A DNA stretch of 64,000 nt from Ignavibacteria bacterium (lineage in GTDB: Bacteria > Bacteroidota > Ignavibacteria > Kapaibacteriales > UBA961). The DNA is taken from positions 124,001-188,000 of the forward strand of contig CANLII010000001.1 of assembly GCA_947491315.1 (NCBI GenBank). Reading direction: 5' to 3'. The position numbers and the translations under genes were made by a program. The notes below the pieces were generated by a model that was given only the letters and a program-made list of their open reading frames with translations, was not told the origin of the DNA and did no database searches. Shown one piece after another: positions 1 through 64,000 of this stretch (position 1 is its first letter; every line of letters starts with the position of its first letter).

Positions 1-1648
1 CTTCACCCGATATAGTTTTACCAAGCGCCAATGGAAGTCTTTGCTCCACATCATGAAATTTTGATGATTTGATGATGCTGCTGAATAACACCATTGATGG
101 ATTATGATTCGGAATCTCAATGGCAACTGTTCCTCTTCCTGGCACGGGTGCAATGATTCGAATTCCTCTAGCTTTCAATGCCAATGCAATATCATCAGAT
201 AAGTTCTCAATTTGGGAAATCTTGATTCCTGCTGCCGGAACAAACTCATATTGCGTAACCACCGGACCAGGTGTTACCTGAAGATCATTGATTTCAATTT
301 TAAATGTGCGTAGTTTTTCTTGCAATAATCGTGCATTCTCTTTCAATTCCTCATCATCTACATTGATGACATATTCATGTTGCTGAGTCAGTAAATCCAA
401 TGTTGGAGGTTCATAAGAGATTTCCTCATCCTGCATCAATGACCGTACTTTTTCGATATCCCTTTCGCTCATATCTTCCGTATTAAAGATTGGTTCCTGA
501 ACATTCAATGTCAATAATGGAGAATTGGCATGCTCATTCATTTCGGAATCTTGAACTTCTTTTTTGAAGTGTACAGGAATCGTTGGTAATGGCTCGGTTT
601 TCTTCGGAACAGCTCTTTGTTTTCTGGTAACATTTATAAACATTGGCTCTTCTTCTAACTGCTCTTGACCACGAATAATGATTGGAGCTTTATGTGAGAA
701 ATCCGTATCGATATTATGTGTTTGATTTAGTCCTTGGGTTCTTTTTCTGATTATCTTCGCTGGTTCATCATCCGGTTCAGGAGAAAAAACAGCTTTGTTT
801 GTCTGAGGGATACATAAACCTTCTTCTTCAATATATTCAGTAGGATGTCTATCTTCTGGAACTTTCTTCTTTTGAATAACATCGATTCCTTTATCAATAA
901 AGAGGGATAATTTCATAAATCCGGAAATTATTGTTTCAATGGTTTTTTTGATTGATATCCCAAATCCAAGTGTGATTGTGAGGAATAATGCAACCATGAA
1001 GAAAAGTAATGATCCCACTTTACCAATAAGTGAAGATAAAACAAATGCTTCAAATTGACCAAGTACACCACTCCATTCATTAGCCATAGAAGGAATAATC
1101 TGCTGCATCGTTCCTAGTAGTCCGGAAACCATGCCTGTAATAAGCAAAATCAAGCCGGTAAATTTCAGAGTTCTGGATGCAATTCTTCCCATGAAAAACA
1201 CATCTTTTGACCAAAGTAATCCAAGAAATGGAAAAACGATTCCTACATATCCGATTGCCCCATTGAACATCATATGAGAAAATACAGCACCGAATAATCC
1301 TAACCAATTTTGTGTAGTATCTGATTTTGCCTGCATGGCAGGGTCACCCTTCAATACGGAAAGGATGTCATATAATGTCATGTCGGCATTGGCTTCATCT
1401 TTTGGTGTATATGAAATCAATGCCAAAAGCAATAACACGGAACTTAATGCCAAGAATATTCCAAGTATTTGCAAAGCCAAAGCACGATGAGATTCAGTTT
1501 CAGGCTCTTCAGGTAACTCGTGCTGAAAGCTTTTCTTTGATTTCTTGGGCTTAGTAACAATTGGTTCCAAATCATCAGAATCAAATAATGAGTCAATGAT
1601 GGAATTCTTCTTGCGATTAATGATAATGGAATCAGGAGGTAAAGCCAT
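1..1648 (-). CDS. ftsK: DNA translocase FtsK/SpoIIIE, N-terminal part (runs off the window)
   Basis: Partial gene: about 549 N-terminal residues are visible and the ATPase motor lies beyond position 1. The product would be the inner-membrane hexameric DNA pump that clears chromosome termini at the division septum. Read on the minus strand, it has a short charged N-terminus, several hydrophobic segments (about residues 50-270), then a long acidic/proline linker. It then enters the FtsK alpha domain, recognisable from VTPGPVVTQYEF and RIVAPVPGRGTVAIEIPN. The start at 1648 is chosen because a purine-rich AGGAAGG-like site lies just upstream. An in-frame ATG at 1705 would add 19 residues. The family call is firm; start and length are less certain. 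Confidence 0.93.
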   Translation of the reverse strand, partial: MALPPDSIIINRKKNSIIDSLFDSDDLEPIVTKPKKSKKSFQHELPEEPETESHRALALQILGIFLALSSVLLLLALISYTPKDEANADMTLYDILSVLKGDPAMQAKSDTTQNWLGLFGAVFSHMMFNGAIGYVGIVFPFLGLLWSKDVFFMGRIASRTLKFTGLILLITGMVSGLLGTMQQIIPSMANEWSGVLGQFEAFVLSSLIGKVGSLLFFMVALFLTITLGFGISIKKTIETIISGFMKLSLFIDKGIDVIQKKKVPEDRHPTEYIEEEGLCIPQTNKAVFSPEPDDEPAKIIRKRTQGLNQTHNIDTDFSHKAPIIIRGQEQLEEEPMFINVTRKQRAVPKKTEPLPTIPVHFKKEVQDSEMNEHANSPLLTLNVQEPIFNTEDMSERDIEKVRSLMQDEEISYEPPTLDLLTQQHEYVINVDDEELKENARLLQEKLRTFKIEINDLQVTPGPVVTQYEFVPAAGIKISQIENLSDDIALALKARGIRIIAPVPGRGTVAIEIPNHNPSMVLFSSIIKSSKFHDVEQRLPLALGKTISGE

Positions 1649-1848
1649 GATGTTCCTTCCTTTCGTATATGCTGTTTTCAATGAAAGTATGCTGATTATT
1701 GCCATAAAAGGCATTATAATTATATCAAAAACTATGCCTCATTTCATTAGTATAGAAGCGAATAAGGACGATAATTCTTATTTTGGAACTTTAGAGCAGA
1801 AAAATAGCTTGTCCTGCTGTGATTTATGAATTTTTCGTAAAGATTGTC

Positions 1849-2427
1849 ATGATTAAGGTTGCACCAAAAGAGACTGGAATTCACGATTTATTGCGCAAAA
1901 GATGGAGCGCTAGATCATTTTCTGAAGCAATGATTGGTGATAATGAGTTAATGAATGTATTCCAAGCTGCTTCTTGGGCTTCAAGTAGCATGAATGAACA
2001 GCCCTGGCGATTCGTTTATGCAAAAAAGGGATCTGATTCCTATGAACACATTCTCTCTACTTTGGTGCCCATGAATGCCATTTGGGCAGGAAAAGCACCC
2101 ATTCTTTTGGCTGTTTTTGCGAAGAAGACTTATGGTGATGGAAGTGTGAATCTCCATGCATGGCATGATGTTGGTGCGGCCTGCACTAAGCTACTCTTGC
2201 AAGCTGCTGATATTGGCATCTTTGGACATCAAATGGGTGGTTTTGATAGACAGAAAGCAAAAGATGCGTTTCAATATCCTGATTCAATGGACATAGTTTC
2301 CATTATTGCATTGGGGTATTTGGGTGAAGCGGATGCCCTCGAAGATCCTTTTAAAAGCCGCGAGTTAACTCCAAGAACGAGAAAATCCCCTGAAGAAATT
2401 GCATTTACATCCTTTTCGGATCTGTGA
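1849..2427 (+). CDS. Nitroreductase family FMN-dependent oxidoreductase
   Basis: The product is a 192-residue flavoprotein of the nitroreductase fold, probably an FMN-dependent NAD(P)H oxidoreductase of unknown substrate. Visible family features are the N-terminal RWSARSF segment (the R-S-x-R FMN-phosphate-binding region), ASWASSSMNEQPWRFV (the S-x-x-N-x-Q-P-W pattern) and a C-terminal IIALGYLGE that matches the usual A-x-G-Y motif. An in-frame GTG at 1819 would add ten residues; the ATG at 1849 is preferred because family similarity begins soon after it. It ends one base before the convergent acs stop. The family is confident; substrate cannot be told from sequence. Confidence 0.85.
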   Translation: MIKVAPKETGIHDLLRKRWSARSFSEAMIGDNELMNVFQAASWASSSMNEQPWRFVYAKKGSDSYEHILSTLVPMNAIWAGKAPILLAVFAKKTYGDGSVNLHAWHDVGAACTKLLLQAADIGIFGHQMGGFDRQKAKDAFQYPDSMDIVSIIALGYLGEADALEDPFKSRELTPRTRKSPEEIAFTSFSDL

Positions 2428-2428
2428 T

Positions 2429-4381
2429 TCACTCTTCATCGGTTCTCAACTGCTCCAATGCCGAAAAGTCTTCCAAAGTTGAAGTGTCCCCGGAAATAGT
2501 ACCATTTGTTACCACTTCCCTAAGTAATCTCCGCATGATTTTACCGCTTCTTGTTTTGGGTAAGCTATTTGTAAAACGTATTTCTTCGGGCCTAGCAAGT
2601 GCGCCGATTTCCTTTGCTACATGTTGCTTCAATTCATTCTCCAAAGTGGATAGATCCAGATTTTTTTGTTGAATGACAGTTACAAATGCAATAAGTGCAT
2701 TTCCTTTTATTTCATCTGGTCTGGTAACAACAGCAGCTTCTGCAATGGCGGGATGAGATACAAGTGCGCTTTCGATTTCTGCAGTACCGAGTCTATGTCC
2801 GCTGACATTCACTACATCATCCACTCTGCCCATGATCCAGAAATATCCATCCTTATCTTTTCTTGCTCCGTCTCCGGTAAAATATATTCCTTGATGTAAG
2901 TCATTGGGTGGGAATTCCGACCAATAAACATCCTTATATCGTTGATCATCGCCAAAAATGGTTCTTGCCATTCCAGGCCAAGGATAGGTAATAGTCAGAT
3001 AACCACCTTCATTTTCTTGACAAGATTCACCATTTTTCTTCATAATATCAACTAGGATTCCGGGCAGGGGAAGTGTTGCAGTACCGGGTTTTGTTATAAC
3101 TGCACCTGGTACAGGAGCAATCATGATACCACCCGTTTCTGTTTGCCACCAAGTGTCCACAATCGGACACCTTGACTTACCAATAATTTCATGATACCAC
3201 ATCCATGCTTCCGGATTGATTGGTTCTCCTACTGTTCCCAATAATCGAAGTGAATCAAGTGCATATTGTTCAGGTATATGATTTCCGGCTCCCATGAATG
3301 ATCGTATGGCAGTTGGTGCTGTGTACAGAATTGTCGCACCATAAGATGCTATCAATTCCCAAATTCTTCCGGGATGCGGATAATTGAGTGCTCCTTCATA
3401 GATGAGTATTGTCATACCATGCATGAGAGGACCATAGACCACATAACTATGTCCGGTTATCCAACCTATATCTGCAGTGCAGAAATAGACATCATTCGGT
3501 TTGGGATCGAATACCATTTCAAAAGAATATCGAACATGAGTCAGATAACCACCCGTAGTATGAACAAGTCCTTTGGGCTTTCCTGTTGATCCGCTCGTAT
3601 ACAGAAAGAATAATGGATGCTCACTTTCAAGGTATTCTGCTTCACAAATATCATTCTGATTCATGAGGATTGTATCCCAATCGTGAATCAATGGAGATTC
3701 AATATTGGAGGCATCCTTGCAGATTATTGAATGAATAGTAGGACATTGTTTGATGGCTTCTTCAACTGAAGTCAATAATGGAATAGATGCTCCGCGTCTC
3801 AGTGTTGCATTTTGTGTAATGATACACACAGATGCAGAATCATTAATACGATCCCGAAGTGAGTCTGATGAAAAGCCACCAAACACAACATTGTGAATTG
3901 CGCCGATACGAGCACATGCCAACATGGCGATAATGGCTTCCGGATTCATGCCCATATAAATCGTTATAACATCTCCTTTTACGATCCCAATCGATTGAAG
4001 AGCATTTGTAAAAGCACATACTTTGGAATATAATTCTTCATATGTTATTGATTGCTGTAAACCATCTTCTCTTTCCCATATCAATGCTATCTTTTGCATC
4101 GTGGATGTATTCTTGTGAATATCCAAACAATTATATGCGGCATTTGTATAGCCTTCTTTGAACCACTGTGCATGAGGATAATTCCAGTCAAGTATCGTTT
4201 CCCATTTTGAGAACCAATGAATATTGTTTGCCTGTTTATTCCAATGAGTCAAGGGATCGAGATTTGCAATTTGCCTCATGGTTCTATAAGATTCCATGGA
4301 ACCAATATTTGCATTATGGGAGAACTCTGTGGAAGGATGAAAGATTCTATGTTCTTTGAGTAGGGAAGAAATCGATTCCAT
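2429..4381 (-). CDS. acs: Acetyl-CoA synthetase
   Basis: The product converts acetate, ATP and CoA to acetyl-CoA via acetyl-AMP in the cytoplasm. The 650-residue length is normal for Acs. Visible motifs are the AMP-binding P-loop [11 protein letters not shown] at residues 261-271, the adenylate segment [30 protein letters not shown] in the hinge region, and the C-terminal [10 protein letters not shown]. Lysine 614 of that last motif is the catalytic residue that acetylation silences in known Acs enzymes. The gene is convergent with the nitroreductase gene, with a one-base gap, so no separate terminator is visible at that end. The assignment is secure. Confidence 0.97.
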
Positions 4382-4417
4382 GATCTGTTACTGGTTGATG
4401 AATGATGGGAAAACTAC

Positions 4418-4445
4418 AAAAAAAAAGCAGATCGAATGATCTGCT
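4418..4445 (-). terminator. Rho-independent terminator of the proS-PHP-ribH transcript
   Basis: An 8-bp inverted repeat (agcagatc, loop gaat, gatctgct) at 4426-4445 is followed on the minus strand by a run of about nine T. It lies just downstream of the ribH stop and therefore ends the minus-strand transcript before acs. Confidence 0.85.
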
Positions 4446-4465
4446 AAGTACTGATTTGTTGATTA

Positions 4466-4936
4466 TCAAGCTAACTTTTTCATGAGTGATATCATTTCTA
4501 TCGCCGCCATTGCTGATTCAACTCCTTTATTTCCTGCTTTTGTTCCAGCTCTTTCGATTGCTTGTTCGATTGTATCTGTTGTCAAAACGCCAAAAATGCA
4601 AGGAATGCCAGATTCGAGTCCAACTTGAGCCACTCCCTTTGAGACTTCAGAAGCCACAAAATCAAAATGTGGCGTGGCACCGCGAATAACTGCACCAAGA
4701 GTGATCACTGCATCATATTTACCCGACTTTGCAAGTGATTGTGCCACAAGTGGTATTTCATAACAACCTGGGCAATATGTCAGAGTCACTGTTGATTCTT
4801 CCACACCATGTCTGTTTAATGCATCCAATGCGCCTTGAATCAGGCCATGAACAATAAATCCATTCCAGCGAGCGGCGACTATTGCAATTTTTGCATTCTG
4901 GACATCAAAATGTCCTTCGATGATTGTAGCTTTCAT
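4466..4936 (-). CDS. ribH: 6,7-dimethyl-8-ribityllumazine synthase
   Basis: The product catalyses the penultimate step of riboflavin synthesis, condensing 5-amino-6-ribitylaminouracil with dihydroxybutanone phosphate. Its 156 residues match the family. Visible motifs are AARWNGFIV near the N-terminus (substrate binding), [27 protein letters not shown] with the catalytic histidine, and [24 protein letters not shown] (phosphate-binding region). It is last in a minus-strand run after proS and the PHP gene and is followed by a clear terminator. No FMN riboswitch is seen upstream. The assignment is secure. Confidence 0.97.
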
Positions 4937-4948
4937 TTTTAAAGTATA

Positions 4949-5776
4949 TCAATGTTTTAAATATGATTGAATGGCATCAATGGCACTTGTGCTGACTGTA
5001 AACTTCCCAAAATTGGTCTCATCATATTCCCGGCTCCCATGAAAATCAGAGCCGCCTGTCCAAAGCAAGCAATATTGATCTATGATTGAGCGATAATACT
5101 GCTGAGTTTCAATGGAATGTGATGGATGAACAGCTTCTATGCCATCTAATCCCTGCTTGATGAAACGAGAAAGCACTTGTTGCGGAAGATATCGTCCGGG
5201 ATGTGCTAATACAGCAACACCACCTGCTTCATTGATGATTTTTATGCCTAATTCAACAGGAAAGTTCCATTTGGGTTCATAGGCAGGCTTGCCGACGCTA
5301 AGATATTTATCAAATGCAGATTTTAAATCATTAATATATGACTTGTCAATCATCACTGATGCAATATGTGGTCTTGCAACCGAAGCTTTTCCGGCCTTTT
5401 GCAAAACATCATCCATAGTGATTGACATATTTGCATTATTGAGTTTTTTCACAATGCGTTCAGCTCTCTTTGCTCTTTCATGCTTGAACATGGTCAAATA
5501 ATGATTCAATTGAGGATTGTCAGGATCGGTAAAAAATCCGAGTAAGTGATAATCTCTTCCTTGTTCATAACAACTTAACTCCAAGCCGGGAATCAATTGA
5601 ATGCCAATGGAATTTGCATAATCCACAGCATGTATATATCCTAGCATGGTATCATGATCAGTAATAGCCAATGAATGCAGACCTACGCTCTTGGCTTTAT
5701 CCAAGAGTTGCTCCGGAGAAAGAATTCCATCGGAGAATGTGGTATGTGTATGTAAATCTGCGAGTAATGACATCAT
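4949..5776 (-). CDS. PHP-domain metal-dependent phosphoesterase
   Basis: This is a 275-residue cytoplasmic PHP-fold protein, related to the stand-alone YciV/TrpH type that cleaves 3',5'-nucleoside bisphosphates or short RNA 5' ends. Metal-binding motifs are visible in order: ADLHTHTTFSDG at residues 6-17, AITDHDT near residue 40, VLAHPGRY near residue 190, and GGSDFHG near residue 245. Its ATG overlaps the proS stop as ATGA, so the two genes are probably translationally coupled. The fold is secure; the exact substrate is inferred from family only. Confidence 0.88.
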   Translation of the reverse strand: MMSLLADLHTHTTFSDGILSPEQLLDKAKSVGLHSLAITDHDTMLGYIHAVDYANSIGIQLIPGLELSCYEQGRDYHLLGFFTDPDNPQLNHYLTMFKHERAKRAERIVKKLNNANMSITMDDVLQKAGKASVARPHIASVMIDKSYINDLKSAFDKYLSVGKPAYEPKWNFPVELGIKIINEAGGVAVLAHPGRYLPQQVLSRFIKQGLDGIEAVHPSHSIETQQYYRSIIDQYCLLWTGGSDFHGSREYDETNFGKFTVSTSAIDAIQSYLKH

Positions 5777-7506
5777 TGTACCATTATGTTCATGTGCGAT
5801 TGAATTGCATTCACCACTGTTAATACTAATGTATCATCCAATGAAATCGCAATAGATAAGCGCTCATGTGTTTTTCTGATTTTTAATTCGAGTTGACCTT
5901 GTTGTAAGCCTTTTTCACCGACAATCAATTGAAAGGGTAATCCAATCAAATCTGCATCATTGAATTTAATTCCAGGAGATACATCGCGATCGTCGAATAG
6001 CACATCTATCCCTATTTTTTCTAATGCATCATGAATTTCATTGCATACCTTTACAGCTTCTTGGGATTTATGCAATCCAAGCCCAATCAAATGCACTGTA
6101 TATGGTGCAATTGATATTGGCCATGCGATCCCTTTTTCATCATGGTGTTGTTCAATCGCACATGCAATGATACGCTCAAGTCCGATTCCATAAGAACCCA
6201 TGATGATTGGTTGTTCTTTCCCGTGTTCATCTAGGAACACTGCATTCAATGCTTCGGAATATTTTGTTCCCAATTTGAAAATATGCCCAACCTCGATGGC
6301 ATTTACGATTCGAAGTGGATTTCCACCCGAAATGCATGGTTCTCCTTCGAGCACAGTTCTCACATCTACAAAAGCAGAAATTGTGCAATCTCTCTCAAGA
6401 TCGATATTCTTTATATGGAAACCATCTTTGTTTGCGCCGCTTACTAGACCATTTGCATGTTCAAGTAATGAATCAGCAAGAATCGTGATTTCTGATGAAA
6501 GACCTATCGGACCAATGGAACCGGCATGGGCACCTGTAAGCTCAAATAATTCTTCAGTTTCCGCGGGACGACATTGAGTACTCTTTACATAATTTTGGAA
6601 CTTGGCTTCATTCAATTGATCATTTCCACGCATCAAAATGAGATATGCTTTTGAATCTGCGATATAAACCACTGATTTTGCGCAACGATTTATATCAAGC
6701 CCAAATGCTGTTACAAGTTCATCAATCGTCTTTGCTCCGGGTGTTGCAAATTCTTCAATGGAATCAGTATTATCAATTCTTCCAATTGGATGTACAGCAC
6801 TTACTGCAACTTCAATATTAGCTGAATATCCTGATAATTCATCAATCACACATGTATCTTCGCCATAGGGTGATTCCACCATGAACTCTTGTGAAGCACT
6901 TCCACCCATTGCTCCGGAAGATGCACCAACAACAAAGAATTTTAATCCACAACGCTGATATATGTTTCGATAAGCAATTGCATGCAAGTCATAACTCTTA
7001 TCCAGACCCTCTTTTGAATTATCGAGAGAATAAGCATCTTTCATGGTGAACTGTCTGCCACGCAAAACGCCTGATTTCGGTCTTGGTTCATTGCGAAACT
7101 TCGTTTGTATCTGATACCAGATTTGCGGCATGTCTCGATATGATTTAATATGCTGTCTGGCATGATATGTCATGATTTCTTCATGAGTTGGTGCGAGTAC
7201 CAAACCATCACGATTCTTGATATGGAACATCACATCACCCATCGCTTCAACACGACCGGTTTGTTCCCAGATATCAATAGGACTCAAAGCGGGAAGATGA
7301 AACTCTTGCCCTCCAATCGCATCCATTTCCTGACGAATAATGTGTTGTACTTTTTTTAGAGATCTATATCCCAAAGGGAGCTGAGAAAAAATACCTGCAC
7401 CGAGTTGTCTGATAAGACCGGCTCGCAACATGAGAATATGCGATGGAATTTGCGCCTCTGAAGGCGCTTCTTTTAATGTTGGTATGAAAATCTTTGACTG
7501 AAGCAT
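5773..7506 (-). CDS. proS: Prolyl-tRNA synthetase (bacterial type)
   Basis: The product charges tRNA-Pro with proline. The 577-residue length and arrangement fit the bacterial type with an inserted editing domain. Class II motif 2 is seen at residues 138-160 (RNEPRPKSGVLRGRQFTMKDAYS region). Motif 3 is GSYGIGLERIIA followed by the EKGIAWP segment. The insertion between motifs 2 and 3 (about residues 220-400) corresponds to the Ala-tRNA-Pro editing domain. The C-terminus holds the anticodon-binding domain. It is first in a minus-strand group with the PHP gene and ribH. The assignment is secure. Confidence 0.97.
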   Translation of the reverse strand: MLQSKIFIPTLKEAPSEAQIPSHILMLRAGLIRQLGAGIFSQLPLGYRSLKKVQHIIRQEMDAIGGQEFHLPALSPIDIWEQTGRVEAMGDVMFHIKNRDGLVLAPTHEEIMTYHARQHIKSYRDMPQIWYQIQTKFRNEPRPKSGVLRGRQFTMKDAYSLDNSKEGLDKSYDLHAIAYRNIYQRCGLKFFVVGASSGAMGGSASQEFMVESPYGEDTCVIDELSGYSANIEVAVSAVHPIGRIDNTDSIEEFATPGAKTIDELVTAFGLDINRCAKSVVYIADSKAYLILMRGNDQLNEAKFQNYVKSTQCRPAETEELFELTGAHAGSIGPIGLSSEITILADSLLEHANGLVSGANKDGFHIKNIDLERDCTISAFVDVRTVLEGEPCISGGNPLRIVNAIEVGHIFKLGTKYSEALNAVFLDEHGKEQPIIMGSYGIGLERIIACAIEQHHDEKGIAWPISIAPYTVHLIGLGLHKSQEAVKVCNEIHDALEKIGIDVLFDDRDVSPGIKFNDADLIGLPFQLIVGEKGLQQGQLELKIRKTHERLSIAISLDDTLVLTVVNAIQSHMNIMVQ

Positions 7507-7676
7507 GACTGTAAATCTGTCGAAACAATGGTTTGATTGAACCCAAAATATACGATATTTAAAGGAACTTTCGTGGATAAAGTCTCCTTACATTCAAATT
7601 CTTTGCATTAATGCTAGCATAGACCCCAATTATTGTAGTGCTTCTTCTTTCCGGCTCATCATATCTAACTTGAATT

Positions 7677-8873
7677 ATGAAACAATTGATTCTCACAGTC
7701 ATTCTAGCCTTTTGCTTGATAGTTGATATACATGCCTTGCCACAAATGAGTTTGCTTTCGGGCAATCGTTGTTCGAGCTGTCATGTGAATCAACAAGGTG
7801 GCGGGACGCGCAATGATCTTGGCTGGTATACATATCGTGATGTCTCAGCATTACAACCGGCTAAGGGAATTATGGAGGACTTTTGGGGAATTCAAGATAC
7901 TCTCAGAGAATGGATTGGTGCTAAATCTAATATTGGTTTCGATATGAGATTCCAATATATCAGGTCAAGAAACCCTGAAAGTGAAGCATCATTTTTTCCA
8001 ATGCAATTTTCAGTATATGGACATCATCAGTTCACTCCTTGGCTTGGCATAGAAGGTGCTTATAATGCTGGGCCAATTCGCTATAAAGGTCAACAATCAT
8101 GGTCGGGATCCGTATTGTTACAACCCGGAATTGATCTTCCACAAGTCAGAATCGGGATGTTTCAGCCAACGATTGGAATAAAAAATGATGATCATACAAC
8201 TCTCAATAGACAAATAGCGGCTGACTGGTTGACCCCTGAGATTTTGTCTCCATATAATCAAATGACTCTCATTGCGCCCCATTTCGCAAGTCCGGGAATT
8301 GAATTGGGGTATGAAGGATTGCATTGGTTGAGTGTTCATGCAGGTGTATTTTCCAATGCGATACTCAATCAAAATGCAGTGACTCATGATACTTCAGGTT
8401 CATTAGCTTTTACTTCAAGAATTATGTTTTGGCCACGATTCTTTGAAAATTCGCTGAACACATATATTGGTGCATCAATATTAGTCAATGGGGAAATGTC
8501 TATTACGCAATTGATGTTTGGAATTGGTCTCACAGATCAATTGTCATTGAATATGGAATCGACTTTGTCAAATATTTCACATGATCGCAGTATTGAGCCG
8601 CGTAATACAACTTTCAGACCAAGCGAATCGAGAACTATTTCAGCAGAACTCATGTATCAGATTGAACCTTGGTTGCTTCCGTATTTTCGGTCGGAGTATG
8701 CTGAATTGAAACAAGATGCAAACATGCAGTCAACAGTCATCAGACAATTCATCATTGGGGCACAAATCTTTGTATTGCCAAATGTTGAATTTCGACCTGA
8801 GTATAGAATGTTTGATACATATCGTCCCGGTATGATAGGTAGATGGGGCGCTCAATTACATCTTTATTATTGA
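7677..8873 (+). CDS. Outer-membrane beta-barrel protein with an N-terminal c-type heme motif
   Basis: I do not recognise a named gene. The 398-residue protein starts with a signal peptide (residues 1-20, ending DIHA). A single CSSCH heme-attachment motif follows at residues 32-36, inside a glycine-rich stretch. The rest has alternating hydrophobic/aromatic strands, many ending in short polar turns, and terminates in LYY. That pattern suits an outer-membrane barrel. It is followed after one base by the Rieske gene, so the two are probably co-transcribed, which suggests periplasmic or outer-membrane electron transfer. Heme binding is inferred from the motif; the barrel is inferred from strand pattern. 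A heme-free porin with a chance CxxCH is the alternative. Confidence 0.62.
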   Translation: MKQLILTVILAFCLIVDIHALPQMSLLSGNRCSSCHVNQQGGGTRNDLGWYTYRDVSALQPAKGIMEDFWGIQDTLREWIGAKSNIGFDMRFQYIRSRNPESEASFFPMQFSVYGHHQFTPWLGIEGAYNAGPIRYKGQQSWSGSVLLQPGIDLPQVRIGMFQPTIGIKNDDHTTLNRQIAADWLTPEILSPYNQMTLIAPHFASPGIELGYEGLHWLSVHAGVFSNAILNQNAVTHDTSGSLAFTSRIMFWPRFFENSLNTYIGASILVNGEMSITQLMFGIGLTDQLSLNMESTLSNISHDRSIEPRNTTFRPSESRTISAELMYQIEPWLLPYFRSEYAELKQDANMQSTVIRQFIIGAQIFVLPNVEFRPEYRMFDTYRPGMIGRWGAQLHLYY

Positions 8874-8874
8874 A

Positions 8875-9381
8875 ATGATGAATATGAACAATCAAGAACG
8901 TCGAGAGTTTATAAAGTCAGGACTGCAAGGGCTTGGCATTACAATCTGTGCGGGATCTATCATGTCAATTCTCTCGTCATGTGAAATGAATGAAGATCTG
9001 ATTCAACCACAAGAAACTACTTTCCCCTTGATAATAGCAATCGATGATCCTAATAATATCGATTTGACTCGAATTGGTGGAGCGATGTATTATAATCATC
9101 CATCGCTTAATAATGGGGAGGATTTCATTATCATAAGGGTTGATAATGATTCATTTCTAGCACTTTCTTCATTCTGTACGCATCAAGGATGTCAAGTAAA
9201 TATCCCTTCAATGGATAAACTTACGATATTTTGTCCTTGTCATTTTGCAGAATTCAGTCCTTTGACCGGAGAAGTCATACAACAACCAAATCAAGGAACT
9301 GCAACAAACTTACCGGTATTCAAAACTGAATATGATATTGTTAACAATCGTTTAACAGTCTATTTACCGGGTAATGATTGA
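8875..9381 (+). CDS. Rieske [2Fe-2S] protein, exported
   Basis: The 168-residue protein carries the two Rieske boxes. CTHQGC (Cys101, His103, Cys106) and CPCH (Cys120, Cys122, His123) together supply two Cys and two His ligands plus the usual disulfide pair. The N-terminus has a twin-arginine-like RREFIKSG followed by a hydrophobic stretch and a possible lipobox at LSSC36, so it may be Tat-exported and membrane-anchored. It sits directly behind the heme-motif barrel gene and is not beside any cytochrome b gene here, so it is more likely part of a special electron chain than of a bc complex. Its 3' end overlaps the convergent OmpA-family gene by 22 bases. Confidence 0.87.
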   Translation: MMNMNNQERREFIKSGLQGLGITICAGSIMSILSSCEMNEDLIQPQETTFPLIIAIDDPNNIDLTRIGGAMYYNHPSLNNGEDFIIIRVDNDSFLALSSFCTHQGCQVNIPSMDKLTIFCPCHFAEFSPLTGEVIQQPNQGTATNLPVFKTEYDIVNNRLTVYLPGND

Positions 9382-11369
9382 ATTGGGTTCTTGACTTCAA
9401 TGGAAACAGTTCGGCAATAATAGCGACCTTCCGGTAGGGAATTGTCAAACAATATCCGAGAGGAGCCAATGCCTCTAACAGAAATAATATTCAAGTTATT
9501 CTGCACTGAGCGCGTGAATTTCTCAACTGCTTTTGCTCTTTCCTGGGATAATTCAACATTATATGTAGCTTCACCTAATCTGTCTGTTGAACCTATTATG
9601 TCAATTTTTGATTGTGATCCTATCTCTTTCTTGAGAAACTCGCGCATCATCTTTGCATTCTTATCGGAAAGTGTACTTTCGTCATATTCAAAAACAATCA
9701 GACTCAGTCTGCTGATTTCATAGGTGTTCTGTGTGTTCTTGATTGATTGTTTTGTTCTGCTTGACAACATTTCTCCGGAAGCCAATCTGAATTCTAAAAG
9801 GATATCTACCGAATCTTGCATTCCTGAGATGATATTTCCCAATGATGAGATGATTCCTGAATCCAATGGTATATCAAATTTTGTATCAGGTAATTGAATA
9901 CCACTCTTTACATATAATTGTTTATCGTGATGAAGGATACTTAATTTCCAATCGGTGATCTCTGCTTTTGCATCGGTTTCCAATGCAATGCTGACAGTAT
10001 TTTGTATGGGAATATATTCATTGAATTTGGAGTAAATCACCGGACTCAATATCTCTGGTGAATTTGTTTCAATTTCAATTCTTCTATTTTCGGCATCACC
10101 TTCAATGTATTCCTTATTCGACAAGATTCTTGGAATGTCTCGTGATTGAATGAGAATTCTATCAGATTGTATACCCCAATTGTTTACCAAGATATCCTTT
10201 ATTGATTGGGCTCTTTCTTGCGCTAGAGACTTGCGCTCTTTTAGACTCGATTTTTCCTTTCCATCTGAATTTCCAATCAATGTAATTTTTGAGTCTCGAG
10301 AATTCAACATTCTTTTTGCAATGATGCCCAATAGATTGTTATATGTTTCAAGAGTATTGGATGAAACTTGATCTTCGCGAAAATCCGGACTGACATTTGT
10401 TTTGATTGAATTTGGGACTACTGAACCTGGATCAAAAAAGATATAGGGTAAAATCGGAAAAGTTTGAGTGATGACGGTTTGTTGTAATTCTAATTCAGGT
10501 GCATTGATGTCTGCAAACCGTATTGGGTTCACAATTGCCTGAGCCGGTGGAGGAGGAATTTCCTCTGCAATGATGATTGGTGGTTCCGATTCTATGGGTA
10601 TATTTTTACCTTTTTCATCAAGTGGTCTATATGTCAATCCAAGTTTTATGTCAAATGACTGATACTTCCAATCTTCATTCTTGAGTAAACTCGAAAAAGC
10701 ATGTGTATAGCCAATTTCAGGCATGATTGAAAATGTAGGTGATAAGTGTAGATGATATCCAATGGAAGCATTTGCACCAATAAGTGTATTGGTCTCAGCA
10801 TTTCCTTTATCGATTAGTCTTGTTTTTGTGCCATTTGTAAAGTTCACATATGCAGGTTCGATTATTGTTTGTGTTCTTTCATAAGAGTTTGCGGAAATAC
10901 CAAAGCCAACAGAAGCACCACCGCGAAGAAATAATGGGAATTCGGGAATTGGATATAATGACAAACCGATATCAAAGATCATTCTGTCAAGACTAACCGT
11001 ATATTGATTCTTCATTCTCAGAGAGTCATATGTTCCAGATTGTTGATTATAGACAATATACTCGCACTGTGAAGATTGTAATGCACCTGGATGTTGTGCA
11101 TAATACGCACGACCCGAAAGAGTGAGAAATGAGGGTATGAGTGTCAATTCTCCAAAGATTCCCATTGATAAACCACTGGAATTACCATTTTCGAATTGAC
11201 CGCATGTCAAGGCATTGGGGATGACTGCAATGTTACTTTGATTTGATATAAAACTTTGTCCAACAATGAATCCGAATGCATAAGGAGCATTTGAACCATA
11301 TTGAATAGTCGAATCCTGGGAATGCAGTAAAACGGGGAAGAATAGACAAAGAATGAATAAGCGTATCAT
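9360..11369 (-). CDS. OmpA-family outer-membrane protein with two OmpA-like domains
   Basis: The 669-residue protein begins with a signal peptide ending LLHSQ. The first 250 residues resemble an eight-strand-type outer-membrane barrel. A proline-rich hinge (EEIPPPPAQ) follows, then an OmpA/MotB-like peptidoglycan-binding segment at about residues 340-440 (IGNSDG, ERAQSIKDIL, ENRRIEI). A spacer comes next, then a second OmpA-like segment at about 560-665 (FEYDESTLSD, IDIIGSTDRLG, SQERAKAVEKF). The expected role is to tether the outer membrane to peptidoglycan. It is monocistronic on the minus strand and its end overlaps the Rieske gene. The domain call is firm; the cellular partner is unknown. 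Confidence 0.8.
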   Translation of the reverse strand: MIRLFILCLFFPVLLHSQDSTIQYGSNAPYAFGFIVGQSFISNQSNIAVIPNALTCGQFENGNSSGLSMGIFGELTLIPSFLTLSGRAYYAQHPGALQSSQCEYIVYNQQSGTYDSLRMKNQYTVSLDRMIFDIGLSLYPIPEFPLFLRGGASVGFGISANSYERTQTIIEPAYVNFTNGTKTRLIDKGNAETNTLIGANASIGYHLHLSPTFSIMPEIGYTHAFSSLLKNEDWKYQSFDIKLGLTYRPLDEKGKNIPIESEPPIIIAEEIPPPPAQAIVNPIRFADINAPELELQQTVITQTFPILPYIFFDPGSVVPNSIKTNVSPDFREDQVSSNTLETYNNLLGIIAKRMLNSRDSKITLIGNSDGKEKSSLKERKSLAQERAQSIKDILVNNWGIQSDRILIQSRDIPRILSNKEYIEGDAENRRIEIETNSPEILSPVIYSKFNEYIPIQNTVSIALETDAKAEITDWKLSILHHDKQLYVKSGIQLPDTKFDIPLDSGIISSLGNIISGMQDSVDILLEFRLASGEMLSSRTKQSIKNTQNTYEISRLSLIVFEYDESTLSDKNAKMMREFLKKEIGSQSKIDIIGSTDRLGEATYNVELSQERAKAVEKFTRSVQNNLNIISVRGIGSSRILFDNSLPEGRYYCRTVSIEVKNPIQSLPGK

Positions 11370-11416
11370 TGTAGTTCCATTACATTATACCATTCAAAAT
11401 AGCGAAAGATTTCAGA

Positions 11417-12844
11417 TCATAGTGATTTTAATTCAAGTGTTCCAATACTTTCAACATGGGCTGTTTGAGGAAACATGTCAACGGGAATCATGGAAGTGAC
11501 TTCATATTTCTCTGACAATATTGCAATATCTCTGGCTTGAGTGGAAGGATTACAACTTACATAGACAATGCGTTTTGGAGATATTTCAAGCATATGTCTA
11601 AGCAATGTTTCATGCACTCCGGCACGAGGTGGATCAATGATGATGATATCAGGTTGTTTGAGTGATTTCAATAACTCAATCGCTGAAGCAATATGTAAAT
11701 CATGGGTGAAAAATTCACAATTATGAATATCATTCAGTAATTGATTGTGTTTTGCATTTACAATTGAGGATTCAGAAAGTTCAATGCCAATAACTGAATG
11801 TGCTTTTTTCGCGGCAGGGAATGTGATTGTTCCGGCACCACAATATAGATCCCAAACATGTGCACTCGAATCAATCTGTGCTTGATCAATGATGCGATCT
11901 ACAAATTGATCCAATTGATAGGAATTTGTTTGAAAAAAAGAGAAAGGAGATATCGTGTATTTGATGTCAAGAATAGATTCCGTTATATACAATGGGCCAT
12001 CGGAAAAAACAATTTCACCTTGAGCCATTGGCGACCAAGAGAGATTGATGCAATGTAATGCTGATGTTATAAAAGGGAAGGTGCTTCTGATTGTATGCCA
12101 CCATGTAATAAAGGACTCATCATGCTCAGAATTAGGCTCTTGTGTTATCAGTATAGCCATGATTTCAGAGGAATGTTTTGAAGATCTGATCAGTAGAGAT
12201 CGAAGGAAGCCTTCATGTGATCGTGGATCATAGCCGGAGAGTTCTAATTCATGTGCTTTTGCATGAATGGCACTGAGAAGTACATTGCCATCAGTGCATT
12301 GCAAATGACATTGTTCGATATTCATGATTTTATCAAATCTTCCGGGAACATGTAAACCAAAGGCAAAACCTTTTCTAAATTCTTCATTGCTAGCAATCTG
12401 TTCTTCGGTTAACCATGCTGATGAACCAAATGAAAACTCCATCTTATTACGATAATTGAATTGTCTGGGAGAGGGTAAAGTATCTTCGATTTTGGGAATT
12501 GGAAATTTACCAATGCGAGTACAGACATCTTCAACAATCTGTTTTTTCCAGTGAAGCTGTTGTTCATAGTGAAGATGTTGCCATGAACAACCCCCGCAAT
12601 GCGTGAAATACTCACATCTAGGTTCAATTCGATCAGGTGATGGTTCGATAATCTGCTGAATGATACCTTCTGCAAATTTCTTGCGTTTTTGTCTAATTTC
12701 TGCATGAACAATATCACCAGGTGCACCATACTTCAAAAATCGTACGATCCCTTCCTCATTTCTGGCTACGGAGACGCCTTCATTACCCATACTTTGAATG
12801 GATAATGTTTCATAGACTCTTTCTTGTAGTTTTTTTTTACTCAT
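11417..12844 (-). CDS. rlmD: 23S rRNA (uracil-5-)-methyltransferase, RlmD/RumA family
   Basis: The product uses S-adenosylmethionine to methylate C5 of uracil in rRNA. The 475-residue protein opens with a TRAM RNA-binding domain (to about residue 70). An iron-sulfur cluster segment follows (CEYFTHCGGCSWQH, with a fourth Cys after it). The C-terminal Rossmann methyltransferase contains DLYCGAGTITFPAA, the DPPRAGVH motif and the catalytic-cysteine motif VSCNPSTQARD. Its ATG overlaps the upstream YfhO-like gene stop as ATGA. RlmD and RlmC-like or tRNA-directed members share this architecture, so the exact uridine is inferred. Confidence 0.88.
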   Translation of the reverse strand: MSKKKLQERVYETLSIQSMGNEGVSVARNEEGIVRFLKYGAPGDIVHAEIRQKRKKFAEGIIQQIIEPSPDRIEPRCEYFTHCGGCSWQHLHYEQQLHWKKQIVEDVCTRIGKFPIPKIEDTLPSPRQFNYRNKMEFSFGSSAWLTEEQIASNEEFRKGFAFGLHVPGRFDKIMNIEQCHLQCTDGNVLLSAIHAKAHELELSGYDPRSHEGFLRSLLIRSSKHSSEIMAILITQEPNSEHDESFITWWHTIRSTFPFITSALHCINLSWSPMAQGEIVFSDGPLYITESILDIKYTISPFSFFQTNSYQLDQFVDRIIDQAQIDSSAHVWDLYCGAGTITFPAAKKAHSVIGIELSESSIVNAKHNQLLNDIHNCEFFTHDLHIASAIELLKSLKQPDIIIIDPPRAGVHETLLRHMLEISPKRIVYVSCNPSTQARDIAILSEKYEVTSMIPVDMFPQTAHVESIGTLELKSL

Positions 12845-15372
12845 GATGAGTGCTTCTCATCATTTGTTTCAATATTTTTCTTTTTTCTTGTTTGTAAAAA
12901 GAAAGCAAGGAGTAAACTTAAAGTAGTAGCAATATTCACACTCAAACTTATTGTCTTTCCGATATCAAAAATATCACTGTGATAGGTAAACTCAACAGTA
13001 TGTCTTCCGGGAGGTACAATTACACCACGAAGTGCATAATTCGTTTTATAAATGAGAGCGTCATTGCCATCAATGGTGCATTTCCAACCGATAGGTAGAT
13101 ATACTTCACTCACATGCAGGAAATTATGTCCGGGATTGTCGGTTGTAAATGTGACTTTATGATTTTCAAATCCTGTGAGAGCCGCTTTTGCATTTGGTCC
13201 TGCGGGCTCAATATTTCTTGGTAAAATTTCTTCTACATAGGCAACTGATCGAGGATTGAAATCTCCATCGCGCAAATGATGAAGAATAGAGAGTGGAGAA
13301 TCTTTCTTGACAGAATCCACAAAGAATGCTCTTGGGAGAACTGTTGGATTTTCATAAACCAATGTTGGAACTCCTCCTTGCTCAGTCTGCATCACTCCTT
13401 CAAAGACAGGCTTTATACCTTGAAATAATTGCTGGGGCGCAGACATGTATTTAACGTTCAGGAGATTAAGGAGGAATATATTGGTGATATAATTTCCACC
13501 ACCACCACCTGCCACATCAAGTAGATCTTGATAGACTCTCATCTTTGCTGAATGATATCCATGTACATTCTGCAATTCAAAATAAGCTGGGATATTAGTT
13601 TTCCCCATGCTCATGTACACAAGATCTGCGATACGAAATACAGACTTATCATTTTTCATAAATGATATGAATTCCGGTTGAGCAAATTCCGATTTGATGA
13701 TATCACCTTTCTCAACTTCCATTGGTCTATAGGCAACTCTCCATAAATCAATGAAAAGATAGGCAACAATTGCAATGTAAAACATACCTTTTGAAAGAGT
13801 GCCTCTGACATATAGAATTGACAATATCATCACGGCGAGACCTATAAACGAGGTAATCAGCCAATCGGCTTTCATTTGTTCATAGAGAAATTCAAACAAT
13901 TGTTCTGGTACTTTACCAGCCGCTTGAACATCGGCGATATAACCGGACTCCGAAATTAGAAATCCAGAAATGAGAAGTAATCCCATCGCTCCGGTCATTC
14001 CAAGCATTATATTCTTACTTGTTTCCCAACCTGAATTACGCCATTCATTCAATGCGGAAAGTCCATAACCAAAAAGAATAGGGACGGCAAATTGCATCAC
14101 GCATAATGCCATCATGGGTGCTCGAAAATTATTGAAACCGGGAAGATTATAATAGAATAAATCAAAAACAAGGGAGAAATTTTTACCAAAAGAAAGGAAG
14201 AGTGAGAGAAGAGCCAATACAATCAAATAATGAATAAATATCTCTTTTCTATGAGCTATGATTCCGATGATAGCCAGTGCCAATACTCCGATTCCCATAT
14301 AATTTGCGGCATCAGTGAATGGCATTTGTCCCCAATATGGTTGAATTATTTGTCCATCTGTAGAACCTTTCGGTTTGAATTCTAATTTTCCAAAACCAAA
14401 ATAATTTGGAATGAGGAAAGTGAGAGTTTCTTCAGGACTGAATGACCAATTGGTTGCATATTCATAATCAAAACCACCCGTATTGTCCTGCTTTTTACCT
14501 TCTACCTGTTCTATCGGGGCTGATCCTCGAGTGGAATAAGACTTATACTCCAAAACACTCAAATATCTGTCTGCTGACATTCCAAAGGCCAAAATGCCTG
14601 CCACAATCAATGCCATGGAAGAACGCGCCACACCAAGTAATGATTCTTTCTTGATGATACTTGAGATGCCAGTTGCAATGAGATATAATGCAAATGTGAT
14701 GACACCATAATATGCCATTTGAACATGGGTTGATTCAACCAATACATGAACGGCAATGATGAGAGCTGATGCATGAAATAATGACCAACCGGATCGAAGT
14801 CTTTCAAGAAAAAGAAGAATAAATGGAAACATCGCCAATGCAATTGGCTTGGTATTGTGACCAATCATGATCCAAGTAATGATGAACGTCGAGAATACGG
14901 CCGCAAATCCAACGGCAAATGAGATAAAACGTTCTTTGCCTTTGGAACGCATCAATACATACATCCCGATTGCATAGATCATATAATGAAATGCAATCCT
15001 TGCAGCATCATTATTGAATATTCCGCCAAAGAGTTTTGCCGTTCCAAAATACATCGTGGCCAAGAAATCCCAAGATCTTTCACCCGTGGTCAATAATGCC
15101 GCATAACTCGGCAGACCACTGAAAATGTAGGGGAGCCATTGTGGGAATTCACCTTGTTCTTTGGCTTTATTGAGAAAAGTCTCGAAACTTGCCGAAGCAA
15201 TATTATCGGAAGCATTGAAATTACCACCTGTAAACAATGCAGGACTCAAGAAAAGAATCACAGCAATGATGAGCGCTGCGATATATGCTCCATCTCGATA
15301 TTTTTCGGGGATAAACAACAAAGATCCGGTTTCTGAAGCACGATGCGATTGCTTTCCTTTTGCTTTAGACAT
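12841..15372 (-). CDS. YfhO-family polytopic membrane protein
   Basis: The 843-residue protein has a short basic N-terminus, about a dozen hydrophobic segments between residues 30 and 560, and a large soluble C-terminal part with a final membrane segment before a basic tail. The pattern PGFNNFRAPM and the C-terminal stretch YLPIGWKCTIDGNDALIYKTNYALRG are typical of YfhO-like (GT-C fold) proteins. Bacillus YfhO helps glycosylate lipoteichoic acid. In Bacteroidota the substrate is unknown, and a role in cell-surface glycosylation is an inference. It is coupled to rlmD by an ATGA overlap. Confidence 0.83.
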   Translation of the reverse strand: MSKAKGKQSHRASETGSLLFIPEKYRDGAYIAALIIAVILFLSPALFTGGNFNASDNIASASFETFLNKAKEQGEFPQWLPYIFSGLPSYAALLTTGERSWDFLATMYFGTAKLFGGIFNNDAARIAFHYMIYAIGMYVLMRSKGKERFISFAVGFAAVFSTFIITWIMIGHNTKPIALAMFPFILLFLERLRSGWSLFHASALIIAVHVLVESTHVQMAYYGVITFALYLIATGISSIIKKESLLGVARSSMALIVAGILAFGMSADRYLSVLEYKSYSTRGSAPIEQVEGKKQDNTGGFDYEYATNWSFSPEETLTFLIPNYFGFGKLEFKPKGSTDGQIIQPYWGQMPFTDAANYMGIGVLALAIIGIIAHRKEIFIHYLIVLALLSLFLSFGKNFSLVFDLFYYNLPGFNNFRAPMMALCVMQFAVPILFGYGLSALNEWRNSGWETSKNIMLGMTGAMGLLLISGFLISESGYIADVQAAGKVPEQLFEFLYEQMKADWLITSFIGLAVMILSILYVRGTLSKGMFYIAIVAYLFIDLWRVAYRPMEVEKGDIIKSEFAQPEFISFMKNDKSVFRIADLVYMSMGKTNIPAYFELQNVHGYHSAKMRVYQDLLDVAGGGGGNYITNIFLLNLLNVKYMSAPQQLFQGIKPVFEGVMQTEQGGVPTLVYENPTVLPRAFFVDSVKKDSPLSILHHLRDGDFNPRSVAYVEEILPRNIEPAGPNAKAALTGFENHKVTFTTDNPGHNFLHVSEVYLPIGWKCTIDGNDALIYKTNYALRGVIVPPGRHTVEFTYHSDIFDIGKTISLSVNIATTLSLLLAFFLQTRKKKNIETNDEKHSS

Positions 15373-15388
15373 ATTCTTGGCTCTCCAT

Positions 15389-15430
15389 CAAAAAAAAATA
15401 ATACCGATTGCCCTGAAAGACAATCGGTAT
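15389..15430 (-). terminator. Rho-independent terminator downstream of mdh
   Basis: A 10-bp inverted repeat (ataccgattg / caatcggtat) at 15401-15430 is followed on the minus strand by a tract of about ten T with one interruption. It lies 19 bases beyond the mdh stop and separates mdh from the YfhO-like gene. Confidence 0.88.
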
Positions 15431-15448
15431 GAATATTCAATTGTTCGA

Positions 15449-16390
<942 letters not shown>

Positions 16391-16412
16391 CTAGTGGTAA
16401 GAACAGTGAAAA

Positions 16413-17771
16413 TTATGATAAAAATACTTGTGCTATTTGTTGCTTACCCAAATGATCAGCAAAATCTTTCTCGACATCTTCTTTTTCCAAATGCTGAATT
16501 GAATGAGCAATTCTTAAACTATTGATTGTATCGGCTTCTTTTCCAATAAAAGCCATAACTTTTGCATGTTGATAGAACAAATCTGCATTCATAGGGAAGC
16601 GAATGATAAATGGTTCAATCAAGTCATGTGCTTCTTTGAATCTCTTCATTTCTAGCAATGTATGAATGCAATCAATGGCACAATCGACGGAATCAGGTGA
16701 AAGTTTCAATGCCTGTTTATAACAAATGAGACTTTCTTCCATTTTTTGAATATTGAATAGAGCATCTCCTTTTGCTTGCCAAACTTCAGGATAAGAAGGA
16801 TAGAGAGATAGTGCTATATCATAATCTGCAATAGCCGAACCATATTCTTCCAAAGCATCATGACAAGAACCTCTTCCATAATAAGATTCATAATGCCTGG
16901 AATCATGAATAATAGCCATAGAAAAAGCTTCAATTGCTTCTCTAAATGCACCGGTCTCTTCCAAAGTACTACCAAGATTATGCCATCCGGCAACATCATT
17001 AGATTCATGAATCAATGCTTGCTTATAGGATTCAATTGCCTCAAGTAAACGACCAAGAGACCCTAAAGCATTACCACGATTATACCAAGCTCCAGAAAAA
17101 TCATCTTTTATGGCAATTGAAAAGTCATAACAAGAAATTGCATCATTGAATTGTTCTAAATGACATAATACTACTGCTTTGTTGAACCATATGATTGGAT
17201 CATAGGGTTCTAAATCAAGATATTTGTCATACCAAATAATGGCTTGAGTATATTCTTCAAGGCAATCATGACAATAACCCAAATCAGATAATGCATGTTT
17301 GCTGAATTCTTCGCTATGTTCAAGAAAAGAGAAAACCTTTATCGCTTCTTTGTATAATCCTTGTTTCTCATAATATTGACCCAAGGCATACAGTATTTCA
17401 TCATTTCCGGGATGAGTTTCAAGTAACTCATGATAATGAGCAAGAACCTCATCTTTCGTTAGAGAATGCTCTTGAAGCATAGTATGAGTGATTTGTATTC
17501 CAACATCATTCGGATTTAGTGCCATTGCTTTTGTTATGGAAATGAATGCATTCCCTTTGTCACCAGCATGTACCTGTGCGAGACTTCGTAAATGCCATGC
17601 ATCAGATGAAAATGGTTCCCTCTCGATTAGTGCATCTGAGATGCGAAGAGCATCTATATCTAATCTCTCTTCGATGCAATGATGAATAAGCGCTTCCATT
17701 ACTTCTATGGCTGGTAATGCTCCTTTTCCCGTATTGAGCACATATAGGCAAGAGCGCAAAGTCTCAGACAT
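16413..17771 (-). CDS. Tetratricopeptide-repeat protein
   Basis: About 452 residues from the ATG at 17771, made of roughly twelve TPR units with the usual A-x-x-x-Y/F/W pattern (YDKYLDLEPYDPIIWFNKA and AWYNRGNALGSLGRLLEA are good examples). No enzymatic domain, signal peptide or membrane segment is visible, so it is probably a cytoplasmic scaffold. The reading frame stays open up to a TTG at 17891, but that extension lies partly inside the 21-bp att repeat of the neighbouring element and lacks TPR character. I therefore prefer the ATG at 17771. No partner can be named. Confidence 0.75.
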   Translation of the reverse strand: MSETLRSCLYVLNTGKGALPAIEVMEALIHHCIEERLDIDALRISDALIEREPFSSDAWHLRSLAQVHAGDKGNAFISITKAMALNPNDVGIQITHTMLQEHSLTKDEVLAHYHELLETHPGNDEILYALGQYYEKQGLYKEAIKVFSFLEHSEEFSKHALSDLGYCHDCLEEYTQAIIWYDKYLDLEPYDPIIWFNKAVVLCHLEQFNDAISCYDFSIAIKDDFSGAWYNRGNALGSLGRLLEAIESYKQALIHESNDVAGWHNLGSTLEETGAFREAIEAFSMAIIHDSRHYESYYGRGSCHDALEEYGSAIADYDIALSLYPSYPEVWQAKGDALFNIQKMEESLICYKQALKLSPDSVDCAIDCIHTLLEMKRFKEAHDLIEPFIIRFPMNADLFYQHAKVMAFIGKEADTINSLRIAHSIQHLEKEDVEKDFADHLGKQQIAQVFLS

Positions 17772-17880
17772 AAACTGGGACTGTCGCTTCTTTGAATAGC
17801 CATCATCTCCACGAGGAAACATAAGCGCATGCACTTGAAAAATGAATCGGTTGGATAGTGCAATGATACGAGAACTATGG

Positions 17881-17901
17881 CATTTTACCAAGAAAAATGG
17901 C
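17881..17901. repeat. Left attachment site (attL), 21-bp direct repeat
   Basis: This 21-bp sequence begins cattttacc and ends aaaatggc. It recurs perfectly and in the same orientation at 23394-23414, and it marks the left boundary of the integrated element. Confidence 0.85.
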
Positions 17902-18074
17902 TATACCGTTGTAAGTCCTTATATTGCAATAAGTTAGTAAATTACAATATTGTAAAAGTACAAGAGGTATACAAGTAATAGATAGTATACCCCTTTGCAC
18001 CTACAAAATTACAAAATTTAGTCCTGTACTTCACCTGCTAAAGTTAGGTGTTTTCCGTTGTAGATCAGTTGTTA
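17902..18074. other. Left-end noncoding region of the element, possible integrase arm sites
   Basis: This AT-rich stretch holds ggtatacaagtaa at 17966-17978 and a second gtatac at 17985-17990. A near copy, ggtatacaaataaa, lies at the right end at 23260-23273. Shared motifs near both ends are what integrase arm-type binding sites would look like, but this is inference. Confidence 0.35.
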
Positions 18075-18398
18075 TTATTGAATGTCTCCTTTGTCTATAA
18101 CCTCTAATCTTTCGGCTTTACGAATATCTATGAAGTTACTTAGGTTTTGAGCAATTTCCATATGGTGCCAAGCACCCGATCTAATAACACTATCGATATA
18201 ACCGTGAATAGCAAACTTGTAATCTATACTCAAGACTTTAATCGCATCGATACCGTATAGCTCGCGATCTCGAAAACAAGGGTATTTTGCTTTGAATATA
18301 GTCTTGCAATCGTATATGTCGACAATAGTAAGCTCGTTAGTTTCTTGAATTTTCATAATTAATTCCCTCGGTAGTTCAATTGTTGGTAAAGGATCCAT
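18075..18398 (-). CDS. Hypothetical protein of the integrative element
   Basis: A 107-residue protein that I do not recognise. It has no signal peptide or membrane segment, several charged patches, and a short aromatic/hydrophobic core (YKFAIHGYIDSVIRSGAWHHME). It starts directly after the stop of the primase C-terminal fragment, so it is probably the last gene of the minus-strand operon HTH-primase-unknown. Small genes in this position in satellite-like elements are often accessory, but no function is claimed. Confidence 0.5.
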   Translation of the reverse strand: MDPLPTIELPRELIMKIQETNELTIVDIYDCKTIFKAKYPCFRDRELYGIDAIKVLSIDYKFAIHGYIDSVIRSGAWHHMEIAQNLSNFIDIRKAERLEVIDKGDIQ

Positions 18399-18870
18399 TT
18401 AATTGTCTCCTTCAAAAAATTCAAATCTTTGTAAAATAGCTTCACTTTCTTCACTTTCTTCACAGTCAGCTTCAGAGTGTGAATGATGTGAATGAAGTGA
18501 GGCCGGTATAGAATCCTTTATTTTTTCTATGTATACTATCATTCCATCTCTTTTCTTTTCTATCAAGTACCCTTGCTTTTTCAACCTATCAGAAAAGGTA
18601 CGCTTTGAACATGTACGGTACATGCTTTCAATACAATACTCTTTGTACCAATCAAATAAGGTCTTAAATGGTAAAAACAAGTTAAGCTTTGAAGGTTGAT
18701 ACATGGTTTCATGTAAAAACATTCTTACTGTATCGCTTTCAAGTTGATATTGCTTAACAGCATTTTCTGCAGCATCGCATTTTGTAAAGTTTCCTCTCTC
18801 TAGGAGATCAAGAAGGGCTTTTACTATCAAGTTAAGTATACCAGAAAGCTCGCTTTCAGAGATCTTAATA
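18399..18870 (-). pseudogene. C-terminal fragment of a P4/D5-type primase-helicase
   Basis: Read on the minus strand, this frame gives ELSGILNLIVKALLDLLERG, the conserved segment (E-x-x-GILN) that opens the C-terminal part of phage/plasmid P4-family primases. ENAVKQYQLESDTVRMFL and the winged-helix-like region (PFKTLFDWYKEYC, SKRTFSDRLKKQGY) follow. The frame has no good start: the open frame begins at TTG 18830, inside the conserved motif. The helicase core that should precede it is missing, so the gene is a remnant of the same gene as 18827-19165. The C-terminus is followed by a low-complexity Ser/His/Glu tail. Confidence 0.68.
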
Positions 18871-19165
18871 TGAAGCTCTTTAGTAGGTCAGGGGGTACTT
18901 CAGACCAATAGAAACCGTTGTATAGATATACATTCCCATTGTTTATACATAGGTTCCAATTATTGACTTTAGCAAGCTTCAGTATTTCATCAATGGATAT
19001 GACAAGTGCTTGACTATTTTTAAGCTTAAAATCTTGATCTCCTTTAGGGTTTGCAATAGCTAGGAAATCAACCGGCTTGACTTGAGAAAGTAGCCCCTTA
19101 AGAATATTATTTGTACTTTTGTATTGACTAGATACAGAAATTTGGGGGTTGTTTATGGTACTCAT
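18827..19165 (-). pseudogene. N-terminal fragment of a P4/D5-type primase-helicase
   Basis: The ATG at 19165 overlaps the excisionase-like gene stop as ATGA. The 112-residue product contains LAKVNNWNLCINNGNVYLYN followed by GFYW. This is the N-terminal signature of D5/P4 primases (alternating strands ending Y-N-G-x-Y-W). The frame then ends after about 25 further residues, at a TGA that overlaps the TTG of the C-terminal fragment. About 250 residues of helicase with Walker motifs are absent. This points to an internal deletion plus frame change, with the junction near 18860-18890. A protein could still be made, but not a working primase. Confidence 0.65.
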
Positions 19166-19515
19166 TGCAGCCCCCTCTTTTCCATCGCTTCGCTTTGCAC
19201 CTCTGCATAGGTTTTCTTCTTTCCTAGCTTCAACCATTGATCAATTTCAGACTTCAGAAAGCGAAGCCTCTTACCGCTTTTGTGTACCGGTACTTTCCTA
19301 GTATGTACCCATTGATAAACGGTGTGCTTAGTAGGTTTGTCAGGGTGGTAAATACAAAGCTCTGTTAAGCTTAACCATTGATCAGCATTGATATGCTGCA
19401 GGTCTGTAGGTCTTTCCATCAAAAGAGCTTTAACCTCTTTGACTTCTTGAGTGAGAAATGAGATAGCTATAGGTAGCTTCTCGAGTGTGAGAAATTCTGC
19501 ATTGGTATTTTCCAT
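19162..19515 (-). CDS. Excisionase-family helix-turn-helix DNA-binding protein
   Basis: A 117-residue protein with a C-terminal MerR-like/HTH_17 domain: WLSLTELCIYHPDKPTKHTVYQWVHTRKVPVHKSGKRLRF, then LKSEIDQWL. This matches small excisionases and AlpA-like regulators that bend DNA at att sites or activate integrase and primase genes. It is first in the minus-strand group of the element and is coupled to the primase remnant by ATGA. A 9-bp inverted repeat lies about 65 bases upstream and could be its operator. The HTH call is firm; an excision role is inferred from context. Confidence 0.78.
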   Translation of the reverse strand: MENTNAEFLTLEKLPIAISFLTQEVKEVKALLMERPTDLQHINADQWLSLTELCIYHPDKPTKHTVYQWVHTRKVPVHKSGKRLRFLKSEIDQWLKLGKKKTYAEVQSEAMEKRGLQ

Positions 19516-19580
19516 TGCATCCTCTTGTATGGTATAAGTAAATAAAAATTACACAGCAATATTAAGTACATACCAAAGAG

Positions 19581-19612
19581 ACTTAGAAAATATATTTTAT
19601 TTATTTCTAAGT
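19581..19612. promoter_or_regulatory. Inverted repeat upstream of the excisionase-like gene
   Basis: Perfect 9-bp arms (acttagaaa and tttctaagt) are separated by 14 AT-rich bases. The repeat lies in the divergent control region between the HTH gene (minus) and the first FISUMP gene (plus). It could be an operator or a cruciform; there is no adjacent T-run in a sensible place for a terminator. Confidence 0.4.
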
Positions 19613-19705
19613 ATATGCAAAGAAAGGACTTGTAAAGGCAAATGTGGAAAATGGTGCAAAGTTGATTTTTAAAAAAGAATTATGAATAAAAAAAAAGGGT
19701 CAAAA

Positions 19706-19737
19706 TTGCAGTTTTATACGCTCTGCAGCTATATTTG
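19706..19737 (+). promoter_or_regulatory. Possible Bacteroidota-type promoter of the first FISUMP gene
   Basis: TATATTTG at 19730-19737 matches the TAnnTTTG -7 consensus. A TTG lies 21 bases upstream, slightly longer than the usual spacing. The core atacgctctgcag of the repeated units falls between the two boxes. Confidence 0.35.
19716..19728. repeat. 13-bp core repeat atacgctctgcag, copy A
   Basis: First of three identical 13-bp copies (19716, 20610, 22132). They bracket the two FISUMP units, and the third copy lies inside the integrase 3' end. Confidence 0.75.
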
Positions 19738-19781
19738 TAATACATTGTTTATTAACACGCAAAATGATAAAGAGGAAAACT

Positions 19782-20480
19782 ATGAGATTATGTTATTCAA
19801 TAATAAGTTGTGTACTATTCTTGTTTGTTGGTTGTAAGGATACTTCGTCAACAATTAACCCCGATGATACTACATTAAATGATAGTACTTTTACAGATAT
19901 ACGGGATGAAAAAAAATACGGACTTGTAAAAATTAATACACAAGTTTGGATGTCTGAAAACCTAAATGCAAGTACATATCGTAATGGAGATATCATCCGT
20001 CATGCAAGCACAAAACAAGAATGGCTAGATGCTGCAGGTAGAGGAGAGGGAGCTTGGTGTTATTATGATCACGACCCTAAGAATGGTGCAATATATGGCA
20101 AGCTGTATAATTGGTATGCTGTAAAAGATTCTAGAGGCCTTGCACCAAAGGGTTATCATATCCCTAATGATGCAGAATGGACTATCCTTACAGACTTTTT
20201 AGGGGGAGAATCCGTAGCAGGCAAAAAGATAAAGAGTACAAGCGGATGGGATAATGGTGACAATGGAGATAATAGTAGTGGATTTAATGGTCTGCCGGGC
20301 GGTGACTGTGACAGCAGTGGATATTTCTACGATAGGACTGAGGACGGTGGCTTTTGGAGTTCTTCAGAGTATAGTACAGGTGATGCTTGGGGTCGCTTTC
20401 TGTACGGTAATTATGCGAGAGTAAGCAGGTACTACGATAATAAGAATAGTGGCTTGTCTGTTCGTTGCCTGAGGGATTAG
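19782..20480 (+). CDS. FISUMP-domain lipoprotein
   Basis: A 232-residue exported protein with one Fibrobacter succinogenes major paralogous (FISUMP) domain, a C-type-lectin-like fold. The ATG at 19782 is preferred over 19764 because AGAGGA precedes it. A lipobox LFVGC ends the signal peptide. The domain (about residues 45-232) shows WMSENLN, WCYYDHDP, YGKLYNWYAV, RGLAPKGYHIP, FNGLPGG, WSSSEYS and the terminal SVRCLRD. The function of the domain is not established; ligand binding at the cell surface is plausible. Many variable C-terminal codons are of the form NNT/NNC. The gene is cargo of the integrative element and shares a 160-bp 3' block with the next FISUMP gene. Confidence 0.85.
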   Translation: MRLCYSIISCVLFLFVGCKDTSSTINPDDTTLNDSTFTDIRDEKKYGLVKINTQVWMSENLNASTYRNGDIIRHASTKQEWLDAAGRGEGAWCYYDHDPKNGAIYGKLYNWYAVKDSRGLAPKGYHIPNDAEWTILTDFLGGESVAGKKIKSTSGWDNGDNGDNSSGFNGLPGGDCDSSGYFYDRTEDGGFWSSSEYSTGDAWGRFLYGNYARVSRYYDNKNSGLSVRCLRD

Positions 20481-20520
20481 TCCCTTTGCCCCTTTTGTGG
20501 GGTTTGGGGCGAAGCCCCAA
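20472..20520 (+). terminator. Tandem hairpins after the first FISUMP gene
   Basis: A 5-bp hairpin (aggga-ttag-tccct) overlaps the stop codon. It is followed at 20504-20520 by a 7-bp stem (ttggggc / gccccaa) closed by a gaa loop, the unusually stable GCGAAGC type. No T-run follows, so termination is only one possibility; a recombination or retrohoming signal is another. Confidence 0.5.
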
Positions 20521-20609
20521 CGAATTGGAGAAAGACGTACTTTGTTACTTGTTCTAATCTCTTAATTCAGTTCGCTGTATTAAAGAAAAACTTTCAAAAA
20601 ATCAATACT

Positions 20610-20622
20610 ATACGCTCTGCAG
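20610..20622. repeat. 13-bp core repeat atacgctctgcag, copy B
   Basis: Second core copy, about 46 bases before the second FISUMP start. It is the right end of long repeat copy 1. Confidence 0.75.
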
Positions 20623-20667
20623 TATTAATTGTAGTATAATATTTAAGTAATCAAAAAAGGGTTAATC

Positions 20668-22005
20668 ATGAAATACCTACTTACCTTATTACTTGCTGCT
20701 GTGTTTTCATCTGCAGCATTCTCACAATCAGAAGTAAAGATTGGCAAACAAATATGGATGACTAAGAATTTGGATGTGAGTATTTTTCGAAATGGAGAAA
20801 CTATAACACAAGCAATGAACATGAATGATTGGAGAAAAGCATCTCAAAATAAGAAAGCGGCATGGTGTTATTATGATTTTGATTCTAAAAAAGGACAAAA
20901 ATATGGAAAGTTGTATAACTGGTATGCTGTAAGTGATAAGAGAGGTTTAGCACCAGAAGGGTATCACGTTCCGAGTGAGCAAGAATGGAATCAGCTCCTA
21001 AACTACGAAAGTATTGGAGGTGAAAATACTGCTGGGAGGATTCTAAAAAGTAAAACAGGTTGGACTGTAAAAACGAAAAATAAAACGGAAAATAATGGCG
21101 GAGGAATTGATAAAGTTGGATTTAACGCACTTCCTGGTGGAGGAATTGTTCATACAAATACTGGTACTGAATTTATTTTTGAAGGTTATGGTTTCATAGG
21201 TATTTGGTGGAGTACAACATTAGATTCCGAATATTCTTTAGAAGATTCACTGATATTTACCAAACATATGTATAATCATAATGAAGTACAGAGTTTTAGT
21301 CATCCAAAATATGATGGATTTTCTGTTATTTGTATCAAAGACTCTGATTTATATATTCCTACCCTTAAAAGTAAAAACACTGATTTAAATGTGATTGCAA
21401 ATGGTGAGTCCACACCAACTGTCAAAATTGGCAATCAAGTGTGGATGGCGAAGAATTTGGATGTAACTACTTTCCGAAATGGGGATATAATTCTAGAAGT
21501 AAAGAATGCCCAAGAATTGAAAGAGGCAAGTGAAAAAAACACACCTGCATGGTGCTATTACGAGTTTAATGAAAGTAATGGAAAGAAATATGGCAAGCTC
21601 TATAATCGTCCTGCTGTAAGTGATCCTAGAGGTTTAGCACCAGAAGGATATCATATTCCTAAAAATATAGAGTGGGATGAGCTAACAGTCTTTTTAGGAG
21701 ATCCTGGCGGATCTATAGTTGCCGGAAAAAAGATGAAGAGCATAAGTGGATGGGCTAACAATACTAATGGAAATAATATTAGTAGATTTAATGGTCTGCC
21801 GGGCGGAAAGTGTCAGGGTAGACATAGTAATTTCACAGGAGTTACTGAAGATTCTTATTGGCAAGCTGGTTATTGGTGGGGATCTCATGAGGATATTGAA
21901 GGTAAAGGCTTGTGGTGTAGACAGTTGCATTCAGGTAATTCGCTAAGGGTGAGTTACTACATAGATTATGAAGAATGGTTATCAGTTCGTTGCCTGAGGG
22001 ATTAG
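20668..22005 (+). CDS. Secreted protein with two FISUMP domains
   Basis: A 445-residue exported protein. A signal peptide (residues 1-19, ending AFS) is followed by two FISUMP domains at about 22-228 and 248-445. Each shows the VKIG-x-QxWM-x-KNLD opening, an AWCYY segment, YGKLYN, RGLAPEGYH(V/I)P and a closing C-x-(K/R)-D. The first domain ends SVICIKD and the second SVRCLRD. Domain 2 shares a 20-base exactly conserved stretch (encoding FNGLPGG) and the last codons with the single-domain gene upstream, yet differs strongly between these blocks. It is element cargo with no known enzymatic role. An ATG preceded by AAGGG supports the start. Confidence 0.85.
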   Translation: MKYLLTLLLAAVFSSAAFSQSEVKIGKQIWMTKNLDVSIFRNGETITQAMNMNDWRKASQNKKAAWCYYDFDSKKGQKYGKLYNWYAVSDKRGLAPEGYHVPSEQEWNQLLNYESIGGENTAGRILKSKTGWTVKTKNKTENNGGGIDKVGFNALPGGGIVHTNTGTEFIFEGYGFIGIWWSTTLDSEYSLEDSLIFTKHMYNHNEVQSFSHPKYDGFSVICIKDSDLYIPTLKSKNTDLNVIANGESTPTVKIGNQVWMAKNLDVTTFRNGDIILEVKNAQELKEASEKNTPAWCYYEFNESNGKKYGKLYNRPAVSDPRGLAPEGYHIPKNIEWDELTVFLGDPGGSIVAGKKMKSISGWANNTNGNNISRFNGLPGGKCQGRHSNFTGVTEDSYWQAGYWWGSHEDIEGKGLWCRQLHSGNSLRVSYYIDYEEWLSVRCLRD

Positions 22006-22025
22006 TCCCTTTGCCCCTTTGGGGT

Positions 22026-22042
22026 TTGGGGCGAAGCCCCAA
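22026..22042 (+). terminator. Stable GAA-loop hairpin after the second FISUMP gene
   Basis: A 7-bp stem (ttggggc / gccccaa) with a gaa loop lies about 20 bases after the stop codon, identical to the hairpin behind the first FISUMP gene. It sits between two convergent genes and could stop transcription in both directions, although there is no T-run. Confidence 0.45.
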
Positions 22043-22115
22043 CGAATTGGAGAAAGACGTACTTTATTACTTGTTCTAATCTCTGAATTCAGTTCGCTGT
22101 ATTAAAGAAAAACTT

Positions 22116-23213
22116 TCAAAATTTCAATACAATACGCTCTGCAGCTTCTCTCTTTGACTTGTCTACTATCTTAGCATAGACTTGAGTAGTGGTTAAATTA
22201 CGGTGCCCCAACATTTTCGAGACTGTATAAATATCAGTGCCCGCCTCAAGTTGAAGAGTTGCATAGGTATGGCGAAAACAATGAAATGAAATATCTTTCT
22301 TTATACCTGCAGCATTGATCCACTTCTTGAGGTGCCCCTTCGAAGTAGAGTAAGAGATAGGATCGAAAACTCTAGTATTTCCACTTTGTACACTACCTAG
22401 AAATGAATAAGCTTGCTCTGAAATAGGTAGGACTTCAACCTTTTTAGTCTTCCTTTGAGTGAAGTGTATAGAGTAGCCTTCGCTTGTATGTACTTCATTC
22501 CATTCCAATTTTACTATATCAGACCATCTTAAACCGGTCAATGCTGAAAGGAAAGCCATACGCTTGAGTGTATCGCTTTTACATTCTGCTTTAACAAGCT
22601 TTTGAAGTTCTTCAAGTGTGAGGTATTGTCTTTCAGTATCCTCAAATTTAAGTGCTTGTACTTTAGTGCTTAGATCGGTCTGCATATACCCCTCTTTGTA
22701 AGATCTTCTTAAAGAGGCTTTGAAGCGGTCAAAATAGATCTTTGCACTATTTGGTGTGAGGCTTCTTTTTGGATCAGCTAGGTAGCTTCTAAACTGTATA
22801 CAGAGCTTTTCAGTAAGATCGGAAAACTTTAAGCCTTTAGGTGCAAAGTCCTTTAAGTGTATCAAAGTAGCATTGTCGGTGTGAATGGATCGGGTTTTAT
22901 TGAAGTAATCAATGAAGTCCTTTTCTCCTAGCTTCTTAATCTCAAGCCTTTCAATTTCAAAGTCAGAGTATACCTCTAGTTTATTAAGATCATTCTCTCG
23001 GTTGATCTTTACCTGCTTTGCAATTTCCTCTCTTTGCTTGTTTTCCTCTTTCTCGAAATAGTCTGCAGGCTTTTCATGTAAGTAGATACCTAAGAACTCT
23101 CTTCTTGTAAGTTTACCGGTGCCTTTAGGATCGGGAACTGCAGGGTAAAAGTCTAGATATAACGAAACCCGCCCGCCTGAAATTTTCTTCTTTCTTAAAG
23201 TAACTTTGACCAT
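22116..23213 (-). CDS. Tyrosine recombinase/integrase of the element
   Basis: A 365-residue integrase with an N-terminal arm-binding part, a SAM-like core-binding domain (about residues 100-195) and a catalytic domain (about 200-365). The catalytic residues are visible: Arg in LTGLRWSDIV, the H-x-x-R in SFHCFRHTYA, and the H and nucleophile Tyr in MLGHRNLTTTQVYAKI. The type is common in Bacteroidota genomic islands. Its start lies 181 bases from the right att site, the usual arrangement. The last ten codons are shared with the long direct repeats behind the FISUMP genes, so the gene end has been involved in rearrangement. Activity looks intact. Confidence 0.93.
   Translation of the reverse strand: MVKVTLRKKKISGGRVSLYLDFYPAVPDPKGTGKLTRREFLGIYLHEKPADYFEKEENKQREEIAKQVKINRENDLNKLEVYSDFEIERLEIKKLGEKDFIDYFNKTRSIHTDNATLIHLKDFAPKGLKFSDLTEKLCIQFRSYLADPKRSLTPNSAKIYFDRFKASLRRSYKEGYMQTDLSTKVQALKFEDTERQYLTLEELQKLVKAECKSDTLKRMAFLSALTGLRWSDIVKLEWNEVHTSEGYSIHFTQRKTKKVEVLPISEQAYSFLGSVQSGNTRVFDPISYSTSKGHLKKWINAAGIKKDISFHCFRHTYATLQLEAGTDIYTVSKMLGHRNLTTTQVYAKIVDKSKREAAERIVLKF
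22132..22144. repeat. 13-bp core repeat atacgctctgcag, copy C
   Basis: Third core copy, inside the integrase coding end, where it encodes part of the C-terminal AAERI segment on the minus strand. Confidence 0.75.
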
Positions 23214-23217
23214 TTTC

Positions 23218-23273
23218 TTTGTACCTCATTTTGTACCTCAAATTAAGAAAGGTACAAATGGTATACAAATAAA
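23218..23273. repeat. Clustered short repeats between integrase and attR, possible arm-type binding sites
   Basis: Two copies of tttgtacctca (23218-23228 and 23230-23240) are followed by the inverted form aggtacaaa (23250-23258) and then ggtatacaaataaa. The last motif nearly repeats at the left end (17966). Position next to the integrase and the mixed orientation suggest integrase or excisionase binding sites. Confidence 0.45.
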
Positions 23274-23393
23274 CCATAAAAAAGCCTATATCAAGTAAAA
23301 GTACAGAACAATGTATAAAATAGAAAAGCATGAATAAATCAGGCTTGTAGGGTGTTTTCTAATAGTTTTTTACCACTTTGTTTTTATGGTTAA

Positions 23394-23414
23394 CATTTTA
23401 CCAAGAAAAATGGC
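23394..23414. repeat. Right attachment site (attR), 21-bp direct repeat
   Basis: Perfect copy of 17881-17901. On the minus strand it contains the T-rich tail of the terminator at 23407-23434, so the integration target is a terminator. Confidence 0.85.
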
Positions 23415-23434
23415 GCTTTTACAAGCGCCATTTT
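23407..23434 (-). terminator. Terminator of the metal-type TonB receptor operon, used as integration site
   Basis: A perfect 12-bp inverted repeat (aaaatggcgctt, loop ttac, aagcgccatttt) is followed on the minus strand by TTTTTCTT. It lies 31 bases beyond the stop of the lipoprotein gene at 23466. The left arm and T-tract are inside the attR repeat. Confidence 0.88.
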
Positions 23435-23465
23435 AGCATTTCATGAAGATATTAAAAGATTACTA

Positions 23466-24035
23466 TCAATTACCAATGATAACCGGGTAATCGATGTCAA
23501 TATCGGACTCCAAGCTCTTGCTTGTTCCATTTTTATTCATTGAATCATAATGGGACAATACGATATTCACAAGTCCTGTATTTCCTGTTCCTGTTTTTGT
23601 TGTTACTTGGAATGTCAATCCTACCGGTAAATTGTTTTTGTCCTTGTCTGTAATCGTCCATTCCACCAAACTTGCAATTCCTGTGCTAGGAGTAAAAAAG
23701 AACTGATGTTCATAATTATTAGCTTTTATTTCTGAAGTAATATCAGTTCTTGGAGTCTTGGATTCATTGTATAATTCAATTGATCCTACATATATGATAT
23801 CTGATTTTAGTGAAATCGTATCGATTATGCTAGGTGCCGCGCCACCAGGACCATCCAAGTCTTTCCATACTGCTTTTATGGTATCGGCTGTATTGCTCTG
23901 ATTTACCAATGTTACAATCACTGTGGTTGCATAATCATGATCTTGATCTTCATCTTGATTATGTTCTGTAATTCCGCAAGAGGTGAATCCAATTGTCATT
24001 GCCAAAGCAAAAAGTGTTGAGATGTAATGTTTCAT
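23466..24035 (-). CDS. Lipoprotein partner of a metal-type TonB receptor
   Basis: A 189-residue lipoprotein with lipobox GFTSC followed by an Asp/His-rich segment (HNQDEDQDHD). It belongs to a small family found beside ZnuD-like TonB receptors in Bacteroidota, sometimes labelled type 1 periplasmic-binding-fold protein. Recognisable segments are DLDGPGGAAP, GSIELYNES, EHQFFF and NLPVGLTFQV. The His/Asp-rich N-terminus and the receptor partner suggest it captures a divalent metal, probably zinc, at the cell surface; this is inference. It is the last gene of the operon and is followed by a strong terminator that now borders the integrative element. Confidence 0.72.
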   Translation of the reverse strand: MKHYISTLFALAMTIGFTSCGITEHNQDEDQDHDYATTVIVTLVNQSNTADTIKAVWKDLDGPGGAAPSIIDTISLKSDIIYVGSIELYNESKTPRTDITSEIKANNYEHQFFFTPSTGIASLVEWTITDKDKNNLPVGLTFQVTTKTGTGNTGLVNIVLSHYDSMNKNGTSKSLESDIDIDYPVIIGN

Positions 24036-24068
24036 AGTATATTTCCAAAATAAATTAAAGACAAAAAA

Positions 24069-26435
24069 TTAAAGAATAGGTATTGTCATTCGAAAGACAC
24101 AATTGAATCCTGTGTCCAATGCGAAATATCGATATCGTGAGAGATAATCACGGAATGCGATTTCTCCTATGTTTTGAAATGAGAGATTTGTCGCAATCCC
24201 TTTGAGTGGACCATGCAGAATAGTACCACCAAGATTGATGTCAAATAGAGTATATGAAGGAGGTGGGGAAGTATAATCCAAATTGGGGTCGAATCTGTCC
24301 TGTCTGCGAACATGTGTCATGCGAAATTCTATGAAGGCATCACCAAACACATCAAGGATAGATTCTTTATGTGCATGCAATGATCCACTTACCCTGTCGG
24401 CAGGAATCATGAATAATGGATTTCCGCTAGAGTGATTGTCACCACGAATCATCGAACCTTGTAGTGAACAAGTCAACCAATCATCGAATGTGTAATCTCC
24501 CTGAATTTCTGCTCCATACATTGCCGCTTGAACTTGATCATATCTGAATGTGGGAAAACTCCCACGAACTGTTAATGTTGGTCGTGCTCTTTCGGGTTGA
24601 AGAAGAATGAATCCATCAAACTGATTGTGAAAAAGGGATAGATCAAAAGAAAAATCATGCGAGTCATACAGTAAAGCAAGATCTATGGTGCGCGATAGTT
24701 CGGGCGACAAATCTCTTTTCCCAATTTCAAATTGTGCTGTACCATGATGAATATCATAACTGTATAGTTCATTCACTTGAGGTGGTCGCCATGTTTGACC
24801 AATATTCATGGATAGTCTCAAATGCTCCTGCATTTGCCACATGAATCCACCACTAAGAGAAAATCCACTATAATTCAATACAGAGTCATTGATCAATCGT
24901 GTAGGCGTTGAATACTTGTCAATATTGATTGATCTTATGTCATAACGAGCACCACCACTGATGATAATGTCATCAAACATCATATTACCGATAGCATATA
25001 CTCCAAGGGCTGTCATGAAATAATCGGGAATCAAGACAACTTTTCCGAGACGCTTATTTTGTTGGAATTGGCTAGAAATACCTACTGTCGCACTGATATG
25101 TTGATCCAATTGTATCGCTTTGAGTTTGATATCACCGGAATATGTCTCCAAGAGCAATCGCATTGCCGGTTTTACTAGTAATTGGTTCAATAGAAATGCT
25201 GAGTCTTTCGGTACTCTTAGATTATGAGCATCGAATTCTGATCGATCATTGAATTGCCAGCCATAAGTGGCTTCAAGGAGTCCAATTCCCTCAAGTGGGA
25301 TATTTCCTTGAATACTCAAAAGACGATGTTGTATCTGTTGCTTCGGATACCCAATATCATATGTGAAATCATACTTCTGCAAGGGATGACCGCTCTCGAT
25401 AGCTCTCAACAAATCGCTAGCATTTGAGATATGACTCCCTTTGAAAATTCCTAGTTCGGTATTGAATGAACTTGTCGTGAATTGGATATTCTCGCCAGTA
25501 GAGAATGCATATTTCCCTTGAATTTGTCCATTGAGTTCGGTGTATCCAGTATTGCCAAGTACATAATCAGCAGTACTTGCATTGCCCGCTTGCTTACCGG
25601 TTATCTGAGCGCGCAAACCAAATGCATCATTATTGGTAAAACGCGTACCCCATGATAGGGAAGGTGATATTGCGCCTTGCCAATTATTGGTTTGACCCTG
25701 CAAAGTGATAGAAGAATGAAGATGAGCTGTATCCGGAATATCAGGTGGAATGATGCGTATCATTCCGCCCATTGCACCCGGACCATATTCCACACCGGCG
25801 GCTCCTTTTAAAATCTCAACAGATCCTATGGAAAAAGCATCAATTTCCGGGGCATGTTCTGAACCCCACTGCTGACCTTCCTGAGCAATTCCTGCATTGG
25901 AAATGAGAAGCCTTTGACTGTGCATTCCTCGCAAAACTGGCTTGGAAATACTAGGTCCGGTCTGTAAAGTATGTAATCCAGTCACTCTCTTGAGTGTTTC
26001 TCCAAGTGTTTGTCCACGATGCTTATCTAATGTCTCACTCTTTATGATATTCACTTCTTGCGATGCAATTCCATAGACAGAATTTCGATCGCCGGTAACT
26101 TGAACTGCCTTGCCTTGAAATTCAGCAGGTTGCAAAATAAGTGTCAAAGAAGTATCATTCTTTGATGATGGGATTACAATTGATCCACCTATATAACCTG
26201 CTTTTGAAAAGCTGATTTTTTGTTCGGAAAATGAGATATTTAAATCAGCATGACCCGATATACCCGTCATTTCACCGATATTTCCAGAAGAAATACGGAC
26301 GGAAGACAGTGGTTTTTTGCTATGCTGTTGTATATGTATTGTGCTTATATGCAAAACACGCATTTGTGCTCGTAATTCTTGCACAAATGGTAGGCATAAT
26401 GATAGGAAAAGCACAATACCATAGATATGCTTCAT
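24069..26435 (-). CDS. TonB-dependent outer-membrane receptor, ZnuD-like
   Basis: A 788-residue outer-membrane receptor. It has a signal peptide, a carboxypeptidase-regulatory-like beta domain (about residues 28-110), a plug domain (about 125-230) with LGETLKRVTGLHTLQTGP and VEILKGAAGVEYGPGAMGG, and a 22-strand-type barrel ending FRMTIPIL. The plug motif and the neighbouring His/Asp-rich lipoprotein resemble zinc or copper receptors more than siderophore or SusC types. Substrate is inferred from neighbours. It would be energised by TonB/ExbBD encoded at 43.7-46.5 kb. The operon order is small His/Cys protein, receptor, lipoprotein. Confidence 0.86.
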   Translation of the reverse strand: MKHIYGIVLFLSLCLPFVQELRAQMRVLHISTIHIQQHSKKPLSSVRISSGNIGEMTGISGHADLNISFSEQKISFSKAGYIGGSIVIPSSKNDTSLTLILQPAEFQGKAVQVTGDRNSVYGIASQEVNIIKSETLDKHRGQTLGETLKRVTGLHTLQTGPSISKPVLRGMHSQRLLISNAGIAQEGQQWGSEHAPEIDAFSIGSVEILKGAAGVEYGPGAMGGMIRIIPPDIPDTAHLHSSITLQGQTNNWQGAISPSLSWGTRFTNNDAFGLRAQITGKQAGNASTADYVLGNTGYTELNGQIQGKYAFSTGENIQFTTSSFNTELGIFKGSHISNASDLLRAIESGHPLQKYDFTYDIGYPKQQIQHRLLSIQGNIPLEGIGLLEATYGWQFNDRSEFDAHNLRVPKDSAFLLNQLLVKPAMRLLLETYSGDIKLKAIQLDQHISATVGISSQFQQNKRLGKVVLIPDYFMTALGVYAIGNMMFDDIIISGGARYDIRSINIDKYSTPTRLINDSVLNYSGFSLSGGFMWQMQEHLRLSMNIGQTWRPPQVNELYSYDIHHGTAQFEIGKRDLSPELSRTIDLALLYDSHDFSFDLSLFHNQFDGFILLQPERARPTLTVRGSFPTFRYDQVQAAMYGAEIQGDYTFDDWLTCSLQGSMIRGDNHSSGNPLFMIPADRVSGSLHAHKESILDVFGDAFIEFRMTHVRRQDRFDPNLDYTSPPPSYTLFDINLGGTILHGPLKGIATNLSFQNIGEIAFRDYLSRYRYFALDTGFNCVFRMTIPIL

Positions 26436-26471
26436 GATATTGGTCCTAAAATAATGTAATTAAAAATTCAA

Positions 26472-26777
26472 TTACACTATGGGAGGAGCCCTAGAAGATG
26501 CTCTTTCAGAGAAATGATATAATGAGGAAAGGGGAGGTAATTCGCAATAAGGAAGTATGGAGCATGTATTGACTATAGTAATGTCAATTGCTGAAGGAGA
26601 AGCAATTTGAAGAATACCATCACATAAATCGCAATGATGTCCTTTATCAGCTTGTTTATTATCTATTGAAAGTATTTCATGTTCATGAGTATGCGGATGA
26701 AAATGAACTGCAAAAGCCCCAATCTGAAGGATTAGGGCAAAAGCAGTACACATTGATATGAACATGTTTTGAATCAC
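26472..26777 (-). CDS. Small exported His/Cys-rich protein, probably metal-related
   Basis: A 101-residue protein with a hydrophobic N-terminal segment (signal or anchor) and then a cluster of likely metal ligands: HFHPHTHEH followed by GHHCDLCDG. The layout resembles the DUF2946-type small proteins often found before copper or zinc TonB receptors. It is the first gene of the minus-strand operon with the receptor and lipoprotein, 36 bases upstream of the receptor. The metal-binding role is inferred from the ligands; no enzyme domain is seen. Confidence 0.6.
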   Translation of the reverse strand: MIQNMFISMCTAFALILQIGAFAVHFHPHTHEHEILSIDNKQADKGHHCDLCDGILQIASPSAIDITIVNTCSILPYCELPPLSSLYHFSERASSRAPPIV

Positions 26778-26782
26778 TGAGA

Positions 26783-28522
26783 TTATATCTCTATTGAGGA
26801 TTGATTCATTTTTTCAAGATTTTGAACGATTGCTCTGAGGCATGATGAAGCAAGAACTCCATCTATGACTCTATGATCATATGTAATAGACACATACATC
26901 ATTTGTCTGATTGCAATCATGTCTTCACCATTCATTTCGCGTACGACCGGTCGCTTTTGAACCGCATAAATTCCAATGATGGCAGACTGTGGTTGATTGA
27001 TGACAGGAGTTCCAAAAAGACTTCCCCATGCACCCATATTGGTCATGGAAATTGTACCACCGGAAATTTCATCGGGTGATAATTTTTTGCTTCTAGCTCT
27101 TAATGCCAAATCATTGATTGATCTGCTCACGCCTACTAGATTCATCATATCGCCATTCTTGATCACGGGAACGATCAAATTCCCATCATTCAACACTGTT
27201 GCAAATGAAAGATTGATCTTTTTGTGGCGGATGATATTTGTACCATCAACACTAACATTCACAAGTGGGAATTCTTTGACTGCGTCTATGATGGCTTTTG
27301 CAAAGAAGGGAGTCAAGGTTAACTTGAATCCTTCTCTTTGTTCAAATGCACCTTTATGCTTTTCACGGAAGTTTACGAGTTGAGTAACATCGGCCTCGCC
27401 CACACTTGTCACATGCGGTGAAGTTTGTTTTGAACGAACCATGTGATCGGCAATGATTTGTCGCACACGATCCATTGGGATGACTTCAACATCTTGACCC
27501 CATTTGGTCAATGTACCTGAGTTAGCTGAAGCAGCAACATATGTCTGTACTGGTGCAGGAGTTACTGCAATCGGAGCTGATGGTGCGGGAGTTACTATAA
27601 TCGGAGCTGATGGTGCAGGTACTGGAACATATTGCATTACAGGTTGAGCATTTATCGCAGGAGCATTGCCACGCTTGCTGATATATCCGAGTATATCATG
27701 TTTGGTGACTCTACCTTCCATTCCTGTACCTTGAACTGTATCCAATTCTTGCAAGGAAACACCTTCTGTCTCGGCAATTGTTCGAACCAAAGGAGAATAG
27801 AAGCGTGATCCACTTGTTCTTGGTATGGAAGTGATTGGTGCAGATTGTACCGTTTGAACAGGAGCAACTTGCATAGGTATATTAGCAGCTATAGGTGCCG
27901 GTGCCATCGGTGCAGGAGCCGGAGCAGGTGCGCTAACAACTGAACCTGCTGATCCCAATCGAGCTATGACTGCGCCAACTTCAACAGTGTCGCCCTCAGC
28001 TGCAAGAAGCTCTGCAAGAGTTCCTGCAACAGGTGATGGTACTTCTGTATCTACTTTATCTGTTGAAATTTCTAGTAAGATTTCATCTCTTTCAACTTTG
28101 TCACCAGGTTTTTTTAACCATCGGAGGATTTTACCTTCTTGGATTGATTCTCCCATTTTGGGCATCACGACATCAGTCATTGATCCCGAAGCAATGGGTG
28201 CCGGAGCTGCAACAGGGGCAGGTGCCGGAGCTGCAACAGGAGCAGGTGCCGGAGCTGCAACAGGAGCAGAAACTGCAGCTTGTGCATCTGAATTCAATTC
28301 TGCGATTATGGCTCCAACTTCAACTGTATCATTTTCCTGGGCCAAAATCGCCGTCAGAATACCTGCGGAAGGCGATGGCACTTCGGTATCGACCTTATCT
28401 GTGGAAATTTCCAAGAGGATCTCGTCGCGTTCGACTTTATCACCGGGCTTTTTTAGCCAGCGTAAAATTTTGCCTTCCTGAATGGATTCTCCCATTTTTG
28501 GCATCACGACGTCAATTTTCAT
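26783..28522 (-). CDS. 2-oxoacid dehydrogenase E2 (dihydrolipoyl acyltransferase) with two lipoyl domains
   Basis: A 579-residue E2 component carrying acyl groups on lipoyl-lysine to CoA. Two lipoyl domains (about residues 2-75 and 118-190) each have the lipoyl-lysine in EISTDKVDTEVPSP. They are joined by Pro/Ala linkers, followed by a peripheral-subunit-binding domain (SPLVRTIAETEGVSLQELDTVQGTG, about 240-285) and a catalytic domain ending with DHRVIDG. Whether it belongs to 2-oxoglutarate (SucB), pyruvate or branched-chain complexes cannot be decided here; no E1 or E3 gene is adjacent. A taGGAGta site precedes the ATG. Confidence 0.9.
   Translation of the reverse strand: MKIDVVMPKMGESIQEGKILRWLKKPGDKVERDEILLEISTDKVDTEVPSPSAGILTAILAQENDTVEVGAIIAELNSDAQAAVSAPVAAPAPAPVAAPAPAPVAAPAPIASGSMTDVVMPKMGESIQEGKILRWLKKPGDKVERDEILLEISTDKVDTEVPSPVAGTLAELLAAEGDTVEVGAVIARLGSAGSVVSAPAPAPAPMAPAPIAANIPMQVAPVQTVQSAPITSIPRTSGSRFYSPLVRTIAETEGVSLQELDTVQGTGMEGRVTKHDILGYISKRGNAPAINAQPVMQYVPVPAPSAPIIVTPAPSAPIAVTPAPVQTYVAASANSGTLTKWGQDVEVIPMDRVRQIIADHMVRSKQTSPHVTSVGEADVTQLVNFREKHKGAFEQREGFKLTLTPFFAKAIIDAVKEFPLVNVSVDGTNIIRHKKINLSFATVLNDGNLIVPVIKNGDMMNLVGVSRSINDLALRARSKKLSPDEISGGTISMTNMGAWGSLFGTPVINQPQSAIIGIYAVQKRPVVREMNGEDMIAIRQMMYVSITYDHRVIDGVLASSCLRAIVQNLEKMNQSSIEI
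28199..28270 (-). repeat. Tandem 24-bp repeat encoding the Pro/Ala linker of E2
   Basis: Three near-perfect 24-bp units (ggtgccggagctgcaacagg plus gca) encode the VAAPAPAP linker between the lipoyl domains. Such linkers are flexible swinging arms, and the copy number may vary. Confidence 0.75.
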
Positions 28523-28665
28523 CTTATGTACTCCTAGAAGCGGTGTTGTAATATCATGGGTGATAGAATAATGACAAATTAGCGAAATTCCGTAGATTTA
28601 CCAATGAATCAAACAGTTGATCATTCCATATATTTCCTTTCCTCCATTCAATAGCGCATTTACGA

Positions 28666-29331
28666 ATGAATACAGACTCAGACATAGATCATGATGATGA
28701 AATCGAAGGTGAACCACTTTTGATTGGTCTTACCGGCGGTATTGGATCGGGAAAATCAACTGTAGCTAAAATATTTGAACAAGCAGGGTTTCCAATCATC
28801 AATGCAGACAAAGAAGCACGATTTGTGATGGAGCATGATGAAACAGTAAAACATGCACTTATTCATCGATTTGGTGAACAATTATATTCACAAACAGGAA
28901 TATTACATGCATCTGCATTAGCTGAAATGGTGTTTACTTCTAATGACTTACGAAACTTATCCGATTTGAATACAATCGTTCATCCTATTGTGTTAGATAG
29001 AATGTTTGCAATGGCTGGGGAATTGGCCCAAGAACATGATGTGGTCATCATAGATATTGCTTTGCTCTTTGAACTTGATTTGGGAGATGGCTTTGATTAT
29101 GTGATTGGAGTTATTTCTCCTCAAGAGTCGCGATTTGACAGATTAATCCGAGATCGAGGTATGACCAAAGAGCAAATCACTGCAAGAATGAAAACTCAAA
29201 TCAATGATGATTCTTTGAAAGAACAATGTGATTTCATCATAGAAAATAATGGAAGTATTGAAGATCTTGAGAAAGCATCGCAGTATTTAGTGGAAATTCT
29301 CCCATATTTGCCAAACACTTCTGCTGAATAA
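28666..29331 (+). CDS. coaE: Dephospho-CoA kinase
   Basis: The product phosphorylates the ribose 3'-OH of dephospho-CoA, the last step of CoA synthesis. The 221-residue protein has the P-loop GLTGGIGSGKST at about residues 22-33, the INADKEAR motif (normally D-A-D) soon after, and a LID-type segment with RLIRDRGMTKEQITARMKTQ. A 17-residue acidic N-terminal extension (MNTDSDIDHDDEIEGEP) precedes the usual start, so translation might begin elsewhere, but no internal ATG or GTG before the P-loop fits. It is followed after 12 bases by pssA. Confidence 0.94.
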   Translation: MNTDSDIDHDDEIEGEPLLIGLTGGIGSGKSTVAKIFEQAGFPIINADKEARFVMEHDETVKHALIHRFGEQLYSQTGILHASALAEMVFTSNDLRNLSDLNTIVHPIVLDRMFAMAGELAQEHDVVIIDIALLFELDLGDGFDYVIGVISPQESRFDRLIRDRGMTKEQITARMKTQINDDSLKEQCDFIIENNGSIEDLEKASQYLVEILPYLPNTSAE

Positions 29332-29343
29332 GACAATTATTAC

Positions 29344-30114
29344 ATGAGAATTACTCGTTCAATCATACCAAATCTCTTTACACTGGCTAATCTTTTTTCC
29401 GGATTTTCGGCTATTGTTGCCATATCCGAAGGGGATATCAGCAAAGCAGGATTGTTCATTGTACTTGCTGGATTATTTGATATACTAGACGGTACAATGG
29501 CCAGACTCACCAAATCCACAAGTGAATTAGGTGTTGAATTGGATTCTTTATGTGATGCAGTCTCATTTGGGGTTGCTCCTTCGTTTTTACTGTATAAGAC
29601 TATACTCTTTACTCTCGGACCAATGGGAATTTTGATAGCATCACTATCCGCTCTTGCAGGTGTGTATAGATTGGCTCGATTCAATGTACAATTGGCGGGG
29701 TTTGAAGATAAGCTGTATTTCACCGGAATGCCCATTCCATCGGGTGCATTGACCCTTGTTTCTTATGGCATTTTCATTGCGCCAAGTGGTATAATACCAC
29801 CAAATCTACTCATTCCCATCACTTCAATGATTATCATCATTGTTTCTCTTGCAATGATAAGCACCGTAAAATTTGATAATCTTCCTCGACCAACGATAGG
29901 TTCTTTTAAAGCAAGACCTGTAATTTTCATACTTGGACTACTAGCTTTTGCAATAACTGTCTATAGCAAAGGGGAATATCTATTCTATGTCATGACTCTT
30001 TATATATTCTGGGGATTGATTCGGGGTCTCATACTCATGATTGGAAATAAAGTCAATGGTGAGCAAGAAAGAGACACTCTTGAAGACCCTGATGAACATC
30101 CTTTCGATATCTGA
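29344..30114 (+). CDS. pssA: CDP-diacylglycerol-serine O-phosphatidyltransferase
   Basis: A 256-residue integral membrane enzyme that makes phosphatidylserine from CDP-diacylglycerol and serine, the precursor of phosphatidylethanolamine. The CDP-alcohol phosphotransferase signature is complete at about residues 46-72: D-x-x-D-G-x-x-A-R, then G and two aspartates in ELGVELDSLCDAVSFG. About eight hydrophobic segments span the protein, with an acidic hydrophilic tail. The FGVAPSFL segment after the motif is typical of PssA rather than PgsA. It follows coaE on the same strand. Confidence 0.92.
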   Translation: MRITRSIIPNLFTLANLFSGFSAIVAISEGDISKAGLFIVLAGLFDILDGTMARLTKSTSELGVELDSLCDAVSFGVAPSFLLYKTILFTLGPMGILIASLSALAGVYRLARFNVQLAGFEDKLYFTGMPIPSGALTLVSYGIFIAPSGIIPPNLLIPITSMIIIIVSLAMISTVKFDNLPRPTIGSFKARPVIFILGLLAFAITVYSKGEYLFYVMTLYIFWGLIRGLILMIGNKVNGEQERDTLEDPDEHPFDI

Positions 30115-30119
30115 TCAGT

Positions 30120-31946
30120 TTAACTGTCACCTCGCAATGTTCGAATCAACTCTCTTGATTTTCTGATAAATCGTGAATTGGGGAATCTCACTAGAATATC
30201 AGTGAGAGCAGATATTGCCTCATTATTCTGTGCTTTGGCAATGTGAATTTCAGCAATCAAAAAGAGTATTCTATCTGTATTGATACTTTCAGGATAAGAG
30301 GCAATAAATTTCTGACTTTCTTTCAATGCACGATCTTTGTCAAATCCATTATAAGCTTCGCAAATTTTGATTTGTGCTTGTTCGGCAAGATCTGTCCCGG
30401 AAGTTTTGGTCACAATTTCTTCATATAATTCAATCGCATCTTCTTGATTTGATTGTTTTTCCTTCAGTGTTGCCTTACCCCATAGTATAAGCCCAGCAGT
30501 GAACTGTTTATGTTGTTCCAAAAACAAAGACAATTCCAATGCATCATTTGCAATGTCGGAGTCTGTTTTACCTGCAAGTCCTACCAAAACGCCTTTACAT
30601 GAGTCAATTTCACCTGTGTAAAAATACAATTCAGCAAGGGTAAATCCTGCTCTATCAGATTCTTTGGGATTTGTATTCACATATCCTTTGAATGTATTGC
30701 TTGCTATTGCAAAAGCTTCACTTATGTCATTCAATGCAATAGCAATAGTGATAATTTCATTTGTCGCAGCAGCACTTATGGGATATTGCTTGTATTTATC
30801 AAACACTTCTTGAAAAGTCTTTTTTGCAGTGGAAATATCTTTCAAGTACTCGGTTTGCAAAACGCCAATACGATACAAACATTCAGCCGCAAATTGTCCT
30901 TTGGGGGATTGAGCAATGATATCTTTATATCTATTGATGATGCCTTCAATTTCTGTGGTGGATATATTCTTTTTGACGCCCGTCATTTGCAACCGTTGAT
31001 CAAGAGCTTTTGCATAGCCATATAATGCTTGAGAAAAGTGGGGATTATTCTTTCCTCTGTCTATCACATTTCCAAACGCTTTGAGCGCTATCTCTATATG
31101 ACCATCTCTCAGAGTAATATCGCCAAAGTCCATTATTTCTTTACCTTGGAATCCAAGTTCCGAATCAAGACGGAGTGCTTGTTGCAGTGCTTTGTCAAAC
31201 TCTTTGATTTCGCGTAAAAACCATACATAAACCCGTGAGAATGCATTGTCATTCACTGACATAGAGGATAGCTCTGTATCGATATATGATTTGGATTTTT
31301 CATCAATAAGCAATGCTGCTATTCTTCCCTGAATCAATCCATATTGCTGTTGCTTTTTAAAGACCTTTACAATTTCTTTTATTCCCAATTCCACATTTCC
31401 AATTTGCACATAGAGCATGCTGAGCTCATCTGCATACGCATCTTTTGCATTACTTACAATGGATCTGCCTTTGAGATATGTTTGAATAGCATTTTCAAAT
31501 GCGGAAACATCACTCTGAGTCTGAGCAATCAGCCGTATGGCATTATCCCTTTCAAAATCATTGGAGAGCTTTGATAGAAGTTCAATTGATTGTTCAAAGT
31601 ATTGTTGTGATTTGGGAAGTAGATTGGCTTTTTTGGCATTCTGTGATGCTAAACTAAGTAACTCGATGCTTGATCTCTTGACAAGTTCAATCTCTATGAG
31701 AGGCATGAGTTCAATATGTCTTTGCAGAGCTGTAAGACTTCTTGCAACACCCTGAAAGTATGTAAACTGTCCGGGAGTTTCGGCATATAGCTCTTGGAAA
31801 ATTCTTGCCGCATTTCGAAAATCCCCTTGTTCTTCATAAGTCATGGCAAGCTTATATTTATCCATTCTTTGCTGAGAATACATGGAAGTATTTCCAAAGA
31901 GAATGAGCATTGCCATGAAGAATAGTGCGGTGATGCTATGCTTCAT
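30120..31946 (-). CDS. Exported TPR-repeat protein
   Basis: A 608-residue protein with a signal peptide ending TSMYSQQ and repeats of the TPR type (for example YEEQGDFRNAARIFQELY, GQFAAECLYRIGVLQ with KKTFQEVFDKYK, NEAISALTDILVRFPNS). The C-terminal repeats resemble the YbgF/BamD-like kind that works in the periplasm. It is next to the DUF1501/DUF1800 pair on the same strand (6-base gap), an arrangement often seen in Bacteroidota, but no biochemical role is established. The end is convergent with pssA. Confidence 0.78.
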   Translation of the reverse strand: MKHSITALFFMAMLILFGNTSMYSQQRMDKYKLAMTYEEQGDFRNAARIFQELYAETPGQFTYFQGVARSLTALQRHIELMPLIEIELVKRSSIELLSLASQNAKKANLLPKSQQYFEQSIELLSKLSNDFERDNAIRLIAQTQSDVSAFENAIQTYLKGRSIVSNAKDAYADELSMLYVQIGNVELGIKEIVKVFKKQQQYGLIQGRIAALLIDEKSKSYIDTELSSMSVNDNAFSRVYVWFLREIKEFDKALQQALRLDSELGFQGKEIMDFGDITLRDGHIEIALKAFGNVIDRGKNNPHFSQALYGYAKALDQRLQMTGVKKNISTTEIEGIINRYKDIIAQSPKGQFAAECLYRIGVLQTEYLKDISTAKKTFQEVFDKYKQYPISAAATNEIITIAIALNDISEAFAIASNTFKGYVNTNPKESDRAGFTLAELYFYTGEIDSCKGVLVGLAGKTDSDIANDALELSLFLEQHKQFTAGLILWGKATLKEKQSNQEDAIELYEEIVTKTSGTDLAEQAQIKICEAYNGFDKDRALKESQKFIASYPESINTDRILFLIAEIHIAKAQNNEAISALTDILVRFPNSRFIRKSRELIRTLRGDS

Positions 31947-31952
31947 AAGTGA

Positions 31953-33578
31953 TTATTTTCTGACGATGATGGATGTGGTATGTCTGAAATTTCCTGTTGA
32001 CAATTCACAAATATACATTCCTGAAGCATGAACCGACATATCGACGGGTATAGAATGATTCCCGGCAATGATATATGAATCAAAAAGATTGCCGGCAAAT
32101 TTTCCAAGTGAATCATAGAGTCTAATGGTGACATGGCAATCTTTCTTCACTTCAAAATGCAGATATCCGCTATTGGATGAGGCAATATCATTCGAGAATC
32201 GAAGACCTCCATTTCCATAATTCATGATTGGATCATTGAGTGATGCAATCGGACTTTGTAAATAGGGAAGTGGAACTACTCTATCTTTGAGAATATCCTT
32301 GGAGTCATCGGCAGATCCACCAAACCATGTCTGAATGATTTCTGAATAGAGCCGGCGATAGTCGATATTACGATTCATATCAAAGGCCAAATCTCCATTG
32401 CGATCAAGATCGGAAAAATCGGGATTCGCACCGAAAATATTGGCTTGAACTCTTGTGCCGAAAGCGAATTGCACGGAGGTCGTTCCATGATCAGTACCAT
32501 TCGAACCATTCTCATAAGGCCTTCTGCCAAATTCAGATACAGTCAAGCCAACTACGCGATTCGCAAATCCCTGCTGTACTGCATCATCCATGAACATGCT
32601 GACTGCATTCGCTAATTGATTCAGTAATGCAGGATGCTGACCATTATTTGAAGTGTCTTGTTGTTGAACATGTGTATCAAATCCCCCAATATTTGCGAGA
32701 TATACTTTTGTTTTAAGACCGCCGGAAATCAAGCGGGAAATAATACCCATTTGTCTGACTAAACTTCCTTTTGCTCCATTGGCAATTGCAAAATCAATGC
32801 CTGTGGTATTTGTACCTTTTTTCCAGGCTTCTTCAATGACTTTATTGTAGGCATCACCTTTAGCAGCGATGGATCGTATATAATTATATTCATTTGCATA
32901 ATTACTTGTTCCTCCCATCATGGGGGAATCGGAACTAGTGCCTCCGTCTTTTACAAAGCTATCAACATCACCAATTGCCAATCCCATATCTCCTTTATCA
33001 CTTTGTAAAAGCATTGATAAAGATCCGCCAAGCTGTAGGCATAGTGGATGTTCAGGAATGACCATTGGAAATTCAGGGTAATTCTTTTCAAACATTCTTC
33101 CAACCCATCCCTCATTCAATCTATTAGCAGGATCGGAAGTGTTGAGTCCACTGAGCCAAATATCAGTTGATCTAAAATGCGAGAGATTGGGGTTTTCATA
33201 TCCTGTTCCTTGAATTACTGCCAATCTTCCGGCATCCATCAAACCCAAAAACCCATTTTTATGAACACCATTCACTAATGCAGGATGGAAATACATGTCA
33301 GAACTTAATATCCTAACAGGTCTTTTTGTAGCATCCACATTATCTTTTTTGACAGAGATATTTGGGCGTATTTGAACATATCTGGGGTCATCTACCGGAA
33401 TGATGGTATTTAATCCATCATTTCCACCGAACATTTGAATGATGATGAGAATGGCATCATTATCGATGGCATTTTGACCCAAAGCGCCTATAGGGTTTTG
33501 TGCAAAAAGTGGAATCGAACGAAAAGATGCCGCCGCTCCGGCCAATGCACCTGCTTTAAGTAGAGTTCTGCGTTTCAT
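31953..33578 (-). CDS. DUF1501 protein with Tat-like signal and T9SS sorting domain
   Basis: A 541-residue DUF1501 (sulfatase/alkaline-phosphatase-like fold) protein. The N-terminus MKRRTLLKAGALAGAAASF has the twin-arginine motif and a hydrophobic core. Middle segments QMFGGNDGLNTIIPVDDP, HFRSTDIWLSG and GGFDTHVQQQ are DUF1501 hallmarks. The last 70 residues (from about 470) form a type IX secretion sorting domain (IRLYDSLGKFAGNL, GNHSIPVDMS, SGMYICELSTG). It is co-directional with the DUF1800 gene, a conserved pairing of unknown function at the cell surface. Tat export combined with T9SS is inferred from the two signals. Confidence 0.85.
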   Translation of the reverse strand: MKRRTLLKAGALAGAAASFRSIPLFAQNPIGALGQNAIDNDAILIIIQMFGGNDGLNTIIPVDDPRYVQIRPNISVKKDNVDATKRPVRILSSDMYFHPALVNGVHKNGFLGLMDAGRLAVIQGTGYENPNLSHFRSTDIWLSGLNTSDPANRLNEGWVGRMFEKNYPEFPMVIPEHPLCLQLGGSLSMLLQSDKGDMGLAIGDVDSFVKDGGTSSDSPMMGGTSNYANEYNYIRSIAAKGDAYNKVIEEAWKKGTNTTGIDFAIANGAKGSLVRQMGIISRLISGGLKTKVYLANIGGFDTHVQQQDTSNNGQHPALLNQLANAVSMFMDDAVQQGFANRVVGLTVSEFGRRPYENGSNGTDHGTTSVQFAFGTRVQANIFGANPDFSDLDRNGDLAFDMNRNIDYRRLYSEIIQTWFGGSADDSKDILKDRVVPLPYLQSPIASLNDPIMNYGNGGLRFSNDIASSNSGYLHFEVKKDCHVTIRLYDSLGKFAGNLFDSYIIAGNHSIPVDMSVHASGMYICELSTGNFRHTTSIIVRK

Positions 33579-33600
33579 ATTCTATTTCTCCGAAGATGCA

Positions 33601-35178
33601 TTAACATAATTGGAAAGCGGGATTTTTAGCAATCTCGATAAGCAATGCTTTCATGCCTCGGACTGCAGGTGCTTTATCGGAAATCATATCAGACCATTCA
33701 TAAACAGGCTGATTTTGAAGGAGTGTGATATTTGTAAATTTATCTAGTACATCCTGATTTGGTAGGAATGGAAGTAGATGCAAGCAAAGATTTTTAACCA
33801 ATTCCACTGCATCATCATAGGCAGGATATATTTTGATAAATGCAATCAATTCATCATCAGTCATTGTATTCACAAGATCTTTTGCAAATTTCACACGATT
33901 TGGGAATGTTTTTGTCGTAATCCATCTATGATGAGCTTCCCAACCTTGAACAGTTGGAGGATCAATCAGAATTTCTTCCATCGCTGATAAATTGCCCGGA
34001 ATATTTGCGATGCCTTTCTTCAAAGCTTTGGAAAAACCACATATCAATTCAGTTGGACTCTTAATTTGAGCCCCAATGATTTGTTGATTGAAGAAATGAT
34101 CGCTCGAGAACATTGCATAGAATAATGGGTAGAGCTTAAAATCATTCTGAATCAATAAGTCACCGCATTCATTTATGAAATCAGTTACATCCTCGTTGGG
34201 GTTCGAATAAAAGAAATACTTATAAATCTTTGCTGAAACGAATCTAGCAATAGCGACTTTGCGAACATCAAAGAGAATGTCCAGCATTGTCCTAATTTCT
34301 TCTGTTTTTACAAGATATTCTGTATTGAATGCAGTATCCCTTGCCGGGATAGATCTTCCCAAAAATTGTTTTGCTTCAGTATCATGATCTGTTGGTTGGA
34401 AATATGCATTGTAGATACCATTTCTAGCTGGTTCATCATTATAACGGGCAACTCTCCAACCGGTTAGAACTCTAGCGGCCTCTTTCACATCACCTTCTGT
34501 ATAATGTCCGATACCTGTTGTATAGAGTTCCATCAATTCGCGTGCATAATTTTCATTTGGCTTGCGATTGGTATTGAGATTACCACCTAGATACACCAAC
34601 ATACCGGGATCGAGCGTCACATCTTCCACGAATTGCTTAAAATCACCTAAGCGATTCTTACGAAACATTGCAAGTTGTCGGAAGAGGATTTGTGGAGGGA
34701 TATAGGCATCATCATAGGAAAATTCCGTGGTGAAATGATTCGACCAAAAATGCACCAGCTTTTCAACTGATGGAGTTTGCTCGGCAATCATCAAATTTAC
34801 CCACCATGTTTGAAGATTCGAATGATAACTCTTCCATTGACCCTCAATTTGGAATCTTGTGTAAATATCCGCTCCATAGGGATTTTCAGTGGTCAAATTA
34901 ATCCATGCCGGTGAATTTGCGGGCTGATATTCATTGTTAGGATCACCAAGAAGAATGGTAACTGCTTCTTGAGCAGTTTTTCCCACAAAAGAGTCAATCT
35001 GCTGAAGGGTTGGGGCAAAGCTGAGTCGTCTCAATAAATGAGCGGCGGTTTTTCGATCAAGAGGATAAGAATAGGGCGAAAGCGTATCATTCAATATTCG
35101 TTCATTCTTGCTTTTGTTTAGATTTCCTCTAAGAAAATCTCTTCTGTTTATGCTGGGTGTTTCCATGGAACTGCTCAC
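33601..35178 (-). CDS. DUF1800 protein, partner of DUF1501
   Basis: A 525-residue DUF1800 protein, recognised by AAHLLRRLSFAPT, KLVHFWSNHFTTE, NYARELMELYTTGIGHYTEGDVKEAARVLTGW and VQGWEAHHRWI. The N-terminus contains NRRDFLRGN, a twin-arginine-like motif, but no hydrophobic stretch follows, so it may be a decayed Tat signal or a pattern without function. An alternative ATG lies at 35166. The DUF1501 gene follows after 22 bases. The function of the pair is unknown. Confidence 0.85.
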   Translation of the reverse strand: MSSSMETPSINRRDFLRGNLNKSKNERILNDTLSPYSYPLDRKTAAHLLRRLSFAPTLQQIDSFVGKTAQEAVTILLGDPNNEYQPANSPAWINLTTENPYGADIYTRFQIEGQWKSYHSNLQTWWVNLMIAEQTPSVEKLVHFWSNHFTTEFSYDDAYIPPQILFRQLAMFRKNRLGDFKQFVEDVTLDPGMLVYLGGNLNTNRKPNENYARELMELYTTGIGHYTEGDVKEAARVLTGWRVARYNDEPARNGIYNAYFQPTDHDTEAKQFLGRSIPARDTAFNTEYLVKTEEIRTMLDILFDVRKVAIARFVSAKIYKYFFYSNPNEDVTDFINECGDLLIQNDFKLYPLFYAMFSSDHFFNQQIIGAQIKSPTELICGFSKALKKGIANIPGNLSAMEEILIDPPTVQGWEAHHRWITTKTFPNRVKFAKDLVNTMTDDELIAFIKIYPAYDDAVELVKNLCLHLLPFLPNQDVLDKFTNITLLQNQPVYEWSDMISDKAPAVRGMKALLIEIAKNPAFQLC

Positions 35179-35342
35179 AGTTGTATGGGGGTATTAGTCA
35201 TCTGGCAATTGGTACTGTAAATTTACACTAAAAATTGCATACACAATAGGTAAAATAATGGAAATTACAGTGTAATGCTGTGAATCACTTATCTATGTTC
35301 AGTATTAATGATTTCCATGAATGACATATGTAACATAATTGA

Positions 35343-35350
35343 TACTTTTG
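35343..35350 (+). promoter_or_regulatory. Possible -7 element (TACTTTTG) of the propeller-protein gene
   Basis: It matches TAnnTTTG. Transcription would start near 35357, which favours the ATG at 35393 as start codon. No clear -33 TTG is seen. Confidence 0.35.
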
Positions 35351-35392
35351 CATGACATGAATAAGTTTACAAATGGCTTTGAGACTCAATAT

Positions 35393-37702
35393 ATGACAAT
35401 ACAACAAGCAATAGTTCGGGGGGTGGTATTGTTGTTGTTTACCACATTCTCTTCGGCATTTTCCCAAAAAGTACCTTCTTGGGAAAGGGTTACGCTTCCA
35501 AATGCCATGTCTTCTGGTTATTTCCTCGATGTTCATTTCCTACCGAATGACCCACAATATGGATTCATTTGTGGCTTTGATGGTAATGTTTTGCTGACAA
35601 AAGATGGTGGAAACACATGGACAGGCATAACCATCCAAGGAAGACCATTTCTTGAAAGCATACATTTTGTTGACAGAATGCATGGTTTTGTATCCGGTCC
35701 TGGAGGAGTGTTTAAGACATCTGATGGTGGACTTACTTGGCAAGAGATCACTGATCCCGGCGTAAACATGAGTCAGATTTGGGGTTGTTACTTTGTTGAT
35801 AAAGACAATGGACTTTATATCGGTGGTGGCTGTGGTGGTAGCCCTCAAGTATTTGTTCGTACTAGTGATGGTGGTAATTCATGGACCACTTATAGGGGAT
35901 TCGAACCCGAAAGCGGATTGTCGGATTTGATTCTTTATGATAAAAATGGACTCGGCTTCGCTGTTTCCAGTGGTGTGCTTTGGCAAACACTCAATGGTGG
36001 TGTTACTTGGGCACCTTTTACTGATATCTCAGGTCCTCGCGCTTGGTCGGAGGAAATAACAAATCGCGGTTCATCCTTTCTGCTTCCTTATGCAGGAGAT
36101 GATTGCTCAGGTGGAGGAAGATCAAGTGGAGGAGCGAATTTCACGACAGACAATGGCAAAACATGGAAAGAGTATCGTAGTTCAAAAGCCATGTTCGGCT
36201 CTTTTTTGATAGATCAGAAAAAAGGATGGATATGTGGTGATGCTGGCGAAATATTATACACAACAAATGCCGGAGATACCTGGGAGAAAATCAATTGTGG
36301 ATTGAATACGGCAAATATCGATGATTTGCATTTTATAAATGATTCAGTTGGATGGGCAGTAGGTGAAGGCGTGTTTAAGTTTACTTATAGAAGTGTGCCT
36401 GATTCATTTGTCATTTATCCAAAAGCACCATTTTGCAATGGAGATACCATCACTCTGATAATTCCTGCTGAATATCGGAATATCAGTTGGAACAATGGCT
36501 TGGGGAATAGTCCGATCTTGAATATCACAAAATCAGGAACATATATCGTTTCGGCTTTTCATTCACTCTTGTGTAGGACTTTCTCCGATACAGTGAATAT
36601 CAATTTCGAAAAACCTATTCAAGCTGAATTGAATATTAAAAATGATACTATTTTCTGTAAAGATGAATCATTCGACATTGCAGTACTGGGAGTATATGCT
36701 TCATGTAGATGGTCTGATGGTTCATCCGATTCACAAAGAACATTCAATCGTATCAATCGAAGTGATTCATTATTCATAGAAGTATTTGATGCAAAAGGAT
36801 GTTCCAAAAGATTAGAAATTCCTTCAATCAAATGGGCAAACCTCGAGCCTCCCTCAGTAGAAGTCATTGGAAAAACGGTTTTATGCAATTCTGATTCCAC
36901 AATGTTAATGGCTCAAATGGGTTATCGGTCATATATTTGGAGTGATGGCCAAAAGGGGAGAACTGTTTCGATAACCCAACCGGGTGAATATACCGTAAGA
37001 GTGATTGATTCTCTTGGATGTGAAGCCGTTTCTCTTCCAGTGATTATTTCAGGAATTGACTTAGATAATTTTTTGTCCAGTTCGTTTTCCGGAAAGAAAG
37101 TATTGGATTTTGATTCCACAGTACTTGGAAGTAAAACATGCATCACACTTTCTTTCATCAATCGTAATTCCTTGATGGATTATCAATTGGAATTGCCGTA
37201 TATCATGAGAAATATAGAGTTTTCCATGCCGATGTCGCAGTTTCCGATTCGCATAAAGCCCGGTGATTCTCTCTCTTTGGACATTTGCTTTTCACCTGAT
37301 TCAGTTGGAATGTGGCGCGATACAATCGTATTCAGAGATACATGTTCATCACTTGTTTTTCCATTGAAAGGAAAGGGAGTTCCGTTTATCATTGATCAGA
37401 ATAGTGATTGCGATGTCAATATTACTTCCACCATTTTATCGACTGGTAATCAGCAATTGTTTGATATTAGACCTCATCCCATACGGAATCAGCTAAACCT
37501 GTATGCATTGATAAAGGATATCACTATCCATTCATTGCAATTATTTGATGTTTACGGCAAAACATATGACTTCCAGGTTCCAAGTATGATGCAAAGCAAT
37601 CAGTACGCGATACCTGATCATATACCCTCAGGTATGTATGTTCCATTGATTGAGACATCAAAAGGAATGATTCAGTTGAAACCTATTCTCATCATAAAGT
37701 AA
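35393..37702 (+). CDS. Exported beta-propeller (YCF48/BNR-like) protein with T9SS sorting domain
   Basis: About 769 residues from the ATG at 35393; frames also exist from 35357 and 35339. The signal peptide covers about residues 1-30 (VRGVVLLLFTTFSSAFSQ). Repeated D-G-G-x-T/S-W turns (LTKDGGNTWTG, KTSDGGLTWQE, RTSDGGNSWTT, TDNGKTWKE, TTNAGDTWEK) form a YCF48/BNR propeller over about residues 40-330. Repeated immunoglobulin-like segments with S-W-x-(N/D)-G patterns (ISWNNGLG, CRWSDGSS, YIWSDGQ) follow. The C-terminus (FDIRPHPIRNQLNL to LKPILIIK) fits a T9SS sorting domain. It is probably a cell-surface or secreted protein of unknown function. Confidence 0.82.
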   Translation: MTIQQAIVRGVVLLLFTTFSSAFSQKVPSWERVTLPNAMSSGYFLDVHFLPNDPQYGFICGFDGNVLLTKDGGNTWTGITIQGRPFLESIHFVDRMHGFVSGPGGVFKTSDGGLTWQEITDPGVNMSQIWGCYFVDKDNGLYIGGGCGGSPQVFVRTSDGGNSWTTYRGFEPESGLSDLILYDKNGLGFAVSSGVLWQTLNGGVTWAPFTDISGPRAWSEEITNRGSSFLLPYAGDDCSGGGRSSGGANFTTDNGKTWKEYRSSKAMFGSFLIDQKKGWICGDAGEILYTTNAGDTWEKINCGLNTANIDDLHFINDSVGWAVGEGVFKFTYRSVPDSFVIYPKAPFCNGDTITLIIPAEYRNISWNNGLGNSPILNITKSGTYIVSAFHSLLCRTFSDTVNINFEKPIQAELNIKNDTIFCKDESFDIAVLGVYASCRWSDGSSDSQRTFNRINRSDSLFIEVFDAKGCSKRLEIPSIKWANLEPPSVEVIGKTVLCNSDSTMLMAQMGYRSYIWSDGQKGRTVSITQPGEYTVRVIDSLGCEAVSLPVIISGIDLDNFLSSSFSGKKVLDFDSTVLGSKTCITLSFINRNSLMDYQLELPYIMRNIEFSMPMSQFPIRIKPGDSLSLDICFSPDSVGMWRDTIVFRDTCSSLVFPLKGKGVPFIIDQNSDCDVNITSTILSTGNQQLFDIRPHPIRNQLNLYALIKDITIHSLQLFDVYGKTYDFQVPSMMQSNQYAIPDHIPSGMYVPLIETSKGMIQLKPILIIK

Positions 37703-37706
37703 TACC

Positions 37707-38249
37707 ATGCAACTTCCAATGTCAGGATTATTTACAGCAGCTAATATGTTAAGTATTGCGAGAATGGTGATTGCCCCATGGATGTTCGTGCTTATCAGTT
37801 CAGGTGATCAAAAGGAGATGGTATACACCATTGCTTTATTGGCATATATCTCTGATTTACTGGATGGTTATTTGGCCAGAGCTAGAAACGAAGTAACGGA
37901 ATGGGGTAAAGTGTTAGATCCACTTGCAGATAAGATATTCATTGCATCAGTCTGCTTGGGAATGATTTGGTCAGGCCAATTGTCGATTTGGTATATTGCA
38001 ATTGTTCTGGTTAGAGACATACTCATCATCATAGCAGGTTTGTTTTTTGCTAACAAATCAGATTATGTGCTTCCGTCGACCTATGTTGGTAAAGCTACTG
38101 TACTTACCATCATATTAGTTTTGGTATGTGCTTTTGCCGGCATCGATGGTTTGTATTTGCAGATTGCTTATGTGGTTTCAGCACTCATGATTGTGTATTC
38201 TCTGATCCATTATAGCAAAAGAATGTTCATAACAATGAAGGTATCTTGA
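37707..38249 (+). CDS. pgsA: CDP-diacylglycerol-glycerol-3-phosphate 3-phosphatidyltransferase
   Basis: A 180-residue membrane enzyme making phosphatidylglycerophosphate. The CDP-alcohol phosphotransferase motif is complete at about residues 50-78: SDLLDGYLARARNEVTEWG followed by KVLDPLADK. It has the usual six hydrophobic segments. The stop overlaps the ftsY start region, so the two are probably co-transcribed. A second copy fused to PgpA lies at 60985, so this may be a paralogue with another alcohol acceptor. Confidence 0.87.
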   Translation: MQLPMSGLFTAANMLSIARMVIAPWMFVLISSGDQKEMVYTIALLAYISDLLDGYLARARNEVTEWGKVLDPLADKIFIASVCLGMIWSGQLSIWYIAIVLVRDILIIIAGLFFANKSDYVLPSTYVGKATVLTIILVLVCAFAGIDGLYLQIAYVVSALMIVYSLIHYSKRMFITMKVS

Positions 38250-39256
38250 TGGGCTTATTCGATTCATTCAAAAAGACTTTGTCTTCGATTGCAGAAGTAA
38301 CTGGCATCAATAAACTGAAAGAAGGTTTGCAGAAAACAAGAACTGTTTTTGTTGACAGACTTCTATCAGTATTGGGTGTTGGAAGAAAAATCGATGAAGC
38401 ATTGCTTGCAGATATTGAAGAGATTCTTATTACTTCTGATATCGGCGTTGCAACTACAATTCATATCATGGATAATGTTAAGGATAAAATCAAAAGAGAT
38501 GTAGTAGATGATTCATCCGTGATCTATTCCATGATCAAGTCTGAAATACATGAAATTCTGCATTCGATTGCACCTATTTCTTCCGATGATTATTATAATA
38601 CTGCTCATGCAAAGCCATTTGTTATCATGATGGTCGGTGTGAATGGAGTTGGAAAAACCACAACCATTGGCAAATTGGCATTGAATTTCAAAAATGCAGG
38701 AAGATCCGTATTGATCGGTGCTGCAGATACATTTCGTGCTGCTGCCAATGAACAACTCGAAGTATGGTCGCAAAGAGCCGGTGTTGAGATCATACAACAG
38801 CAACATGGAGCTGATCCCGCTGCTGTAGCTTTTGATACCATTCAAGCAGGATTGTCCAGAGAAATGGATGTAATTATCATTGACACAGCCGGGAGACTTC
38901 ATAATAAGCTTGGACTCATGCAGGAATTGGAGAAGATATCAAGAGTGATGAAGAAAAAAGTTCCAGATGCACCACATGAAGTATTACTCGTCATTGATGC
39001 CACAACCGGACAAAACGGTTTGCAGCAAGCCAAAGAATTTGCAAAAGTCTCTGAAATCACTGGTATTGTTCTTACAAAGCTTGATGGTACCGCCAAAGGT
39101 GGAATAGTTATTCCAATTGCACATGAATTGCAATTACCTGTACGATTTATTGGAATTGGTGAGGGTATTCATGACCTTCAATACTTTGATCCAAAAGCAT
39201 TTGTTGATGCTCTTTTCGAAACCGGTGAGACTTCCAATGAATCAAGTACAGCGTGA
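38249..39256 (+). CDS. ftsY: Signal recognition particle receptor FtsY
   Basis: A 335-residue SRP-receptor GTPase guiding membrane proteins to the translocon. The N-terminal helical bundle (to about residue 120) lacks the long acidic region of E. coli FtsY. The G domain contains MMVGVNGVGKTTTIGKLA, the DTFRAAANEQLEVW segment, IIDTAGRLHNK, and TKLDGTAKGG. The ATG at 38249 is preferred over a TTG at 38246. It overlaps the pgsA stop by one base. The assignment is secure. Confidence 0.96.
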   Translation: MGLFDSFKKTLSSIAEVTGINKLKEGLQKTRTVFVDRLLSVLGVGRKIDEALLADIEEILITSDIGVATTIHIMDNVKDKIKRDVVDDSSVIYSMIKSEIHEILHSIAPISSDDYYNTAHAKPFVIMMVGVNGVGKTTTIGKLALNFKNAGRSVLIGAADTFRAAANEQLEVWSQRAGVEIIQQQHGADPAAVAFDTIQAGLSREMDVIIIDTAGRLHNKLGLMQELEKISRVMKKKVPDAPHEVLLVIDATTGQNGLQQAKEFAKVSEITGIVLTKLDGTAKGGIVIPIAHELQLPVRFIGIGEGIHDLQYFDPKAFVDALFETGETSNESSTA

Positions 39257-39375
39257 TGCATTAAAAGTGATTACTCAATTTAGTACTGAATTTTCCACCA
39301 ATATTGGATATGCCGAATCAAATACCAATATTTGTTCCCGCCTACAATTCTTCTCCAACAATCTGACAGATATTC

Positions 39376-42300
39376 ATGCCACGCAGAAGTGATATTCAAT
39401 CGATATTGGTAATTGGTAGCGGCCCCATCGTCATTGGTCAGGCATGTGAATTCGATTATAGTGGAACACAAGCCTGTAAAGTGTTGAAAGAAGAAGGGTT
39501 TAGAGTATCTTTAGTGAACTCGAACCCAGCCACTATCATGACCGACCCTGTCTTCGCTGATGCCACCTATATCGAGCCTATCACACCTGAATACATCGAA
39601 AAAATCATAGAAAAGGAAAGACCAGATGCAATTCTTCCCACAATGGGTGGACAAACTGCACTCAATGCGGCTATGCAATTGCATGAAATGGGAATTCTTG
39701 AAAAATACAATGTTCAATTGATTGGCTCCAAAGTAGAAGCAATCAAGATGGCAGAAGACAGAGAGTTATTTCTTGCAGCTATGAAGAGATGCGGTCTAGA
39801 CATGCCCAAAGGTGGTTTTGTCAATTCTGTCGAAGAAGCACTTTTACTCATTGATACTATTGGATTTCCGGCAATTATCAGACCATCATTCACTTTGGGA
39901 GGTTCAGGTGGTGGTATTGCATATTCCATGGATGAATTCAAGGATACTGTGAATTCTGGTTTGATTGCGAGTCCAGTACATAGAGTATTGATTGAAGAAT
40001 CCATTATGGGTTGGAAAGAATATGAATTGGAAGTGATGCGCGATACAGCTGATAATTGCGTGATCATTTGTTCCATTGAAAATGTAGATCCAATGGGTGT
40101 GCACACTGGAGATTCCATCACAGTTGCACCTGCCCAAACTTTGAGCGATAGAGAATATCAGCGCATGCGGGATGCAGCAATCAAAATTATGCGTGAAATT
40201 GGCGTAGATACAGGTGGATCTAATGTCCAATTTGCGATTAATCCTCGCGATGGAAGAATGATTGTTATTGAAATGAATCCTCGCGTATCACGAAGTTCAG
40301 CTCTTGCTTCTAAAGCAACAGGATTCCCAATAGCAAAGATTGCTGCAAAACTTGCAATTGGCTATACACTGGATGAAATACTGAATGATATCACTAAAAA
40401 AACCTCTGCATGTTTTGAGCCATCCATAGATTATGTCGTTACAAAAGTTCCTCGTTGGGACTTTGAAAAGTTCGAAAATGTTGAAGATGTTCTCGGCGTT
40501 CAGATGAAATCAGTCGGTGAAGCGATGGCGATAGGGAGAACATTCAAGGAGTCTTTTCAAAAAGCTCTTCGTTCAATCGAAAAGGGCCGATTTGGTTTTG
40601 GTTATGATGCTCCATCTTATGTGGAGCAATCTGCCGGCACAGTAGATGTTGAAAGTTTAAAAAAACGTCTCGCAAAGCATACATCCCAATCTATATTTGA
40701 TCTTTGTGATGCACTTCGTTTTGGAATGTCAACACAAGAGATTTTTGACTTGTCGAAATATGACCCTTGGTTCATTGAACAGTGCCGAGATATTGTGGAT
40801 AGCGCTGAGTATATAAAGTCAAGAGCCCATTCAATCGAATCTATACCTACTGATACTCTTAGAAACCTTAAAACAATGGGTTTTTCAGATGTTCAATTAT
40901 CGTATCTCATGCATTGCACTGAAGATCAAGTCCGTTCAAGAAGAAAAGTAGATGGCATTATACCTGTGTATAAAACGGTTGATACATGTGCCGCTGAATT
41001 TGAATCGGATACACCCTATCATTATTCTACATATGATGCTGAGAATGAAGCATATAGATCGAGTTCGGAAAAAGTGATCATTCTTGGAAGCGGACCCAAT
41101 CGTATCGGACAGGGTATTGAGTTCGACTATTGTTGCGTTCAGGGCGTATTTGCCGCAAGACAGTCCGGTTATGAAACAATCATGATCAATTGTAATCCGG
41201 AAACGGTGTCAACGGATTATGATACAACATCGAAGTTGTATTTCGAACCATTGACATTTGAGGATGTGATGAATGTCATTGAATTTGAACAACCAAATGG
41301 AGTTGTCGTGACATTCGGAGGGCAAACGCCTCTTAAACTATCAAAAAAGCTTGTCGAGAACAATGTTCCCATCATTGGTACATCACATGAAGGAATAGAT
41401 CTTGCTGAAGATCGAAAGCGTTTTGGTGTGTTACTTGATGAGTTAAAGATTCCTTGTCCTGATTGGGGAACTGCTTTTACAGTTGATGAAGGCGTGATCA
41501 TTGCTGAGAGAATTGGATATCCTGTTCTTGTTCGACCAAGTTATGTATTGGGCGGAAGAGCAATGCATATTTGTTATCGTCAAGAATCCTTGAGACAACA
41601 TGTTCAAGAGGCATGTGATCAATTTCCTGATACACCTATTTTGATTGATCGTTTCCTTGAACAAGCATATGAATTCGATGTGGATGCAGTTTGTGATGGC
41701 GATCATGTCGTCATAGGCGGGATGATGCAACACATAGAGGAAGCAGGAGTTCATTCAGGAGATTCAAGCTGTGTTTTGCCACCGTATACAATTTCGAATG
41801 AACAATTTGATATCATGACATCCTATACCAGAAAACTTGCTAAAGCATTGAAAGTTATTGGACTTGTCAATATTCAATATGCCGTTCAAAATGGTGAGAT
41901 ATATGTGTTGGAAGTGAATCCTCGTGCATCTAGAACCATACCTTTTGTTGCAAAATCGACGAATGTGAATTTGTCTCAAATCGCTATGAGATTGATGTTG
42001 GGAGAAAAATTAGTAAATATTGATGTGAGAGATTTCTCGCTTTCCGCAAAGAGAGTGGCAATTAAAGAATCTGTATTTCCATTTATTAAGTTCCCCAGGG
42101 CGAGTGTGTTTTTAGGACCCGAAATGCGCTCAACAGGTGAAGTCATGGGTATCGATGTCACTTTCGGAAAAGCAATCATCAAATCCAGGATATCCTCTGG
42201 TAATAAGTTACCTGAGTCTGGAACTATATTTGTCTCTTTGAGTGATCTTGAAAAAACAATTCGTGCTGCTGATATTATGAGTGGTTTCAAAGATTTGGGA

Positions 42301-42636
42301 TTCACCATAATGGCAACTTCGGGTACCGCGAGTTTTCTCTCAGAGCACGGCATTGATACTATTAAAGTACTAAAACATTATGAAGGCAGGCCGAGCATTA
42401 TTGATCATATTGAACATGGCGAAGTACATTTGGTTATCAATACTCCCATTGGTGAGAATGCACGATATGATGAACATATCATGGGGCAAACAGCATTGAA
42501 GCATTCGGTGCCATTTATTACGACATTAGCGGCAGCTTTTGCATCTTTGTCAGGCATACAGGCATTGAAACATGAGAAACCCGAAGTACGATCTTTGCAA
42601 GAGTATTTTGGTAGATCCAAGCATACCGGAGTGTGA
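39376..42636 (+). CDS. carB: Carbamoyl-phosphate synthase large subunit
   Basis: The product makes carbamoyl phosphate from bicarbonate, ATP and ammonia for pyrimidines and arginine. The 1086-residue length is typical. Two homologous ATP-grasp halves are visible, each opening with a glycine-rich GSGP segment ([36 protein letters not shown]) and each with an [10 protein letters not shown] or EVNPRASRT signature. The C-terminal MGS-type allosteric domain (about 940-1086) contains [14 protein letters not shown]. No carA is in the window. It is followed by prmC with a GTGA overlap. The assignment is secure. Confidence 0.97.
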
Positions 42637-43502
42637 TTGTGTCCAATGAAAAAGTTGTATGGACTGTTATTGACATCATTCGTTGGGGAGCTGAATATTT
42701 TGGAACCAAAGGTGTAGATAGTCCAAGATTAACGATAGAGTTAATATTGTCTGAAACACTGCAATGTTCAAGGTTGCAATTGTATTTGTTACATGATAGG
42801 CCATTAACTCAAGATGAATTATCGGTGCTTCGTGTATTATGTAAACGAAGAGGGAATAGAGAACCATTACAGTATATATTGGGAAAAACAAGTTTTTATG
42901 GATTGGACTTTGAGGTCTCTCCATCTGTTTTAATTCCGAGACCTGATACCGAAACAATGATTGATGCCGTTCTTCAGTATTGTCAGTCAAATCTTCATGA
43001 AACACATATATATGATTTGGGAACAGGATCCGGGTGTATAGCCATAGCATTGGCTCATCATTTGCGAGACAGAGATGATATCAAGATTCATGCATGTGAT
43101 ATTTCTGAGCATGCATTGGACATCGCACAAAGGAATGCACAAAAACATGGAGTTGATATTGAGTTTTCTGTCAACGATATATTGGCATATTCAGAACCAA
43201 TTCAAGGGATTATTGTTTCAAATCCACCGTATATCGGACAGAATGATTATCTCAATCTAGAGCCGGAATTAGCGTTTGAACCACGCATTGCTTTGACTGA
43301 TGAGAATAATGGTTTGTTGTTTTACACAGCCATTGCCAAATTGATTGAATTAAATCGTATGAACATAGAGGCATTTTTTCTTGAGATTGGTTATGGTCAA
43401 GCACAGGATGTGGAAAATATATATACCGATCTTGTTGATAGAGTTCATCGCATAAAAGACCTGTCAAGTATCGAAAGAGTTATATGGGGTTTGGTGAATT
43501 GA
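42633..43502 (+). CDS. prmC: Release factor glutamine methyltransferase
   Basis: The product methylates the GGQ glutamine of peptide-chain release factors. The 289-residue protein has the small N-terminal helical domain, then VLIPRPDTE, the SAM-binding [14 protein letters not shown] and the catalytic SNPPYI motif. The frame begins at GTG 42633, overlapping the carB stop; a second GTG at 42639 is an alternative. Linkage to carB is probably only operonic. Confidence 0.93.
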
Positions 43503-43671
43503 GTTTTATTAAATCATTACATTGTCATTTTGGTGCATAACTAGCACAAAAAAGCACTTTTCATGCTAAAAAAATTAGTAGTTTTGACACGATTCAACAT
43601 TGGATAAGCCAATTTGATTCATTTTACATTGATTATAAATAGTATTGTTCATTTCTTTTATTGGAAGTAGT
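43503..43671 (+). promoter_or_regulatory. AT-rich control region before the ExbB-TonB cluster
   Basis: This 169-base noncoding stretch must contain the cluster promoter. I see no clear TAnnTTTG box with correct spacing and no hairpin. A GGAAG ribosome site precedes the ExbB start at 43672. Confidence 0.3.
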
Positions 43672-44523
43672 ATGGATCAGTTCTCATACGTCGTGATTGG
43701 TGTAGCGGCCGTATTATTTGCGTTTGCAGGTCTTGGTTATGGACTTTTCCGTTCATTCAATTCTTTTATCATATTCTTATGGTTGGGAATTTCAGACCTT
43801 ATTTGGGGTTTGTTTATGGGTGCCCCAGGAAATTTTAAAGATGGCTTTTTGCGTCATGACCCTCTAAACACGCTTGGTACAATCCATACGGGTGGTCCGC
43901 TTGTTGCTGCATTGCTCGGTATGTTGTTTATCGCGATCACTTATATTGTTGAACGATATCTCGTTATCAGCAAAGCTCGTGGTTCAGGAGATCTTCATGC
44001 TTTCATGAAAAATGTTCAAAGTCAACTTGACTCAGATAATGTACAAGCAGCAATCGATGCATGTGCAGTACAAAAAGGTTCACTTTCCAATATCGTTCGC
44101 TCTGGACTTGAAAGATATGTTCAAGTGGAAAAGGATACAAATATCAATCCTGAGAAGAAAATTGGAGAGGTACAAAGATCCATTGATGAAGCAATGAATC
44201 TTGAAACACCATTACTAGAAAAGAACCTTGTTATTTTGTCGACAGTTGCTTCTGTAGCTACCATGGTTGGTCTTTTGGGTACAACAGTTGGTATGATTCG
44301 CGCTTTTGCCGCACTCGGTGCAAGTGGTGGAGCAGTTTCAGCACAAGCATTGTCGATTGGTATTTCTGAAGCTTTGTATAATACGGCATTTGGTCTAGGC
44401 GCCGCTATTGTCTCAATTCTTTCTTTCAATTTCTTCACCACAAAAGTTGACAACTTTGTCTATATGATTGATGAAGCTGTGTTGACAGTGATGGAAACAT
44501 TGACAATCAAAACAAAAAAATGA
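43672..44523 (+). CDS. exbB: MotA/TolQ/ExbB proton-channel family protein
   Basis: A 283-residue inner-membrane protein that, with ExbD, uses the proton gradient to energise TonB. It has hydrophobic segments near residues 8-25, 30-45, 90-110, 195-215 and 240-265. The conserved TVASVATMVGLLGTTVGMIRAF and GISEALYNTAFGLGAAI segments are family signatures. The ATG at 43672 is chosen over 43645 because GGAAG precedes it and the longer form adds a non-conserved tail. It heads the cluster ExbB-ExbD-ExbD-TonB. Confidence 0.92.
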   Translation: MDQFSYVVIGVAAVLFAFAGLGYGLFRSFNSFIIFLWLGISDLIWGLFMGAPGNFKDGFLRHDPLNTLGTIHTGGPLVAALLGMLFIAITYIVERYLVISKARGSGDLHAFMKNVQSQLDSDNVQAAIDACAVQKGSLSNIVRSGLERYVQVEKDTNINPEKKIGEVQRSIDEAMNLETPLLEKNLVILSTVASVATMVGLLGTTVGMIRAFAALGASGGAVSAQALSIGISEALYNTAFGLGAAIVSILSFNFFTTKVDNFVYMIDEAVLTVMETLTIKTKK

Positions 44524-44570
44524 TCATCGATATTGAATCCATGACCATTTTGTCAAAAGGAGATTGAGAA

Positions 44571-45140
44571 ATGCCAAAAGTGAAAATGAAACGAACCGGT
44601 TTTGTGATTGACATGACGCCGCTCGTTGACATTACATTCCTTTTGTTGACATTCTTCATGTTCACTGCCAAGTTTAAATCTGAAGCCGATAGTGAGCAGA
44701 AGTTTCAAATCAAAAGGCCCAAAACACAAGCCGATACAGCAAAACTTCCTGAGAAGGATGTTGCTGTGATTCGTATTGCGATTGATTCCACAAAAGCAAC
44801 TGACACAGCATATTACTTTTCTGTGGCAAATCCAGAATTGTGGAATACCATAAAGGAAGATCCATCTTTATCCGAATGGTTCACCCCAGACAGAAAGGAA
44901 TCTTCTAAAGGAATGATTAAAACAGTAAAAATCGAAGAATTGGAGGCTTTGATCAGTGTTACAAGAACACAGTCAAAAGCGTTTAACATCACGAAAAAAA
45001 CATCCGCTGATAAAGCGCAAATGCGTTTTGCAATTGACTCTGACAAGCGGATTCGATTCAAATGGATTTCTGATGTCATGGAAGCTTTGCGCAGAACACG
45101 TCAGACCCAATTTAATTTTGTAACCGATAAACAGCAATAG
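44571..45140 (+). CDS. exbD: ExbD/TolR family protein (first)
   Basis: A 189-residue ExbD-type protein with a basic N-terminus and a single membrane helix around residues 20-40 (MTPLVDITFLLLTFFMFTAKF). The essential Asp of the family is present in PLVDI. The periplasmic part is longer than in classical ExbD because of an inserted segment. AAGGAG precedes the ATG. Two ExbD copies in tandem are characteristic of Bacteroidota TonB clusters; the two may form a hetero-oligomer. Confidence 0.9.
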   Translation: MPKVKMKRTGFVIDMTPLVDITFLLLTFFMFTAKFKSEADSEQKFQIKRPKTQADTAKLPEKDVAVIRIAIDSTKATDTAYYFSVANPELWNTIKEDPSLSEWFTPDRKESSKGMIKTVKIEELEALISVTRTQSKAFNITKKTSADKAQMRFAIDSDKRIRFKWISDVMEALRRTRQTQFNFVTDKQQ

Positions 45141-45148
45141 GAGTTACC

Positions 45149-45694
45149 ATGGCCGGTGGAGGAGATCTCGGCGGTGGAGGCGGAAGGCCGAAACGCGGTA
45201 AAAATAGCAAGCGAAAAGCAAAGAAACGCGTGGGTTTCCGTATTGACATGACCCCACTCGTGGATATTACATTTTTGCTCTTAACATTCTTTATGTTCGT
45301 GACAACATTGACCACACCTCAAGTGATGGATATGGCTGTGCCACCTGAAACTGAAGATATTGAGGTTGCTGAATCAAAATTGTTCACAGTAAGAGTGCGC
45401 GAAGACGGAAAGATCTTTTATAATCAAGCAAAAGATATTCCTCTACCAATTTTGATGAAAGAGCTTCGTGTGAAGGCCATCAAATCCAATCTTGACTTAA
45501 AAAATGAACTTATCACAGTACTCAAAATTGATGATAATGTTCCTTACGAAACAGTGGTGAATATACTTGATGAACTCAATCTTGCAGAAATTAAGATTAC
45601 GCAATCTTTGCAAGCTGAGAAATTGAATAGAGTTAGAAAGTTCACAATCTCCCCATTGACAGACAAAGACAAAGAGGAGATTAAAGGCTTATGA
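45149..45694 (+). CDS. exbD: ExbD/TolR family protein (second)
   Basis: A 181-residue ExbD paralogue that opens with a glycine-rich basic segment (GGGDLGGGGGRPKRGKNSKR). The membrane helix RIDMTPLVDITFLLLTFFMF is nearly identical to that of the preceding ExbD, including the essential Asp. The periplasmic domain differs. GGAG precedes the ATG, and its stop overlaps the tonB start (ATGA), so production of the complex is coupled. Confidence 0.91.
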   Translation: MAGGGDLGGGGGRPKRGKNSKRKAKKRVGFRIDMTPLVDITFLLLTFFMFVTTLTTPQVMDMAVPPETEDIEVAESKLFTVRVREDGKIFYNQAKDIPLPILMKELRVKAIKSNLDLKNELITVLKIDDNVPYETVVNILDELNLAEIKITQSLQAEKLNRVRKFTISPLTDKDKEEIKGL

Positions 45695-46464
45695 TTCTTG
45701 CTTCACCCGAAAGTTTAGTAATTACCACTAAAGATTATGGTGCCTTTGAGGTACAGAAACTTATTAAAATATTTACCCTTCGTGGTTTTTATTATGTAAT
45801 TGGTTTTTTACTTCTAGTAATTATTTTAGTGTTTGCTTTTGCTTCCAGAGAAACTACATTTTATAAGTCACCATATAGAAGCATAGCTCGCTTAGATATG
45901 ATTGATGCACCGGTAGATGCTGAGGCACCACCTCCACCACCTCCACCGGATATTGTGATTCAAGGTACTTTGGCTCAGGCAGGCAATCCCGTTCCTGTTC
46001 CAGATGCTTTGGTTGCCCCAGATCAGGTATTCGCATCCGTTGATGAAATTTCTACATCATCCTCACAAATTGGTGATGCTGAATCAATGAATATTGACGA
46101 TTTGCCGACTGATGCAGGCTTGAATGTTCAGAAAGAGGAAGAGCCTAGCCCTGATGAGTTCATTGTTACGGATCAAGATTACAATGATGTTGTATCAAGA
46201 GTGCTTGGTGATTTGCAAAGACGCGTTGTCTATCCTGAAATGGCTCGTAGAGCCGGAGTTGAAGGAAGAGTGAGCGTTAAAGTGTTGATTGGAAAAGACG
46301 GAAGGCCAAAACCCGGTAGAACAATCATAGAAGAAACAGCATCTGAATTACTTAATCCAGCAGCTGTGAAAGCAATCATGGCCCAGGTTTTTCCACCTGC
46401 TACGCAGAATGGGCAACCTGTTGAGGTATGGGTTGTTATTCCGATTGTCTTTAGACTTCGTTAA
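45691..46464 (+). CDS. tonB: Energy transducer TonB
   Basis: A 257-residue TonB with one N-terminal membrane helix (about residues 30-50), a short proline stretch (APPPPPPPDI) and an acidic linker. The C-terminal domain (about 165-257) has the YPEMARRAGVEGRV and PVEVWVVIPIVFRL segments. It transmits ExbBD energy to outer-membrane receptors such as the one at 24069. The ATGA overlap with exbD supports coupling. A strong terminator follows immediately. Confidence 0.94.
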   Translation: MILASPESLVITTKDYGAFEVQKLIKIFTLRGFYYVIGFLLLVIILVFAFASRETTFYKSPYRSIARLDMIDAPVDAEAPPPPPPPDIVIQGTLAQAGNPVPVPDALVAPDQVFASVDEISTSSSQIGDAESMNIDDLPTDAGLNVQKEEEPSPDEFIVTDQDYNDVVSRVLGDLQRRVVYPEMARRAGVEGRVSVKVLIGKDGRPKPGRTIIEETASELLNPAAVKAIMAQVFPPATQNGQPVEVWVVIPIVFRLR

Positions 46465-46481
46465 TTTATTGGCAACTATCT

Positions 46482-46527
46482 AAGCGCTGAGTGTTATTTT
46501 ACGGAATGACAATCAGCGCTTTTTTTT
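46482..46527 (+). terminator. Rho-independent terminator after tonB
   Basis: A 9-bp inverted repeat (aagcgctga / tcagcgctt) with a loop of about 22 bases is followed by T8. It ends right at the start codon of the next small gene, so downstream genes may need partial readthrough or their own promoter. Confidence 0.85.
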
Positions 46528-46743
46528 ATGAATAAAACATTTCTTTATTTCAATATTGTAATAAGATTACTCATCATAGCTGCAGGCTTGGTGATTGAGC
46601 TCAATGCGATGCATTTACCGGAAGTTCAGCATCAGTCTATTGTATGGATAGGCAGGGCAATGATTGGATTCGGCTTATTACGACTGGCATGGTTGATGTA
46701 TCAAGCACATGTTTTATCCAAAGATGAAGAAGTGAAGGAATAA
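46528..46743 (+). CDS. Small two-helix membrane protein
   Basis: A 71-residue protein that I cannot name. It has hydrophobic stretches at about residues 5-25 (FNIVIRLLIIAAGLVIELN) and 40-58 (IGRAMIGFGLLRLAWLM), with a charged acidic/basic tail. It lies between tonB and the PstS-like gene (one base before it), a place where Bacteroidota often have a tiny membrane protein, so it may assist the TonB system. The start coincides with the end of the tonB terminator. Confidence 0.6.
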   Translation: MNKTFLYFNIVIRLLIIAAGLVIELNAMHLPEVQHQSIVWIGRAMIGFGLLRLAWLMYQAHVLSKDEEVKE

Positions 46744-46744
46744 T

Positions 46745-47665
46745 ATGAAAGACACAATAAGTAGATACTTTTTTGTTTGCTTTGCAGTCATAGCTACTGT
46801 ATGTATGTCTTCATGTACGGAAGACAAACAACAACAGAATTATAAATCTCCGGTTGCCGGAAAAGATACAATTTATGTTGAAGATGTATTATATCCTTAT
46901 TTCTTGGAAGCTAAACCAAAGTATGATTCTGTGTTTGAGAATGCAGAAATAACATTGATTCCTGTCAATGCGAGAAGAGGCATGTCCCTACTTTTTTCGG
47001 ATTCTGCATCCTGCGTTATTCTAGCAAGAGATTATCTAAGGGATGAAGATTCTATCGTAAAATCTATGTCATTACCTTTTCAAAAGATTGAGATTGCCAA
47101 GGATGGTTTAGTATTCTTTGTATCAAAGGACATTCCATTGGATACAGTAAACCTGTCTCAATTAGAAGCAATGTTCAGAGGTACTTCAATTAATTCAATA
47201 CAAAAGAAAGTTATTCTTGAAGAAGCTTTATGTATTCCATCGATGCAATCATCCGAGTATGCAGGTTTATTGAAGTATTTTTCGAAAGGGAATTCAGTAT
47301 TATCAGTTACATTTAAGTCATATGAGCACAGAGATAGTGTAAAAGTACATGTCCGAAACTCAAAATCCATCGGCATTGGATTGATGTCTGATATTTTAAG
47401 GGATTCCACTCTGAAAGCTATTAGAATAGGTTATACTGACAGCACAGGCAAGAGAGTAGCACCTCAAATTGTCCATCCCGGTTTTATTGTTCAAAACATG
47501 TATCCCTTCATCTTACCTATATTTGCATATGTAAAAAATGAGAGGAAAGATTTGGCCTGGGGCTTTGCCACTTTCATGGAGAAAGATCCTAGTATTCAAA
47601 AGGTTCTCTTGAATAAAGGCTTAATACCATCACATGCCATATATAATCTGATACAGGAGGAATAG
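46745..47665 (+). CDS. PstS-like substrate-binding lipoprotein
   Basis: A 306-residue lipoprotein with lipobox MSSC. It has a periplasmic-binding fold similar to the phosphate-binding protein PstS: DTIYVEDVLYPYFLEAKPKY, a hinge-type LSQLEAMFRGTS segment and IVQNMYPFILPIF near the end. PstS-like proteins regularly follow the ExbB-ExbD-TonB cluster in Bacteroidota, although no PstABC genes are nearby, so phosphate uptake is not implied. Its last codons supply the AGGAGG ribosome site for the next gene, which suggests tight coupling. Confidence 0.8.
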   Translation: MKDTISRYFFVCFAVIATVCMSSCTEDKQQQNYKSPVAGKDTIYVEDVLYPYFLEAKPKYDSVFENAEITLIPVNARRGMSLLFSDSASCVILARDYLRDEDSIVKSMSLPFQKIEIAKDGLVFFVSKDIPLDTVNLSQLEAMFRGTSINSIQKKVILEEALCIPSMQSSEYAGLLKYFSKGNSVLSVTFKSYEHRDSVKVHVRNSKSIGIGLMSDILRDSTLKAIRIGYTDSTGKRVAPQIVHPGFIVQNMYPFILPIFAYVKNERKDLAWGFATFMEKDPSIQKVLLNKGLIPSHAIYNLIQEE

Positions 47666-48586
47666 ATGAATATTATGATCCTAATCGCATCAAGCTTGGC
47701 ATTGTGCACTACATTACAAATGAGTGCAAATATTGATCAAGCAAAAAAAGCTTTTTCCTCAAAGGATTATCAAAAAGCATATTTGGCAATTCAGCAGGAT
47801 ATAAAGGATAATCCCAAGAATCCTGATGTTTTGATTCTTGCCGGTGATATTTATAATGCACTCGGAAATTTGGATTCAGCCATAATCCTTTATAAAGTAG
47901 TGGAAAAATTACAGCCCGGTAATTATGGAATACCTCGAAAGATAGGTCAAATTCAAGCGGCAAAAAAAGATTATAAATCGTCTATTTCAATCTTGTCATC
48001 ATTGGTAAAAGATTTCCCCAAAGATCCTTGGAATCATTTGGCATTTGCTGATGTTAGCTTTGCTGCAGGTAAAATGCCCGAGGCGGAAAAGTCTTATAAT
48101 GAAGCAAAGAAACTCAATGCAAGATTATGGCAGGCATCAGTAGGATTGGCTAATATTTCTTTGAAGAAGGGTGATCAAAATTCAACCATTATTCAGTTAG
48201 AAGATGCATTGAAAATAGATCCAAGTATGATGGACATTCGCAGACAACATGTGAAACTTGTCAAAGACAATAAAGATCCTGATCCAAGTCCTGATGAAAC
48301 CATTTCAGTAAATAAACCTCCTTTTGCAGATAATTCACTGATTATGTCCAAACTCCAATATCCCGAATTAGCAAAAAAAGCAGGACTCGAAGGAAAAGTA
48401 GTGTTGAGAGTTCTTGTGAGAAGGAATGGTAGTGTCAAAAAATATATAGTTGAAAATTCAGACTCTGAATTATTCAATAAATCCGCAGGTGATGCTGTAA
48501 TGAAAACTCAATTTCTTCCAGCTTTACAAAATGGCAAACCTGTTGCTTGCTGGCTTTCCGTACCGATATCATTTAAGATTCGATAA
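47666..48586 (+). CDS. TPR protein with C-terminal TonB domain
   Basis: A 306-residue protein with an N-terminal signal/anchor (ending LQMSAN). TPR repeats follow at about residues 30-210. A TonB C-terminal domain closes the protein at about 225-306 (SKLQYPELAKKAGLEGKVVLRV, LPALQNGKPVACWLSVPISF). It lacks the N-terminal TonB helix plus proline region, so it may act in the periplasm as an accessory protein that binds receptors or the TPR partner encoded next. A strong AGGAGG site lies inside the previous gene. Confidence 0.83.
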   Translation: MNIMILIASSLALCTTLQMSANIDQAKKAFSSKDYQKAYLAIQQDIKDNPKNPDVLILAGDIYNALGNLDSAIILYKVVEKLQPGNYGIPRKIGQIQAAKKDYKSSISILSSLVKDFPKDPWNHLAFADVSFAAGKMPEAEKSYNEAKKLNARLWQASVGLANISLKKGDQNSTIIQLEDALKIDPSMMDIRRQHVKLVKDNKDPDPSPDETISVNKPPFADNSLIMSKLQYPELAKKAGLEGKVVLRVLVRRNGSVKKYIVENSDSELFNKSAGDAVMKTQFLPALQNGKPVACWLSVPISFKIR

Positions 48587-48615
48587 TCCATTTCACATCT
48601 AAAGGTCTCAATTGT

Positions 48616-50340
48616 ATGCGCTTTTTCTTGTTGATTGCATTGTTCCTCATAGGGAATTATTCTCTTTATTCTCAAGGTATACTTGAACAGTTTAAAAAGG
48701 CTGTAGAAGAAAAAGAATTTGTTGAAGCTTTGCAATATGCACCTGAAGTCGTACTTCAACATGTAAAAGATAATACCATCCTCATGATGGTAGCTGATGT
48801 GTATATGGAGATGGAATTGCCTGATTCAGCTGTATCTGTATTATCCATGGCAATGGATAATGATGATGATTTACCGATGCTAAACAGAGAATATGCATTG
48901 GCATTATCAAAAGCTGGTAAAGTGAATTTGGCAATAAGCACAATGAATGCATTGCTCAAGAAGAAAAAGATGGAAAAGGATCCAGAGAATTATGTTGCTC
49001 TTTCGAATATCTATTTACAAGCCGATTCTGTGCTTCAGGCAGAATATAACCTCTTGATAGCCAGAGAATTAGATGATAAAAATGCCCAAGTATATATCGG
49101 TTTGGGTGATCTTTATTTTGCTAAAAAGGTGTACGAATTAGCAAAAGATAATTATGAGGCCGCTCTTGCTACTGATGGAAAACAAGTAACTCAAAAATCT
49201 ATTCTAAATGCCAAGATTAAGTTAGCATCCTCATATTATAGACTTGGGAATATGGAGATGGATCAGCAATTGTCAAATGAATATTTCAGACGATCACTCA
49301 ATACTTGGAATGAAATTACTAAGGCAGATCCAAAGAATGCAACAGCATTTTACGAACAGGGTAAAATCTTTTTCTTAGCATCAAAATTTATGGAAGCCGG
49401 TGCATCATTCAATCGCTATGCAATTCTAAGGCCTGAGGGTTGGCAAGGTCGTTGGTATGCAAGTCAAGCATGGTATACTGCCAAAAAATATGATTCTGCA
49501 CTTGTGCATTTGGAAGCTGTAAGAACTAAAATTGATACAATCACAGAAAAAGCTAATGCAATGTTGGCACATTCATATTTTGAAGCCAAAAAATTTAAAG
49601 AGTCTATAGCATTGTATAAATCAATTCCCGGACTCAATCAAACAGATTATGAAAGAATGGGTTATGCGGCTTTCTTTTCAAAAGATACTGTTACAGCCAT
49701 TGATGCATTTTATAAATCAATCAATGGTGTAGAGAAGAAGTGCAATACTGCTTTTCGTTTTGCAAATCTTTTGCAATCAATGAAGAAATATGATGAGGCC
49801 ATTTCTATATTCAGAAAGAGAATTGCTGATTGCGAAGATAGTAATAGTGTGAAAGCCCGATACTTTATTGGTTCTTGTTTTTATCTCTCTCAAAAATATG
49901 ATTCGGCATTGATCAGTTTAAAAGAATACCTAGCTTTAGACGGAAATAGTATTTCCGGTAGAGTGTATATTGGTAATACCTACAATGCAATGAAAAAGTC
50001 GGATTCTGCAAGACTTTATCTATCAGTCGGTGTTGAACTGGCTCAGCAATCACTCGCGCAAAATCCAGGTAATCCATCAATCATTAAAGAATCTGAACAA
50101 GCTTTTGAGGCTATTTGCCGTATATCACTTGAAGGAAAGGATGCGCAATCCGTAATTAAGTATGGAAAGGCTTGGCTTGAAATCAATGATAAATCAGCCT
50201 TGCCTCATGTCTATTTGGGATTTGCATATCAAACGATAGGTGACAAAGACAATGCTTGTAAAGCATATTCAGAAGCATTAAAAAGAGACCCAAAAAATTC
50301 GGCTGCACAAAAGAACAAATCAGCACTTAATTGTCCTTGA
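48616..50340 (+). CDS. Exported TPR-repeat protein
   Basis: A 574-residue protein with a signal peptide (MRFFLLIALFLIGNYSLYSQ) and many TPR units (FKESIALYKSIPGLNQ, YDEAISIFRKRIADC, YDSALISLKEYLALDG). It follows the TPR/TonB-domain gene after 29 bases and ends one base before birA. In Bacteroidota this gene regularly belongs to the TonB cluster; its exact function is unknown. There is no membrane anchor beyond the signal, so it should be periplasmic. Confidence 0.8.
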   Translation: MRFFLLIALFLIGNYSLYSQGILEQFKKAVEEKEFVEALQYAPEVVLQHVKDNTILMMVADVYMEMELPDSAVSVLSMAMDNDDDLPMLNREYALALSKAGKVNLAISTMNALLKKKKMEKDPENYVALSNIYLQADSVLQAEYNLLIARELDDKNAQVYIGLGDLYFAKKVYELAKDNYEAALATDGKQVTQKSILNAKIKLASSYYRLGNMEMDQQLSNEYFRRSLNTWNEITKADPKNATAFYEQGKIFFLASKFMEAGASFNRYAILRPEGWQGRWYASQAWYTAKKYDSALVHLEAVRTKIDTITEKANAMLAHSYFEAKKFKESIALYKSIPGLNQTDYERMGYAAFFSKDTVTAIDAFYKSINGVEKKCNTAFRFANLLQSMKKYDEAISIFRKRIADCEDSNSVKARYFIGSCFYLSQKYDSALISLKEYLALDGNSISGRVYIGNTYNAMKKSDSARLYLSVGVELAQQSLAQNPGNPSIIKESEQAFEAICRISLEGKDAQSVIKYGKAWLEINDKSALPHVYLGFAYQTIGDKDNACKAYSEALKRDPKNSAAQKNKSALNCP

Positions 50341-50341
50341 C

Positions 50342-51067
50342 ATGCTTTCATTGCATTTCGACATTGTTGAATCAACAAATATCATTGCCAAACAATTGCT
50401 ATCATCTCATAATGAGGTGATCATTACGGCTGATATTCAAACACATGGAAAGGGACGCAATGGAAAAGTATGGCATTCTGGTATAGGAAGAGATATCCTT
50501 TTTTCTCATGGTCAGAAAAATATTAAGTTCGAAAAAAGTCCATTATTCATGCAAGCTTGCGCGGGATTATCCGTGCAAGCTTTTTTGTTGGGTGTTCTAC
50601 CTGCTCATACTCAGATAAAGATTAAGTATCCAAATGATGTGTATGTAAAACATGATGAAAAAATTGGTAAAATATCAGGTTCATTGATAGAAACTGAATA
50701 CTCAGGAAATGTTTTGCATTCCATCATTACTGGAATAGGCATCAATGTAAATACGCCTTCAACTGAGTTGCCAAACATTAATCCAAGTATTTCTATTTAT
50801 GATATACTTGGATATGAAATCGATGTACAGAAGTGTAGAAAGGAATTTATAGATATCTATAAAGCTCTTATACATAACAGAGAAGATAAGTGGGTCTTGT
50901 GGAAAAATCAACTTAACATCATTCAAAAAACAGTACATATTCTCAATGACAACAAAGAATATAGAGTAATTGATATTCTTGATGATGGTAGACTCCATTG
51001 TAAATCCGGGGATTCAGAGAGATGTATTCATTCAGGTGATAGTATTATGTACAGTCTCTTTGATTGA
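50342..51067 (+). CDS. birA: Biotin-[acetyl-CoA-carboxylase] ligase
   Basis: A 241-residue biotin-protein ligase that attaches biotin to the acetyl-CoA carboxylase carrier domain. The biotin/ATP-binding GKGRNGKVWHS is at about residues 36-46, KYPNDVYV near residue 96, and KISGSLIET soon after. It starts right at the catalytic domain, so it lacks the DNA-binding repressor domain of E. coli BirA and cannot regulate transcription. It is directly behind the TPR gene in the same direction. Confidence 0.92.
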   Translation: MLSLHFDIVESTNIIAKQLLSSHNEVIITADIQTHGKGRNGKVWHSGIGRDILFSHGQKNIKFEKSPLFMQACAGLSVQAFLLGVLPAHTQIKIKYPNDVYVKHDEKIGKISGSLIETEYSGNVLHSIITGIGINVNTPSTELPNINPSISIYDILGYEIDVQKCRKEFIDIYKALIHNREDKWVLWKNQLNIIQKTVHILNDNKEYRVIDILDDGRLHCKSGDSERCIHSGDSIMYSLFD

Positions 51068-51184
51068 ACATTGTGAATAGGGAACTTTCATTAAAAAAAA
51101 CTGATTAAATATGACCTGTTCTGTGATATATGATTATAAAGGTCTTATATTTACAGTCTTATTACAGTTTCAAGTGATTAGTAT

Positions 51185-51652
51185 ATGCTAAGGTTCACAA
51201 AAAAAACAGAATATGCATTGCTATCCTTGCAATATATAGCTACCAAAGATGGTACATTGGTTCCTGCGAAAGAGATTGCTGATGCACATGGCTTGTCATT
51301 TGAGATTATAGCTAAAGTACTTCATCTACTGGGGAAAAATGGGTTGATTCAATCCATTCAAGGTGCCCAAGGAGGTTATCTCCTCAATAAAGAGCCACAG
51401 ATGATAAGTCTTTCAGATGTAATTACTGCGATTGAAGGAAAACCCTCCCAATTGGTGGAATGTGTATCAGGAGATGATCCTGAGGATACAACCTGCTCTT
51501 GCACGGTATATTCTAATTGCACGATTAAGGATCCGATGACTATTATTCAAAAGAAAATGGATGAAATGCTACAGTCAATTACTATAAAAGACTTTCTTCA
51601 TACACAGATGTACCACGAACTAAGCGATTCAACGATCACAATTGATTTATAA
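51185..51652 (+). CDS. Rrf2-family transcriptional regulator, probable suf regulator
   Basis: A 155-residue Rrf2 protein with the winged-helix domain at about residues 1-85 ([32 protein letters not shown]). A cluster of cysteines follows at about 94-113 ([20 protein letters not shown]) that could hold an iron-sulfur cluster as in IscR. It lies 12 bases before sufB in the same direction, so it most likely senses cluster status and controls sufBCDS. The exact effector is inferred. No operator was identified with confidence in the 117 bases upstream. Confidence 0.85.
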
Positions 51653-51663
51653 GAGAAACAACA

Positions 51664-53109
51664 ATGGAACAACAAACAGATATACTTGATGAAATTGTAT
51701 CAAGTGAATATAAATACGGATTTGTTTCCGACATCGAACAAGAGATAGCACCTAAAGGTCTTAATGAAGACAGTATTCGTTTAATCTCTTCCAAGAAAAA
51801 CGAACCAGAATGGATGCTTGAATGGCGCCTTGCTGCATTTGAAAAATGGAAAACCATGAAAGAGCCTACATGGCCGAATGTCAGTTATCCAAAGATAGAT
51901 TTCAATGACATTAGTTATTATGCTGCTCCAAAAACAAAAGCGTCACCAAAATCATTGGATGAAATAGATCCTGAATTATTGAGAACATTCGAAAAGTTGG
52001 GAATATCTCTTGCTGAACAAGAACGTTTGAGTGGTATTGCAATTGAAGCAGTATTTGATAGTGTTTCAGTAGCAACGACATTCAAAGACAAATTGGCTTC
52101 AATGGGTATTATATTTTGTTCCATGGGTGAAGCAATTCAAGAACACCCTGAATTAGTCAAAGCATATCTCGGAACAGTTATTCCGCCATCTGACAATTTT
52201 TATTCTGCACTTAATTCCGCAGTATTCACTGATGGATCATTTTGCTATATACCCAAAGGTGTGCGTTGCCCTATGGAGCTTTCCACCTATTTCCGTATTA
52301 ATGCAAAAGATACAGGTCAATTCGAAAGAACGCTTATAATTTGTGAAGAGGGAAGTTATGTCAGTTATTTGGAAGGATGCACTGCCCCCATGAGAGATGA
52401 AAATCAATTACATGCAGCGGTAGTTGAAATTGTAGCTCTTGAAAAATCTGAAGTGAAATACTCAACTGTTCAAAATTGGTATCCGGGTAATAAGGAAGGA
52501 AAGGGTGGTATTTATAATTTCGTAACCAAACGTGGAATATGCAAAGGAAGAAATTCCAAAATATCATGGACGCAGGTTGAAACAGGTTCCGCAATCACAT
52601 GGAAGTATCCATCAGTAATTTTGCTTGGTGATAATTCCATTGGTGAATTCTATTCAGTAGCGGTTACAAATAATCATCAGCAAGCTGATACTGGAACTAA
52701 GATGATTCATATTGGCAAGAATACAAAAAGCAGAATTGTGTCAAAGGGTATCTCTGCTGGTGTATCCAATAATAGTTATCGAGGACTTGTAAAAGTTCAA
52801 AAAACAGCAAGTAATGCTAAGAATTACTCCCAATGTGATTCTCTCCTTATTGGATCTACATGCGGAGCACATACATTCCCATATATTGAAGTAGCAAATA
52901 ATACTGCCACCGTCGAACATGAAGCTACTACATCGAAGATTCAAGAAGATGTACTTTTTTATTGCAATCAAAGAGGCATATCCACAGAAGAAGCCGTTGC
53001 GCTGATAGTCAATGGATATTGTAAAGAAGTTATGAATCAACTTCCTATGGAATTTGCTGTTGAAGCTCAGCGATTACTAGCTGTTAGTCTCGAAGGAAGC
53101 GTTGGATAA
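51664..53109 (+). CDS. sufB: Fe-S cluster assembly scaffold SufB
   Basis: A 481-residue SufB, the scaffold subunit of the SUF complex that assembles iron-sulfur clusters. Family segments visible are [55 protein letters not shown], and near the C-terminus [21 protein letters not shown]. It has the beta-helix core typical of SufB/D. It forms an operon with sufC, sufD and sufS. The assignment is secure. Confidence 0.96.
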
Positions 53110-53146
53110 ACCCAGAATATTTGTTACATAATCACACATACTCAAA

Positions 53147-53902
53147 ATGTTGAATATTAAAAATCTGCATGCAAGCATAGAAGAAAAACCGATTTTAAAA
53201 GGTATAAACTTAGTCGTAAACCCAGGTGAAGTCCATGCAATCATGGGTCCAAATGGTTCAGGAAAATCTACTCTTGCTTCAATATTGGCAGGAAGAGAAG
53301 AATATACTGTAAATGAAGGCACCATTGAGTTCAATGGAAAAGATTTGCTTGAAATGACACCTGAAGAAAGAGCTGGCGAAGGCGTATTTCTTGCTTTCCA
53401 ATATCCTGTGGAGATTCCGGGAGTATCCACAGCAAACTTTCTAAAAACCGCATTGAATGAGATCCGAAAATATCGTGGACTAGAAACAATCGATGCAATG
53501 GATTTTCTTACTTTGATGAAGGAAAAAGCGAAGCTTGTTGAACTTGACATGTCCTTTTTACAAAGGTCACTCAATGAAGGATTTTCCGGTGGTGAAAAAA
53601 AGCGAAATGAAATCTTCCAAATGGCAATGTTAGAACCAAAATTGGCTATTCTTGATGAAACCGATTCAGGTTTGGATATAGATGCACTACGAATCGTAGC
53701 ACAAGGTGTCAATTCACTTAGATCACCTGACAAAGCAACAATTCTCATCACACATTATCAGAGACTTCTCAATTATATTGTGCCTGATTTTGTACATGTA
53801 TTACACCAAGGTAAGATTGTTAAAACAGGCGGAAAAGAATTGGCCCTTGAACTTGAGGAAAAGGGTTATGATTGGATTAAAGAAGAAGTCTCATTATCCT
53901 GA
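53147..53902 (+). CDS. sufC: Fe-S cluster assembly ATPase SufC
   Basis: A 251-residue ABC-type ATPase that drives SufBD. Visible are Walker [13 protein letters not shown] at about residues 33-44, the signature [14 protein letters not shown], Walker [13 protein letters not shown], and the H-loop LITHYQRLL. No membrane segments, as expected for the soluble SufC. It sits 37 bases after sufB and ends 13 bases before the true sufD start. The assignment is secure. Confidence 0.96.
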
Positions 53903-53915
53903 ATTTAATATCCCT

Positions 53916-55178
53916 ATGATACAGTTATACTCTCTCGAAACACTTAAAGAACAATTAAGAGTGCAGAATTATCCCCCTGCATTTTTAGATAATCCACAAT
54001 TCACTGATGGATTGAGTTCTCTTACCAAATCAGGATTGCCTACACCAAGAAATGAAGAGTGGAAATACTTTCCACTTAATTCATTGCTCATGGCTGACTA
54101 TGCGCTTCCATTTGTGTCTTCAAAACAATATGAACCAAAGCAGTTTCAACCATTTGTTGCAACAGCTCATCATCTTGTAATAATCAATGGAAACTATGTT
54201 CAATCAGATACCTTTGAAAATATTAAAGGTTTGACAGTAATAACAGAACATTCACCGATATTAAATATCGTAACTAATCCGAGTGATAATCCATTTCCAA
54301 TACTTAATGCACTATTACATAAAGATAGAATAGTATTGAGCATTGATGAAGAATATGATTTATCAACTCCGATTCATATCTTACATATCATCGAAAGTGA
54401 TGACAGTATGCCTTTACTTGCTTCACCAACAATTGCAATCAATCTTGCAAAAAATGCTAAAGCAAAGATTATTGAATCATATCATGTTCTTCATGTGAAA
54501 AAGGGTCTCATTAATACAAGCTTTTCCGTTCATGCAGATCAAGATTCTGAGTTACATCACATCATCATTCAAGATGGACTGCAAGATTGTGCATTGATAT
54601 ACAATTGTGAATCAATTGTAAAGGGTAATGCAAAAGTTCAAGATCATGTAATTGTGCATGATTCAAATAAAGTGCGCAATACTATTACCGGTAAATTAGT
54701 TGAAGAGCATGCATTGTATAATATTTACGGTATAGTTTCCGGTGACAAACAATCACTTATAGATAATCATACAATAGTGGATCATATTGCTCCACACTGT
54801 GAAAGCAATGAATTGTTTAAGCATGTTTTGGATGAGTCTTCTACAGCTGTGTTCAATGGCAAGATATTCGTTCGATTGGATGCGCAGAAAACAAATGCTT
54901 ATCAATCAAATCGTACATTGCTACTTAGTCCCAAGGCAACAATCAATACAAAACCACAGCTTGAAATATTTGCTGATGATGTAAAGTGTTCACACGGTGC
55001 AACAACGGGTTCTGTTGATGAAGAAGCTTTGTACTATCTACGAGCCAGAGGTATTCCAAGAGAAGTTGGCATGAGATTATTGACAGATGCATTCATAGGT
55101 GAAGTGATACAATTGATAGAAATAGAAGAATTACAATCATATTTTACCAACTCACTATTGTTACGTTCAGGTGGATGA
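53916..55178 (+). CDS. sufD: Fe-S cluster assembly protein SufD
   Basis: A 420-residue SufD starting at the ATG at 53916. A longer frame from 53706 overlaps sufC out of frame and has no SufD similarity. Recognised segments are RNEEWKYFPLNSLLMADY, NSHTIVDHIAP-like IDNHTIVDHIAPHCESNE, FNGKIFVRLDAQKTNAYQSN and AKPQLEIFADDVKCSHGATTG-like NTKPQLEIFADDVKCSHGAT. The C-terminal beta-helix has the conserved His in CSHG. It partners SufB and SufC. Confidence 0.94.
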   Translation: MIQLYSLETLKEQLRVQNYPPAFLDNPQFTDGLSSLTKSGLPTPRNEEWKYFPLNSLLMADYALPFVSSKQYEPKQFQPFVATAHHLVIINGNYVQSDTFENIKGLTVITEHSPILNIVTNPSDNPFPILNALLHKDRIVLSIDEEYDLSTPIHILHIIESDDSMPLLASPTIAINLAKNAKAKIIESYHVLHVKKGLINTSFSVHADQDSELHHIIIQDGLQDCALIYNCESIVKGNAKVQDHVIVHDSNKVRNTITGKLVEEHALYNIYGIVSGDKQSLIDNHTIVDHIAPHCESNELFKHVLDESSTAVFNGKIFVRLDAQKTNAYQSNRTLLLSPKATINTKPQLEIFADDVKCSHGATTGSVDEEALYYLRARGIPREVGMRLLTDAFIGEVIQLIEIEELQSYFTNSLLLRSGG

Positions 55179-55179
55179 T

Positions 55180-56403
55180 ATGATGAAATCAGTTGTGGAT
55201 GAATGGAGATCACATTTTCCAATTTTGCAGAATACAATGAATGGTCAACCACTCATTTATCTGGATAATGCTGCTACAACGCAAAAACCACAAGTTGTCA
55301 TTGATGCAATTGTCAATCATCTTACTAATTCGAATGCAAATGTCCACCGAGGAGTATATGCATTAAGTCAATTAGCAACTGATCATTTTGAAAAAACACG
55401 AAGGGTAGTCAAAGATTTTATAAATGCTGATTCAATTGGTGAGATTATTTTCACCAAGGGTGCAACAGAAGCCATTAATTTGGTTGCATCTTCATATGGT
55501 GAATATGCATTGTCTGAACATGATGAAATCATTCTAACAATCATGGAACATCATGCAAATATTATTCCATGGCAAGAGATAGCAAAAAAGAAGGGCTGTA
55601 TAATCAGAATAGTACCAATATCAGCTGATGGTACTTTAGATATAGATACATATGCATCTTTCTTTAATGAGAAAACAAAATTTGTTTCAATGGTATGGAT
55701 TTCCAATGCCATTGGAGTTGAAAATCCAATCAAAAAATGTATCGATATTGCTCATTCTCATACTGTTCCAATCTTAGTTGATGCCTCTCAAGCAATACAA
55801 CATAAAAGGATTGATGTGCAATCACTTGACTGTGATTTCTTGGTATTTTCCGGACATAAATTGTATGGTCCATCTGGAACAGGTATTCTTTTTGGAAAAT
55901 CAAAATACCTTGACAAAATGCCACCATATCAAACCGGTGGCGATATGATTAGAAAAGTAACATTTGAGAAAACTACATTTGCCGATTTACCTTCGAAATT
56001 CGAGGCAGGTACACCTAATATTGAAGGTTTCATAGGTTTGGGTGCTGCAATTGAATTCCTGCTTAAACAAAACATTGATGATATTGCAAATCATGAGAGG
56101 GAATTACTAACTCATACTATGAATCTCATAGCAGATAAAGAGTATATAAAAGTTATTGGGTATAATGGAACAAATGTTTCTGCTCTTTCATTTATGATGA
56201 ATGGAGTCCATCCTCATGATATTGCAAGTTTGCTTGATCGGAATGGGATTGCAGTAAGGGCAGGACATCATTGCGCACATCCACTTATGCAGTTTTATGG
56301 TGTAAATTCCACCACTAGGATTTCCTTTGCGCTCTATAGCACAAAAGAAGAAGTTGAACAATGTATTCATGCCTTGGATGCTGTTTACACACTCTTTCAA
56401 TGA
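55180..56403 (+). CDS. sufS: Cysteine desulfurase SufS
   Basis: About 407 residues from the ATG at 55180; a GTG at 55171 is possible but overlaps sufD. The PLP enzyme removes sulfur from cysteine for the SUF complex. Visible are the conserved YLDNAATTQKP at about residues 27-37, the PLP lysine in SGHKLYGPSGTG, and the catalytic cysteine in AVRAGHHCAHPLM. No SufE or SufU partner is encoded next to it, so the sulfur acceptor must be elsewhere or replaced. It is last in the suf operon. Confidence 0.95.
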   Translation: MMKSVVDEWRSHFPILQNTMNGQPLIYLDNAATTQKPQVVIDAIVNHLTNSNANVHRGVYALSQLATDHFEKTRRVVKDFINADSIGEIIFTKGATEAINLVASSYGEYALSEHDEIILTIMEHHANIIPWQEIAKKKGCIIRIVPISADGTLDIDTYASFFNEKTKFVSMVWISNAIGVENPIKKCIDIAHSHTVPILVDASQAIQHKRIDVQSLDCDFLVFSGHKLYGPSGTGILFGKSKYLDKMPPYQTGGDMIRKVTFEKTTFADLPSKFEAGTPNIEGFIGLGAAIEFLLKQNIDDIANHERELLTHTMNLIADKEYIKVIGYNGTNVSALSFMMNGVHPHDIASLLDRNGIAVRAGHHCAHPLMQFYGVNSTTRISFALYSTKEEVEQCIHALDAVYTLFQ

Positions 56404-56429
56404 CTATAATTCATGAATTGGAAAAAAAT

Positions 56430-56460
56430 CTTGCATAATTACTCACATTGCATATTTTTG
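56430..56460 (+). promoter_or_regulatory. Bacteroidota-type promoter of rho
   Basis: TTG at 56431-56433, a spacer of exactly 19 bases, and TATTTTTG at 56453-56460 (TAnnTTTG) match the Bacteroidota sigma-ABfr consensus. This would give a 5' leader of about 110 bases before the rho ATG; long leaders are usual for autoregulated rho. Confidence 0.6.
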
Positions 56461-56578
56461 TGTCAGCAGCAGTCGTAAATCAATTTTAATTCTTCGGCTA
56501 AACTCAGGTGTCAGCCATTTATCCCCCAAGCAGATTCCTCTCCAATATCAATCCATTGTTTCATTTTTTGGCCATGTA

Positions 56579-58039
56579 ATGCGTACACCGCGAAATACCA
56601 CAAGACCAGGTGTGGGTACACCTCGACGAACATCACAACAACTTTCTCATTCCTCTCCTCATGACCATGAGAGATCTTCATATCATGATAAAATCAACCA
56701 TGAAAAATCATCCTATCATGAGAAATCATCAACCCCTGCAGTTATAAGTCAAGAAGATTCTTCTGCGGGTGTGATAATTATTGCAGAACTAAAATCGAAG
56801 AAAATTGTTGAACTAACTCGCATTGCAAAATCACTTGGTATTGAAGATTATAGTGATTTGCGAAAACAAGAACTTATTTTCAAGATCATAGAGGTTCAAG
56901 CTCAAAAGCAATCGAGAGATCAACAATCTGAGGGTACGCTTGGTGAAGGGGTATTGGAGGTATTAGGAGATGGATATGGATTTTTAAGAGCAGCAGACTA
57001 TAATTACTTACCTTCTCCGGATGACATCTATGTATCGCCTTCTCAGATAAAGAAATTTGGTATGAGAACCGGTGATACCATTCGAGGACATGTAAGACCT
57101 CCAAAAGAAGGCGAAAGATTCTTCGCATTACTGAAAGTTGATTCAATCAATTTTGTTTCTCCTGATGTCATGCGCGACAGAACTATCTTCGACAATCTTA
57201 CTCCATTATATCCTGATACGAAGCTTGTGTTGGAAACAACAAGAGCTGAATATCCGATGCGTATCATTGATTTGCTTGCGCCAATAGGTAAAGGTCAAAG
57301 AGGGTTGATAGTTTCTCCACCTAAATCCGGAAAGACTGTTTTATTGCAGAAAGTTGCCAATAGCATAGCAAGAAATCATCCAGAGGTGAAACTTATTGTT
57401 TTGCTCATCGATGAAAGACCTGAAGAAGTTACCGACATGCAAAGATCTGTTCGAGCAGAAGTGATTTCCTCAACTTTCGATGAACCACCCGAAAGACATG
57501 TTCAAGTTGCTGATATGGTTTTAGAAAAGGCAAAAAGACTCGTTGAAGCAAAGCAAGATGTTGTTATCCTATTAGATTCAATAACCAGATTGGCAAGAGC
57601 CCACAATACTGTTGTTCCACATTCTGGAAAGATACTATCTGGTGGAGTTGACGCAAATGCTCTTCAAAAGCCCAAAAGATTTTTTGGAGCCGCCCGAAAC
57701 ATTGAAGAGGGAGGATCTCTGACAATTATAGCAACTGCATTGATTGATACTGGGTCCAGAATGGATGAAGTGATCTTTGAGGAATTCAAGGGAACAGGTA
57801 ATATGGAATTGGTTCTAGATCGAAAACTTGCAGAAAGAAGAATATATCCTGCTATTGATGTGAATAAATCTAGTACAAGACATGATGAGTTATTATTGAC
57901 AAATGAAGAACTTGCTCGAGTCTGGATTCTGCGAAAAGTACTTAGTGAATTCTCAAGTATCGAAGCAATGGAATTATTGCTTTCAAAACTGGAGAGTACA
58001 AAAGATAATAGAGAATTTCTACAAGTAATGAATTCCTAA
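56579..58039 (+). CDS. rho: Transcription termination factor Rho
   Basis: A 486-residue RNA-dependent ATPase ending transcription. An N-terminal low-complexity extension (residues 1-60, with repeated [11 protein letters not shown]-like units) precedes the Rho N-domain helical segment ([19 protein letters not shown]). The RNA-binding cold-shock-like domain ([15 protein letters not shown]) follows, then the ATPase domain with Walker [30 protein letters not shown] and [11 protein letters not shown] (the R/Q-loop region). The C-terminus [10 protein letters not shown] is typical. It starts 110 bases after a clear promoter. Confidence 0.96.
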
Positions 58040-58067
58040 TTATTACCAATGGATACATCTGTTTGAT

Positions 58068-59210
58068 ATGATATCAGAGTTACTTTATTGGAAAATGTGG
58101 TTTATCACTTTCAGCTTGATTGTGATAGCAATAGTGTCACTTTACAATCTCTTCACATTTGTTCGTGTCAAAAGAGTACTCGAGATTGATAGTCAAGCTC
58201 CATTTGTATCAATACTTGTTCCTGCGAGAAATGAAGAACGAGGAATCAGAGAGTGTATCGATAGTTTATGTAATCAGGTGTATTCATCCTATGAAGTATT
58301 GGTTCTTGATGATGGTTCAACTGATTCAACGCCCGATATACTACAGGAATTGAAAAAACAATATCCGGATTTACTTACCATTATTACTGGTATCTCTTTA
58401 CCAAAAGATTGGATTGGAAAATCTCATGCATGCCATCAATTATCAATGAAAGCAAAAGGTGAGTATTTACTATTTACGGATGCAGATACAATTCATTCTC
58501 CGTATTCTGTTGTTTCATTAGTAAGAACTTCCAGGCATTATCAAGCAGATCTACTTACGGCAGTTCCAAATCAGAAATTATCTTCTTTTTGGGAACATCT
58601 CATGATTCCGTTCATGCATGTTTTATATCACGGATACTTACCTAATTCGTTGATTTATTCTAGTTACGATAGTAGATTTTCCGCTGCAAATGGGCAGATA
58701 ATGCTTTTTAGATATGATGCATATCAAGAGATTGACGGACATAGAAGTGTAAAATCCAGTTTGGTTGAAGATATTGATATAGCAAAAAAAGTAAAACAGA
58801 ATAAAAGAAAGGTAGTTTTAGCAAATGCCATTGATATAGTTTCTTGTAGCATGTATAATGGTTTTGAAGAAGTATTCCTGGGTTTTTCGAAGAATTTCTA
58901 TTCCGGATTATCTGAAAAAATCCCCATATTCCTTTTCTTTATTGTTCATTTTTTTACAGCATATGTATTGCCTCCAATTATATGTATCTATGCAATGATC
59001 AGTGGAAACATGGAACTCATGCGATGGGGACTATTATTGACAATACTTGGTATGTTCATCCGTTTAAGCTCAACCATTCAGTTTTCTTTACCTTTCTTTC
59101 ATGTTTTCCTTCAACCATTGAGTGCACTTTTTGCTATCGTAATTGCAGGAAATTCATTTCTTTGGTCTTTACCACACAGTGGTAGAAAATGGAAGGGAAG
59201 AACATATTGA
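58068..59210 (+). CDS. Family 2 glycosyltransferase, membrane-bound
   Basis: A 380-residue GT2 enzyme. A hydrophobic segment at the N-terminus is followed by the GT-A domain (VSILVPARNEERGIRECIDSL, EVLVLDDGSTDSTP) with the metal-binding FTDADT, and by VEDIDIAKKVKQ as the usual E-D acceptor motif. The C-terminal third has about four membrane segments. The layout resembles carotenoid glycosyltransferases such as CrtQ/CruC, but also other GT2 enzymes acting on lipids. The acceptor cannot be told from sequence and no carotenoid genes are nearby. Confidence 0.8.
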   Translation: MISELLYWKMWFITFSLIVIAIVSLYNLFTFVRVKRVLEIDSQAPFVSILVPARNEERGIRECIDSLCNQVYSSYEVLVLDDGSTDSTPDILQELKKQYPDLLTIITGISLPKDWIGKSHACHQLSMKAKGEYLLFTDADTIHSPYSVVSLVRTSRHYQADLLTAVPNQKLSSFWEHLMIPFMHVLYHGYLPNSLIYSSYDSRFSAANGQIMLFRYDAYQEIDGHRSVKSSLVEDIDIAKKVKQNKRKVVLANAIDIVSCSMYNGFEEVFLGFSKNFYSGLSEKIPIFLFFIVHFFTAYVLPPIICIYAMISGNMELMRWGLLLTILGMFIRLSSTIQFSLPFFHVFLQPLSALFAIVIAGNSFLWSLPHSGRKWKGRTY

Positions 59211-59230
59211 ACATAGAATAAAGTGATGAT

Positions 59231-59623
59231 ATGCTTGATGTACTAATGGATATACTTCTTTTCAGATTGCATAAGAGAAGTTATGACAACAAAACTCCTA
59301 AATTAACAACCGGTACAATTGTTTTTGGAGGTTTGATAAGACTCTCAATCATTGTCATGAGCACTTGGTGGATTTCTGATTTCTGGGAATTTCATCAGTT
59401 CTGGCCTATTTTTGCAATCATGGTTATTATGATTGTATTTTACCCAGCATATCGAGAAATGTCCATCTTTTCAAATACGGTAGAATCTCTCAAAGAGTCC
59501 ACTTTATGTGGCAGTTGCATACACTTCGAACCATCCGCTCAAATCTGTTCTAGATATGATGAACATATAACCGAGGAACATATTCCTTGCGAAGGAATGG
59601 ATTGGGAACCACATTCACACTAA
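59231..59623 (+). CDS. Small membrane protein with a C-terminal cysteine motif
   Basis: A 130-residue protein that I do not recognise. It has two hydrophobic segments (about residues 28-50 and 60-78) and then a soluble tail with four cysteines in the order C-x-x-C (TLCGSCIHFEP), C (QICSRY) and C (HIPCEGMD), plus several His and Glu. This could bind a metal or an iron-sulfur cluster. It lies 20 bases after the glycosyltransferase and five bases before the pseudouridine synthase gene, so it may share a transcript. Function unknown. Confidence 0.55.
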   Translation: MLDVLMDILLFRLHKRSYDNKTPKLTTGTIVFGGLIRLSIIVMSTWWISDFWEFHQFWPIFAIMVIMIVFYPAYREMSIFSNTVESLKESTLCGSCIHFEPSAQICSRYDEHITEEHIPCEGMDWEPHSH

Positions 59624-59627
59624 ATTC

Positions 59628-60386
59628 ATGAAACCAGATATACTATTTGAGGATGAGTCAATCGTCATAGTTTCGAAACCTGCAGGAATGCTCACTATTC
59701 CCGATAGATTCGATAAAGACTTTCCGAATATCCGAACATTTTTGATTAATCAATATAATGAGATTTTCACGGTTCATAGATTAGATCGTGATACCAGCGG
59801 AGTTTTGGTATTTGCCAAGAACGCTGAAGCTCATAAACATTTAAGCATGCAATTTGAACATCAACAAGTGCAAAAAACCTACTTGGCAATTGTAAGGGGA
59901 ATTATTTCAAAAGATGATCAAGATATAGATATACCATTGATTGCCGACACGAGAAAAAAAGGCTTGATGAGGCCTTCCGCCAGAGGGAAGGAATCATTCA
60001 CTTCAGTACATGTTGCTCAAAGATTTAGAATGGCATCGTTATTGGAATGTAAACCCAAAACAGGGAGATTGCATCAGATACGCGTCCACTTATCAGCAAT
60101 AGGATATCCTTTACTTGTTGATCCGGATTATGGAAATAATGCTGAATTCAAATTGTCAACAATCAAGAAAAAGTTTAATGTAAAGAAACATCAAGAGGAG
60201 AGACCATTATTGATTCGCACTCCACTTCATTCATCCTCACTGGAGTTCACACATCCATTAACATCTGAGTCTGTAAAATTTACAGCAGAAATGCCAAAGG
60301 ATATGTCAGCTACAATCAATGTTCTCAATAAGTATGCACCATATAAAACGTTTGATTCTCTAAGTTCATATGATGAATGGTTATGA
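59628..60386 (+). CDS. RluA-family pseudouridine synthase
   Basis: A 252-residue enzyme that isomerises uridine to pseudouridine in rRNA or tRNA. The catalytic motif HRLDRDTSGVLVFAKN (catalytic Asp after R-L) lies at about residues 47-62, and the substrate-binding RLHQIRVHLSAIGYPL at about 146-161. The N-terminal S4 domain of many RluA/RluD proteins is absent. The target site is unknown. Its end overlaps the convergent pyrE stop by six bases. Confidence 0.9.
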   Translation: MKPDILFEDESIVIVSKPAGMLTIPDRFDKDFPNIRTFLINQYNEIFTVHRLDRDTSGVLVFAKNAEAHKHLSMQFEHQQVQKTYLAIVRGIISKDDQDIDIPLIADTRKKGLMRPSARGKESFTSVHVAQRFRMASLLECKPKTGRLHQIRVHLSAIGYPLLVDPDYGNNAEFKLSTIKKKFNVKKHQEERPLLIRTPLHSSSLEFTHPLTSESVKFTAEMPKDMSATINVLNKYAPYKTFDSLSSYDEWL

Positions 60387-60911
60387 TGCCACTGAATGTT
60401 TTAACTCTTCCATCGTAAAGAGCGAGATAAGTGGGATACCGGATTTTTCAAGTGCTTCAACTCCACCTTGCTGTCTGTTTATCACACATATACAACAAAG
60501 TATTTCAGCTCCTGCATTTCTGAGATCTTCTGTACTAAGAATTACTTGGCCACCACTTGTGATAACATCTTCAATGATGACTATTTTCTTTCCCCTGATA
60601 TCAGCACCTTCATTTACTTTTCTCGTACCATAATCTTTTGCTTTCTTTCTAATGAAAGCTGCAGGTAACTTTGTGTGTAAACTCATTGATGTTGCTATAG
60701 GTATTCCCCCCATTTCAAGACCTGCCAATACCTCACATTCAGAAGGTATGAGCTCACTCATTTTTTCTGCAATGGCTTGAAGTAAATCCGGCTGGCTTTC
60801 AAAAAGATATTTGTCAAAGTACTCATTACTAGTTTGTCCGGATCGTAAAAGGAACTCACCAGTTAAATGTGATATGTTGAAAATCCTCTTGGCTAGTTCT
60901 GCTCTTTCCAT
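60381..60911 (-). CDS. pyrE: Orotate phosphoribosyltransferase
   Basis: A 176-residue enzyme making orotidine 5'-phosphate from orotate and PRPP in pyrimidine synthesis. The PRPP-binding motif IVIIEDVITSGGQ is at about residues 109-121, and FIRKKAKDYGTRKVNEGA provides the flexible loop region. The N-terminal SGQTSNEYFDKYLFES is the orotate-binding part. It is monocistronic on the minus strand and ends inside the RluA-type gene. The assignment is secure. Confidence 0.95.
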   Translation of the reverse strand: MERAELAKRIFNISHLTGEFLLRSGQTSNEYFDKYLFESQPDLLQAIAEKMSELIPSECEVLAGLEMGGIPIATSMSLHTKLPAAFIRKKAKDYGTRKVNEGADIRGKKIVIIEDVITSGGQVILSTEDLRNAGAEILCCICVINRQQGGVEALEKSGIPLISLFTMEELKHSVAS

Positions 60912-60932
60912 GTTTCTCTTACCTTATATTCG

Positions 60933-60960
60933 TTGATAAATACAAATTACTCTATTTTTG
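60933..60960 (+). promoter_or_regulatory. Possible promoter of the PgsA-PgpA fusion gene
   Basis: TTG (60933-60935), a 17-base spacer and TATTTTTG (60953-60960) resemble the Bacteroidota promoter with a somewhat short spacer. The start codon follows 24 bases later. Confidence 0.45.
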
Positions 60961-60984
60961 TGATGTCACATTCTAAAAATCCGA

Positions 60985-62028
60985 ATGAATTATTCACTGC
61001 CTAATCTCTTAAGTCTCCTCAGAGTATTCATTGCACCTATTGTGTATCAGATGATCATATCAAGTGATACAACTTTCATATTTTATGCTTTGATTATTTT
61101 TTCTGTGGGAGCAATCACAGATTATCTAGACGGTTTTCTTGCCCGAAAGTGGGGAGATACTTCCTCATTTGGTTCTTTTTTAGATCCAATAGCAGATAAA
61201 ATATTAACTAACTCCGCTTTACTTGCGCTTATGTCTATTCATATTATAGATGTATGGATGATTGCGATTATTATTGCTAGAGATGTTCTCATGACATTAT
61301 TGAGAGTGTATGCTGATCGAGTTGATAGACCTATAAAAACATCGATAACGGCAAAAATCAAAACTGCAATACAATTAATATTTACTATAGGTATTTTGTT
61401 CCTTTTATCGTTTGATACACATGGGGAATATTTATCGAAATGGGATTCAATCGTTGATATAACAATTTGGAGTATAGTTACTTTAACAGTGTTTACCTCA
61501 TTTGAGTATATCGTACAGAACAGAGAATTGATACGGTTATTGATGAAAGAACCACTGTTGCCAGGTATTCATACTATGATTGCAACTTTTCTTGGAATAG
61601 GATTTAGTCCTTTGGCTCCTGGTACTGTTGCTTCATTCTCGGCATTGCTAGTATTACTCTTTCCTATAACACATTTTCAATTATTTCTTCTTTCATCTAT
61701 AACATTCTTCGTTTCAATACCATCGATTACATTTATTGAAAGTACATATGGTGATGATGCATCAATCATTGTCATTGATGAAGTGATTGGAGTATGGTTG
61801 ATTCTTTCGATTCCTATCATTTCTCATTCCCCAATGTCTGTATTTATTTCAATAGTGATTTTTCGAATATTTGATATTATAAAACCATTTCCTATCAATG
61901 TAATCAATAGACAAAAAGGTCCTATATGGGTATTGGCTGATGATATACTAGCTGCTATATTCACAATCTTCATAATGTTTACTTTCACAATCTTACAAAT
62001 CGGCTCAAATCTACTATTCATGCGGTAA
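60985..62028 (+). CDS. Fusion of phosphatidylglycerophosphate synthase and phosphatidylglycerophosphatase A
   Basis: A 347-residue membrane protein made of two enzymes of successive steps in phosphatidylglycerol synthesis. Residues 1-180 are a CDP-alcohol phosphotransferase with the complete motif TDYLDGFLARKWGDTSSFG followed by LDPIADK. Residues 195-340 are PgpA-like: GFSPLAPGTVASFSA, IIVIDEVIGVW, FRIFDIIKPFPI and a WVLADDILAA end. The active-site aspartates of PgpA appear present. The fused protein could convert CDP-diacylglycerol plus glycerol-3-phosphate directly to phosphatidylglycerol. A separate pgsA lies at 37707. The fusion is directly visible; channelling is inference. Confidence 0.85.
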   Translation: MNYSLPNLLSLLRVFIAPIVYQMIISSDTTFIFYALIIFSVGAITDYLDGFLARKWGDTSSFGSFLDPIADKILTNSALLALMSIHIIDVWMIAIIIARDVLMTLLRVYADRVDRPIKTSITAKIKTAIQLIFTIGILFLLSFDTHGEYLSKWDSIVDITIWSIVTLTVFTSFEYIVQNRELIRLLMKEPLLPGIHTMIATFLGIGFSPLAPGTVASFSALLVLLFPITHFQLFLLSSITFFVSIPSITFIESTYGDDASIIVIDEVIGVWLILSIPIISHSPMSVFISIVIFRIFDIIKPFPINVINRQKGPIWVLADDILAAIFTIFIMFTFTILQIGSNLLFMR

Positions 62029-62140
62029 GTGAAAGATTAAAAAATGCAATTATTTCAAAAAGTATTTGGGATTTATACTATCTATATGCTAAATTGCAAA
62101 TGTAATTCGTTATCACATAATGTCTTTATGGAGTAGTTCA

Positions 62141-62443
62141 ATGAATAAACAAGAACTCATTGCTGCAGTTGCCGAAGACACTGGCATGTCAAAAGTTGCT
62201 GCTGAAAGAGCAGTAAACAGTGTTTTTGAAAATGTCACTGCACAACTAGGTGTTGGTGAGTCTGTTGCTCTTCTAGGGTTTGGTACTTTTGGTGCAAGTC
62301 ATCGCAAGGCACGTGAAGGCGTGAATCCTCGCACTGGCGAACCTTTAAAGATTCCTGCACGTAATGTTCCGAAGTTTTCACCCGGAAAAGCATTGAAAGA
62401 GATCGTAAATTCTCCAAAAGCTAAAAAAGCAATGAAGAAATGA
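62141..62443 (+). CDS. hup: HU-family DNA-binding protein
   Basis: A 100-residue nucleoid protein (a frame from 62120 would add seven residues). The N-terminal helices (MNKQELIAAVAEDTGMSKVA) and the beta-arm region (GFGTFGASHRKAREGVNPRTGEPLKIPARNVPKFSPGKALK) are typical of HU. The lysine-rich tail (NSPKAKKAMKK) resembles HU of Bacteroidota. Followed by a strong terminator, so it is a single-gene unit. Confidence 0.95.
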   Translation: MNKQELIAAVAEDTGMSKVAAERAVNSVFENVTAQLGVGESVALLGFGTFGASHRKAREGVNPRTGEPLKIPARNVPKFSPGKALKEIVNSPKAKKAMKK

Positions 62444-62465
62444 TGATCTGTTTTGCAAGTCATAA

Positions 62466-62498
62466 GCCGTTTCCTTTATGGGGAAGCGGTTTTTTTTT
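62466..62498 (+). terminator. Rho-independent terminator of the HU gene
   Basis: An 8-bp stem (ccgtttcc / ggaagcgg, one G-T pair) with a seven-base loop is followed by T9. It lies 23 bases after the HU stop and ends about 15 bases before pyrB. Confidence 0.88.
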
Positions 62499-62512
62499 AT
62501 ACGGATTTTACC

Positions 62513-63440
62513 ATGAAATCATTACTTGATATTGGATCTTTATCTAAAAAAGAAGTTTCAGACATTTTTAGTGTTACATCGAGTTATCTTATTGATAAAA
62601 GAGATGATCTATTGCTAGGAAAACAGATAGTCATTGGATTTTTTGAGTCTTCAACACGCACAAGAATTTCATTCGATCTTGCTGTTCAGCGAATGGGTGG
62701 TAAGACAATACAATTCTTGGCACAAGGAAGTAGTATATCAAAAGGAGAATCTTTTGTTGATACAATACATACATTGAATCAGTTTGGCATTGATGGCTGG
62801 ATCATTCGACATAATCATGCTCTTGCTCCAGGTCTTGTCGCTACTGAAACTCAATTACCTGTGATCAATGCAGGGGATGGATCTCATCAACATCCAACAC
62901 AAGAAATGCTCGATGCATATACGATATCAAGGCATTTAGGTGATTTGGCAGGTAAGAATATACTGATAGTGGGCGATATTCTTCACAGCAGTGTAGCTCG
63001 CTCAGAAAGTGATATATTATCACGATATTCTTCACAGCAGGGTAGCTCGCTCAGAAATGGATATATTATCATTATTGGGAGCCACGGTTGGAATATGTGC
63101 GCCTGGCACATTATTACCAAAAGGATTGAATTTACATACCTATTTCCCGACTTTGCATCATGGTATGCAATGGGCTGATGCAGTGATTATGTTACGCATT
63201 CAAAAGGAGAGAATGGTATCTGGGATAATCCCATCCGAGGATGAATACCAAAAGTATTTTGGAATGAATGAAGCTATTGTAAAAAAATATTCAAATGTAT
63301 TGGTACTGCATCCCGGACCCGCAAATTATGGAGTGGAATTTTCAATGGAATGCATGAATTACAAAAATGTATTGGTACGAGAGCAAGTAAAGAATGGACT
63401 TGCATTAAGAATGGCAGTACTTAAACATTGTTTCGTTTGA
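62513..63440 (+). pseudogene. pyrB: Aspartate carbamoyltransferase, frame broken by a 49-bp tandem duplication
   Basis: The product would join carbamoyl phosphate and aspartate in pyrimidine synthesis. The first part (62513 to about 63023) reads SLLDIGSLSKKEVSDIF, FFESSTRTRISFDLA (carbamoyl-phosphate motif), then GSSISKGESFVDT, DGSHQHPTQEMLDA and VGDILHSSVARSE. The second part continues in another frame from HSRVARSEMDILSLLGATVG through PLHPGPANYGVEF-like VLHPGPANYGVEF to 63440. Two 49-base copies (62975-63023 and 63024-63072) cause a one-base frame change. Removing one copy restores a single frame of about 292 codons. It may be a real pseudogene or an assembly fault. Confidence 0.87.
62975..63072 (+). 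repeat. 49-bp tandem duplication inside pyrB
   Basis: Copies 62975-63023 and 63024-63072 differ at about four positions, mostly G/T swaps. The second copy encodes the family-typical HSRVARS; the first gives HSSVARS. 49 is not a multiple of three, hence the frame change. Confidence 0.95.
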
Positions 63441-64000
63441 TTACCAATCATTTTCTGCAAGAACTATGATTTTATCTTCTTCGAAAAATGTAAAGTTCTT
63501 GGTCTTATCGGGATTAACAATAACACCTTGATCGAGAGCATCTTCATCATATTTTGAAAGCAATCTACAACCAATTGCTATTTCATTCTTTCTTCTTGCA
63601 GATTCAACAACGGTAAAAAAGTTTATTGGTTTACGTAATTCAACATAATCAGAAGCAGGCTTGAGATATACCTCAGAGCCTTCTGATCTAAATAAATCCT
63701 CAAACACCAATGCCAATGCTTTTTCTTCAGATACTTGGGACAGCATCAAAGAATTCAACTTATCACTAACAACAAAATCATCAGCTCTGGTTACTTTGAC
63801 CAACTCACGATTTCTGATGTCTAACATTTGAGAAACAATTGAAAACGGATGACCTGATTTTTCTGCGATATCACGCAAATGCAAGAGAGTGAAAATAGTT
63901 CTCGCATCTGATTCTTGAATATTATTGGTAATTGAATGACTCAGAATGATGATATGATCATAGGTCTCGCAGTCAAGTGAATCGAGAACTCTACGATTAC
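63441..64000 (-). CDS. CASTOR/POLLUX-related ion-channel protein, C-terminal part (runs off the window)
   Basis: Partial gene: the C-terminal 186 codons are visible. The frame is open to the window edge, so an ATG at 63884 is internal. Segments VLDSLDCETYDHIIILSHS, DARTIFTLLHLRDIAEKSG, FSIVSQMLDIRNRELVKVTR and ADDFVVSDKLNSLMLSQVSEE match the regulatory (RCK-like) part of bacterial CASTOR/POLLUX-type channels. The end is GCRLLSKYDE to IIVLAENDW. The substrate ion is probably potassium or calcium by analogy with plant CASTOR/POLLUX; this is inference. It is convergent with pyrB. Confidence 0.8.
   Translation of the reverse strand, partial: NRRVLDSLDCETYDHIIILSHSITNNIQESDARTIFTLLHLRDIAEKSGHPFSIVSQMLDIRNRELVKVTRADDFVVSDKLNSLMLSQVSEEKALALVFEDLFRSEGSEVYLKPASDYVELRKPINFFTVVESARRKNEIAIGCRLLSKYDEDALDQGVIVNPDKTKNFTFFEEDKIIVLAENDW

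Follow-up and report, generated by a model that had tools for sequence, protein, structure and literature searches.

The FISUMP genes at the 3ʹ end of an integrase gene seem to form an array in which whole gene units turn over, in line with what the original prediction had suspected. The array lies in the window (the whole stretch of DNA analysed, 64 kb) inside a small integrative element of the tyrosine-integrase type, where two FISUMP genes, F1 and F2, are placed between a helix-turn-helix (HTH) gene and the integrase 3ʹ end. We give about even chances to the explanation that this cargo bay turns over by recombination between short shared sequences, and not by integrase cutting at a 13-mer.

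The element spans positions 17881-23414 (5.5 kb); its insertion site is a hairpin resembling a transcription terminator, with a TPR gene downstream. Both of its ends carry an exact 21-bp direct repeat, CATTTTACCAAGAAAAATGGC; the original prediction was right about the internal repeats but overlooked these ends of the whole element. When the two flanks were joined, they aligned uninterrupted to the congeneric genomes G006 (81% over 1.8 kb) and G002 (70%), indicating a precise insertion whose empty site is intact in both. The empty site in these two genomes counts for turnover. A 25-bp direct repeat (84% identical) sits just inside each end and is a possible arm-type site of the integrase. The core catalytic domain of the integrase was detected (PF00589, E 1.7e-24), PHROG integrase families also matched, and the protein is of the phage type with an arm-binding domain. 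With this domain, the direct-repeat ends and the empty site, the region is a tyrosine-recombinase integrative element. An intact D5/P4 primase-helicase, as in a P4-like satellite or replicative element, was not found: the open reading frame (ORF) that matched holds the C-terminal piece only and lacks the rest of the primase, and the short ORF overlapping it had no family match in profile searches. The replication gene of the element thus looks decayed, as judged from these reading frames. The features are listed in the table.

Table. Features of the integrative element and of its FISUMP array (positions of the window).
Feature	Position	Strand	Basis or remark
Left end repeat (att-like), CATTTTACCAAGAAAAATGGC	17881-17901	none	Direct-repeat search
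Possible integrase arm-type site	17954-17978 (paired with 23248-23272)		84% identical 25-bp direct repeat
P4/D5-type primase, C-terminal piece	18399-18830	-	TIGR01613 and Pox_D5 C-terminal matches
Short ORF, possibly N-terminal remnant of P4/D5-type primase	18827-19237	-	Position and overlap only
Excisionase-like HTH protein	19162-19515	-	HTH_17, TIGR01764 excise, phrog_66
13-mer copy 1, outermost junction J1	19716-19728	+	31 bp similar to integrase end
FISUMP gene F1, predicted lipoprotein	19764-20480	+	PF09603, E 6.7e-45
Composite block 1	20457-20622	+	Holds a FISUMP tail with its stop codon, hairpins, a linker, the fossil FISUMP end at 20567 and an integrase-end copy that includes the 13-mer
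FISUMP gene F2, two FISUMP domains	20668-22005	+	PF09603, two stretches, E 5.4e-71
Composite block 2	21982-22144	+	Built like block 1; integrase codons make up the last 29 bp
Tyrosine integrase (Arm-DNA-bind_5, SAM_5, Phage_integrase)	22116-23213	-	Profile matches
Right end repeat (att-like), same as left	23394-23414	none	Direct-repeat search

The 13-mer ATACGCTCTGCAG occurs exactly at 19716, 20610, and 22132, with no other mismatch-free copy in the 64 kb. As predicted, the three copies bound two units, with spacings of 894 and 1522 bp. The bracketing is, however, uneven, because copy 1 has no upstream block but only about 65 bp at 72% similarity. At this outermost junction, the similarity to the integrase end scored 37, against a shuffle maximum of 26. 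The near-identical block of about 160 bp, with the FISUMP 3ʹ end, the stop, a noncoding part and the integrase end, was confirmed: blocks 1 and 2 aligned with 157 identities, 6 mismatches and one 3-nt gap (96%), and hairpins were predicted in their noncoding part (z = -2.9). The strong divergence claimed for the coding regions was also borne out, since the body of F1 just before the block (19905-20456) aligned to the corresponding second FISUMP domain of F2 (21400-21981) with 361 identities and 183 mismatches (66%). This contrast between block and bodies counts for turnover.

In each block, the FISUMP-specific 3ʹ tail consists of the last eight codons, the stop and the hairpins. The real FISUMP end, SVRCLRD*, starts at 20457 and 21982, and the hairpins come after it. 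The original prediction listed these parts but missed a second, fossil FISUMP 3ʹ end, SVRCIKEKL, which has lost its stop codon and is present in both blocks (20567 and 22089), about 110 bp beyond the real end. This fossil is followed immediately by the final ten codons of the integrase, which include the 13-mer; in block 2 the integrase stop lies at 22116, and 22116-22144 comprises the last nine codons and the stop. The fossil ends in both blocks also speak for turnover.

Membership of F1 and F2 in the FISUMP family was clear from PF09603 (154 and 239 bits; curated cut-off 33.9) and TIGR02145 (142 and 174 bits; curated cut-off 41.65). The claim of one FISUMP gene per unit held with the correction that the second gene contains two FISUMP domains. 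The lipoprotein call of F1 was made by eye from the motif LFVGC. In a tree of FISUMP domains, F1 grouped with FISUMP genes located at tRNA-Phe (support 100/98) and was not sister to either domain of F2, despite the common 3ʹ block, which is a further point for turnover. Structure prediction of F1 gave no usable fold (mean pLDDT 37.5), so the lectin fold rests on knowledge of the family and the literature; a sequence search of the PDB returned nothing convincing, and F1 had no relatives in viral contigs.

Fourteen genomes of the family were searched with a 74-bp query of tail and hairpin. Substantial matches fell at FISUMP 3ʹ ends only: two in the window, two on contig C14 and one on contig C12 of the congener G001, and a partial one on its contig C21. 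Contigs C21 and C14 of G001 each end within a FISUMP gene. One further match, a 19-bp hairpin, lay outside FISUMP genes. Therefore, the hairpin tail is a feature of FISUMP genes in the genus, including cases with no integrase seen close by; the 13-mer part belongs to the element. Neither the DNA tail nor the junction pattern had an exact match in viral contigs.

A second element with such an array was found in G002, at a site different from that of the window element. Its integrase is 69% identical to the window integrase, and the element adjoins folC, where G006 and the window's own genome (G000) have tRNA-Thr and its terminator. The array faces the integrase 3ʹ end with at least three genes, in the order FISUMP-FISUMP-Lcl_C (DUF1566)-integrase, and the contig starts inside it, within the tail of yet another FISUMP gene. 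An element elsewhere with a different array again counts for turnover. The FISUMP genes of this array end with SVRCIKD*, and a fossil SVRCIKD* lies behind the stop of the Lcl_C gene, directly ahead of the integrase end, indicating that a gene was inserted in front of an older FISUMP end. The Lcl_C gene itself had 89% DNA identity over 602 bp to a gene on contig C39 of the window's genome, and the match begins inside the signal-peptide region and extends a few bases beyond the stop. Both the fossil and this match support turnover. The left part of the window element was not found in G002 except for a short junction match. One FISUMP gene of G002, G2b, with a front resembling F2 and a back resembling F1, looked like a mosaic but was not counted as one, as it has a very short branch and resembles everything.

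The junctions of the G002 array gave a mixed result. The outermost one matched the integrase end of the window at 31 of 34 bp (score 53; shuffle maximum 25), nearer than its own integrase end, for which the score was only 21, and this counts for turnover. Given the 74% DNA identity of the two integrases, the probability of such a match is about 0.01, suggesting that exchange or constraint probably kept the junction sequence. Two of the three intergenic junctions count against turnover: the second (J2) showed no likeness to an integrase end, and the third (J3) matched its own integrase end weakly, with 19 of 1000 shuffles equally good (about 2%).

FISUMP genes were also found apart from any such element. 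One follows tRNA-Phe on contig C40 of the window's genome and on contig C12 of G001, and the homology between the two species extends from the tRNA as far as a repeated copy of the terminator's 3ʹ half. The unit of about 1 kb is 91% identical, with three successive 100-bp windows at 99-100%, versus 67% in the neighbouring upstream region and 48% in the TPR protein; this difference, too, counts for turnover. In a third species, G006, the tRNA-Phe locus has a single terminator copy and is an empty site; no FISUMP gene was found in G006. On these alignments, the FISUMP gene at tRNA-Phe behaves as a single-gene, repeat-bounded unit. Its bodies are nearly identical in the two species but the tails differ (SVRCIKD* without a GC hairpin in the window's genome, SVRCLRD* with the hairpin in G001), indicating that tails were exchanged independently of bodies.

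These observations would be explained if exported lectin-like genes (FISUMP, Lcl_C) turn over as units in a cargo bay between the excisionase-like gene and the integrase 3ʹ end. A unit would comprise a gene body with its 3ʹ tail plus a short integrase-end copy, and units would be added, duplicated or replaced via FISUMP 3ʹ ends and integrase-end copies. The engine would most likely be recombination of the homologous or short-repeat type; a circular unit might, for instance, enter through a single crossover at the integrase end. We infer the circular intermediates and the recombination enzyme, as well as surface ligand binding as the reason for selection. Weighing against turnover, the array is known from two elements of one genus, of which that of G002 is cut by the contig start, and neither a circle nor a reciprocal product was seen; the genomes compared are drafts, and the comparison is between species.

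Tandem duplication with fast coding evolution could also explain some of the pattern. Under plain duplication of a FISUMP unit between 13-mers, diversifying selection would act on the coding part and the tail would be slow or gene-converted. A FISUMP tandem array without integrase in G001, whose repeated 3ʹ regions are 89% identical, and the sharing of the same stop-less fossil by both window blocks are in line with this. However, the bodies of F1 and F2 are not sisters, the G002 array contains an Lcl_C gene, and the 96% identity of a noncoding block next to bodies at 66% calls for conversion or replacement. We regard plain duplication as rather unlikely.

The original prediction saw a cassette array built at the integrase 3ʹ end by insertion or duplication. 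Its location, the differing content in one close relative and the fossil FISUMP ends agree with this, as does the mobility of FISUMP genes as single-gene units elsewhere in the genus, but the integrase or a cassette-type site as the agent is not supported. The att core of the element (CATTTTACCAAGAAAAATGGC) lies elsewhere and has no likeness to the junction (599 of 1000 shuffles as good). The integron-integrase profile TIGR02249 scored 60 bits, far under its cut-off of 265, so the enzyme is not of the IntI type, and an Rfam scan gave nothing above a gathering score. The junctions consist of integrase codons and FISUMP tails (attC was judged by eye). Integrase-end repeats occurred downstream of the gene in 7 of 114 integrase relatives versus 4 for an internal control window, a result without clear excess and without a family-wide rule.

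In one of the seven, G041, a distantly related element of 3.3 kb combines the integrase with two pairs of toxin-antitoxin-like genes, between which lies a 31-bp (90%) integrase-end copy, so that a TumE toxin-antitoxin-like pair is bounded by it. We regard this case as a true parallel. A multi-copy case, L196, was discarded as a cassette because it proved to be a dispersed REP-like repeat. Beyond these, the GTDB contig collection yielded one distant integrase match, and a first search of viral contigs none; viral integrases with up to 52% identity were recovered by profile search, and no FISUMP or Lcl_C gene was present at the viral integrase loci checked.

Recombination of units by the integrase, or by a Xer enzyme, at a site in the integrase 3ʹ end would fit the layout, the 34-bp sequence kept in several junctions across species, and the TumE pair of G041. 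Besides the dissimilar att core, the lack of a clear enrichment and the low integron score, the second and third G002 junctions barely retain the sequence, and we consider such a site-specific system improbable. A non-integron version, with the recombination site inside the final integrase codons and each captured gene carrying that gene end, has a slightly smaller probability. If it were true, new surface-protein genes would always enter the array right beside the integrase.

Accretion of successive related elements, with the integrase-end copies as leftovers of older integrase genes, is less probable still. In its favour, the copy in G041 reaches just 73% identity over 63 bp, as if derived from a different integrase, and the outermost G002 junction is nearer to the window integrase than to its own. 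Against accretion, the window copies end at about the last ten codons with no other integrase remnant seen between units, and both full copies contain the same fossil.

The targets of diversity-generating retroelements (DGRs) are marked by a constant 3ʹ end with a hairpin behind it, and the FISUMP tails have this form. FISUMP and DUF1566/Lcl_C, which are similar to each other, are moreover reported DGR targets (PMC4159848). A DGR relic is nevertheless very improbable, as no reverse transcriptase was found in the window's own genome or the six congeners searched and no template repeat carrying the tail in the 14 genomes, where the substantial tail copies are FISUMP 3ʹ ends. DGR activity is excluded as far as the assembled genomes go.

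In bacteria, DGRs, phase variation, and paralog recombination are known sources of diversity in exported lectin-like proteins. In this genus, in which no DGR was found, genes of these protein families seem to be shuffled whole, apparently landing in the cargo bay of a small integrative element and at a separate tRNA-Phe site. Such shuffling would, if confirmed, be another route to spread and swap exported lectin-like genes.

Among known systems, the variable proteins of DGRs share the FISUMP and DUF1566/Lcl_C domains, but the window case comes without a reverse transcriptase or template repeat found. The unit on C40 and C12 resembles tycheposons and cargo-only tRNA islands in being flanked by direct repeats next to a tRNA, with no integrase of its own; it differs in its size of only about 1 kb with a single gene and in its repeat, which is part of the tRNA-Phe terminator, not of the tRNA end. 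The term tycheposon is used in PMC10872708. In XerCD pdif modules (e.g. PMC12907356), short recombination sites likewise flank genes without their own recombinase; among the repeats described here, no dif-like site was identified. P4-type phage satellites and small integrative elements have the same set of integrase, excisionase-like regulator and D5/P4 primase genes, direct-repeat ends, and insertion near terminators or tRNA genes; in the window element, however, the primase is apparently truncated and a FISUMP cargo bay is bounded by integrase-end copies. Integrons (intI with attC arrays) are similar in having mostly single-gene units beside a tyrosine recombinase gene, with content varying between relatives. 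In contrast to them, the window array is located at the 3ʹ end of the integrase gene and oriented towards it, its repeats are integrase codons and FISUMP tails and not recognisable attC by eye, the integrase is a phage-type enzyme with an arm-binding domain, and the cargo is confined to lectin-like families. If confirmed, this case would show how an array of genes may arise next to an integrase and yet not be an integron.

A FISUMP unit of about 1 kb, bordered by copies of the terminator half, was present at tRNA-Phe in two species, and it was missing from a third. Next to the tRNA-Phe site of the congener G001 lay a short ORF (L060:5485-5991) whose N-terminus, judged by eye, appeared to resemble the Laminin_G_3/SprB-repeat protein of L040. 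Other FISUMP loci had no integrase close by: the one in the window's own genome (G000) contained Lcl_C and FISUMP, and the one in G001 was a tandem FISUMP array interrupted by contig ends. After each came a gene that belongs to no known family (L041:430-1155 and L058:1181-1693), and these two genes appeared similar to each other by eye.

In genome G041, a distantly related element at tRNA-Pro carried a TumE toxin pair on one side of a copy of the integrase 3ʹ end (63 bp, 73%; 31 bp at 90%) and a DUF433/DUF5615 pair on the other; the borders of this element were marked by a 25-bp tRNA-end repeat. In the integrase relative at L196, one copy of the REP-like repeat overlapped the integrase stop.

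Features noted at the tRNA-Phe sites (L040 in G000, L060 in G001) and other loci
Feature	Location	Remark
FISUMP unit of ~1 kb at tRNA-Phe	L040:54-1189; L060 around 6038-7210	
Laminin_G_3/SprB-repeat protein with Por secretion tail	L040:1519-3492	adjoins tRNA-Phe FISUMP unit
FISUMP loci without integrase close by	L041:430-2459 (G000); L058:1-1693 (G001)	
Element with a related integrase	L130:4273-7606 (G041 C514)	3.3 kb, at tRNA-Pro
Dispersed REP-like repeat TTCGGTGACTGAGCGAAGCCGAAGTCAC	L196:7816-8490	viral contig

The HTH gene of the window (19162-19515) also matched the model of the MADS defence protein MAD1, with 67.7 bits, just under the 80-bit cut-off of that model.
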